Assembly: GCF_000003605.2 (NCBI RefSeq)
Contig: NW_003122908.1
Location: 102,068-166,067 of the forward strand
Origin: Saccoglossus kowalevskii
Taxonomy: Eukaryota; Hemichordata; Enteropneusta; Harrimaniidae
Length of the DNA stretch: 64,000 bases
Direction of reading: 5' to 3'
Shown: one piece after another, positions 1 to 64,000 of the stretch
How the letters are laid out: each line of letters begins with the position of its first letter
How positions within the stretch are numbered: the first letter of the stretch is position 1
Made by a program: the position numbers and the translations under genes
The notes under the pieces: generated by a model
What the model saw: the letters and a program-made list of their open reading frames with translations, nothing else
Told to the model about the DNA's origin: nothing
Database searches by the model: none

Positions 1-1800
1 TGGGACGGAAACGGGTCGAAGCAGATGAAAAGTTTATGCGACTATAAAATCGCTCTGGATTATTTGACTTCAAACTCGCATTTCCCATTTTTACCTATTT
101 TATTTTTATTGTAATGTTCACGAGGAAATAAGAAATTGGAGACGGAGTCATATTTTCCAATAAAAATCACGTAACTTTTGACATCGGAAGGAAAAGCAAA
201 GTTTTTTTTTTTCACTCGGAGCGATAGAAATAAATTAATTTTGATGATCGTTCTGATCTCTCTGTATTCCGTATTGTGGCTTTATTTTGCGAACAATTGG
301 GCTGTCAGATTTATGCTTTTTTCACTTTACGTGTCACTTATCCTCCATGCATTCGTGTCAGCCGGCTTTGACACCGGGGCTCACAGCACGTTGAATTGGG
401 GTATGCTGGGAAAGGTTCACATATTTTTCAGGGTTTATGAGAGCACGACAAAAGAAGCAGGCGATTTTTCCTTATTTTGAACCATATGGCATAAGAATAA
501 CGTATGCGATAGCTGACGTTGACTGACAGGTGTAAGAAGCAGCAACTATTTGAGCCCTGCACCTCAAATTCCCCCCTCCCCATCACATTGGCATACAGGC
601 ATACAAAAGTACATAACACTTTAAATGATGGACCCGAGCTTCTAGCTATACCCCATGCCTTTTTTTCACCCTTAACTAGATTTGTCAACATATAGTAGTC
701 GCTACATTACACAAATTATTTAATGGTTCTGCCTATTTAGTCGAAATATCGAGCAAATGTACTCGTTTTATTGGGCATTCATGGGTATCAACACGATCCC
801 CCCTCGAGAGCCGTCTCAAACGCTCGATTTAAAAATTATGTATGTATTCCATGTATTATTGTAAAATCGAATAACTGCAGTCATTTCATATAATTTTGTT
901 TTAACGCTATGGTCACCTTGGCAACAACCCCCCACCCTCTCCGCTCTGAACAAGTATGTAAACGTCTTGGCTGATTTGCATATCTAATCTGCATACAAAA
1001 AGCGCGTGTTTTGTTTTCATTTTCACAGCTACTATGGTGGGGTTCCACGATGCGTTATGAATAGCGCATTAACTGCCTATTCAGGCTGGCTGGGCTGCTT
1101 TCAAACCACACGATTTCCTATCGTCTACGACTACACTTGAGAGCTGAGGCGATATACTAGTCTACACAAGAGCCCTTTGCGAGTTTTGTGTGAACCTTGT
1201 AAAGCGAAACTGACGAGCGTTGAATTCTTCTTTTGCTTATGTCATCAGTTGCTATTGTCCACGCCTAGTGAAAAATCTATATCAAGCCTCAAAAGCAGTA
1301 AATAAATAGCATTTTATCCCATTATTCCGACTCTCACAATTTTATTGTTTTTAATATTGAAAGACCGTTCTTTGTCTTTTTTTCCAATGCCTTTAGTGAG
1401 CTACTTTCCAGTGGCAAAAAAGAATAAACCGAATAGGCACTGGTCATGACTGTTACAACATTATGTGCTGTTTTTAAAATACCGTTATGTATGTGTGTAC
1501 GTCCCACACTCTGCGGTCGTCGTCCTCCGTCTCTGCACACCATGGAAGGGGATATTATAACTGCACGTTGCGATTATGGGTGATGATGGCAAACTATGGT
1601 AATATAATAATGTGGCGAGGGAAAACTGTGATTCCACGAGAAGTGATGAAATCCGTGTAATCCCGTCGGCCAGCCAAAACAGCCCACTAAGCAGCAAGTC
1701 TATTGTCCGCAGGTGAGTTCTCTAGAATGTCAGCTGGTTTGGGTTTTGGGGGGTTATCTGTATTTTTGTTATGTTCCTGGCGATCCTTTGTTACTCTAAG

Positions 1801-1824
1801 ACATCACGACATCATGACATCACG
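1801..1824. repeat. 8-bp tandem repeat, three units (ACATCAYG)
   Basis: Three adjacent 8-base units, ACATCACG, ACATCATG and ACATCACG. The units resemble CRE half sites but no function can be assigned. Confidence 0.8.
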
Positions 1825-4012
1825 TCCTCGGTTTGTTCCTGGTTAACTCTGATACCACATCGCTTGGCATGAATTCGTCCACGGATTATTGTGTCAGCGG
1901 TGATGTACCCTCCCCCCTTCCAAAAAAACCAAAAACATCCTGATGACTGAAACGAGCTACACCACACCATCCCTCTCTAGACACTTATTATTTTTCTTCT
2001 TTGGTTGTCTCTGTGTATATGAAGTTAACGGGATTGGTAGGTAGTACATGGTCGAATTTACTCTTCTATTTCATGTTTGTTTTGGGCTAATTTGCTCTTT
2101 TAAATGCAAACGTAACCAGAAAAACAAAAGTTTGATCAATGGCCTGCAATCTGACAAGTTGTCTATCCACACCTACTCCATGCTCTTGAAGAGGTGGGCG
2201 ATTTGGAAAATAGTCTCACGGTGCCGAGGTCGTTTGGATTTTAAGATTTTAACCGATACCCTAGTCGTGGAATAATTGCCGAGGGCAACAAATATATGCA
2301 GAATAATGGATTCGATGGTAAAGAACAACTCTTAACATTTAACATACACTGGTCTGGGAATCACCTCAAACCGCTATATAAAGCTAAACACTCGGCCAAA
2401 CCACCTCTAAATTCATATGTTTTGATACATACAAAATTGGAGTTCTGAGGGGAACAACCAGAAACATAAAACACCTTTTACAGTTGTAATGCGAGACGGG
2501 AGGTTAAACATGTAGGAGGGGTCTTCGCACTGGTCAACAAAAAAATAAACTGAAAACCAGTTTTGAATAAAATGCAAGTCCAAACAAGACTTGCAAAATG
2601 TATGTGTGTGTGTGTGCGTTAGAACAGGTAAGCATACAGTCGATCTTTAAAAGCGGAAGGCCCGTATTTAGATATGCTTCAATGTGTTGATTTTCCACTA
2701 ATAGTGGTTTTAATGTTGAAAAAAAACTGGGAATTTCACATTCCGGTCCACTATTTGACCTCTCTAGAAGATCGACCGAATTCAAACACTAGCACAATCA
2801 TTCGGTTGAAAAAAACATACACCTCTACAAGTATGTCGGTCGTTCTTACCCTACCTACCATGGAAGTACACTGGTGAGAGCACTCACCAACCAAGAGATG
2901 TTGGGGAAAAAACACGCACAAACGTAAGCAATTGGCCATTAAGTTCGAATCATGTTTCCAACATCAACTCGGACCGGAAATAGTGCTTTTTACTCTAAAA
3001 CATTACCTGCAGTAGTAGTTATTTATCTGGCAGGTGGGGACTTGTCCTAATGGACTATGCTCACTACCATCATCTGTTTCTCCTTTCTCAACGGCGTAAT
3101 TTGTCAAAATTTTTCTGTCGTGGAAAATTTCCCGTTCTCGTCCGATCATCATCATTGTTACGGTTCCTTCATCCACGTTCGCCATCATTGTTCGTATGAC
3201 CATGCTGTATGCCCCCTAAAAATAACTAACTACAAATCAATTATTATCATTATTTTGTTATTATCTGTGTTCTGGCAACATGAAAATATGAACGTAACTT
3301 TTTGGACAAAAACGATAATTAATGAGATTTACCTGATTGTTGGTGGAAGGGATACATTACACTAGCATTGATTTATAAAACTCTCCGTTTTGTCATTATC
3401 AAAAGCCTACCATTGCCTAGACCGTCGATTTACGCCGGGATTCCCACGCTTTACGGTGTACTTTGTGATACGCCGTCGCATGTTCGAAAATAGCATTTGG
3501 CGCGTATTATAGAACTGCGGGTATACAATCGAAATGTTCTATTTCTCCGCACATTCTTTGGATTTTGTTTTTGTTCATTATATTCAACATCATGAAATCA
3601 TAATTTTTTCATTAATTACGTTTCATCCCACAGTATTTTGCAGAACATAATGCATTCATAACATTAGACTTAAATAGAATACGAACATTTAGAATTCTGT
3701 ATGTTTACCAGCATTTAAGCAAAACATAACGTTGACGAATCGAGCTTTATTCTAAAATAAATTTAATTGGTTTTGCCCCTTGAAAGTGGTAGTATGTGTA
3801 AAATATAATGTAAATGATTAAAACGCAATATGCACGGATAGATTGGCACTACCCTGTTTTTTGCAAGCCTTAGATCCAAGCACGCCACACTAAAGCACGT
3901 CACAGGACATCTCTGCCAATGGTCTATCATTGCACTAACCTCGTATAATAATTAAACCGCATATAACACGTATACACACAAGACTGTTGGGAATCCCGGG
4001 AATCGTCGCTCT

Positions 4013-4041
4013 TATTTTTTTTATATAAAATAAAAAAAATA
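4013..4041. repeat. Perfect 12-bp A/T inverted repeat (hairpin)
   Basis: TATTTTTTTTAT at 4013-4024 is the exact complement of ATAAAAAAAATA at 4030-4041, with a 5-base loop. It could extrude as a cruciform; it may simply reflect low complexity. Confidence 0.75.
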
Positions 4042-4377
4042 GACGAAAGACCGAGCAAGGCGACGTCCATTTATTAACGAAACTTGTCAATGAATGTACA
4101 TTATACACGTACTCTGTTACAACTAGCTCGCTTGCCAAGCTAACATCATGAAACGAATATTCGTGCGATGAAAATTACAACTGGCTTTCCTGCATCACAA
4201 GATTCCGTCCTCTGCTTTCGCAAAAAAATAGATTCGTAGGATGCAAGTAATTGAATGCGTTGAGGGTTAATTCGTGTGATTCCCTATTCCCCGGTGGCCT
4301 CACGAGTGTATAATACTGCTTTTTTCCCCTAGTATGGAGTTGATATGCCGAGATAGGTCTCTGGAGACACTGGCAGG

Positions 4378-4428
4378 GAGAGAGAGAGAGAGAGTGAGAG
4401 CGAGAGCGAGAGTGAGACTGAGACTGAG
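4378..4428. repeat. (GA)n microsatellite, imperfect
   Basis: Perfect GA dinucleotides to about 4394, then degenerating GAGC/GAGT/GACT units. Confidence 0.9.
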
Positions 4429-4950
4429 GTAAAGAAAAATCTCATGAGATGTTCTATTACTCGAGACATTTTATCATACAGTTCTTATCGGCGGTGCAAT
4501 CGCGCCAGATACATTTCATATTGCAAGATTACACCGTAAGAATAGTTCATTATGTGTCCTCCGAGTTTCCCGTATAGAGAGAGAAAAAAACTATCTCCCG
4601 TCACTTACATTCGTCGGCCTTTGCCGGGTTGTCTTTAAGAGCAATTCAACACGTTTTTTGCTGTGAATTCTTAGGTGGATATTTCGCCTTAAGGCAAAAG
4701 TGGAGAACAAGAGTGAAACGTTTCTCCACTGGAAGTCAGCAGCGCATCTGGGGTTCGAACCTCGGGCGGTATACTTTTACACAGAAGACGACACATACAA
4801 TGTCTCCCGTCGCCATCACCGCTGTTGATCTGTTGTTTCGTTTCTCAGCTCCAGTTTTCTATTTTCCCCACGGCGAACTTTCACACCGTTGTCATCGCCT
4901 TAATTTGCGTTCATCCCATTTTACTTCTCTCTCTTTCTCTCCACTCTTGT

Positions 4951-4979
4951 CATCATCATCATCATCATTATCATCATCA
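4951..4979. repeat. (CAT)n trinucleotide microsatellite
   Basis: CAT/TCA units with one interruption near 4969. The stretch is open in several frames, which explains the His- and Ser-rich translations here. Confidence 0.9.
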
Positions 4980-6737
4980 GCACCACCATACCACTGCCAG
5001 TCTCATTTGGTTGCGAAACAATAACACACGAGATATTTGCATTGTTTACCAATCGATTTAGGCGGCCTACATTGATGTAATGATTTTTTTGTGAAAAAAA
5101 AATAAAATAAATAAAACACACACAATAATTTGTATACGTTTCCGACACTAATATTGAAATGGATTCCAACTAAATCCACGAGAGGCAATAATTACAATAA
5201 TAAAGATAATGATAATACTCAACCGTCTTCAAAACAACACGTGAATGTGGGCAAAACCTGTACAGCAACCTATGTCTTGCACCATCGTATAGTACCAACC
5301 CTTCACACAAGCTGTACTTGATCAGAGTATGATGACGCAGCGTCAAATGAAAAGTCTACAAGAAGAGAGCCCTGGTAGTAATTTAATCAGATTCACGTTC
5401 ACTCTCTCACTCCTCGAACCTCGCTTGACAATATTAAGTGTTCTTTCCGATTCTGACCTTATAAGGTGATACTATTCATGTTTTCTCATTCCCGTCTTAT
5501 GCGATTTCCAGAACAAAAGAAGGACCAACAACCAATAAGTTTTTTTTATCGTATAACAACGACGAACTCATTTACACAACATTTTTATTTCCCTCAGGGG
5601 AAGGAGGGGGATTGCTGACACCAGATTTTGCGTCTGTGGGATAAGAGCGGACAACTGGAACTTGAAAGTCTGACGTTTCGTTGATGACCCGCATTCTTGA
5701 AGTAATACCTAGACTAGTTCGCCGCATAATATGAGAAATGGGACGGGACATTTTGTGGACGCAGCGAAGTTCTTCAAAAGTTGTTTACGGCAGTATGCGA
5801 CCAATGTAATATTGACCCCGAGTCATAGAATTGGGAGTGCTCTTTTTTTCCGGAGTTTGACCAAACGATAAAAATTAGCCGCGTGCCTAATTGGGGAACG
5901 AAGATTGTATTGTTGTTGTGTTCTCGTCTCCTGTCGATCATTCTGAGTTGTATTCTGTGGAGTTCTTTGTGCACAATCCATCCCTTGTCGTTAGTTTGTC
6001 ATGTCTGTCTTTTCTCAAGGCGCTGTCGCCCTGATCCGCTTACGCCCAGCGTAGTTGTGCTTCGCAACTCAACCGTGCCTTCTAAAGCGTCTTTAAGAAG
6101 GCTTTGTTGGTCCTCTACTGTAATACAGGGATAACCGCACCACTTCCAAACCAATCAATGTCTGTCAACTCAATTTCTCTTCCCTAAAGATGAAAACCAA
6201 ATCGAAAAGAAGAAGAAGAAAAAATAGAAATTATAATAAATTTACATCCTTGAAAAGTTAGGCCTACATGTCTACACTGGTCCCATTTTGTTCTTGCTAA
6301 TTCCCCATGGTTCCGATCGTCTCAATACGAATTCGAGCAATGCCAACTTCCTCTGTAATATACCTTAGTAGGAGCGATAATAAGAGATCACAACACACCT
6401 TAGGTCCCCCGAGACTTTCTCTTATTTCTTTCACACAGTTCCACTGCAGAACCACGGTCTGGAAGAGACAAATCCACACTTTGGTGGAACCATGATGAAA
6501 CTATAATAACTTCTCAAAACCTGCGTGCTTGTTCTTGTATACTTCCCGTCACCTGATGCCTACTGAATCGATAGTTCATGTGTACACAGAAATGGACGCT
6601 AAATGCAAAGTGTCCTAATTGTGTTATCGCCTCGGCTAAGAAGTTTGAAACTCAATTTTAAAACTTTATTTCTAGACATTTATTGGAATAAGTAGCGACC
6701 ATCGTGGATATGGAAAGAGTCGCCAGAGAAAGGGCGA

Positions 6738-6752
6738 CAACAACAACAACAA
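6738..6752. repeat. (CAA)5 microsatellite
   Basis: Five CAA units following GGGCGA. Confidence 0.85.
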
Positions 6753-7394
6753 CCAGTATCTATATACAATTCGATCACGTGACTTTGAAGAAATATTATA
6801 CCTCTGATTATTAGGTTATTTGTTTAGAACAAAACAAAGTTGGAGTTTATGGGTCAATGTGTGTGACCAATAAAAAATGCGGATATGTCCCCCCCCCCCG
6901 TTTAGTCTTACCTGTGTTATGCAAGTAGTAGCAATAGTCTTCTTACACGCACCCTTCAAGTTGTAAGTGGAGTCGCAAAGGCAGAGGTATAGGATGTACC
7001 GGTCGATATCAGACCAGTTAGCTGGCCACGCATGTCTTTATCCGGGCCAAGATATTTTAGTGTATACGTATCTGTGTGTGTTGGGTGGGTGGTATTCGTG
7101 GTCGATATACTTTATACCCTTAAACTAAAAAGTTTTCCATCGTTTCCAAAGCTATAATTTGAGTCACGCTTCACATGCCGAGTTGGGAGTGTTCCAAAAC
7201 GAAATGGGAAAGGGCCTGTTCATGGCATCTGATTTGGTCGGTGACAAATCAGAAAACACCTGGATACTCGACTCTCCGTACCAAAATCGGAAGTGCCTAG
7301 AAAACGAAGTATCACGTTATAGACCGGGAAGCGATCAATTACAATACGGCCCAAACTCTGGCTGCTCTTAGCAGCTGTATGCGAAACCGGTCTC

Positions 7395-7397
<3 letters not shown>

Positions 7398-7428
<31 letters not shown>
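7398..7428. repeat. (TG)15 microsatellite
   Basis: An uninterrupted TG tract of 31 bases. Confidence 0.95.
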
Positions 7429-7429
<1 letters not shown>

Positions 7430-10400
7430 GCGTTGCGTTCTTCTCAATGTAAAACAGTACTTCGTGCAGTTTTCAACATATGGTCTGTCGAGATATCAAA
7501 GACCGTCCCGACCGCCAGTATGAATTGAACATTCTAATGTTTTACCGGGTTGGTGCCGTTCTATAGGCAACGTCGAGTAGATGGCATCCTGCCCGGAATA
7601 TACATTCCCATTCGAGTCCATGATAAAACATAAACCTTATATTACTCCCTTTTTTTGAATATGTACACCATGTATTTGTGATACATGTACTGAAATAGAT
7701 AGATATTATTTTTATTTAGTCAAATGGTATTCTCGTTATTAGTGGTTAAGGCGACACTTTAACAAAAAATCAGATGTCTTCAGGATATAATATTCAAATA
7801 TTGACCAAATATTATGTTCGGAAACAACAAATTGGACTACCCTATACAAACCCGCGTTTAGAATACAGTCGAAATTAATCAAGTAAAAACATGTATTTAA
7901 TTTTAATTCCACTAGGAGATTCAATTCCTTTTTTTTTCTCTTTCGCGATAATATTTTTGCTTCAATCAGATATGCTGGGTATATTCGTTTTGCCTTAGTT
8001 GCTGGTATTATAATTGGTAAAGGGCGATGGCAGCGTGTGAATATCTCTTGTCGACCCCCTACCTACCTTTGTCGAAAGATTGGCCGCATTAGTACTATCT
8101 CGGTATGAGAGCGACTATTTACACTTCATTAGCTATCTGGCCGGGGTAACCGAAATGTGAAACTCCGTTTTGCCGAGAATACAAGCTTCAATATTATGTC
8201 AATGTTGATCGTTACGTCTTTCTTCTACCGCCGCAAGGGACCCGACTATATATATATATATTTTAAAAACATAGAGACGAATATTCAAGTAGTAAATAGG
8301 CGACGAAAAAAAAAAACACTCAATAAAATATTGCCATGCAGTGGTTTAGTTGTGGTCCGCTTTTAACAAAAAAATAATCGTATGTGTATTTTCCCAATAT
8401 ATTGTAAAGAAAACGTTTGATCGTTGCCCACCGAACCAGAAAATCGACGTGCATCTCTACCCCCGTTTTGATGAGTCCGCTGAAAATAAAAAAAAAAAAT
8501 TGGTGCATAACCTCATTACCGTTCGACGAGCGACGCGCAAGTAACCTTCCTGAAAATTATGGTGCGCAATATATACGGTGTGTAGTTTGGTGCGGTCGTT
8601 TTACGTTACCGTATAAGTATCGCTCTATTCCGATTAGAATTGAACTGTGACAAAGCTTTCAATGCCAAAATTTATTTTGAATGATTTTTTACAATTTGTT
8701 CGTTTATTCAAGACATGTCGCGGTCTTTCACAGAGAAACACTCTAAGAGACGCGCTTTGTTTCCGTGGCTACTGTGTGCCAATGTATATATAAATATCTG
8801 TGTATTTCGTGTAGACGGGTTGGAAAAGATGGTGTTTTGACACCGGAGTTATTGGCAAGTGTGTTATGTAACGAGACCGTTTCACAGCCAGCAAGTCATA
8901 GAGTGTTAACTTCGATTACTTTCTCCTCAATCTTAATTTTCAATGATAGAAGAATTCTCACGCAGGCAATTTTATTTAAAGCAGTCACTTGACTCGCGCC
9001 GTGTATACATTAAGCATTCAAATATATTCGAGACTATACAATTAAAAAACACACATAATATAAATATATATATATATATCCAATATTGTAACTACTACTG
9101 ATGTGGTCAAAATATTCTTCGTGGCTGTCATGATCCAAGTGGGTTGTATATGCCACAATTAATTTGAATTTTCAACGCACGATCGCACATGCGATATTAA
9201 CACGGTGAAGCAAGGTCTGATTTGAAACTAGCCTTTTTTGTAAAGTTTACATAAATTTAAAGTTTGCCAGGGCTCCAGTCTATTTGTGATAATTGCAATT
9301 AAGAAAAAGTGTTGTTATTTTGTGAACTTAGTTTTGGAACAAAGGATGTAATGAAATTATCCACACTTCAAATTGGTAACTAAAGTTGGTTGCGTTGTTA
9401 TGTTTGCTTCAATTAGACAGAATTGACCTGGCGTCCATATATGTGTTGTCGGATCAGCGCCAATTAAACTTGCACGCAAGCGTTGGCCACGAATAAGCAG
9501 ATAACGTACTCGACGGATCTATATATATACTATATATATATAATGAAATATTTTACTACTCCGAACATTTTCTTCCAAGTCAGTTAAAATCCATCTAATA
9601 CAGAAATTAAATTGTACGTATTGGTCCCTAGAGGATAGTCTCAATACCACTATCGTTTGAGACCCCTAGCTCAAGAATTACTAGGCTGATAATAACAAAT
9701 AATGAGAAATTAAAATTTATTTTCGGACCTATTTCGATAAGGCGCAACATTAATGGTACAAGAGACGGATACTGGATTTAGAACAAGAAAAGATAAAGTG
9801 TCTTGAATGGAGATGTGGGTATCAATGAGGTCTCAGGAGGTGAAGGTGTTAGAATTGACTAATGATCTCCTATGTAAGGACGCTTTAATGGCGACAGATT
9901 CTTGGTCTTCAACTATTCGTCTGTTGTAATCTCTAAGAAGATGGGGGGGGGGTTACCTCAGCATGAAATCGTGTATGAACTTCCTTTACATTTTCGGTCA
10001 ACCTCGTCTTGGTAATATATTGCTTTCAGTAATATTTTTTAAAAAAAATCAGCGGTATACTAGTTATAAAGAAAAACATAAATTTTGAATAGTTTACTTA
10101 TATGGCGGAAGTCCGATGCTTAAATTAACGTGTAGGAATACAGTCAAAAGTCCATGATTTTGAACGGCGAAGGCGAATGGGTCGATGAATAGAAATAAAA
10201 TTAATGAGACTATGTCAACAAAACAAAACGAAACAAACAAAAAATACACCATAGTGTAAACGCATGTTATTCTCCCAGGATTTATGATCGTATTTACTGG
10301 ACTTATGAATGAGACGGATGGTTATTTGAATACTCGTCTTTCGGGCTCGGATTCGTAGACTACATTAAAACAAATCCACGACACAGAAAGTACAGTATAT

Positions 10401-12257
10401 GACGCGGCAATTTAAAACCAAACGATATAATGTTATTGGACTGATATACCTCTAATGAATCTTAAAATTCCAAATTTTATGAATATCAACGAAAAATAGA
10501 ACGTTTTTTTTTTCTTCTCGTGCATCAAGTGAAATTGCTCCTATAACAGAACGTCAGGTAATGAACATGTGATGCAACAGATACTAATTATGATATCGTT
10601 AATAGTGTAATTACGTCGATTCCTAGTTAATGATATGGCTGCCCCAAGCTATCTGTTCACAATTGTCTGCCTTCTATTTGACTTTGTCTATTTCGGTGGT
10701 GTTTTGGCTAACTTCAGCATAAACACCTCATCACATGTTTGCTATGATAGTTGCGTTGTTTCAGTCTCCATTGCAGATTTACTCTATTATTTCGCAATCT
10801 TTATAAGTTAAGTTTGGTGGTGGATGTCAATGATGAGTGTTTTAGTTTGGCCGATGGGTGTATTGAGGCGCACAGGTAGGTCGTATTATATGGACATCTA
10901 CCTGGTTAAGAGATCCCCTTTACCTGGTACTTGACATGATGACAGACGGCAGACCGCCCAGTTTGCGGGCAGTGCTCATGTGAAACTGTGAGTGGGGTCA
11001 TCCGATAGCCGGAAAGTGGCCTGATCACAGAGGTCTCCTGGGCGAGTCCTTCAGGTTGCATTCACTCTCGCCTATACCTAACTGGCATATCATTGAAACG
11101 AAAGTAGTGTTTGTTCAGTACATTGCAATGTGCGTGTTTGAGGTCTGTCTCCCGGGCTGTCATTTAAAAGCGAGTTTGAAGTGAATCTGGCCCGATTGAA
11201 TTACATCTAGACATACAGTATTCCCCCCCAGCCACCAACCTGAGTAAACCGGAGCCTAAACCTTGCGTGTCGAGCCGAGGTAGTGTTTATTTCTACCTTT
11301 ACCTGGCCGAGTGACTTCAAAGTAAATCCCCCGTTATTTTGACAGTATTGCAAACTTTGATGAAACACACTCACACACGCGGTCCAAATTAATACCGTCG
11401 TGCCGATATGAATCACCTGAGCTGCTGGTCTTACCCACCGGACCGAGATAATTATGTTCATGATACCTCGCAGCATGCCTTGTGGGGGTTATTACGGTCG
11501 TGATTTTGACACGCTGTTGCTGCGACAAATGGAGTGTGCAGCCGTTACACACGCAAGTTGTCGTCCCTTGCCAGCTACTACCCAGCTGCCGCCCTTAACA
11601 CGCCACACATGATATTGGGGTTGTGGGAAGCAAGTCGATTTTAAGTGCGAGTAAATATAGTATTTTGCACTTAAGTTTGCCTATAGGTCGGATCTGCGTG
11701 TTGTGTCCACCAAAATACGGGTCCTTGAGCACATATGCTTCGAGGTAAACTGCCACGAAGTTGGAACAGGAAGACAGCCCAGTCATGTCCTTTACTCGGC
11801 CACGACAGCTACTGAAGGGCCAGTCTGTTTACACGGTTCCTCGTTATATACTCGATGTGTATTGTTCGCCAGTTTATTTTTGTGATACCCTTACAAAAGC
11901 AAGAAAGACTTTTCGTGAAAAATAATAAAGACTGGCTCAGTTAGCATTTCTTTGTGGTGTCCCCCTTTTTGGTATCAATTTACCGTAGAAGTTCATTCCA
12001 ATTATTGCTGTTACAGTTCCGTTAACTATTGTAGGCTGGATGCTAAACACAGAAAACGGCTTTAGAAAACGAGCACATTCAGAGGCCTGGTCCCCCCTCC
12101 TCTTACCTAGTTTTCGGACGTCGTTGTTTGTCCAGTTGTAAACAGTACAATGTAAACACGATCTTGAACAGTATTATATCCCTCTCAAATAAAATAATTT
12201 ATCCCCAATAGAACAGATCGGATTAATGCTATCATATAGATTGGTTCATGTATGTTA

Positions 12258-12277
12258 TTTTATTTTTGAAAATAAAA
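12258..12277. repeat. 9-bp A/T inverted repeat with 2-nt loop
   Basis: TTTTATTTT at 12258-12266 is complementary to AAAATAAAA at 12269-12277. Confidence 0.7.
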
Positions 12278-15200
12278 CTGTAAAAATAAATGCTTATAAT
12301 GTATTCCATTTTTTTTAAATATGTTAATCCTGAGTCAAAAATAAAATGAAAACATAATTATACAGATATACATATATATATATATATAAACATAATGTCA
12401 TCAGATAACCCGTGCAGAAATGGGCTTCGAGTCGCATCGTTTTAGAGATTGTGTAAAATTTCTCTTTTTTTTTCATCACCCAATCCTACCCCGGCGATCA
12501 CGTTCAGTACTCTACACACGTATTTGGCACATGCGTTCGAGCGGTTTACGGAGAAGTGGGAGAGAAAGCGAGAACAAAAATTCCGTATTATTTTGACACG
12601 ATTTTCTGGACCAGAAAATTTCCAACAGCTTTGCTAAATTTCTTGTTGCCAGCTCTACCGTAAAGATTTAATAAACAGATAATGAATTTTAATAATTTGC
12701 CCCGTACTAGGAAGGAGCACCGTCTCTCTGTATGTGTATATGCCGCGTTGATGATGATCATGATCATCGTAGTCTTCGCGTCGGGGAATTGTCGCTTCGC
12801 ACGAGAACATCGCTGCGTGGCGAAGCGCCCTTGGGGAACTACACATACACTGTGGAAATTGAACGTCTAACGAAGCGTGGTAACAGCATTGTCTTAAGTG
12901 CTTTTCTATTTCCCATACATTCACTCTTTTAAAATATTAAACAGGAAAGTCAGAGATATACCGTGGAGCCGAGTGATACCACGTTTATACTACTAGTATA
13001 GGGGATGTATCGGAAAGCGAAAACAATGCTCTGAGCGCTAATACACGGATTTTGGTTGACAGTGCTGATGTACACGACTCGGCGATGCATCAATGAGCTC
13101 GCAGAGTTTAATCAATAGAGCCATGTAGTAGAAACTTAAGTCAGCAAATCCTCTAGGCTATACTACGAGTTTAATTTTAAATTGGACCTAATTCTGCAAT
13201 GGATTGTCTTTAAGCGTCTCTTATCATGTCCGACAGTGCATTAACTGTGTATAATCGTCACGTGTACTCACTACTACTACACTTGTAACCATCCATCAGT
13301 TGTTACGTATCCGCCATCTTTTTTTCTTCTGTATTTTCTATTTCCATTTCTGTGTTGCCTCTCTTTTGATTTATTTTATGCACAAGTTTACCTGTAGAAT
13401 ATTTTTTTAGTATACATATTATCAAGAGCCAAAACATCAACAACAACTGAACGTCTTATTTCCTAAGCACGTTATATGGGTATCCGAACAAAAAAACACA
13501 ACAACAACAAAGCAATCATAATAGCGACGCCGACGGTTATATAGCATCAAACTGGTAACATACAACGTATTATTAATTTACCCATACTGTGCAATTATAA
13601 CATAACACTTAAAAATTAAGTTTTATCTCTAGTACACTTTTGCAGTACTACATCTATATCTGCACTCATTACACGGAATATAGATGTAGAATTGCGGACA
13701 TTTATTGGGTTTGTTGGAGATAGGACATGCCGTTCGCGGTAATAATAACCTCTTCGTTAAAGCTCGATGGGATTTGATATTTTGCTGGTAGTCATTTATA
13801 AAAAAATAAATAATGATGCTCTTTTTTGATGGTGTGCTGATTAACTAAAACAACCGTCAGTGTGTAAGATGTGGATACTGTCAAGGTGTCCTCCTATCTC
13901 CCCGCATGTTCTTAGCGTTCAGTTTGTTTCAAGACGCCCTAATAACCACTTCACTTGGTCAAATGTAAATCGGTCCTGGGAAGAGAAGAGCTTCCTTTCT
14001 TGAAACGATATAATAGAGAAACAACTCTCCGCAAATTTCATTTAGAATCGCCCAAGTTGCATGTACAGTTCAACCGCCTGACACTGGCCATCTAACTGTG
14101 TCACCGTGAAATTGATGACATGTTCCATCTTTTATTACAGTATTAATATTTGTATGGATATCTTGTCGGCGGTGCGTAATGAACGCTCGCATGGGAGTTG
14201 AAGCCAGTATCCGTGCTGAACCCACAGAGTGTAAACGAGTTGGCCCTTGATTACGGTTGCGGTATCATTGGCTTAAATGCGCTCACTTCGCATCGCCTAC
14301 TACACGAATTCATCACATACTTCACTGGATCGCATCCCGTTTTTGTTCTCTCTCTTTCTCTGATGCCATCTTGGCGCGGAATTTTAGTTATGTTTTCTCC
14401 CTGATGTCGCTTGTCTAAAATGAACAGTTCTCCAAACATTTGAGTTCTTGTAAGAATTCCCCGCGCGCGACTAAAACACGAGAAAAACACATCAGCATAA
14501 GTGGGTTCCTTGCATTCGAAATTAATCGCCTGCCATTGAATATTTATGACTAAGTAACTGGTCGCTTGTTTCGAAAAATTCCTGATTGACAAGTGTACAT
14601 GCATGATGGGGGCTATCTCGTCAGTGTTGATATCCAGTTGTTCGACACAGTTGCACAAAGTTTTGTAAACCAAAAATAAAATCGTTGCTATTAAAAAATA
14701 AAGTTAAGGCAAGTAACTTTAAGTTGCTTTCAAACTGGACCCCAACCTCAACCCCATGCGCGCATAAGTATCTCTCCTGTTCGATTTTGTATTAGTCGTA
14801 TTATCCACGTGGGTATTTGGGTGCAAAGTCATTGTACTCTGTTCTCTCAGTCAGTCACCGCATCCGTCTCATTCCACTTCGTTGTGTTCTCGGGACTTGT
14901 TACGGGCACAATTTTTTTCAATAAGTGTCAAAATATCTAGCATCTATAGTTTTTCTCTTTGGTTGCATCTTTTCATCGGTGTCAGCTATCCACATCGTCG
15001 CCCGTGCTCGGCTGTGCATGAACGCGTGTTAATCGAACTGCGATCCTACAATCACGACCAAATCAGATGATGACGACTACACACAGCTTGCCTAAATATG
15101 TCCATCGTGGCAAAAAGATGGAACAAGCAAACTAAAAATATCTTTTTCTAGATTTTGTACTAATTGGTGAATATAATTAAAATGAATGAATTGAGTTGGT

Positions 15201-16141
15201 TGGTCCGTTTTACGCCCAGTTTTCCACTAGGAAGTCCCCGTACCTCGTTTCCATGTCTTGCAGAATGGAGACCGCCGAGTGTTTAAAGTTCGAATGAGTG
15301 ATTCAATGGACAATTTCCTCCCTATTCGTTACAGGCAGTTTCAAAAACCTGACAAATTTGCCTTTAGAAATCTCCTTGTTAAGTTGAGTCAGTGTGAAAT
15401 GCCTGCTTTTTATTCCCCAATCGTTTTAGGGCTTTGTTGCTACCTCTCGTGACTGAACACAGACACACCGCACTCTTGTTGTTTTTTTCTATTTGTTTGT
15501 TGAGATTGGTTTCTTTCCTCCGATGTTTTTGCAACATAAACCACCTTTGTCAGTTTCACCATAGACCTAATTTACATGAAAGCCGATGTTTGTGTAGGCA
15601 GACCTTAGCCTCTTTGTTGGAACAATGGCTGGGCCGCTGCAAAACCAACTATCATCTACGTTTGTGGAGTTTTTTCTATAGTACCAATGTTGCAATATTT
15701 TCTTTACATTAAACTCGAGGCGAGTCTTGTTAAAATTAGCATGTGAAACTCTTTGATAGCGCGGCAAACGTCGGACTTGTACTCTTTTCTTTTAAGCCCC
15801 GCTTGTAACGTCATCACCAATTTCTCATATTTGCATACTATATACATGATCACAATCTTCGTCGCATGCAAAATAAAAAAAAAAAACTTAGTTTATTTTC
15901 TAATTCTCAATGTAAATAGACGTCGCCAAATTGTTTAATTCATTTTTCTAACTTTTAATTTCAAATAACAAAGTACTGACAATTATTTTCAGTTTTATAA
16001 CATTATAGAAAAGTACTCTGTTCCGTCACGGTTTCGTCCATTCCAGAACAACTTCACTGATAACATTAAAGTACTACTAAAACGTTTAAAACAGACCCTA
16101 ACATATGTTGTTCGGAATATGTTGTAAATTTAAGGTCCTGA

Positions 16142-16166
16142 CTCGAGAGATTCGGTCGCTCTCGAG
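16142..16166. repeat. Perfect 8-bp inverted repeat CTCGAGAG/CTCTCGAG
   Basis: CTCGAGAG at 16142-16149 and CTCTCGAG at 16159-16166, with a 9-base spacer. It sits at the left edge of a 250-base stretch with several GATAA motifs (about 16238-16400). Role unknown. Confidence 0.7.
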
Positions 16167-17098
16167 CTTTGGCCCGATTTTAATATCTGGCTGTCAATTT
16201 ACACTGATGGCGCACATATGCTCAACGGGGATTTCACGATAAAAACGGGGTGTTATAAACAATCCTTATTTGGGGTATCTAATCGGGTGCGATTTTAATT
16301 CCCTCGTGTGACAGGGGGATAAAACAAGGATAAAATACATCTGATATTTCAAGGCAGTTAATGTTAGAAATTGACAAAATGGCTCATTTTGGGGGATAAT
16401 TGTTCAAAAATATAAATAATTATATCAGTGTGGCTTCATTTAGATGAAAAATAAAAAAAAACGAACGTAATTATCGGTGCGTAAAAAAATAACGGTATCA
16501 GATGTGTTGAACTGCTCATTGGCAGTCGGTGGTGAGAGATGCGAGTGAAACTGACTCGGTCACGTATTTTGAATTCCCGCAGAAAACACATAAATAAATA
16601 CGAATACGCTGGATTACACATATTCGCTTAAAAACTGGACGATCTCTATCTGGACACTGGAACCAGTGACCTGATAAATGTGATTGTAGTTTAGTGCCGC
16701 GTTTTGCAAGCGAAAAAAAATGGTGTACTAGTGTAAAACGAAAAAAAAATCGTGATGGGTTGATGTGACAGTCTGTCATGTGGAGCTTGACATGGACGAC
16801 TGCTTGTCATATTATCTGTTTGAATGGCAGCGCACGGCATCGATGGTGATTCTCACCGCTGATTGGCTGGTTTGTCTGAAAAGGCCATGTGCATCTCTGA
16901 GCGTTCATGTTTTGATTCGTACCATCATCACCGCACTGTATTTCCCGGGCCTTAACTACTAATTACCTTTCAATACTCGTATTTACCACAATTAGCGACT
17001 GACTGGTTTAATTGGAGAGAAGATGATGGTATAATAAGTCATTTTTAGTCGGAGCAGTAAATAATTTTTCGACTGTTCACTTCAATTTTTTTTCCTCG

Positions 17099-17117
17099 TT
17101 TTTTTTTTTTTTTTTTT
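17099..17117. repeat. Poly(T) tract, 19 nt
   Basis: The longest T homopolymer noted in the window. No transposon body ending in this tract could be identified on either side. Confidence 0.9.
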
Positions 17118-19193
17118 AAATTGTACTGCTAATCCACGCCACACAAGATTGCTAGCAAAATAAGTGTTGACATAGTGGTCGGTATGCTACCACGATGCTA
17201 CAGCATGGCGATACGCAACAGGTGGTTGAAATGATATTAAAACGCACTCTTTAAATTTACGGAGTCAAATCCAACATTTAAATAAAAAGTCTTTAGTGGA
17301 GTTGAGAAAATATTACTCACCTCAAACAATCAAACATTTTAATGCAAAAAAAAGAAGATATATCCATACTGGTGCAACTTAGCCCAAATCGTTCGTACAT
17401 CATGAGTACTAGTATATATTCCGTGTACGATTTTTGGCGGGTATAATGTGTAAAAAGTTCAGAAATATGACGTATTTTTCAGTCATGTATTGTTTCCAGT
17501 GGGTGATTGATTGTTGTAGTCGTACGTTTCTCTAAAAAAGAAATCAACCGTATTGTGCACAGATAAAACAATCAATGAAAACGAATCTCCCGAAAACACA
17601 CACCGACTGTGAACTCCATTCGATTACGTCATTTTAAAAAAAGAAGGTATAAATGTATTTATATGTGATAATTCTGTCTGGCGAATTCATTGGACGCGTT
17701 TTATAAATACATGTCACGTGAGTGAACGATAGGATTTCCCGCCACATTATATGGAGCTATTGTGGGTAATATGTTGAACCGATGTTTTGCTGTTGGTTTA
17801 TGGGATTTTGCTCGACAACACAATGTCGATGCTAGTTCAGTTTCACAATAACTGGTGATCACGTTATTGTGTGCTATAGTCACTGTACAAACACTGGACA
17901 CTTTTAAATAGCCATGCTTGCGATTGTTGTCTTTTTTAACCATAAGCACATCGGATCCAATATAGAACCGATTACGAGATTCCGAGATATGCTGCTGACA
18001 ATAAGTTCGGTTTACTCTTGTACCCGATTAGTTTGTTTTGGGGGCACTCAATTGCCGGCGTCTGTGTACAGCAACAGTTTTCACAGTACACAGTGCCCGG
18101 CCTCCACACGTTTCTCTCCGTATTTTCAGCCAATGAATCGAGGTTCAAACTGTTAAAAAGTTCCATCCTGCATAGTTTCTGGCGAGATTTTGGGACTTTG
18201 CCAAGACGCCTCTTTTTTTGTGTGTGTGGAACGTTTGTTCAAGATCGTTTTTTTTTCTCAAACTAAAACCCAGCATTTCCTTCCTCAGTTTGAGTAGTTG
18301 ATTTCGCGTTAATTGGGGCAGGTGATTAGCAAATCCAGTGCCCTCCGGGGTCACTCAGACCTTGACAATTTGAAAACAGCTCGGCGTGTCGGCACCGAAT
18401 TGTGCGAAGGACTCTGAAACTGCCGTTTGTTTTTGCCCTCATTTACGCATCCAAATATTTACTGCCTTGCGTTTTTTCACAAAGAATGGCCTCTAGCTAA
18501 TAAAAGTTTGGCTTGCAGGGTAATGAAAAAGAAAAACATTTGACAATATGCAGATTTTTCGTCAAATTAAGTAGGTGACGTCATGAGAGTTGTTTGTTAG
18601 ATGTCAGTTTATAGCGACGTTAGTGTAAATGTTCGAAACTTGGTTAGCTCGGATAAAGCAATGGGTAAAATGGTCACTGGGGAAAGAATGGGGGAAAATC
18701 TATTACCCCCTTGGCGGTGCATATTGCGTTGGCGTCGAATATTTGCCTGTGACACCATGCATGTACACAACTTGGCCTGGTTGGCACGAACTGGGATAAA
18801 ACTGGAAAACAAAAATAGACCCCAACTATTCGGGATAAGATGATTGAATGACAGCCAGACGTATGTCCGTAAACTTTCCATCAAAGGTTCACAACTAGCC
18901 GTCAGGTATTCTCTGTCGGGCGATTATAGCGGACCTCTATTCTTTTTGGGGTGACCCGTTGATAACGGAGGTTTTGTCTCACTTTCCGGCTTGGATAATG
19001 CCATCCTTTGCTTGCCCATCAGTCCTATAGTAAATCACTCAATCGAAAACTTAAGCATTGGGAAATTCCTTTCAGCGCCTACAGATTGGGGGTCGGGACA
19101 ACAATTGTAGATGTGGTCCTTACTTGGGTGTGGAGGAGCGCTCTGCGAGAACGTTAAGGCACCATGATGGCCTTCTAAATGTTTTATTATTGT

Positions 19194-19196
<3 letters not shown>

Positions 19197-19262
<66 letters not shown>

Positions 19263-19267
19263 TATAT
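19197..19267. repeat. (TA)n microsatellite, about 71 nt
   Basis: The longest simple repeat in the window, with a single G interruption at 19244. It lies 3.2 kb upstream of SoxB1. Confidence 0.97.
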
Positions 19268-19775
19268 TAAATTCGACTAGTGCTGTTATCGCAGTTGTGT
19301 GCTGAATGTTTCAGATATACTTGGCGGTAATCAAGGTTCGGCCTATGCGCATTGGTTTAATGGTGTATCATGGCGTGCAGTAAAAGTATCCAAATAGGAA
19401 ACGATTCCGACACGCTCTCTCACTTTCTACCTTTTCTAAACATAGATCTCATCTCCCATTCCCACTTTCTCTGTTTTCACTCTCTCGATCGATCTGGTTT
19501 GGTTTGGTTTAGGTGTACGTGTCGGGTAAAAACCATGTTCTTGTCGCGACAACTCACGTGGGACTGATGTGCACTTAAAACAAGTCGTTTATTAATTTTC
19601 CCCGTGATTTCCACAGACTGGGCGGATGATTACTAACGCAATTTCCCGCCACGCCAAGGGGATTTTCTCATCGTTTGCAGTTTGTTGATCTGCGTTGCAG
19701 ATGAGAATTGATTACACTAATCTGTGTATGCCCTGGTTATGGAGTAGGTGGAGTCCACTTTTTTCATATTTGGCA

Positions 19776-19917
19776 GCTAATTAACGCTGTTGTCGCATTT
19801 CTTGTATTTTGACGCTGAATCGCGGCGGCCAGGTAATGACACATTGTTCTTCTGCTCGGTTGGGGGGCGCCACCTACATTAACAACACTGTGTATTATTT
19901 TTTTTTAATTGTGGGAA
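19776..19917. promoter_or_regulatory. Candidate SoxB1 upstream enhancer (homeodomain, Sox and CSL-like motifs)
   Basis: Within about 140 bases, some 2.6-2.7 kb upstream of SoxB1, lie GCTAATTAAC (homeodomain core TAATTA at 19778-19783), a perfect Sox consensus CATTGTT (19842-19848) and TGTGGGAA (19910-19917), which matches the Su(H)/CSL consensus. The surrounding 19.6-20.1 kb is less repetitive and less AT-rich than most of the desert. Motif presence is seen; enhancer function, including possible Sox autoregulation and Notch input, is inference. Confidence 0.25.
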
Positions 19918-21989
19918 GCTGAACTGAAGCGAACGAGGACTTTGGTGTCGATATTTCCCAACTGGGTGAAACTTTAACGCCCGTGCAATTTGAAGTTGTA
20001 TTAAAATTATGGTCTACCTATAATTCCCACTGAAATAACACATTTATTAGTTTTACCAGAGTAAGGCGGGGCCTGATTAACCAGGTCTCCATTTCAAGTG
20101 TATTTTATCCCTCGTCCAAACTTTGATGGCATTGAAAACGTTTATAGTAAATCCTGTGCAAGCATAGCGCTAACAATGTGGTGTATTTATTTTGAAGCTG
20201 TGTGACTGAGATTGTGTGAAAACTTAGTCATGACAATTATATTCATATGGTCTGGGGTGGCTCACTGAAAAAAAAATGCTGCGTTTATTAATGTATAAAT
20301 GTGATATGAACTACTCGCAAAAGTGCACCAAGTTCATGAGAACATGGGGGAAACAAATTGTTTATTTTTAAGTTCAAGTGTGAACGTTGCCCTCTGCGTC
20401 CACAAGGCTGCCAAATGTTTGACATTCTTCCACTCACTCATGCAAAGAAATGTACAAGTGTCAATCTGACGGGGCTCGACGCGCTAAAATGTTCCTATGA
20501 ATATGGAAACAACATTAACACGGCCTGTACGGTAAATCTAATTAACGTCGAGAAAAGAGTTTCATTTTTGTTTTGTATGTACCCCTAGTAGAACAAAGAG
20601 GGGGCTGTTGTCACGTTTTTCTCGGAGTCGGTTGCTAATGTGAACACGGCGCTAATGAATTCGGTGGAAGCCATTAACACTCCTAAGACGCGCGTAACTC
20701 CATTCCCAGGGCGGAAACAAAAGTGTTTTTGACAGTTTTTTTTTTCCTCCCAAGAATTAAGATACCTAGTCTATACAGGTCATTTAATGTTTTCTAAAAT
20801 AGTCTCCCTAATATATACATATATATATACATACATATATACAGCCCGAAAATAAATAAATAATATTGAAGAAAAAAAAAATATTATCATATATGTGTAT
20901 ACTAGCAGAATAAGTTAAAGTAGAAATGCATCTAAACTAAACCGGGTCGGCAGCCGCCGTAGAGTCCAACAATCACATCGTCGTTTGTATGCACCAGCTC
21001 TTACCGCAGCCCACGAACACGGGGACTAACTAAAATAACTACGCACTATGACTGCGCGTGGATTTTTATACTACGGTAGTTTTATTATGTTATTGTTGTC
21101 CTTTAGGTTTTTTTTCACCCGCGTGAATTGACTTCTGTGTGACGAGCGACTGTTTAAAACAATACATGTATCCTTGTGTGCTCGGATTTCCATTATAGTA
21201 TTGCGGAGTATTGATGTATTACAACAGTAGTGAACAACACAGATTTGCTGCCCGATAGTTATAGGACAATACAACGTAGAATGCTCTGTACTCGATAATG
21301 TACAATTTATTACAATATTATTTGCCACGCTTTGTATATGTCGCATAAAACATTAAGTTCTTATGCACATAGCGGCGATTATTGGAGGACGGGCCTAGAC
21401 AAAAATGTTTCCAACCCCTATAACTGGTCTTTAGTTACCTAATTTTCTACTTCTTTTTAAGGGACTTCGTTCTGGAGGGGGGATTTCATACAAACATTTC
21501 TGCTCTTTCAGCAAGGCAATGGTGGTTTATTTGAGGTGTTGAAAAGCGAGAATATGGAATGAATACTAATCGCCGTAAAGGCGGGGTCTCGCTGTGTACG
21601 GTTCCTGCTCGTATTTCACCCGTCCTGTTTGTTCTGCGATGTTCTGCACACTGAATAAGATAGCGACCCTGTCCATGCCCCGACTTTTTACTACGACAGA
21701 GCGACACGTTATATACTATTAGTTTAGATGTTCCAGCATGCAATCTCTGACGCAACGAGCGGAACCCATCTTTTCCTATTTTTTGTTTTAGCTTTATTTA
21801 CACACAACCTCGAATAGAGTTAGGCGTACTAGGATGGTAAAAAAAAAAAAAAAAACTTTAAAAAAAATCTGCATTTTGCCCCTCCACATTCTAACGTAGA
21901 CTGAGATGACAGCTAGAAGTACGCTTAATTGCATAGCCCATCTCCCGGGCTACGGTTGCACAAAGCAGAATCAGCTATTTTTCATTAGT
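19918..21989. other. SoxB1 5' flank, non-coding
   Basis: No coding frame supported. It includes AT-rich patches near 20809-20842, poly(A) at 21839-21855 and a TGACAGCT motif at 21907-21914 that repeats in the promoter block. Confidence 0.65.
21839..21855. repeat. Poly(A) tract, 17 nt
   Basis: An A homopolymer immediately upstream of the SoxB1 promoter block. Confidence 0.9.
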
Positions 21990-22505
21990 GTCCGTTGATT
22001 GGCACGTGGACTGGATGTCAGTCAAACAACACGTCGGGTAAACACCTGCAGCTGGAAGTATTTTTAATCAGAATTGAAATGACAGCTCGCTTCCTTCATT
22101 GGGGTGATTATCCAGTAATTGACACTTTTGACTGGCCAACTCGCGTTTTGATTGGCTGCTGGGATAATAAAATGTAAAATGGTGACGCCTAGTCCCGCCC
22201 CCGTGGCTTAGCAACTCGCCAATTGTCACCTGGCTACGTCATCTGTCATTTAGCTAACACAGCTAAATAACAATCTATCAGAGCTGTCAACATACTCGTC
22301 GCTGATTGGTTGCCCCATCGCCTCTGCCAATCAATAACACATGGACGTGATAGGCAAACGAGCCCAAAAATAACCAGTCTTTCTGTCGGAGTAGACGCTA
22401 GCTCGACTCGCTCTGCCTTCTTACAACAAACATTATCTGCTGTTCCAACCTCTTCTACAACACCATTATCTACGTGGTAGCAGCAACATATATTAATTGT
22501 ATACT
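21990..22505 (+). promoter_or_regulatory. SoxB1 proximal promoter and 5' leader, CCAAT-box rich
   Basis: The block directly upstream of the SoxB1 start has six CCAAT/ATTGG pentamers at 21998-22002, 22098-22102, 22151-22155, 22219-22223, 22305-22309 and 22327-22331. Four of these are the longer TGATTGG or its complement, and the last two form an inverted pair, TGATTGG 22303-22309 and CCAATCA 22327-22333. A GC box, CCCGCCCCC, lies at 22194-22202. TGACAG-type (TALE/MEIS-like) motifs lie at 22080-22087, 22243-22248 and 22282-22289, with another just upstream at 21907-21914. An A-rich TATA-like stretch, CCAAAAATAA, near 22373 would place initiation close to 22400. Motifs are seen directly; factor identity (NF-Y, Sp/KLF, TALE) and the start site are inferred. 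Confidence 0.6.
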
Positions 22506-23447
22506 ATGATGGAACAAACGGACTTGAAGCAGGTTTCCATGATGGGCTCAGGTCAGATTTGCAGTTCGAACCCGACTACTCCAACCTCCAGTTCCGCCAA
22601 CAAAATGCTGGGACCTGACCGTGTCAAACGTCCGATGAATGCCTTCATGGTGTGGTCCCGTGGACAGCGACGTAAGATGGCGCAGGAGAACCCCAAAATG
22701 CATAACTCTGAGATTAGTAAACGACTTGGGGCCGAATGGAAGTTGCTGTCGGAGGCTGAGAAGCGACCATTTATCGACGAGGCCAAGCGACTTCGGGCCG
22801 TACACATGAAGGAACACCCCGATTACAAATACCGACCAAGACGCAAGACGAGACACTTATGAGAAAGATAAGTATGGACTCCCCGGTATGATTTCACCCG
22901 GTGGTGGGGCTCTGTTCAACGGGCCGTCGATGGTATGCAGTATCCACTCAATGGTTACATGAATGGTGGCTACCCAATGATGCAACCAGACCAACTGTCA
23001 GCGCACACATATCAACCCCATAGCCTCGCTAGCGCTCAATCACAAATGGCGCAGGCTAATGGCGGACTTCACCCGCGCTATGACATGCCAAGTCAAATTT
23101 ACACACCTATGTGTACAGCCGGCTCCTATGTCAACCCGCCGACGAGTTACACTATGACAGCACCTTACACAACACAACACAACCAAATGCACCAGTCTCC
23201 GGCAGCGGTGGGAATCTCCAAATCAGAACCAATGGTGAGTGCGGCGACGGCGGCAGCAGTAGCAGCGAACCGAGGAAGGAGCTGTCCGGGCGATTTGAGA
23301 GAAATGATTTCCATGTACCTACCGGGTGATGCCAACGACCCAAATGCTCGTCAACACAGCAATGCCATGGTGGCACACCAAGAACAATATTCACAGAATC
23401 CGTCAGGAGTCGGGGTAAACGGTACGGTCCCCCTTACGCATATGTAA
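22506..23447 (+). CDS. SoxB1: SoxB1-group HMG-box transcription factor (Sox1/2/3 family), single exon, three apparent 1-nt deletions
   Basis: A nuclear DNA-binding factor of the Sox1/2/3 group; the family binds CATTGTT-type sites and maintains neural and stem-cell progenitors. The start is the first ATG of a tandem ATG ATG (22506, 22509), and no ATG occurs in the preceding 160 bases. The HMG box starts at D38 (22617) with [20 protein letters not shown] and runs to about residue 117 ([12 protein letters not shown]). Later come GISKSEP (about 237-243, a SUMO-type KSE site), an Ala-rich stretch, [15 protein letters not shown] (about 261-275, SoxB1-specific) and the C-terminus [10 protein letters not shown]. 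As written, frame 1 stops at 22860-22862, a middle piece ([15 protein letters not shown]) reads in another frame, and the original frame resumes at 22935. One base is missing at each of about 22851-22852, 22861-22863 and 22931-22934. Allowing for these gives about 314 residues, close to vertebrate SOX2 (317). There is no intron, as is usual for SoxB1. An expressed gene with consensus errors is more likely than a pseudogene, because the distal domains are fully conserved. Confidence 0.95.
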
Positions 23448-24260
23448 TAACTTTATTTTCAAACTTGTCAAAAGTCACATGCCTTTCTATATAGACTGTT
23501 TTTTTTACCAAGGGAGCTCCTGCTTATTTCACTCAATTCATTGCCGCTCACCTTTGTACCCGAAATCACAACTTGGGGTATGTTGTATAAATAACTTTAA
23601 TAGCTCTGTTTGATCGAGCGAGCGACTGACTTCGGCCACGAAGTTGAACATAATTTTTTGTAAAAGTCCCGAGGAAGGAAAAACTTATTGTAGATTAGAA
23701 GTACTTTAAAAAACACAGGTGAATATTTTGTAACAAAACATTGAAAAATCCAAAGGATGCAGTCAGTCACAAATGTTTATCTTGCGAACCATACTCGTCC
23801 TTATTGTAAAAAAGATGTTGAGACCGTTTTTTTATTATTTAAATGTACGTTTCGTATAGAATTCATTTTTTTTGTTTTAAACTCTGACAGCTACTTTGCC
23901 TACGCACCACTTAACGTCGCGCGGTTTGATACTTTTGAGTCCGCGCAGAAACAGTTTTGAGTCCAGTTTGTCATGTTCCAATTTCGCTCTAAGTAATTTA
24001 TAGCAAGTTTTCTTTGGACCATCCATATTTCTTTTTACGTGGAAAAAATGTCTTTGAGTTAGGTTATTTTCCTACAAATGCTGTTCAGTTGTCTTAGACT
24101 ATTCACTTTACTTGTCATCTTATTTTTTTGAAGTCTTATATTTTAGGCTTTTGTACAAGCCGGTATTTGTATATATATATATGCACACAGTTCTAACCAA
24201 TGTTCTTATGCCAGATTGACGAGTTTCGTTTTGGAAAAGAAAAGATAAATAAATTAAAGT
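23448..24260 (+). other. Probable SoxB1 3' UTR with AATAAA poly(A) signal at 24248-24253
   Basis: About 800 bases of AT-rich non-coding sequence follow the SoxB1 stop TAA at 23445-23447. The first exact AATAAA found downstream is at 24248-24253, with an overlapping ATTAAA at 24253-24258. A Pumilio-like TGTATATA occurs at 24168-24175, but it sits in a short TA microsatellite and carries little information. The UTR end is inferred and could be further upstream if a non-canonical signal is used. Confidence 0.4.
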
Positions 24261-26668
24261 TTCAAAGGATATGCAATTGTTGTTGTTCCAATTCTTTGCA
24301 GTCTGAATATCAGAGGGCTTTACTCTGACTTGATATACAGTGGCGGTGAACGCGCCTGGCAAAACAAGGTTAACTATTTGCTAACTTGTTACCAACCTCT
24401 GTAGATCAGTTCGTGTAAAGCTGTCTTTTGTGGACACGCAACTGATGTTCTCCCGCCCCGAATGGCTATAAAGTAGCCTCAATTCCCTTCTCAGTATGAA
24501 TACTTTATCCCAATAATTTAGGTTGAATTTGATTGACCACACTACCCACTAAATGTGTGTGCATATAGTATTCATTCGCATCGTGGCTGTTGTGAAAGTT
24601 TAGGCTTGCCAGAAAATCCCATTTTTTTTTTTTACAAAAAAAAAAAAAGAAGCACATCGTGGTTCGGATGGAATGTCCATCACTATTTTGATGATAACTT
24701 GTCGGCCCCATTGATTGGCTACGGTCATGTCATTTATATTAAGTCCCTCCCCTTCAAGATTCTATCACTTTCCCTCGTCAGAGACGTTCTTGAAGCAGAT
24801 CAAGTTGGGGTTTCGTCTAAAATGCGAAATTTGAACATGATAAATGGTGAAATCTTTAATGAAATAATACGAGTAAAAACCACAAACCCATTCGAGCAAG
24901 TGAGTTCATTTGTTCCTTTTAATAGAGCATTGTGATAAGGGGGAATTCCCAATCAAAACAATGTGATAAAACTGTTTCTGCACGGTTATCGAAGTATCAA
25001 CAGGGCAAGATAGGTTCGGGCAATGGCAGGGCTCGTTCGGCGATTCGAATTTTAATAGCAAAACCACTTTCTCCTAAACAAAATACATTTATTTTTACGA
25101 GTTGCGTCAATCGACTGACTTCCCTTTCCTTTAAGGTGCGGGGGTTGTTAGGACGGGTTAGCAACCTTTTATTTAAACTTGTAACACCGACGCACGTAAT
25201 TTTCTAGTTTGTCGTGTTTCTGGTCCTAACATAAGTGTAGTACTGTTAGGTTATCGGCCTAAACGTACATTTATTTCGGCTCCGCTGTTCATGCAAGGAG
25301 ACACCCGGTTTGTTGTACCAACGCGGTCACCGGGGCTCGGCCTTGGTACTGACACAAACTGGTGGTGTCGATCAACAAACGCCCGCCATATTTGTTAGTA
25401 TGATTATGCGACTGCTGGACAGTGTTAACGCTGGAATCCCAAATAATAATTCATGACGAGTCCTGGTTAAGAGTAAGCTCATAATTCCCTCCGTCATGTG
25501 GAGCCATCGACCAACTACCTGTTGATCGTCCGAGTTCACTGTACGCTCTGCCACTGTCAACGACTGATTACTACAACCAATGAGTAGTCTTGGCGTGTCA
25601 ACCAAATTTTAGTTGTGATTAACGACCTTCTTTCAGTGTATTCCAATTCGTTTTAATGCTTGAAAATTCCACCGTATTCCCCCGCACTTAAACAGCATAT
25701 GTTCCCACCGTAAAATGTACGCTGTTGTCGTTTTAATCGTCGAAACTGCCAGTACCATGCGGTCTGTGGCAACGTGTAAAAAATGGTTTCGACCCTCGAG
25801 TAGCGTAATTCTGCGTGTTCTCATCTTTGCACACATTTTACACTGCTGTTTACAGTTTTAGCTTCGAGCTTAACATACTTTTCTAAATCCCTACACTCTC
25901 GACCACGCATTTCCACTCATTAAACAACATTAAGTAACGCGAAATAATTTCATACTTAATTATATTTAATCGCCGCGATGGTGGAAAACAATCCCAACAG
26001 CTTTAGTCTAGTGTTTGCACTAAGTTGACCGAACTAGGACAGGTATTAGTTCCAGCCCGTGTTATTGACAGACAACCGCCAAATAGCGTGTGGTACTCCC
26101 TATCTGTGCCGAGCCGAGGCAATGACGCACGTTTCAAACATTAAAAAACGTGTTAATTGAAAGTCTCATCTACGATAAATCGCGTAGCTATCATCGAAAC
26201 TGTCAAAAATACTACGACCTGTAGTTTGTAGTATTTGTCCATTTAATTATGACTGGCATGGTGATCACATGAGCTACCATTTGCTGTTTTCCATCACACC
26301 TAACTTCGTTAGTTAGAGTCGGGGATCCCGACCCGTTGTAATTTCCGTTCCCCTTTGTATAGTAGTCGAGTCTATGTCCAACGTCGTGTTTCGGTTGTTG
26401 TTGTTTTTTTCGGGAATTCCACCGTCCCGCCAGTGAATGATCTTCCAGCATATCATACGCATGCTTAAAAAAGTATTAGACCAAGTCACGCTTGGTTATT
26501 CCTGCTGAAACCTCCCTGGTTTGGTGAGCGTCGGAGACAAAAGCTCAGCTCATTGTGGCAGAGGTCTTTTATTCCGTCATTGTTAACAACGTACTTCGCT
26601 GGCTATCGGTTTGTGTGTGTTACACTCTATCGTGCGAGTACCCCACTCCTTGTGTTATGGTATATAGG

Positions 26669-26687
26669 TATATATATATATATATAT
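26669..26687. repeat. (TA)n microsatellite
   Basis: A short TA tract of about 19 bases. Confidence 0.85.
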
Positions 26688-28037
26688 GTGTCTACGAATT
26701 TTGTGGACTTCGACCTCCCCATGCGTCTTTGTGTCAACTCGAAAAAAAACACGATAATGATCGAAAATTGCCGATCGCTGCGTTGTTAGTGTTGATAAAC
26801 ACAGCCGACATTTTGCGGTAGTCATTTCTCTCGCGTAATTGACGAGGCTAGGAAATGAATGGAGGCTTTTTGGTCCGTGTCATCAGCCATTATACTATGC
26901 ATATTTATTAATACACCCAATTTATTCCCACGTAATTCTTTTTTTAAAGGCTCCAACGAAAACAGGATTTTTACTCGGAAGCTTTGTAACGAGAGCGAAA
27001 CGCTCAGTGACAATATGTTCTAGGAGGAAACTAGTTTATCGACTCGGGGACTAGTTTTGAGTCTAAAAGAGCAGAAAAATAATAACCAGAGTCAGTTAAG
27101 CCTGGGGCAGTTTATGATTTCGCGCCTATGTATAAAAGGTAGACGAATCGACGGATTGCCCATTAAAATACATTCACTCGGCATTTAGGGCCAAGTTTAG
27201 TTCATAATCACTGATATGGCTAACTCCCTTTATAGGGCAACATAGCTTTGATATTTTATCGCCCACAACCTTTGCCGCGTTTAGCAATCTACAGCTCGAA
27301 AAATGTTCGATCGGGCTTGCTTTATCGGGTTATTTTCTTTCTGTGAGAAAGCGTGTCGACCTCAAAACACATGAAGCCTGTACGCTCCTCAAGCGACGTG
27401 GAAATTTGCATATTAGAAATGTAAATAACAAGCCTAAACATGCTCTGCGTGACAGGCTGTGTTAAAACTGACCTCAAAAAAAAAAAATTTAATAACATAT
27501 AAAATTCACCCTTGTTACATGGAGAAATTCTACAACGCAAATTCTTAAATTATTAACGAAAACTATGTTAACGAGAAAACGAAGCTATTTGCCTATAATA
27601 TCGCAAAAGCACGTGGTCATTATCAAATTATGCGTGTTTTTTTTCTTCAAAAATACAGAATAAACTAAAATGCATCGCAGAAGCTGCGTCTCTCCGCGCA
27701 TTAAAACATTTGAGTTATCTGGAGTGAATATTTGTATATAGTCCATGCATTAATGATAACACTGTTAATATATCCAGTTTGATTAGTTGTATAGCTAAAA
27801 CATATGCCAGGAATGAAAGAAACTGTTTAATAGTTGACGAGTTGGAAATAGCACCGTGAATTCATAACGATATTACTACAGGCACCGTATACCGAACGTA
27901 TTTATTTTTAATAACGATTCTATTTTTGTATTTATTTTTAAAGTATACTACTAGATACACAAGTTTAAATGCGAAAATTCAGTAATGCCGTAGCGGTGAG
28001 GTGAGTGTACAATGTGTGTATGTTGGGAGGAGGCGGC

Positions 28038-28050
28038 GGGGGGGGGGGGG
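28038..28050. repeat. Poly(G) tract, 13 nt
   Basis: One of a set of unusually long G/C homopolymers in this AT-rich window; it follows GGGAGGAGGCGGC and could form a G-quadruplex. Confidence 0.9.
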
Positions 28051-28220
28051 ACTGGGGCTTGGGTATCAGCTGTTCCACAAATCGCTGTTTTTAATGAATG
28101 TAAAAACTACTCATTTCACATAGGGATCCCCAACGCGCGAAAAATTGACCACCTGGTGAGCGCTGAAACGGTGTAGGTAATTTTGTAGATAAAATGGTGA
28201 ATTTTTCCTTCCAGTTCCCG

Positions 28221-28816
28221 TCACTAATTAGCGTGTTTTCGCTCCATTGTCCATGATAAGTGGGATTTTAACGTCCAAATTGCAATTGTTTGCCGACTGG
28301 AACATTTACACTTGAACCCTGGGCTTTCATTTTCTTAGCGGGGCTCCGATTGACTTGATTTATCCTGGTGCGAAATTGGATAATAATCTTGTTCCCCAGA
28401 TTTTGTGTGTGGAGTTGCTGTCATCATGACCTTTCAAGACAAGCCTAAAATATAACATATTGGTCAGGGCAACCGTGCAGGTTGACCATATTTTAACGTG
28501 TTCATGTGAGCTCGTGTGTTAGTTTAATGTTTTTAAAACATTGCCTGCCCTGCAGTGATGTTATCCATACTAGGTCCAACTATAGCCAGTGCGCATGACC
28601 CCGTCATCAATGTCGGCCGTCTTTGTTGTGCATTGACGAACCAGTGATATATAGAATTCACAAAACAAATATTTTTAGAAGTTTTAATGGAGATTTTTAG
28701 TTTTCTATAATAGTGATTATCGGAGGTACCCGGAGCTATCTTCACATCAAGCGCGGGACTTTTAACAGTGAATAACTTGACCCTAATTAGCATAAGATTG
28801 CCTCGTTTGCATAACA
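28221..28816. promoter_or_regulatory. Candidate SoxB1 downstream enhancer (homeodomain, Sox and POU-like motifs)
   Basis: About 4.8-5.4 kb downstream of SoxB1, TAATTA (28225-28230) lies 20 bases from CCATTGT (28244-28250, a Sox core). A second TAATTAGCATAA (28784-28795) lies just before TTTGCATAACA (28806-28816). The latter reads on the minus strand as TGTTATGCAAA and resembles the right part of the vertebrate Sox-Oct composite site, but its Sox half has a core mismatch. Function is inferred only. Confidence 0.22.
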
Positions 28817-30144
28817 GATGAAGTCTGTGAAGTGATACTTGCTCTACTTTTCGCTAAGAAACTATTATTGAAAGAAATGACCCGGCAACTGAGTATAGTG
28901 AGTGATTTCGAAAACATTAGAAATGCTAGGGGAATGGTATGTTTTGAGCATAGATCTGTTGCTCGTTAACAAATGTTGGAATTTCAATATTATTTTTAGT
29001 TCGTATATTTCCGTTCGGGTTTGAGGTTTGTAGACCGAGACGTGTTTTAGTTTACTTAGCTTAGTTACGACCTTCCTACCTTTTAAAACTGCTTTTAAAT
29101 GTTTAGGCGTTCGGAGTGACCGTTGTAACGGCACAATATTGACGATCTAAATCGCACAGACAGGCAGACAGTCAACCAGTACGGCAGCTATTGGTAGTAG
29201 TATTAGGTAGCAGTCAATGGGAGTGACGCGTTGTACACAACTGATAAATAGGAAAATGGATAGTGTCCCCAATACCCTTTTGTAAACACAAATCATTATC
29301 GTATAGTAGAATAGCCACTGGTTTCTTTCTCTCTCTCTCTCTTCGCCTCTACTATCATCGCACTCCACTCCAATAATATTCATTTAAAAAGCTAAAGTGG
29401 TTTAAGAGTAAACTCAAATATCTTCTTATTCATTCACTCACTTCAAGTTCTCGTGGAACTCCACTTTTAATCATATTATTATCATCCTCATGATCACCAA
29501 CCCTCTTTGCTTTCATCATTTGCATTCGCTCCCCCTGAACTTAGCACTTCATGTTGAACGTTATGCATGTGCACATTTTTTTTACGAGAAAGGGGAGGGG
29601 TATTTTTTTCTCCCCGTATGTGTATCTTTGTTTTCGTTAGAAACTAGAGACCTTAAAAGCATTTCCCACCTGTTAGATATGCGATGTGAGATCGGTCCTT
29701 ATCCTAGGATTCAAAGGGAAGTTGGTCGGTACGATCATAGAAGCCGCTATTATTGGAAGAACCAACATAATGTTTTATTATGCCCCCATTACCCGGTTAT
29801 AAGACCGACCACGTCCCTTCTCCCAACTGAATATTGGATAAATATTTTATTTTATATTTTGTTATTTATCATCCATCATCGGTTTTAATTTTGGTAATAG
29901 GCTTGGATATCATCGGCTGTTTCTTTATTCATTTTAATTTACGTGATGGCCAACCTTGTTTTTTTTTTCGTTGACAATTTTTCGCGCATTTAATATTGAT
30001 CATGATAATTATATTGTTTTCTGCAGGTGTCTCTCACTACGACCACGAATTAAAATGAAGGGACACACAGTATGAGGATGAACGAACAGTCAAGCCCCCT
30101 GGATGAGAGCGTATATAAATGTATGCAGTTGTTTACACTACGTG

Positions 30145-30318
30145 TTAACCCTTTGAACGCAAAAGTTTACTTTTGTTACTTTTTCGCAAAATAAACCTGC
30201 ATATATTTTGTAAATGAGCAATATTTGTAGATATTAACGGAAGTTTTTGTCTAAAATTAACAAAATATACATAACAATGTGTAAAATGACGGGGAAATGG
30301 CGGCGTTCAAAAGGTTAA
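30145..30318. mobile_element. piggyBac-type MITE, copy A (166 bp between TTAA sites)
   Basis: The element is bounded by TTAA on both sides (30145-30148 and 30315-30318), the target duplicated by piggyBac elements. Its ends are inverted: CCCTTTGAACGC at 30149-30160 and GCGTTCAAAAGG at 30303-30314, which match at 11 of 12 positions. It has no coding capacity, so it is a non-autonomous miniature element. The interior from about 30244 to 30289 aligns with the neighbouring copy B, showing common ancestry. The TTAA plus CCYT terminus is the basis for the superfamily call; the transposase source is not in this window. Confidence 0.65.
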
Positions 30319-30465
30319 AATGGCCGAACTATAGGTCACAGGGTTGTGTTCGGTGTGTGTGTGTTTTCAGAATCATATTTAAAACTATTGCGGCCCACAA
30401 TTAGTTTTTCTAGCTACAGACGTACGCTCACGCAGTAATTTTGTATAATATTTAGCCTTAATATG

Positions 30466-30678
30466 ATAACCCTTCGACTGCCATTGTATATTGTCATCTT
30501 TCACTAATTAAACCCGCTTGAAATTTTCGAAAGTTCGTAAAACAATTTAGACCTTCGGCTAATGAGAAATTTTGTCTATCTGTTCCAAAATTAACAAAGA
30601 TTTTGTAAATATACATAAAATATGTCAAATGATTCACCCACATTTTGGTGAAAAACAAAATGGCGCTCGAAGGGTTAA
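30466..30678. mobile_element. piggyBac-type MITE, copy B (205 bp), related to copy A
   Basis: The left end CCCTTCGACTGCCATT (30470-30485) and right end AATGGCGCTCGAAGGG (30659-30674) are inverted repeats matching at 14 of 16 positions. The right flank is TTAA (30675-30678); the left flank is ATAA (30466-30469), a one-base decay of the expected duplication. Inside, TTTTGTCTA, AAATTAACAAA, ATATACATAA and a GGCG-rich right end occur in the same order as in copy A, with insertions between them. The two copies are about 150 bases apart in the same orientation. Non-coding; older or more decayed than copy A. Confidence 0.6.
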
Positions 30679-33600
30679 TTGTGTACAGATTAGAACGTTT
30701 TTAACACGTGACTTTCAGCCGAATTGGTCAATCCTGATTTTACCATTTGGGCCACACATACTTGTACATAGTTGCATTGCTATTTTTTTTATATTCAAAG
30801 TCGTGGTTATTTTTGTAGTGCCTTGAATTTCTAGACTTGCCTTTTATTGGGCGTTTACCTTTTTTATTGTCAAGGTGATGTTTTTTTAAAGCCCATAAGC
30901 TCCTGATCTGGTACAGCAAATTCATTTATTTTAGTCGGTCTATCATATTTTAGAATTTTTAAACAAAATCTAACAAAAGTACCTTTTATTTGATATATTT
31001 CTCAAGAGAGGAGCGAGAATTGCATTTTTATTGAATATATATTTTTGTTTTTTTTATTAAAGATGCCTGTCAACGTTCATTTTTAGAACGTTGGAATACA
31101 AAAACCTTAAACGACAATTTTCTCTGAAAATTTATTAAACTCATTTAACTCTGACAGGCTGACACATTCGTGCACCAACTGATTTGTACTATATTTGTTG
31201 AACGTTCGAAGTAAACTTACCTTGTTATTATTATGTAAAAGCATCATTAGAAGTCTTGCATGTCATTTGTTTATCACGTGATCAAACCCCCCTCCAGCAT
31301 GGTATTTACCTTGTTACGTCATGATTCAGATTACCTATCGCGGTGGCGTGCACACGTATCATTCCTGCTTTTATTTTTATATATTCCAAAAAAAAACTCG
31401 ATATACCATTATGATTAAGAAAAACGTTGACTGGCGTGCTTTTGTTGTTTACTACACTTTGAAACCAGACGAAATGCCGACAGTTTTGTTTAGTAGCGTC
31501 AAAAGATTGGAATGCGTACGTATGCAATATCACCCACCCGGTCAATATTTTGCATGACCCTTCAATACCAATCACCACACAACACAACACCCCCCTTCTT
31601 TCCATAATGACTGCCCTTGTCCATGCTCCCTCTCCTCGCATCGCTGATGATAGCATGTATTTTTTATCGAATTGACAGTACATAACCCGTTCATATGAGC
31701 TTGTTTTTAGTACATCTCGGATACAAAACTTTCAAATTAATGCTTGCTCTCAAGATGGTTATTTTAATGTAAAAGTCGACCGGCTGTCCATCTAACCGTC
31801 CCCTTGTCGTGTTATTTAATTAATTCGGGGTTTTTTTAGCGAGAGAGAGGAGAGACGTAGAAATGTATCATCTAATTGCCAAAGCTTTATTTTCCCCGCA
31901 GTTAAATAGCCCAAGGGAATTTTAATATGGACGAAATACGACGTTATTGGTGTCAGCGGCGTTATTTGCTCGGAACTTTGCAATGTACGAGTACGTGTGT
32001 GAGTTTAAATCAATACTCCAGAACACGTTCATCGCGCATCTATAATCATATCTGTAAAAAAAATTGAAGAAAAGGTGTTGATTTCACTTTAAATAGGCTT
32101 GTTTAGTTTTCCGGCAGCAACTTGTCACAGCAAGAGATGCTGATAACAGGTTGTGTCCCCATCGCATCAACACATATAAACACTGTTGTTATTGAATCGT
32201 TTCCTAACTGAGCTGGGAGGTTTTAGTTTTTGGTGAAAACAGACTAAGCGAAACTGGCCAACAGTTCGTGGAGTGCTAATGGCCGGGGACGCCTTTATCA
32301 GGGAGGAGTATTGTTGTTCTGTTGAATGCAACGCTGTCTTATTAGCGGACAGACCCCCACTGCGTGGCTAGTAGCAACATGAACACCCAGGGTGCAGACT
32401 GAAAACTATGAATGGTGGCACCTATTGGGCAAGTTGTCCAACAACCACCCGTAACGCGACATTCCATGCCATATTTCTAGAATGAAAGGGGGAAAAAATT
32501 AGGCACTACATTATGTCAAAAACGTGATGCTTTATCCCCATCCCCCACGTGGACGGACTAAAATCATGTTTTTCCCCTGCCTTGTTTCACGTGACCCTGG
32601 TAGCAACGCACTGGGAGAGAACAGCGATTTATATTCGTTTGAATTCTCCTATTATCAAATTATATACAACAATGAAAATGTGCTGTCAATCTCGCCCGAG
32701 AAACACAAATTATGGTCGCCAGCAGTACGACCTGCCTATTTCTAATTGCATTGATGGCAACCACCGGGAGCGACCCACTCTTATAACGCGCATTCGCAAA
32801 TTATCGCCAAAGTTACGTGAAAGTTACTAAACTATTTCAAATGAGTTTCCTGAAACTAGCCTTCAGCGATATTATGTTTTTATAATTGTATATTCACGGA
32901 TTACTATTATATTTACTTTTTTCTACTATGACTTTCCTCTTGCTTTCGTCGTAAACAAATAAGTAAAGTGTCGTTTGGCTTGGATACTTGGAAAAACACT
33001 ATCGTTGCGCATTCAAGGCCTATGTGCCGATTTGTTAATTAGTAAACTTAATTGGCTAAGACGGGACGTGTTTTTTCACCCCATTGCTTAGATTGGTATT
33101 TCAGCAAAAAAAAAAAACGTAGCTTAAAAAATAAAGCAATAATAAAGGTTTTTTTTTTGTCAAACCAGGTGGTTGTTATTGGCGCTGGCAAGAAAGCTAG
33201 TTAATCAAGAATAAAAAAAAAACGTGTAATTTCACCGTATTTAAACACAGCCCGGCACCGTCGTCGTACCGCCCAATTAAGCTATACACCGAAACTTTTC
33301 TTGGTACACAAGTATTTCTTTTTGTATCATCGTTAATTTCTATAGTGTGTGGAGAATTGTTACACTTTCTATGACCAGTTTATATTGTGCTCTGAGAAAG
33401 GCGCATTTTTATGGAAATCCTCCACTCAATAGTGTTTTTGGTTGCTTTCAACCGCTGGAACACGCGCCACATTGTGTTCTTTTTTCACTTCTGAATTTGC
33501 CATCGTTCGAAAGGGCTGCCAGCAACAACATTTCTTTGGTGTTTCTTTTTGTTTGTCAGTTGATTAACGTTCACGCAGTTTGTAGGAAGTGTTTCCAAAC

Positions 33601-33685
33601 GTCTCCGTCCCTAGTTTGTTTAAAGTCTTGGCGATCATGATTCGTGCTTTGTGTCGACGACTCTCAAACGAGGATCCGGCACCTA

Positions 33686-33718
33686 GCCCAGTCCCCGGTC
33701 CGATACGGGACTGTGGGC
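33686..33718. repeat. GC-rich hairpin (10-bp stem, 2-nt bulge, 11-nt loop)
   Basis: GCCCAGTCCC at 33686-33695 pairs with GGGACT (33707-33712) and GGGC (33715-33718), leaving a GT bulge. It is strikingly GC-rich for this neighbourhood. No terminator or microRNA assignment can be supported. Confidence 0.6.
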
Positions 33719-36700
33719 GCATATTGCTCATCTACAGACAAAATTGGAGGACTGGGCGGTGAGGACAAGTTTATTTGACTGCTATACTCAAGAGGGAGGA
33801 CATTAAGGTAAAGGGGTTCGTTTACCAGATTGGAATCTCCGTATTGGCGCAGATTGCCACAAACAAGATGGCGACCACTTGGGAGTAAGTGAACGAGTCA
33901 TCGAAACCTTGAGGTAAATAGCAAACGAAAACATCTTATGTTTGCATTAGTGATTCAAAGTGAAGGGAAAATTACAACCCAGAGCGGCGAGTGAGTAGTG
34001 GAATGCTCGTGTGTTTTTGTTGTTGTTTTTATCCTCGTATAAATTATGGTTGCGAAGATGTACACATTTTATTTTAATATTGTGCTGGTCGAACTGTTTT
34101 TGGTTGCCTTTATGAACACCTAATCAAGTTTGATGAGCGGACTGGATTTGTTGTCCACCCAGTGGCCACTGATTCGTTGAATTCTTGTGAAGCGAAGCGA
34201 AGCGTAACGAGAGGCCCTGATTTCAACCCTCTTATGAAAAGGTGCGCATACACAGTGAAAACAAAACAACCGATCACTTGTAAAGAAACTGTGAGAAAGT
34301 CCAGAGAATGGAAGCGCCGAAACTTTGGTACGTGTTAGATCTGTGTTCCCCTCCCCTGCCATTACTGGCCGGTTTATTAAACCAGGACGCTTAATAAATG
34401 CGTACAAAAGCTATAGAACCCGTTGGTATTGACTGACATGTAGACAGGCATGCAGGCAAGGAGAGGCAGTCGGCACGATCGGCAGGTTCACATTTTACTT
34501 GCATAACTGGTCTTGAAAGTTGGTCGTATTATGCTTGTTACTCTTTTTAACCAATCGTCGCCATGCCTTTTTTCATACTCGTTTGTTTGGTATCGGAACT
34601 CCCCTCAGTGAGACTTCCCCAGCATATCTCGTATGTGGGCACAATCTAAAACATGGGTGGGCGTGCGGGGGGGGGGGTATCAATTGCTAACTTAATTCAA
34701 CATAACACGTCGTCTGCTACCAAAACTTTCAACCTACCATCCACGGGAGATGCCCACGTCCATGCTCGATTCTTTAAGACAGGGAACCTAAACATCGTCC
34801 CTGTTCGAGATGTTAATAATCCTCCCACATAAGTTGAAATTAAATTATAACTTTTTTATTATAATTTTAAGTGTAATAAAACGTGTTCATTCTCGCTGAT
34901 ATTGACGTGGCTTCGAGAGTGAACCCCTGGGTGATGTCGGCGACGAGGTAAACAACCCCCAACCTAAATTAATGTAATTTGCTCGAATTAGAGACAAGTA
35001 CCATCGCGCCATTCAATTTAGAATGAAAATAAAAACCGATACCACCACCAGATATGTTCTAGACACGTATTCTTTTAACACCGTCGTTTAAGATTAAATA
35101 TCATTCCTACCAGTGGCACCATGTAACTCTCGTAACTGACTTTGCGAAACAATAACAGTTCTCTGGAAACAAGGAAAGAATTAAAATGAACTTAAACACA
35201 GACAAAATTCGTCAATTTTAATCTTCATATACACCAATTAATTATATTAATAGGGTTGTTGTTCCACTCACGTTCGAGATGTGTAGGTATGACGTCAGCA
35301 GTGAGGTATGTTGGAAAGTAATACCACACTGCCCATGAGCAAACGGACACGCTCCTCTTCAAAAGTAAATATCGAAATTTTAGGGAACCACTTGAAAGTG
35401 GGCGCTACCCCGAAAAGTCTCAAACACGTCGACATCACCACTGGCGAAATACTGAATCACTTGTAACGAGATGGATGACTCGAGAGTTGTTGTCACTTTT
35501 TTTGGGTGTGTTCCGGTTGAAAACAAGCCGTTTTTAGCCGACGCGATGTGTCGTCACCCCTATCACTGATTAGACTACAGCGAATAATACAGCGGTTGAA
35601 ACCACGTGGTCTTGGGTGGTACGCGGTGAGACGCTACTGGAATGTCAATGATTACCTGTGTAAAGCGTAGTCGGCCGGCATCTTTGAGAGAGGTAGAGAG
35701 AGAGAGAAAAAACAACCTACCGCACTACGAGCTCTCTGAATCGAAACATAGATGATGATTTCGTTTCACCAATGACAATACACACACAAAATTGTATTTA
35801 GATTCTTTTTTTGGAAGAACCTTTCGACCCGCGTGTTTAATGAAATACCTTTTCAAGACATTGTACATTGACGAGAATTGGCTTTGACTTCATTTCCCCC
35901 TCTGCATGAGGGTAGTTTTACTAACACAGGAGGAGACCCGAAACTCTGAGATGGTCTCCATGTCAACCGAATTGACATCATTGTTTTCGATTTCACTTCA
36001 ATATGTTCGTCTGGATTTCTTTCTTTAGCTGCATGTAGCTTCGACATCCCGATAGAACCACCGTCTGAATGCACTTCCATGATTTGTCAAAGCCATTCTA
36101 CAAGACGAGGAGGGGGGGGGGGGCAACATGCACGCATCTATTGTTGGACATGCTCCCATTCCCGCCAACTTGTTTTCAAACATTTGACATAATGTTGTTT
36201 CCTCGTAACCTTTCCGGAGAGTTTATATCTCCAACAGCAACTCCTTGTTCGAACACTTTTGGGTTTCGTTGCTCGCCGGAAACAGTTTACTCTCCATGGT
36301 CGCCATTTTACACATGACAGGAAGTCACTGAGATTGCATATTTTGTCTCTGAGTCAGTCTTCCTCAGTCATGTTATTAGCGGAGTTCACCGACTTCACTC
36401 GCCCCTATATCTCTCCCACACTTTTTCAGTGTTATTATTAATTACCCATTCCAATCAGCGAGGATAACGAGTCAGAAATTTAGTGCTTAGTTTATCTCAG
36501 ATTTTGATCGACGTCACGTAGACACGTCAAACGTGCCTCGTCTGCATGCAATGGAACCCTCAGCTGTGGGTTCCCGCCAAATTTTAAACAAAAATAAAAC
36601 ATAAAAACGTCGTCTGCGTAAAATTATCCCGCCCATGAATGTATTTTAATGAAGTTACATAAATGATAGTTCAAACAAATGGAAACTTTTTTTTTCGAGT

Positions 36701-39700
36701 CTGAAAATTTCAACTTTGTGTTATGAATTTAACTCTTCAATTCGTTTAAAAAAAACAAAAACACGACGTATATGCATGAACATGACTTGGATCTGTAAGC
36801 GCCGCTCTTCACATTTTCGGTCCTATAACAGTGACACTTTTTTCCCTTCGATAAAAACGCATCAAATTTAATCGCTGAGGTGACGTCAGTGGTTGGGCGC
36901 TAAAATTCTCGCTGGTTGTTAAAGAAAACAAGAAAAATTCTTAACACGCTATACCGTGCCTGCCCAAGTTTGCCCCAGGCCACTTTGAAAGAAAAACCAC
37001 CGATCCCGTTTTGTTAGATTCTACTCTCTCTTTTCATAACATCTTGTAAAGCGCTAAATTGTGAATGCATGTTGATTTTTGTCAGACAAAACGCATCGCC
37101 GATATCGACACATTATCGTAATGCGAGATCCGACCGCCGTTTCGAGATACGAGTACTGTACAGTAAATGTATTACTAGTACATGGCGGTAGCTGACAAAC
37201 TCAATATATGCTCGTCAACGCAAAAAATAAACAATAATAAGAAAAAGAATTCATTCCAAATCCTAAGCTACACCCAAATACGCGAATATGACGCCACGTT
37301 TGAATGTGGATATTCCGCAAACATTTTACCAATTTCTCCTCCAGCTGCCTAGAAACGCCGGTACATGTTTTCTCTGTTGCATGACGACATTTGCCAAGCC
37401 AGAAATATCTGTGTTTTCAGTAAATGTGTTCATCACAATAATTGGAGAATACCCGGACAAGATTGGCGTATGATACTGTTATCCGCATTGTCAATGAAAT
37501 TATATTGGGAATTATTCCGTTCGCTGACGTTGTTTGTAAATGTCGGGCATCCTGATCTTGCTAGCCTGAACGGGTGACGTTGTAAAAACAATAATGAAGG
37601 CTGGACAGATTGGCATTACTACAACGACAAGGCAACATATCAATGTGAGATTATATACATACATCAAAAACACACAACAAAAAAACAATAAAAAAAAACA
37701 TTGAAACCAGTTCATGCCGTCGTTTACACGTAATCAAAAAATGAACGAATATCCCAACACATCGCGATCATTGCGACAAAGCATAAACAAAAATCACCGA
37801 ATGACTTTATTTTCAACATTTATTCGGTTGACCTAAACATTTTTGAAGCAGGATCATTTCCATCGCAGTGAGTTGTTGAGAGCAGGAGGAAGTTAGGACG
37901 TCATTCAATCAGACTCTGCCCAATAATAATCACGGTGTTCGCAATTACGCGGGAAAATCACAAGCGGTAATTTCTGAAAATGTTTTTGGCAGAGAGATAG
38001 TTTTGGCTTGTTAGTCTAGTTTACCCTAATTGCTGGTATTTTACGGCATAAACCTTTGGGTAATCGGAGCCCAATAATGACAACGATAGAGGAGCTCAAA
38101 AATCGGAAATAGCTCTCTTCGACCGTCATCAATATTATTTGAGAATTAGCAGTCCCTATGTCCTTATTAACCGGCCTGACTTGCAGCTATGTCAGTGAGC
38201 GAGTAATGTTCCAATCTCATCAAGTTCGTAGTATCAAAACACGACAATGTGTCAATTCGGCACCCTGTTTGTTCCCAGGCGTGTGTACCCACGCGTGTTG
38301 TTGGTGGTGTCATGGAGGAGGGGGTGATGGCATGTAAACAGAATTCCGCCTGGAATTATCTCTGCAAATTCACTCACTACCTTGGATCACGTGTTTAATC
38401 AAATTGTTACCTTATATCTTGAATAAAACGGGGGAATCGTATATTCTTTAAGAGTATTAACGATAATATAGCGGGACAGACTGATGACTTCTCTCCCCGA
38501 TTACCGATCCAATCTCTGTCGCATCCCACGTCCGAATTTCTCAAATTGAAAACAGTATATGACCTCGGCGACAATATTATTAACTGCGGAAATAATATTA
38601 GAAATGATTCAGAAGTTGGAGCGTTCAAACAAATTTGACGCGTGTTTTGTCTTTATACATGATCCATCGCGTTTTACATTAATTTTGAAAATTTACTCGA
38701 CGAGATCTCTCATCTTCTTTACCTAATTTATTCCACGAAACTGAAACTAGATTAGCGCCGATTAAATTTAAAAACCCTTTCCTTTTGGAATTAGTTCATT
38801 ACCTTTTCGTTCATTTTATCATTTATTTTGCAGTCTCCTGTCTTTTCCAACCATCCCCACCACCATACAAATACTACTTGAAATATGTGGCAGCCGACCT
38901 TGTTTGATGAGGCGATCATCACCGCAGCCAGGAAAATGCTTGCCTTGTCACCGAGATATGATTTATGGCCGTTCAATATTTTATTGTTACATGCACCGGT
39001 ACAACCGTACCTTTAAAAAAATTCACATCAAACACCACAAGTAGGAGTAAAACCAACATCGTTTTTTTGCTCACTTTGGGATAAATATGTTTGAACTTTA
39101 AATAATAAAAAAAAAAACGTTAATGTTTGAGTATGATGCTGTGTGCGTAGTACAGAAGCCATGGCAGATGCGTAAGGGCGGTGGCAGGCCGTAAAGCTTA
39201 ACACGTGGGGAATGTGGATTTTTTTTCCTATTAGCATGTAGTATCTCCGGCTATCTATGCTCCTGCGTCGGTAGATGACGACGCGAAAAATTCACAGCAT
39301 GCTCACCAAACCGCTATATGTACATACATGCATACATCTGTTTGCTTAGCAATTTTGCGACCATACCGCGCTTGATTTTAAACGATATCAATGTTTTCAA
39401 TTTATTTTCCGTATTCTTCGACACAATTAACTCGAACGCGAACGCTATGAGGCTTATTGTCTTATAATTGGGGCGAAGGAACACATGGTTCGGGGGCACC
39501 GTAACAGTTGTTGACTGGGTGACAGACGGGACTTCTGTATTACGGCAGCAGGAACCCTACCCGATTACGCTTGTAAATTGTCTCAAATCGCTTTAATTGC
39601 ATTGTCATGGAAAACAGACTACAACCCTTACGTAACATTTGTCTATTATCTCTTGATGGTGATGATTTTGGTTATTGACAAATAATATCCCAAAATACAC

Positions 39701-42040
39701 GTAACATTTGACACGGTTCCAATCTTGTGACAATTGGTAACACGCCCATAAGCTTGGTTTTCTCTCTCGCCACGTCAGTCTCTCCTACTTCAATCTCCCA
39801 GTCATACTTATCTTGGGAATTATTGATAGTGAAAGTACATTTCATTAAAAAGTTGTCCATAACATATTGATAAAGCATGTGTAGGGAGACATGTTTGAGT
39901 GGCTGTGTGTATTTATCCTACAGACAGGACGTTCGAGTCGAACTTGGTGCGTTGGGTATCATCATGTATTGATTCCTCGTATTAAATTCTATCATAATCT
40001 CTCTCTCCCCCAAATCAAACATACAAACGAACACCAAAATATCTACATGAAGTGTTAAATTGTACGCGACCGTGACGAATCTTGTGTAAAGTTTTCAACA
40101 GTATTCAACTATCAAAATTATGAAATTAAAATGTACACCTCTAACAGGGGCAGACTACTCAACATTTGTGCCATATTAAACCAGGGACGTACCAACGTCA
40201 ATTCCAAGTTCGACCCATTCCCACACATGATGGCCGCGTATGTGGGGGCCGGGATTCCTCTAGATGAATGTCAAGTCGTAGTGGAGGGTACTTACATAAG
40301 GCAACATATAAAATAGTGGGAAAAGTAGCAATGTCTGTATTGTGAGAAACTCTTCTATTTACCGTAACCTGAAGTAGTTTCCACGTGGATTGGACTTCTC
40401 AAAAGCCGCATAGAAATCGAATGACAAAGACGCGTCATAATAAGGGGGGGGGGGTCTACGAAACTGGTACATGCATTGCACATTCAATGCGAGCGTTGTT
40501 TTTAAAACTGAGAAGGGATTATGCACTTCTTAATAGATTAAATCTAAATACTATTTCGGATTTAGAAGAAAGGTGGGAAACCTACGTGTAACAGTCGACG
40601 GCACGTCCGTGTACGTTATTGGCACCGCTAGTCTATCTTTTCACATCGAGTTCCGTTCTCATCCCGGGGGATTCTATTGTTTCAGGGGGGGGTCATTGAA
40701 AACAGACTATTGACTAATTGACCATTGATTTCTTGAGAGGTGTTAATCCATTTCCCACGGCATCTTTACGTTAAAACAAAACATGGTGTACAGCGAAAAA
40801 CAAAACGTGTGTATCTATCTATCTATCTATATATATACAATTGACAACACGGTGAACGAGGAGGAATAGGTTTCCACTGCAATATTGCCCATCATCATCA
40901 GTGGGTCCGCTTCCGCAATCGTTTTTAAAAAATAAAACATGGGAATCGAGAGTTAAGCCATAAATGGACGAGAAAAGTAATTCATCGCAATTGTGCGAAA
41001 TACATCTAAATCCAACATAAGCTTGGTTAAATCCACCCTAGATTAAAAGGATAGATTTTGATGAGTTCGATTGGCTCTCCCATAATCTGTCAATCGGTAC
41101 AAATCTCCCTGTAGCCAGGGCCACTAAGAACATGAACGTTTCATTGCGACGCCTGCGATACACATTAAATAATGTATCCCCCAATAACGTCTTACGGCGT
41201 TTACTATAGTTCACTCATTTCTTTTTTCGACTCCTTCGACAGGGTGTGTTGTAATGTATAGACGTACGTTGTTTTCGAATACATAATGCATGAACTACAA
41301 TCATTACTACAGTTCTACCACTCAGCTCCGACATATTTATTTGTGTATCTATGTGTTTACTTAATTATTATTATTATTAATATTATTAGTATTTGAAACT
41401 GAAATACTTGTTCGGATGCTACTTCAAGACACAATAACGTTATATTATTATGCCGTCCATTTTCTTCTCTTTCTTTCTTTCAAGTGAAATATTATCAGTT
41501 TAGCTAATTAGTTGAATATGAATATCTTGGCTAGGGTTGATTTATTTGTCACAATTGCGGGTAACTATGGCAATACTGCGGAGTATATATACTGTAACCG
41601 TACGCCATGCACACATCTACACACGCTCCAATCTCCTTTTCACTTCTCGCCGAATTCAACTAAATTGGAAAATATACTACCTCTGGTGGCTCAGATTTCG
41701 TGTTTCTCTTATGTTAGTAACGGAATGTATAGTCATGGTCAAGGAGAGAGTCGAATTCTTTGTGGAATATCGTTTTCAGGGCTCTATTTACCTTAGAGTT
41801 TTTTTTTTTTTTTATATCACCGGCGTTTGTTTTTGCCTACATGTGTTTCGCTTCTGCTTCAACCTCCAGCACGCATAACGTTCACTGGGGACATCTGTAA
41901 CTTATATACCGTTCGCAAGCTTCCAAGTCCTTGGAGAATTCAATGCATTCACGGGGCTCCTGTCTCTTGTTCTTGTGGGCGTTTTTTCTAACCAGAAAGC
42001 GTATTTGTCAGATTACGCTGTGCGTCCTCGTTTGTACGTA

Positions 42041-42080
<40 letters not shown>

Positions 42081-42097
42081 ATGTGTGTGTGTGTGTG
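42041..42097. repeat. Compound microsatellite (TC)n(TA)n(TG)n
   Basis: Three adjoining dinucleotide tracts: TC to about 42067, TA to 42080, then TG to 42097. Confidence 0.95.
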
Positions 42098-43282
42098 ACA
42101 GTGGACAAAATTAGCAATGCTTCGATAGGCAGATGGCTGTGTACTGGCAACATGCTATATCTGTATACAAGACGCAACGAGCTTTTCTTTTCTCTGTCGT
42201 TTTTCTTTTTATAGGGGTCCGAACACAACAACTTTTCTAATGCCCAATTTCGGGTTACAAATGAGTACTTTTTATATCGTGTCAAAAAGACCACAACAAA
42301 TCTGGCATCCCATACAACCTTTTGTTGTGCTCGCTACCACACTCTGCTACTCTTGCGTGCATGCCCACACTCTCGCTCGGCAGGCAACGGAGAACAATTA
42401 AGGGAGGGCGAAAACGCGGAGGGAAGGGGGGTGGGGTGAAAAGGACTTATTTGAACAATCGTGTTGACATTATGGTCTCCGCGTTAAAATACGTACTTAA
42501 TTAACTATTTCAAATGTTTATTAAAAATGAATGAAAATAATAAATAATAAACTGAAAACATATGATTGGAAGTATGGTGAACATGTTCACACACGTACGG
42601 CTTTGCTGCTACAAAGTCTGAAACACTAAAATAATTGTTATTTTCAAAGTCGTTCTTTATATTTTAAGAGATTTAATTGCCCTGTTTTAATGAAAGAATA
42701 CATCAATAATACGGTTCTTTTAATGAGCAATTTTTAAATATGTCAAACTCATTTCTTTTTGTCGCTCATTAAAACCTCCATGTTGGGTTTCATTACTCTG
42801 GCTTGTTGGTTTGCTCCTCCCCTCTTTTATTTTATAATTTAATTGAAACATACATCTGGGAGCTTCAAAGTTCTGATATATTGTTTTGACTCGGCTAACT
42901 GGGCGTTTTGTATGGCATAGGAAACAATGAAACAAAATAATAAAATAAAAAAAAAACATGTCCCGCCCGGACAAACCAATTCAATAAAAAATTCTTGTTC
43001 ATTTTTTGAATGCAAATTAAGAAACAACTCCCGATCTGTAACTTGATCGGTCTCTGGAATACCGTTCGCAATGTATGTACTTCCGCGAGTGGAGGGGGGG
43101 GGGGTATTTGCTGAGTCCGAAGAGAACACACAGTCCTGGCGATGTGTTGTTCCAATTGAAGTGTTCGTGTCTCTATTGACCGAAGCAACCGTTCTTAGTT
43201 AAATATTAGGAAACGCGGTAAAAGCCCTTGCCACTTGAAACTATGTTGGAAATGTTGACTGTAACCCACCGTGTCAACTGAA

Positions 43283-43299
43283 ACACACACACACACACA
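43283..43299. repeat. (AC)n microsatellite
   Basis: A short AC tract of about 17 bases. Confidence 0.85.
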
Positions 43300-43991
43300 A
43301 AAAACAGACGGAATATGAAAAGGAGTGTTGCGAGGGCCAGCGACTGACATGTCGGCGATTGATAGTCCACTGAAAATCATAAGTCATATCTGGAATATTA
43401 ATATCACCATGTGAAAATTGTCACTTATAATTGCTTGCAGGCGAAAATCGATGGCATCAACCTTTGGCAGCACAAAATACTAAAATTCACACATCGATTT
43501 TTCTGACTTTAGCAGGGGCAGCTGTCTACGACGGCCTATCTAATTAATACATTGAGACTCGTGGTGTAAAAACTGTCATCACTGTACTCCTATAGCGTCG
43601 TTCCCAGTTGCTTCTGACAACGCCACGGAATTGTATCGCATCCTACCTTCGGATTGACTGTTATTAAGATGAACCGGCCATATTATCACTCACAGAATTG
43701 CCAACCTTTTCATAAAATACATCTTTCAAAGTTGAGATTTGATACTCTGCCTTTCATGTAACGTACTTTTTGCTGAAATAGTGAAATAGTTCAAACCATT
43801 TAGCGTGGCTCACAGAAAAAAAAAAGTGGAACCTTAAAATAACTGGTACCATGTGAACGGAGAATATAGCATGCCATGAATTGCGTGCTCACCACCAATT
43901 CCCAACACGACAGCCTCGTTAATTTTGATTTACATAATGATAAATTACAATCAAATTAAATTGAATTAACTAATTAATCAATCAAGAGCAC

Positions 43992-44075
43992 TGGAACTGG
44001 GATTGGTAGGTAGATGCAAACATCACCTTTTTGTGTTGTTACTGAAAACTCGTGTTGCCGTTCCGTGACACGGGA
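43992..44075 (+). repeat. Gap-flanking duplicate, left copy (84 bp)
   Basis: This segment, from TGGAACTGGGATTGG to ACACGGGA, is repeated directly after the N gap. The only difference is four A instead of five in one homopolymer. It is most likely the same locus represented at both contig ends. Confidence 0.9.
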
Positions 44076-44313
44076 NNNNNNNNNNNNNNNNNNNNNNNNN
44101 NNNNNNNNNNNNNNNNNNNNNNNNNNNNNNNNNNNNNNNNNNNNNNNNNNNNNNNNNNNNNNNNNNNNNNNNNNNNNNNNNNNNNNNNNNNNNNNNNNNN
44201 NNNNNNNNNNNNNNNNNNNNNNNNNNNNNNNNNNNNNNNNNNNNNNNNNNNNNNNNNNNNNNNNNNNNNNNNNNNNNNNNNNNNNNNNNNNNNNNNNNNN
44301 NNNNNNNNNNNNN
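44076..44313. other. Assembly gap (238 N)
   Basis: A run of 238 undetermined bases. The length is not a round default, so it is probably an estimated gap size. The sequence on its two sides is the same (see the flanking repeats), so the true gap may be zero or negative. Confidence 0.99.
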
Positions 44314-44398
44314 TGGAACTGGGATTGGTAGGTAGATGCAAACATCACCTTTTTGTGTTGTTACTGAAAAACTCGTGTTGCCGTTCCGTGACACGGGA
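44314..44398 (+). repeat. Gap-flanking duplicate, right copy (85 bp)
   Basis: Identical to 43992-44075 apart from one extra A in an A-run near 44367-44371. Unique sequence continues after 44398. A genuine tandem duplication spanning the gap is the alternative reading. Confidence 0.9.
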
Positions 44399-47300
44399 GA
44401 CTTTATTCCACCTTTGGGGACTGGGGAAATCAAATCAGGGCATATTTAACTATTTTGTGCGTATACAACACTGAATAGAAATGAACATTTCCTCCTCGCC
44501 TTCAGCATCGCGTTTCTTTTGTTTTGGTCGGTTTGTATATGAGGCGTGTATTATAATATTATAAACCACAAAGGTTTGACACAACCCAAATGTGCAATAC
44601 TTAGTTAAATAAATATGTCTTTTGAAGATAACTAACATAGATAGTATGTAATACTTGTTTAAAGAAACCGGCTATATGCCAATACTTTAAATGGTCAAAC
44701 GTGTTTCCCAGGCCAGTTATGCCAAACAAACACTCGTTTCGCAATGGGCATTTACTCAACGTGCGGAATACAAATTGACTATGCGTATTTTTTTTTTTGT
44801 TGAAAATTTAAAAAAGAAAATGAAATAGAATACCTCAACCAGCCAAAACGTGTTTTCAATTAATTCATATTTTTCGTGAGTTCAAAACGAATTTAAAATA
44901 TTTTAATATCACTTACTCTTAAAGGTTTAACAACCGTGACTCGTTTTCAAACTGTGCATATTTTTCACGACTTTCAAATATCTTAATATTATATAGTCAA
45001 TGTTATCACAATATATTTTTCGCGAGTTACAAACAAGTATAGTTATTTTAGGTCTATATTTTGTCTGTCATTGATATGAAATTATTAACGTTTTTAAGAC
45101 ATTCCCCATTTGAATATCTATTTGATCAGAGACTCGTAGATACCTGCCCGTTATCGGGATACATTCACCGTCAGTCAGGCAATCTTTACACGTTTTGTGT
45201 TGTATACCTCTTGTTTCCGTAGTAGTTTCATCATATGCCAAAATGGGATCTTATCTCGAGCCATTACGCAATTTGCCTGATTTGTCTAAACACACGTCAC
45301 GTGATTGGGAGAGAATTTGAACTGTTACACTACTTCGCAATGGGGCGTAGTAGACCCGTTTTGTGAACGTTCTCGTGAAATAATGTAACATGTTTGGGTC
45401 ACATGTTTTCGTAACACGTTACTTGTATTTTTTCTAAACATGGGTCCCCCTTTTTTGTTACTACTACAGAAAAATCGACAAAGGCTTCCTGCATGCTCGT
45501 CTTTTCACTGTATTTATCTGAAGAGGAAACCAGCCTTATTTATTTCTTGTTTGCATTGGTACCTTTCAGACTATGAGTGAAAATTACCAAGGCGGGCTGC
45601 CTCGTTGAATACTTGCAATTCAAAGGGGTGCTAGCTTCAGCACACACCAAACAATGATGGAGAACGAGCTCTTCTATTACAACAGTTCTGTTTCTTTTTA
45701 CTTGTATTATCTATCCTGTGCGGAGCAGGGCTTTCAAACCAACGGGGCGCACGTGCCGTGGAAAAACATCTAACCGAAAGAATCTCAAAGTTGTCATCAG
45801 CCAATTGCGATCCATTTGCATGTGAGTCGCGTCCGTCATCACTGGTCGCCAACTTTTGCTTTCTCTTCCAGTGATTCTAGCGACACTTGGAAGTGAATAG
45901 CAGTGACAAGCAGAACTTGTTGAGTATGACAGCTGAAGCATCGATGTGCTCCCCATTCAACCAATGAGTTGAGTTCGCGGTGTTATTTGCTTTTCGCTTT
46001 ACATAGTTCGCCTGTTAGCGTCCACGCCAAATTGCCGAGGTTATAGAGGTCACTGCGCCCAGTATTCACACCCGCTTACAAATGGGCCCAGTCTATCGGC
46101 GTTTCACTTCCGTCGCGTTTTGGAACATCGAACTTTCTGTTTCGGAGTTTTTCGAGAGCACAGGAAAGCCCAATGTAACGGAAAACATTCGGGGAACGAT
46201 TAATCGCTAGTTTTACTGTCACCAAACACCCGCATTCCACCTTCGGGACAAGTCGGAATTACGTTCAACTCGACTCCTCCCTTTTAAATTGGAGAGCGTA
46301 AAATAGATCTTTGTGTCGAAAAACAACTGGGGAATAACAAGATGGCGTTGGGCGAATCGGTTCGACGTTGAAAAATAAAAGTCGGCGCAACAATTGGGTG
46401 GAGTCCCTATAAGTAACCAGACTCAACTGCTTGAATTCTAGAAAGTGATTTAAGAATGCCATGAATTATTTAACATTGAACGAGAATAGAACTTGAGGAC
46501 CATTATATGAGAACATCTAGTATGCATTAATTATAGCCAACCAAGCTTTTGGCCCGCCCTGGATGTCCTTCAAAAAGGTTTCCTTGCAGCAGAACCGTGT
46601 AATTATCTCTGCGATCAATCGAGTGTCCAAACTCCCTAACCAAGAATATGTATTCAAAATTAGCCCACACCCGCAGTTGCTGAACAAGCTGATTACAAAT
46701 CTCCTGATAGGGTAGGAGGGCGGCAAAAGCATCTCGCCTTTTTCGGCGTTCCACTCGCGGTAAACCAGGTGTACTGGTTGCAAGCACCGGAGCAAATAAC
46801 CTCCCCCCCCCCCCCCCAAACGCATCTTTTCAGACGCTGGCTGACAGACAGTGTACGGGCGGGCACACTTTAATAACTTCAAACATTTTCAGATCTCCGT
46901 TCGGTTCACTGGTGGTAATTAACCGTGCTGGCAAAATTCCTACTCAGTGAAACGAATAATGTATTGTTCTTGACCATTGAATGGTCCTTTCCTCGTCGGA
47001 GATTACTCGGCAATGCATCGCATAAGTCGTAGAGAGTTATACGCGCTCAAACTCTCGTGCCGACGGGATTCCCATTGCTGTTCAATTGCATAGAGTAAAC
47101 TTTGAACAGTAGCGAGAAGGCGCTGGCACGGTGATGTGTTACAGGCAAGCGGCTGTACTGCTATACGCATTAATATTTAAACCCCATTTTGTTGAGTCAG
47201 TAATGGGACAAGTTTGTGGAGTGTCGAGAATTAAAACAGCGCCAACTTTGAAATGCCTTATAAATAGAACAGTGAAACATCTGAGGCTTCGATCCATGAT

Positions 47301-50300
47301 TCCTGTGGGCACGGGACATAATACAAGCCTGAAAAGTAGGAGGGGAGGGGTGGCTGTTTATCCATGTCTGGTTACTAAACTTAAAGTTTTGTAATAGTAG
47401 TTGAATATACGCTAAATTTCAATCCAATGACTGGGCGAACGCCGGCAATTGGGTTTTCTTTTAAATGGTGATTCCCTCGCCCACCCGAGACCCAACTTGC
47501 AACCGCACCATATGCACCGTTTTTAAGTCATTTAAATTATTCAGAACTGAACAAACATCCCTAAAAGTAAGATGCTACCTTAAAAAAAAGTAACGGTATG
47601 TTCGTGCTTTCGCTATTGGCGTGACAACACTTTATGATGAAGACAACTCCCATCCTTTCGTCGGATCCTGCCCAGACAACAGTAGTCAATTAAATGCTGG
47701 TAAACACGTCTAAAACATTCAGTTCGTCTGAAAACTGAAAAAAATTAACAACCAAAATGTGAATAATTGCATCAATTGTGGTATGTCTTGTATATACCCT
47801 CCATGGCACTCCACCCCACATTTAACACCGTGACTGAATGTTTAAATACTCCCGTTAACGATGAGCTTACACTAAATTTTCTCGCTTATATTTATCCCCG
47901 CATTCACAAGCATATAAAATAGACTAACGACAATGTTGTTATATTTGTGTGTATTAGTACATGTATAAATCTTGTACATATATAATTATAAACATTACAC
48001 GGTAACACTAGGTAGCAGTCGAGAGGTGCCTCACTGGTTCATAGATGCGCTCAGGAACACATGTCGTGAATTTACGTTTTACAGTAGAAAGCCTGCGTCA
48101 CTGAGACTGCAATATAACAAGGTTTTTGTTGGCTACTTTTAATTTTAACATGAAAGTAAAGTGTTTTAATTAATGAGTATCAAATTGGAGTCCTGTTAGA
48201 ACACGTCTTCGCCCGTATTTATTCTAAGTGACACGGGGTACCAATTATTAAAATTACATCAATTGGTGCTCCCATGTGTTGACAGTGAGATGGTGTGAAT
48301 ATTTCCACGGCGGCGCTTAAAGAGTTTGGACCCCAATCATCTTAGTTTCGCGACATATTAACGAATTTTTGCCTTTTAGTTGATTTTATCGATGTCTGGC
48401 TCATTTAATATTTAAATACTTCAAACCTATCACATGTCGTAGTACAATGCCACTTTACTCACTTAATATGGGCCGTTGTTTGTGGACTCTATATCGACCC
48501 ATTGTGGGCGCACATTAAACCAAGGGAATCTATAGACATTTAATTGTTGCCTGCTAGTATTTTAAAACTCTCACATCGAGGCTAGCATACTTTTAGAGTG
48601 GCGTTCACGCACGTGTCAGTCATATTCACTTTCTGCGCTTGGCAAACTTGTGTCGTGAGAAAGATGTAAAAAAAAAAACAAAAAAAAAAAACGTACGAAA
48701 ACAGACCACTATGACATATAGCGTTCATCGGTATTGCTTCTTACTTTAATGAAAGTTTGTCATTTTTACCCGCACTAATATTTACTCGTTATTTCCTGCC
48801 GAAGGTGAAAAGTTTTACACAAACTATGGGAAGTAAAAACAATTTCTCTACGTTTGTTTGCTAACACACAGAATAAAAGAGCGGAGGAAATTGTGTCGGC
48901 AAACTTCAAAACGCAAGCTCCACCAATCGATCGGGTGAAGTTTGTTCTGTAGAAGTACGCACGCGATGTTTTTGCTTAATGGGGACTTAATGTAAGCCAG
49001 ACAGCACGGGGGCTACCTACGTAATACCAGTAGCACTTAGAGTGACGATTACCTAGAAGAATCGTAAATTCCTCCACTTTTCGGACACCATTTTTTCAGA
49101 TCTTGAAATACCGATGGATCGACAAGGCCAGGTGCGCTTTGTATGTGTTTTTACACAGAGAGAACGTTAGCGAGCACATTTTGCGGCCGTGTTAAAGCTA
49201 CCAAGTAGTTGTTAGAAAGGTGATTTTGTTTTTCCCCTATTACTTTTCGGATGCCGCTTTTGCCTGCGGACATTTGTTCAAGCCTGTTCGATTCAGTCCC
49301 GCTTCCCACTGCCCCGACAGAGAACTACATATGTCGCATATATGGACGCTACTGGAGCATATAGAAGCGACAAGTGAAGATGTTTTCGCAATAAGATAGT
49401 TAGCTGAAACGAAAAGAATATTTAGTGTCGGGGTTGATGTCAGTGTGTGATATTCGGCGAGATTGCGTTGGCGGAGACCTCGACTCCCACGTTATGCGCA
49501 TATTACCGTAATTACTGATACAAGAAGACAATCTCACTACAACTTTCAAGACCCTATCGCGTCGTTGATTTTTGTTGTCGATGTCCCAGGTAGCGCTGAA
49601 GGGTGAAAGCGTTCGAATCTCCAAATAAATTGATGTCGATGCTACCGCCGTAAGTGGTTCCCCCATTTTACTTAATTAGTTGTTCCACCTTCCGGCAATG
49701 GTCCGGCTATGCATCCACACCAGCTAGACTATTGTCGCACGCTAACACGTATGTAAATGTAAAAGTAGCCTGGGGCGTAAAAACGATCTATGCCTCGTTG
49801 TAACGTCAGTATAAAGTTTAAAATGTGAAAGTAGCGAAGTGTTTTCAGTCGTCACTTATAAGCCACCGTAGAAGTGGTCGATATGTTCCCCGTCTTGTGA
49901 ATTTTAAAACGCAATTGACAAATAATTGGGCTACTATACTACGTGTTGCTGTTGTGTATATGCGATGATTGTTATGACGTCATAATAGGACTTATACTTG
50001 TTACGGGCAACATGCAATGTTTTTTTTTTTTACACCCACCACTGCGCCTAACCCATAATGCGCATGCGTCCGATCGATTTTCATTCGGGGGCTTTCAGTT
50101 ACCACTGAATAAATTGATGTAGTTCAGTTTGTACTAATTTCGTTGGTTGTCGTGTCGATACATGTACGGTTCCATGTGCCTCGCTGTGGGGGCATGCAAC
50201 GTTTGATATTAAAGTTTACGGCACAGTACACAGGTACAGTGACAATGTTTAAACCGACTGGTCCCAGTCCACCGTGAAATAATTGGTATAATCCGGTGAA

Positions 50301-50840
50301 TCCATATGTCTCCGCGCCTTAAGAGAGGGAACGGCCGGGGAAGGTGTGTGGGGGGGGGGTAACACAAATATTTTTATTATCGTTAACTGTTATCATTGAT
50401 ACTGTTTAATAAATTCATACCCATACTTATACACAATTCGCGGTGGACCCCCTCATAATGTCGGTACACGCTTACTTAAACGGATGGGGTTGAACTGGAC
50501 TCCGCAAAGACGTTTATTTACTTATTGGTGTATGCAATATTTTTTTCCCTGCCTGGCATCTGTCTTGCTAAGTATAGTTGCGGCTCCGCGATCAAAGGGA
50601 ATAGTTTAAACATGTAATGCAGGGCCGATGAAAGGCATGGTTCGATGGTGTTGGTGCCCTCTTTTGAATGGGTGATGAGTTCTGTCGTATGCAGCGGTCC
50701 CTCTCTTTGGTCGCGTTAAATGCTTCTGTGCATTTCCTTTCGAAGTCCGCCAAGCGTTGTGCCAACGTGACAAACATACAATGCCCCTTGTTACAATGTT
50801 ACAACTGCAATTCAATAAAAATACTAACCACTCCGTTATC
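44399..50840. other. Intergenic, no gene recognised
   Basis: A locally higher-GC patch lies around 45.9-47.4 kb, where two overlapping minus-strand frames (46517-46882 and 46527-46787) are open at once; neither has a recognisable domain and one contains the poly(C) artefact. An octamer lies at 45814-45821 and a G10 run at 50350-50359. Confidence 0.6.
46803..46817. repeat. Poly(C) tract, 15 nt
   Basis: The longest C homopolymer in the window; on the minus strand it is poly(G) and creates an artificial Gly run in translations there. Confidence 0.9.
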
Positions 50841-50943
50841 TTTTATTTATGTCTTGTAGATCGGTTGCGTTTTCTCCAGATGATGGGTTCGCCTTATGAT
50901 GAATAGAAGATGGAGGCAGAAAAAAAAACGCGACATTTGATTT

Positions 50944-51366
50944 TCAAGTTCCGTCGAGACCGCGGTTGGATATATTTTCTATCGTAAATAAATACGGATT
51001 TTGCTGGGTGGTATCGTTTCGGTACACAGAGAAACGGACCCACGTAGGATGGGGAAAAACGAGCTCCACCACACCTGTACGTAATGGGACAGCTTGAGTG
51101 GTTAAGAGTGGGCCGGGGTCAAAGGTGACGACGATTGACGCTACCGTGTTACACGCGCGGGTGTAGTATATCAGCTGCCCCGACCGAGTTTGATCCGAGT
51201 CTGAGTCTTGACGTATCACTCCTGTGACGTCAATCACACATCCAATAAACTTGATGCAGTGGCGAGGTGAGAGCTGTCCCCCACTACACAACGCACCGAC
51301 ACTACCAAGGGAAATCAAGTCAGAAACTCTTGTCGTCGGCCGCTGTGTAATGTACTCATCACGTTT
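50944..51366 (-). CDS. Possible terminal exon of an unidentified minus-strand gene (weak)
   Basis: Reading the minus strand, a plausible splice acceptor (pyrimidine-rich stretch ending in CACAG, AG at 51368-51367) is followed by about 140 open codons to TGA at 50946-50944. A minus-strand AATAAA (50847-50842) lies about 97 bases beyond the stop. The frame is richer in G+C than its surroundings, and its product has a mixed, protein-like composition with a segment PHPTWVRFSVYRND near the C-terminus. I recognise no domain. A frame this long is expected a few times by chance in a window of this size, and no upstream exon could be identified. Confidence 0.17.
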   Translation of the reverse strand, partial: KRDEYITQRPTTRVSDLISLGSVGALCSGGQLSPRHCIKFIGCVIDVTGVIRQDSDSDQTRSGQLIYYTRACNTVASIVVTFDPGPLLTTQAVPLRTGVVELVFPHPTWVRFSVYRNDTTQQNPYLFTIENISNRGLDGT

Positions 51367-53794
51367 CTGTGAGTTGATAAAAATATGAATATTAATGAGA
51401 ATTGGGTATATGTTTTATTGTAAAATGCCTCATCTGTCTTGTCAAATAAAATGTAACAAATTTAATTTTTGATTTCTTCTTTTTATTCCAAAATGCAAGA
51501 ACACATAGTTGTTTTACGTGACGAAGGGGTTACTCATGGGGACGTCGAAAATCAACACGTTGGTGCCGTTCGCTACATGAGAATATACACGAATTCAATG
51601 TCATTAATTCCACCCTCTACTTCACGATAGTAGCGAGATACTCAGAAAACTGTGAACGATTTGGAAAGAGGTCATATGCTTGTTTAAGTGCTCGCAAGCG
51701 ATGTGTAGAATCGACAGTCGGAGCCAAGAGCACGTAGAACCGTAAACAAAACGTTGCGTTCGTCGGTTTTTTTGCTTGGATGCTGGGAAGGGGGTCTTGA
51801 CCTGCGCACGCTAGATGGCGATTTGCCTTCCCGCTAATAGGCTCATTTTGCGGTCTTCTTTATTAACTATCACACTAACTCGGGATAATCGCACCGTAGA
51901 CGTGACATAGCTCTGTGTCAAGCTGACTAGAAAGCGATGCGATAGAATCCTCATGTTTTGCTTCTCTCAGTAGTGAGCGTAAAGAGTTGGCTAGTTGAGA
52001 GCTATTCAGGGCGCACGCACAGAATACCAACACGACGAATCTGAGCCATTTCGATATTGTCTATGGGCGGGATCTTCTGTTTGTTTGGTGTCCTTTCTCT
52101 CCACCACATGGATGTTATTTTCTGTTTTAATGACCCGAAAAACGAGGAGGGAAAAGATGAAATACGCTCGGAGTCCGTGAATGGAAAAGATGTAAGCGTA
52201 TTGAGTGTTTTGGAATTGAAAATTAATACTACATTGTGTGAATGGGGTTTAACTACATTCCGTATTGTAAAGGAAGACTGGCTAATGAAATAGACATTAT
52301 TTACAAAGAAATGGATATAAATAAAATATAAATCAATTACAGTGCACAATAGTGACAGAATAACTACCAGTGACTTTGCGGCTGTATTAACCAAATCTCA
52401 TTCTCCGTGTGAAAGAGTCGCTACAACTTCTTCCGGGTTAAGTGCATTTATTTCCGCCTCACTCGGCTTGGTTGAATATTGTCGAAATTGTTCATATGCG
52501 TCGTGTGTAGATAGCATAATCACGCCTCTTTTTGGTGGGCAGGGGCTATTTAGCTTCTGGGGTGCGTGACCGCGCAACAGCGTTACCATCGAGTCAAGAA
52601 TTTGCAAAATCGAAAAGGGTTTGCACGTGAAGTCACAACTGTTTATATTGGGAGGCTGTTATTATGATTATCCCGCCCGAATTCCTGACCAATAGTACTC
52701 TCACCACATGGTCATTTCCGAACGGCACTCAACGCGATATGGCAATTAGAAAACAAGTCCCATGTATGTACAAATACTTGTCGCCATAGCAACCCCACGT
52801 TAACTAATATTTACCTGTACCGATGGGTGGAGGCAGACTGCTGCCTAAATGTACACTACGTGCCGTGGTGTTCTAACCGAGAAGCCAGACAAAGTTAACA
52901 AAACACTCTCGTACATTTGGACTTTCATAATGGAATGGCAATCGTCACGGACTCTGCGGCTGCTCCGCTCATTGTTTTCGCCTCAACTTGGTTGACTGAA
53001 AAAGTGTCGCTTCTCGTCTTTCCGACTGGAGGTATACGCTTACAAAAAAAATCTCCTAGAGCGAGCGCCTTTTCAGAAACCTTATGAAACAAAAATAGTG
53101 AACAACATCACATACACGGGTGAATGTCAGCCTTTTGTGTGATAGTACACATCGTTGCTTCAGATTTCTCGTTCTGACCGGGGGTACTGAGACAACCGCT
53201 CAGGAGAGTCGCTTAAAATGTCATTTTGCTTGGAGGGTGCGAGCGAATCAAGACATAATTTCGCAGTCATCTTAAGCTTTTGAAAGGCGAGACGCACGCT
53301 GCTGCTAATGCAGAATGTCTAGGAGTTGAGTTGCATTGTGAAAATCCGACAGGAACAAATAGTTGAGCCTCTCAAATGGGCAAATGCAACGTCCCTTCCG
53401 GGGACGCCGCCAGCGGTGTCAGTTCTTCTCACGTCCCGCAAATCCCTTGATTGCCTATCGAGTCACTTCAGAAAACTGTGAAAACGACGGCTATCCTTAG
53501 CTCATATTCCGATAATTATCATTAACCAAATGCCAAGTTTAAATTAACTTCGCCTTCGTATTATCAACAACAAAAAATGGCGTGTGTTGATATATATGAA
53601 AAAATATATGAGAAACGTCAGATGAGTACCGCTGAATGCAACTCTCGATTTCGCAAGTAAACTAAACTCTATTTTAATTGAAATCCCGAAGATCGGTAAT
53701 CGGCTAGCAAAATATAGGGTTGGGTTACAGCAACACAGAAAACAGGCTTCTGGCTCTAGATATGTATTGAGATTAAGATGGTAACGAGAAAATG

Positions 53795-53833
53795 AAGCGG
53801 GGGAGGGCTGATACAAGCGGGGGAGGGCTGATA
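53795..53833. repeat. 20-bp tandem duplication, two copies
   Basis: AAGCGGGGGAGGGCTGATA occurs at 53795-53813 and again at 53815-53833, exactly 20 bases apart. Confidence 0.9.
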
Positions 53834-56800
53834 TATAGCTCATGGTGTAATTCGTAGTTTAACCATTCCACACATATCGACAAAGCTTCCTGATGCAAGA
53901 CGGATGGGTGTATAACTAACTCCACATGCAAGTACGAACCGCAGAATCTGACTACCAGTTTTGTCCAAGATTTACAAGGTGTACAGGCTTTCAGCAGCAT
54001 GCGCATGCACCCAGTCGCCGGGGACGGTTGTTGTCGGGTCCACTAACTTCATGGTGGCTTTGAAACATGCGATATCGTATTTTTAAAAGATAGGTTTCAG
54101 TTATCTCGACACGAAAGCGAGGCAAACTCAGCGCTGATCATGTTACTAGGTGTGTAAAGCCCCACCCTTTTCTCAACTGGTGGTTGTATTTTTCAGATAC
54201 ACATATCACCGGGAAATAATATTGAATTAAAGGGTTCATCAGTGGAAAGTTTTGGAGTATTCTTTTTCGAGACAAATTACCGTATTGTTGTAACTGGTTT
54301 GGGGTTAATGACTAGTAACTGGGACACACTTCCATATATATCAAATAATATTAATACCGGCAATCTACCACAGCGCGAAGTGAAAGTTGTCGGTTTCCTT
54401 TGACTACAGCAAACGTTGGCAACATCGTGGTGTCTCAATCAGCTGATAGCGAGAAGAAATTGGATAAAATGATAGCGATAAGTAGATACTGTAGGGTACA
54501 ACGGAGCGAGAAGAGACAATTGCAGCAAGCCGGGGAAAATTGGAGACACGGGGGCAACAATACACAAATAATGACTGTATTTTGTACGACAAATAAGTGT
54601 GCCAGTGACACAGCTACGGGCCCGGAAACGGTCGCTAAGTTGCCTAAACGTTGCTAGGAAACGCGTAAGCAACCATAAGTCGCGCTGATGAAGAGATGTT
54701 CTCGACAGCCTGGGTGATGTGGCGATACAGACATCCAGAGAGCGGGATAACTTGGCGCACCGGAACGAGTGGATTTATTTATCAAAGATAAGAGAGTGAC
54801 GATGCGCGCTGCGACCAGGGATGATTTGGCCTGAATTATTGATGACGTCGAGATGAAAAAGATGTTTTTCATCCAAATTAGTGAATATGGAATGGTAATC
54901 TTTCGCCACATGTTTATTTCATGAAGTAGCCGAGAACGTCACATGAGTGAAGAGATACGACTCAACTGGGAAATAGGGCAGACGATCATTTCTCCAATTA
55001 AAAACTGTTCCTAATTCACCTAACGCGCGCTATCTCTGTTTTTCATATAAATTTTTGATGTGCTGTCGGGACATCAAAATTTACAGCGAAAAAAAACCTA
55101 CATCGGGCTGAAGCGAATAAAACGAGCGATGCAATTGAATGTTTGTTTTACATAATTCATAAGTGTAGCCTGGAATCCACGTCTCAACTGCCTACCACTC
55201 TCACTTCTGGTGCATAGAGTTACGTATTATCCCTTTGCGGTGTCCCAGCAACCGTGGCGTGTAGAGTCGATAAGCTGAAATGCGACTGCATTGATTGCTT
55301 CGTGTAATCACTAGACACCTCATCATTACGCCGTATTAACGACAAGGTTTTTTGTCTTTAAAAATAAATCGCGATCATTTCAAATAACCCATTTGGCATG
55401 CATTATCAACCAATTAGTCAAGTTTCATTTCATAAGCGCTTAAATTAAGCTGAATTCTGTTTTAGGAGTTCGATTAATTTCCCACAGGAGTGCGTTTATT
55501 ATTGCCGTCGCTGCGGTGACATCTCATCCCGCAACCGTTACTTGATACATAGTAGCTATCTTATCATCACCCACCCCCTCCAAAGAAACATCCCTTCTTA
55601 CGTCTATCTCCTGATTACAACTTTTTTTTTTCACTTTTCACTGGTACCGGAATTGATGAAATTGACAACGCCAGGAATGAAATGTAGCATTACGGCTGAT
55701 TAACTGTCGAGGTGATGCCACTGATTAAGCCGATAACGAGACGTAGATCTTCAAAGTTTCACATCCACATTTTCACTGAGTCGCCCATGCGCCGACTGTC
55801 ATGCACGGCACGCCGGTTTCTCGCTCTCTTCACTCTCGCTCTCACTATCTATCTTTATTCGCCGGATGGGCGATTGCACGCGATGATGATAGGCAGCAGT
55901 CGAAGGACTTTGTCAGATTTGTCTCGGCACAAGAGGGGCTTCGGGGATAGAATTTTGTAGTTAGTGTGAGCAGCTGGTGAAAGTGTGAGCTAATCAGATC
56001 ACCCCGTTACTACAAGTCAATCCCTTGAATCTCTTGAGATGGACTACAGCGCAACGGGTATCAGGCACTTATCGATGACGAGCATTAACACACGTGTCAC
56101 TACAAATTAAAAGGGAATAACCCCCGACGAAGCTACTAAATCCGTCTGGATATAACGTCTCAGATATTGGCGATAAGATAAAACACATAACAGTGTTATA
56201 TGGCGTGTTATACATAGAAAGCGATTCGGGCATGACATGTTTTTAAGTCATCGGTATGACGTGTTAACAGCCAGACGCGCTCCGATGACGATGAAGGCGT
56301 TTTCGTGTCATAAAATATGACACATACATTATGACCTGTAGTTATTTCTACTGTTAGACAGTGGATCAATTTCTCATCATCAGATGATCCTGCAAACGTT
56401 GGATGAGAGGGTTGACACCTCGGAATCTAAATATTTACATATAGGAACGAGCTATAATACAAGCGCTTCAGTTGAGCACAAAATAACAGTAAAGGATCCC
56501 CCCTATATATATATATATCATTCATGATACTAGTATATATATATACTATAGTATTCACACACATACATATAGGTAAATATTGTTCACGACTCGGAGGGCT
56601 CTGGTGTCTCACTACGATTCATTCGCGGAAAACGTTGTTGTTTTCTCTCGCTTGTTTTTAAGCGGTGGCAGCCAGGCGGAAATACTCTAAAGCACTACCT
56701 GGACAAATTCTATTGACGCGAGGGGAGAGAAAGGAACGTCGCTTTCAATCGAACAAATGAAAAACCAGCAAAGCGAAAAAAAGAAAGAAAGTATCATCGT

Positions 56801-58714
56801 TTTTGTTGGCTTGTTAGAAACAATTACTGGACAAATAAAAGTACAAAAGCCATACTTCCCCTGTTTGTTTTGGTTCTACGCCTCCGTACGTTCTACGGTT
56901 ACTTCACCACACGTTCTAAAAATTGACAACCGATTCATTTTGCTGTGTTCAAGCCTAATGCAAGTGCGTTCATGTCCTCGCTCTAATATCTAACAGGGGT
57001 TATTTCTCCCAACACGTCGAAAATAAATTCTGTGAATCAAGACAAATTGCGCGCCATAATTTCCAAAGAAACTAAACGACGCATGCGCGGTATGTTCTCC
57101 CGCTTTGTTACAGAAAAGCGTACACTATCATAACGAATCAACACTTCTGGTATCGGGTTATATGACGAAAGAATATTTTGTTTGTATCCTGATAACACGG
57201 AATGAATCGTCTGCTCGAGTTAGTAGGACAGGGATGGAGTACCTGCAATTCGGTAATACTTCGATAACTTTATTGAGATGCCCTTCAACTTTATGAACCC
57301 CGAACTTCTTTTGGTACAGTTTTGTTATGCGTGTGTTTCTAAAGTTGTCGACGAGATATGATATTTACTTTTGCGTAACAATAATAATAATACCACTTTT
57401 TCTACTACTCCGTGCCGGATTATATTCCGTCTAAATATGCTGACCGGAAAAGCGACTTTCTTTTTTCACTATTAATTCTGCCGCAAAGCTTTGTTTTCTT
57501 TCAAATTCCACTTGGATTATTGTGGTTTCGCTCGCTACTGTTTGTAAGCCAGGGAATGCTTAGTGGTTTCATGTTTGTACACCGTGACTGAAACACCGTT
57601 AACGAAGTAACACAACCTCGCTTTGACCAGTTGATGACTTCCTATATAGATTTTACCGTATTTGGAACTCACCGGAATGGGCGCCACTGTAACAAATATC
57701 TTACCAATTCAGATAATTTTATGTTTTGTTCCGTAAATAACGTTTTTGTGGTTCCCAGCGACACGACGAGTGGGAACAACGCAGGATGATGGGCACGGCG
57801 GCGATGACAAAGGACATATATTATCAGTTCATTCAAATCTTCACTTTTCCCCGAACTATATACGTACATCGCTCTCGAATCTGTTGTAACCACGTGTACC
57901 CGTAGTAACTACGCATCAGGAATTGTCACCAGTGCCTCTATCAGTCTATCTGTGATTTTGCCATCAAATACGTCATGTACCTTCTCATATATCAGCCGGT
58001 CGAATGCCAATGGGACCCTCACAATTACAACGAGGCCGTTTACCACCCTGAACACGCGTTGTGCTTACTATAAAAAATCATGATGTATATAATAAAACGG
58101 GTTTCTTCAATTAAAAAAAAATCACTCCTGTATGTTTGTTTCCATGGATGGGGCGGAACATTATCTTTTATTAATATACCCGCCATTTAAATGTAGTTAT
58201 CATTGTTCTTTAGTAAAATTGACAGAACCCAAATCATCAATCTAGATAGAGTTTCCCCAGACAATATTTTTGTCAAGTCTCTCTACATTGGAGTCACGCG
58301 CTTTTCCCAAAATGACCTCTGACCTTTTTAATGTATCTTTATTGGCTGTCGGTTAATTACGATGGCGTCTAACTATAGTTTGAGTGATTATTATTTCCCC
58401 TTTTTTTATTATTAATATAAATGATTGATATCTTGCTTTAATAAAAACGTTGTTTATCTGCGTTTTCCCACAAAAAATAGTCAATAATTGAAACAATCTC
58501 AGAATCCAGAACTTGTGACATTGACATCGGAGATCAGTATTGGAGTTTAAACTTCGGATCATCAATGTGTTTTTCTTTTAAATCGAAGGAGGGTGCCAAG
58601 TCCATACGTGATCGTCTTGTTGGATGTGTTTTTTGAACGTGGATGCGTGTATCCGGAGGACAAACTGCTGTTAACGATCAGGTCGTATGTACGATATAAT
58701 GGTATCTTGTAAGT

Positions 58715-58727
58715 GGGGGGGGGGGGG
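58715..58727. repeat. Poly(G) tract, 13 nt
   Basis: Another member of the long G/C homopolymer set. Confidence 0.9.
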
Positions 58728-61050
58728 TAGTGTATGCCTGCGTTGCAGGGTACAGGATGTGTCAGAAAATGATGACGACATTATCATGAAGGCCATTACC
58801 GATGGTTGGTCGGGGGAAAGACACGACAAAGGCTAATTGAAATCAATTATCAGGTTTCCACTGCAGGTGAGAAAGGAATAACGAGTATAATTTTCAAAGC
58901 AGAAGGAATCAGAGACGAATTAGACGGAAACGAATCGGACACAGTGACAGACACTGCCGGGAAGCCGAGAGTAAGGGTGGCGATGGGGGCAACTGAAATG
59001 GTGCGGATTTAATTCACGGAGTATTGGGGTGCACGAAGCAATCTGGGGTTTGTAGGTAAAAAACACGCGCGCGCGGCGTGTAATTTGTAACCATAGAAAC
59101 ACCAATCCCTCGTGAAAGCTGAAGGGAAATATACGAGATAAATATAATATTAATGCCCCGTAGACCTTTAATAGAAGTGGAATATTGTGCATATATTTTG
59201 AGAGTAATATTTAATTTTTCTTAAAACTGTCCTACTTGTATGGGTGTTTTTTTTTTTCGTCCGCTCTTCCCGATCGGAAATTTAATAGAAAGACGCGATT
59301 TTATTTCAAGGACAGCGCTCGCCAACCCTACTTAATTGGGTTTTTCAATATCTCAGCGGGTGGCGCCCAGTTCCGCCAATCTCACTCGGCCATATGCTTC
59401 ACCACTTTGCAAAGTTATCGTGCAAAATATTACAATAATAAGGGAAAGTACTTCACGGATGACCTCTCGCGCGACAGTTTCATCATTTTCAAGGTCAAAC
59501 CACAAAGTTAACGCAAACACACATTTTTTTGTTTCATTTCATAGAAGCAATTAAATCTTAATGAAAAAACACACCGCCATACCATCCCCAGTAATAGGGG
59601 CGCGAAACACTTGAAACAAAACAAATGTATAGATAATCTGCGAGATATTAAGTGTTTAATTGGCCTCTTTTTGACAGCAGTTTTCGATAGGTGTTCAATT
59701 CAAGCACTCGGAGCTGGCCGCCTAATTAGTGGAAATGTACTTCGTGTTGCACGCGCCGGGGCCCTTATCACCTGAGATCACATCACGCACATAAAGTATT
59801 GCGGGTAATTTGCATCATGTTAATTGCACACCTACTGCGATACTTCGAGGGGGTAGCTATAGTTAGGGGGGAGGTGACGGCATCAGTCGATGTGTACAGC
59901 AAACAGCGACAAATATGGCGTAACCAGTATGTTCCTAGGCAAACTAACATATATTTCACATAATTACGTGAACCAAAACAATTACGTAATCGCGGCAACG
60001 TTGAACAGCTGAAACATACGGTTTGTTATGTGTCCACCGAAAAATACGTTAAAGATCGGTAAATCACTATTCTTTATAACACGTGGCAATTGTAATATTT
60101 AGTAATTCAATAGTTTTGTCGTGCTACATTTCAATTGTCCTATTCTACACCCTGCCGACTGGGTGAAGCGTTCAAATGCTTCGCCGTTAGTGAAATGACA
60201 GACAATTACACACGTCACCGACAAGAAATTGTGACTGTTTCAATTTCCCTCGAGTTATTCTTTTTTTATTCACAAATAAAAACAATTTATCTAATAACCA
60301 TGTGTTAAAAGTTCATGCTATCAATAAAACAATCAACTCGTTAAAAATCGACCCTTTTTAAAAAAAAATGAAACAATGTAAAAAATCAATGCACTTCTTC
60401 CAGCCAATTAATTTCGCCCTGGTCGCCAAATGGTCAATTTAATGGTAACATAATAAAAACATTAAAAAAAATCAGGGAGTATTTCCCAGATCATTAGAAC
60501 GATTCTCGTATTTTATACATTGACAACAGCTGAACTAAAATCGTCTTAAATTGACACCTTTCTTGTTAATTTTCGGTTTGGATTTACAATAAATGATGGG
60601 GATTTGTTTGGTATTAGTGCGCCATATTTTTTAACCACATATAAATGCCTCACCTTCCCCCGTTTTACTTCTCAGAAATCCATATAAAGATCTTACTACT
60701 AATCACCCTCTTCCCATCAGATTTCCTTTTATTCCGACGAATATCTTAACATGTCTGTTTCACTGTCAGTGCCCAGCGTGATTGACACTTCTATTCTCTG
60801 CACTGATCCCTGTTTTGCACGCACCTCAGAAACTTTTCATTTCCTCCATGCAATGAGAAAAAAACAAAACTAGCTACATGGTTCAAACTCATGCAGATAC
60901 AAGATGATAGCGAAAATCGATTTTAAATAGAAAAAAAAGGATAATTTTCATACAAGCTAAGTTTCGTTTCGCTGGGAATGTGTGGATGGGTTGATGGCAG
61001 GACTGTAGCAAGTTAAATAACCAATTATCAACCAGCCAATTTAGCCCACA

Positions 61051-61094
<44 letters not shown>
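61051..61094. repeat. (TTA)n trinucleotide microsatellite, 44 nt
   Basis: An uninterrupted TAT/TTA tract. Confidence 0.95.
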
Positions 61095-64000
61095 GATAGA
61101 AATGCTCGTTAAAACATCATTTTACTTATTCTTATTTTTCAACGGTTCCTATTAACATACATTATTAAGTCAATTGTGTGTGTTTTACTTCTAATTAGCG
61201 TCGATCTTATTTAAAAAAAACGTTAATGAGAACCTTGGGTTAATCATTGGCGGGCTGGAGATTTTTTTTTACTCATTAATCCATGCCTACGTGTTGTCAC
61301 TCGCTTGTCATTTCGCTTTTTGTTCATTTCTCACAGGATGTCGTTTCGCTTGTCAATCAAATTCGTGCGACCTTCTACGTATTCCTGCCTGTATTGTGTT
61401 CCTCACGCGGTATTGTGCGCGGCCATCGTGCTCTCGTAATTCGACGACAACATTGTTGTGTATATGTGTTTCTTTTTCTTCTGAAGATGATGAGTGTGAA
61501 GATATCCACAAATGTTAACAAGCCCTACTTATCATTGACCGTTGGTCGTTTTATATCGTGCTCACACATACATCTTTCAAGTGGCTTATTCATACCACAT
61601 CACTGGATAGTCACACTTTTTTTTTGACGCGGATTAAATTGTTGTTGTCTCAAAATTACAGTGTATATTCCTATTTTTTACATTATTTTTAGTTTTTTCA
61701 ATATTTATGTTATGTATTCTATATTCTCCAGGAGCTTTCTATACACATTTCCCAACCCATGCCTCTAAATTGAAGGGCGGTGGTCGTCGCGCTGCGTCCT
61801 GTTCGATGTGGGACTCATACCGACGTATACAACGGGCGTAAAATACTAGTACAATGTCTATTTACATAAATTCGAACACGCGCCGCGTGACGACCGCGCC
61901 CTTTGACTACCATATGCGCTTTTCTCGTCCACGCCGCTCGATAGAGACCAAGATTAAGTTCGGAACATAATAGTGCGTATGTATGATCAAATCGTACTGA
62001 ATGTACAGTTCTGAGTGAAATTCCGAATGGACTTGATATAATATATACAACCGACTAATCTGCAAGAAGGATATTTTTCATATTTCTTAGTCGTTGTTTA
62101 TTTATCTCTCTCTCCCTTTCTCTCCATAGTAACGTAAAGTATTCCCTACGTGCGTATTGGTCTCAGTGCACGGCTGCCTCCACCACCTTGATATGTCAAC
62201 GTACTATGAACACATCGTGCAGTTAAAAAACGTCGTTAAAATATTATAGCCCCGCGGTGCCCGTTTCACTATCGATCTGAAAAGTAAAATTGGAACTTTA
62301 TTACACCGCGGCAAAAAGCGGGATGTGTGGCTGTTACCACTAGCTGATTGGTTGAATGAAAATGAGGTCACCCTGCTTGCTAAAAAAAAGAAGACACGTG
62401 TTAGATTTGGTTTGTTTCTTTTGCTTTTCATATATGATCGCGAAAAATCTTCTACTAAATCACGGATTTCAATAATATGTACAATAAATATAATATCTTT
62501 TTTTAATGACTCTGGATCGGAAGAGGTGTGGGGGTTATTGTTTGTGTTTGTGGCTATCGGGACAACAATGACAACGACAAGCGCCGTTATTATGACCAAA
62601 CAAAACGAGATGCAACGCATACTTCACGGACGACCAGCCCCGGTGGATTCTGACACTAGATCAATCCTGCTTCAAGTGTTCAGAGCTGGGCATGTCAGCG
62701 TCATGTAGACATAATACCAAAGACAAATGACATGAAATCTGGTTAAAAAAAATAGTTATTAAAAATTCCATTTGTTGCCTGATAAGGCAAACAAATCGCA
62801 TCGATTGTTTTCAGAAGGAATTAAAACCTGATTCTTGTTATTGACAGATGAAAGTGTGTGCCTGTAAATGAGTGGAACAGCTTGAATCGTTGGGGCCGGA
62901 CTGATGAACCGTCGGAGGCCGTACATATATGTATCGCCTATGAACATAAGAAGTACAACACACTCTGATCAATTCCTCTGGTCTCGACTCTTTGAAAAAA
63001 CACACACCCACTGTTCTTTTATGGGTCTGCATAGTGTTTCCAATGCGAGCTGTGTCCACGAAACACGCGTGTGCACCCGGCGATCAAATGAACTGGGGTT
63101 CTTTTCTGTTGTACGTATCGCTAGAATGGGGACGATGTTTACTCGTGTACGCCCCGCTACGTTATAAAACCCAGGGATTGTTAACTGCTCACTGCAGTGT
63201 ATCAGCGCCTTGTGCGGCATAATACCCCCTGTATAACACTCTATAGGCCAAGTCATCGATTCAGTGATTCGACCAAAGAAAGGAGGGATTCCCCACAACT
63301 ATTGTATGCCGCCCGATTTTATTTACACTCTGTTACAATAGAGAGAATTTCCTTGTTGCATTTCGCAGTGAAGCGAGCATTGTGGGCAGAAGTGAATTGC
63401 GATGAAAATCATCAATTCCGTTGAAAGGGGGCACTTCATCATTCTATTACATTTTTTTTTTGGTTATTTGAGGGTATTTGTTTTTTGTTTTTCTTTCACA
63501 CCTCGTGACACGACAGTTTCCTGTGGTCGTTTCCGCACAATTCCTTACCGTCCACGAGTGTTTCAAGTAGTGTATAGTCTTGCGGTTACCTGCCGTAAAT
63601 CACATTTTTTTTTCCAAAAAAACCTTTTATTTATTTTTGAAAAAAAAAAAAAAACCAAAAAAATACGCTTAACTATCGTATCATTTAATCGCACCGATTT
63701 CGATTTCAACACGTCATATACTACTATGTCACATACATCATTTGGTCACAGGCAAGCTGACGCAATCGCTTTTCCCTTCTTTTTTTTTGCGCGCGCGAAC
63801 AAAATTATTGTCAGCGAGAATTTGTTTAAAAATGAATCAGCTGATTTGGATAATTTCATGGCAGAGACAGTTGCTGCTAACCTAACAGTTAACGGCGACG
63901 TTGATATCAGCAACATCGGTAATACTAGGACTACTTACCACGCGTAACGTCTCCAGGATTATAGCAACGTTTGAACTTAGTGGCGCTTTGCACCTGCTAT

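Follow-up and report, generated by a model that had tools for sequence, protein, structure and literature searches.

SoxB1 genes are needed by animals for building the nervous system. In the snail Lymnaea, TKT is described as a SoxB1 motif and KKDK as a motif of the Sox family, with KKDK and LPG present in both SoxB1 and SoxB2, and PKS in SoxB2 (PMC11024475, in the passages available to us). A frameshift in human SOX2, p.D123VfsX31, was found in a patient and disrupts the frame in the KKD stretch right after the HMG box; according to the available part of that study, the product is nuclear and binds DNA, and cell assays showed a dominant negative action (PMC9977424). Two sources, both available in part, propose that SoxB genes have undergone gene conversion, one in amphioxus (PMC3029401) and the other, concerning an intron, in flies (PMC1166547). 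Single-base deletions that split conserved genes are also described for draft assemblies in the Kastor paper, where deletions are tied to runs between two and eight bases long (PMC12007338, excerpts).

The window, by which we mean the whole 64,000-nucleotide stretch analysed (contig positions 102068–166067, from an assembly of 572 Mb and 4830 contigs), contains a gene which is, judged by its sequence, a SoxB1. Its coding sequence (22506–23447, plus strand) comprises 942 bases, a multiple of three, and is free of introns as far as the frame shows. The complete HMG box is read in frame 1 from the ATG at 22506 (PF00505 at 100.9 bits in Pfam) and is closest to those of SOX1/2/3: the eight top PDB sequences all belong to SOX-2, among matches that comprised no SOX1, SOX3 or SoxB2 chain, and 76 of the 78 residues from DRVK to RRKT are identical to the SOX-2 chain. 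The SoxB2 combination of a P after RRK, PKS and a SoxB2 tail is absent, the residue after RRK being T. The SOXp domain across the breaks is likewise shared with SOX1/2/3 and with invertebrate SoxB1 proteins, as would be LPG and TKT- and KKDK-type motifs, which fall partly in broken codons or shifted frames; by comparison with these proteins, the gene as assembled has its frame broken in three places (Table 1). As in human p.D123VfsX31, the frame is lost in the KKD stretch right after the HMG box, although the human change is a patient's mutation (PMC9977424, in part) whereas the window gene most likely carries an assembly error.

Table 1. Features located in the window, with the basis on which each was placed.
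Feature	Positions	Strand	Basis
SoxB1 coding sequence, 5' part: N-terminus and HMG box to K-T	22506–22850	+	Frame 1; PF00505; best eight PDB sequences SOX-2
HMG stretch similar in DNA to SoxB2, silent sites included	22617–22850	+	Alignment to L001
Breaks 1 and 2: codon after K-T and codon after T-L-M, each without one base	22851–22863	+	Frames; comparison with SOX-2 and SoxB2
Middle piece in shifted frame, 23 residues	22864–22932	+	Frame reading; SOXp
Break 3, positioned to within a few bases	22933–22934	+	Frame and SOXp continuity only
SoxB1 coding sequence, 3' part, frame 1 again, to stop TAA (23445–23447)	22935–23447	+	Frame; SOXp
False gap, N run 44076–44313 between flanks equal at 84 of 85 columns	43992–44398	.	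blastn repeat pair

An earlier note on this DNA had placed the end of the first open part at K-T, an in-frame stop shortly after it and the return of SoxB1 in the original frame, and our reading of the frames confirmed each of these: frame 1 from 22506 reaches K-T at 22845–22850 and TGA at 22860–22862, and SoxB1-like sequence is found in frame 1 again from 22935. The shifted frame of the middle piece runs to a stop at 22960, and frame 1 itself reopens at 22872 and stays open to 23445–23447. Frame 1 supplies the first T of TKT, and shifted frames supply T-L-M, KDKY and LPG. Broken codons hold the K of TKT and the first K of KKDK, and both SOX-2 in PDB and the SoxB2 of this genome have a K at these first two broken codons. 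The third break is covered by no outside sequence. Since the coding sequence is a multiple of three, the net shift must be three or none; no other stop or shift was seen in the 942 bp besides this patch. Three positions placed uniformly in 942 bp would span 83 bp or less with a probability of about 0.02, and this clustering points to a local bad patch rather than to an even error rate. The same note had taken the position of all three losses in short one-base runs as a sign of error; this argues little for error, as 40 of the 90 bases in 22851–22940 are part of a run of at least two in any case.

The frame was repaired by placing an X at every broken codon, with no bases guessed, and this gave a protein of 314 residues. 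In the joined protein the SOXp domain (PF12336) was matched across the breaks at 52.9 bits, over profile positions 1–84 of 88; as assembled, only the downstream piece matched SOXp, at 21.7 bits and below the cut-off of 22.1, and Pfam searches with the upstream and middle pieces alone gave no SOXp match. The phmmer match of the X-joined protein to SOX-2 extended through KTxTLMxKDKYgL. Frameshift-aware alignment was carried out with the human SOX2 stretch PRRK...LPGG as query (19 residues, from a stretch of 29 printed in the accessible part of PMC9859272; 13 residues identical to part of this stretch are also printed in PMC12585912, likewise accessible in part). Allowing one shift, the real DNA scored 66, and allowing two, 74; when the part after 22850 was shuffled 500 times by dinucleotides, the scores reached no more than 53 (one or two shifts) and 56 (three or four shifts). 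The SOXp score and the shuffles both speak for a repair that rejoins SoxB1. As for the three particular single-base insertions that had been put forward, the broken codons stood, but the exact bases lost were less certain than claimed, and the sequence evidence appears to fix the former better than the latter.

The uncertainty over the exact bases comes from a different error or mutation, in which one two-base loss near 22860, accompanied by three changed residues, is combined with one loss at the third break. This alternative overlaps the best explanation and differs from it only in which bases were lost. It requires one event fewer at a cost of 5.9 bits in SOXp (50.0 versus 55.9), and a single shift already reaches 66 against 74 in the frameshift-aware alignment. 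We nevertheless regard it as unlikely, given that it demands the three residue changes, two of them at residues kept by SOX-2 and by the genome's own SoxB2, with SoxB2 similar at the third, and that it sacrifices the exact T-L-M lying between the breaks.

An assembly error is, with high probability, the best explanation of the breaks in SoxB1. Just downstream of the HMG box, the assembly would have dropped one base at each of three sites spread over about 85 bp, and the cause would probably be local, such as a badly covered, filled or polished patch; in that case the living animal most likely has no such frameshifts, and its SoxB1 is most likely intact. A consensus error had been favoured in the earlier note, and this is supported by several results. 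SoxB1 DNA searched against the 572 Mb assembly matched only itself and the HMG box of SoxB2, and among 18 HMG matches in the genome, scored for the best candidates only, SoxB1 and SoxB2 alone exceeded 100 bits; as far as these searches show, SoxB1 is single-copy. The SoxB2 gene (locus L001, 994–1728, minus strand) has an unbroken frame of 244 amino acids. A search of the whole genome for SOXp found the SoxB2 domain and missed that of SoxB1, which is damage of the kind that had been predicted for automatic annotation. Finally, the window contains a false gap whose flanks differ by one base in a run of A.

This false gap lies about 21 kb from the SoxB1 breaks. Its 238 N are flanked by the same 84–85 bases (84 of 85 columns equal, the sole difference being A4 versus A5), and the two copies abut the gap exactly, one ending at the N run and the other beginning there; they were the only repeat pair listed by blastn in the window (1e-8, low-complexity filter). 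It looks like one piece of DNA present at two contig ends that were left unmerged. The A4/A5 difference could also come from heterozygosity or a real tandem repeat. Six N runs were present in 264 kb of the contig (N included), and end-to-end overlap was found only at the false gap; of the other five, three were fully testable, one being without a left flank and one having only 68 bases of it. The false gap is one example and not a rate. N runs also adjoin the end of the window (contig 166068–167252) and span contig positions 1–22068.

Some observations count against an assembly error. Long runs are kept in the window (A to 17, T to 19, G to 13 and C to 15), so that the data are unlike those of a technology which simply shortens runs, and the rest of the coding sequence is unbroken, so that three errors in 85 bp require a local cause. 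By their nature as single-base deletions splitting a conserved gene, the breaks resemble the draft-assembly indels of the Kastor paper; there, however, the genomes are small and the reads long (PMC12007338, excerpts), whereas here the errors are clustered. A hairpin was considered as a cause and rejected, as the stretch did not fold unusually well (z 1.07; 174 of 200 shuffles equalled or surpassed it). Pattern searches for SoxB1 of a close relative gave 1 match in a viral contig and 29 in genome contigs, none of which was confirmed.

Elsewhere in the window, Pfam searches with 18 of the 23 ORFs of at least 110 amino acids (the two SoxB1 pieces and three ORFs with N being set aside) gave no match over the cut-off and one below it (E 0.07); searches for tRNAs and in Rfam were likewise negative. 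SoxB1 seems to lie in a gene-poor stretch, on a scan of ORFs of at least 110 amino acids, outside which short exons would fall. As no other gene was recognised in the window, no local frameshift rate was measurable. HSP70 was tried as a genome-wide yardstick for frameshifts and gave 26 matches, five with internal stops, four of these five on one contig; it was dropped as a measure of error, because such stops could stem from intron edges, from a pseudogene or from errors.

It is quite improbable that the assembler instead picked a real heterozygous loss-of-function allele, with a protein that would stop just past the HMG box and could be dominant negative. The predicted truncated product retains the whole HMG box, the D123 frameshift product of human SOX2 interferes with the normal protein (PMC9977424, in part), and nothing in the DNA alone speaks against such an allele; it would, however, need three separate one-base losses in a gene that is otherwise unbroken, and a DNA search found no second allele in the assembly. 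A true pseudogene, or a SoxB1 really truncated in this species, is very unlikely despite the in-frame stop. This is the only SoxB1 found in the genome, its HMG stretch is nearly unchanged (76/78), and the 3' codons remain open, with SOXp running on into them; neither gene-wide decay nor an intact copy elsewhere was found, one patch alone being broken. Given a sole SoxB1 copy and a human SOX2 frameshift at nearly the same place that is dominant negative, a fixed real truncation is not to be expected.

The SoxB2 gene of this genome was informative about the site of the breaks, where it reads KPKSIMKKDRY (stretch RRKPKSIMKKDRY). It has the PKS motif of Lymnaea SoxB2, but has KKDR and FPIP where both SoxB1 and SoxB2 of Lymnaea have KKDK and LPG (PMC11024475, available passages). 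Aligned with the window, SoxB2 DNA gave one-base gaps near both of the first two breaks, in 144 equal alignments, so that their placement is not unique; a MAFFT alignment of SoxB1 and SoxB2 gave one such gap.

The HMG boxes of the two genes have 212 of 234 bases in common, and the likeness extends to silent sites. Among shared codons other than Met and Trp, 51 of 67 are identical, where codon usage predicts 27.5; under a harsher usage model 31.0 were expected, and 100,000 draws never exceeded 48. Fourfold sites are equal at 20 of 29. As controls, both genes were compared with six of 16 further HMG matches (L003–L008), some of them distant and some aligned over one exon only, which gave 9/41 fourfold sites and 35/111 codons for SoxB1, and 11/42 and 39/110 for SoxB2. 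Against the SoxB1 control, Fisher's test gave p values of 1.6e-4 (fourfold) and 6.7e-9 (codons), and against both controls 2.9e-5 for the fourfold sites, the sites not being fully independent. Upstream of the box the similarity is absent (17 of 60 bases), and it drops past 22850, where the breaks start.

As the genes differ outside the box and carry other motifs after it, a recent whole-gene duplication is unlikely; the sequences are more readily accounted for by past gene conversion of the HMG box or by silent constraint. Reads of the two paralogues that were mixed up in the assembly may also contribute to the shared silent sites. That these sites are shared up to the breaks suggests, as an alternative to conversion, assembly trouble at the paralogue's edge: with about 91% of the HMG-box bases equal to those of SoxB2 and a drop in similarity at 22850, misplacement of reads or of the polisher at this edge is a candidate cause of the errors. 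In the available part of a cuttlefish study, SoxB1 and SoxB2 differ in 37% of codons (20/53) (PMC4917168), by comparison with 20/78 (26%) here, which is no large difference and counts against making much of the silent-site finding.

We also considered that the three losses are genuine and were jointly produced by repair synthesis where a SoxB2–SoxB1 conversion tract ends downstream; the tract would be marked by the shared silent sites of the HMG box ending at about 22850. Repair-linked frameshifts have been reported (PMC3039667), reportedly in yeast, and for this reason the idea is retained, with very little credence.

Bypass of the break in mRNA, by splicing or ribosomal frameshifting, is practically negligible: 413 intron-like pairs with donors in 22560–22860 would join the frame, but no GT occurs between the end of the HMG box (22829) and the stop, the pairs with donors after 22820 use GC at 22843 or AT sites and all remove the KKDKY stretch, and frameshifting would have to change frame three times within 85 bp, which no recoding signal is known to do. 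Splicing round the stop was rejected, the rescue of the frame costing this conserved stretch.

This assembly makes an important developmental gene difficult to read, and automatic counts may record SoxB1 as truncated or missing. Were the losses instead real and formed at the border of a conversion tract, the animal would carry a truncated and possibly dominant-negative SoxB1 allele. If the likeness at silent sites stems from gene conversion, phylogenies that rely solely on the HMG box may mislead in such lineages.
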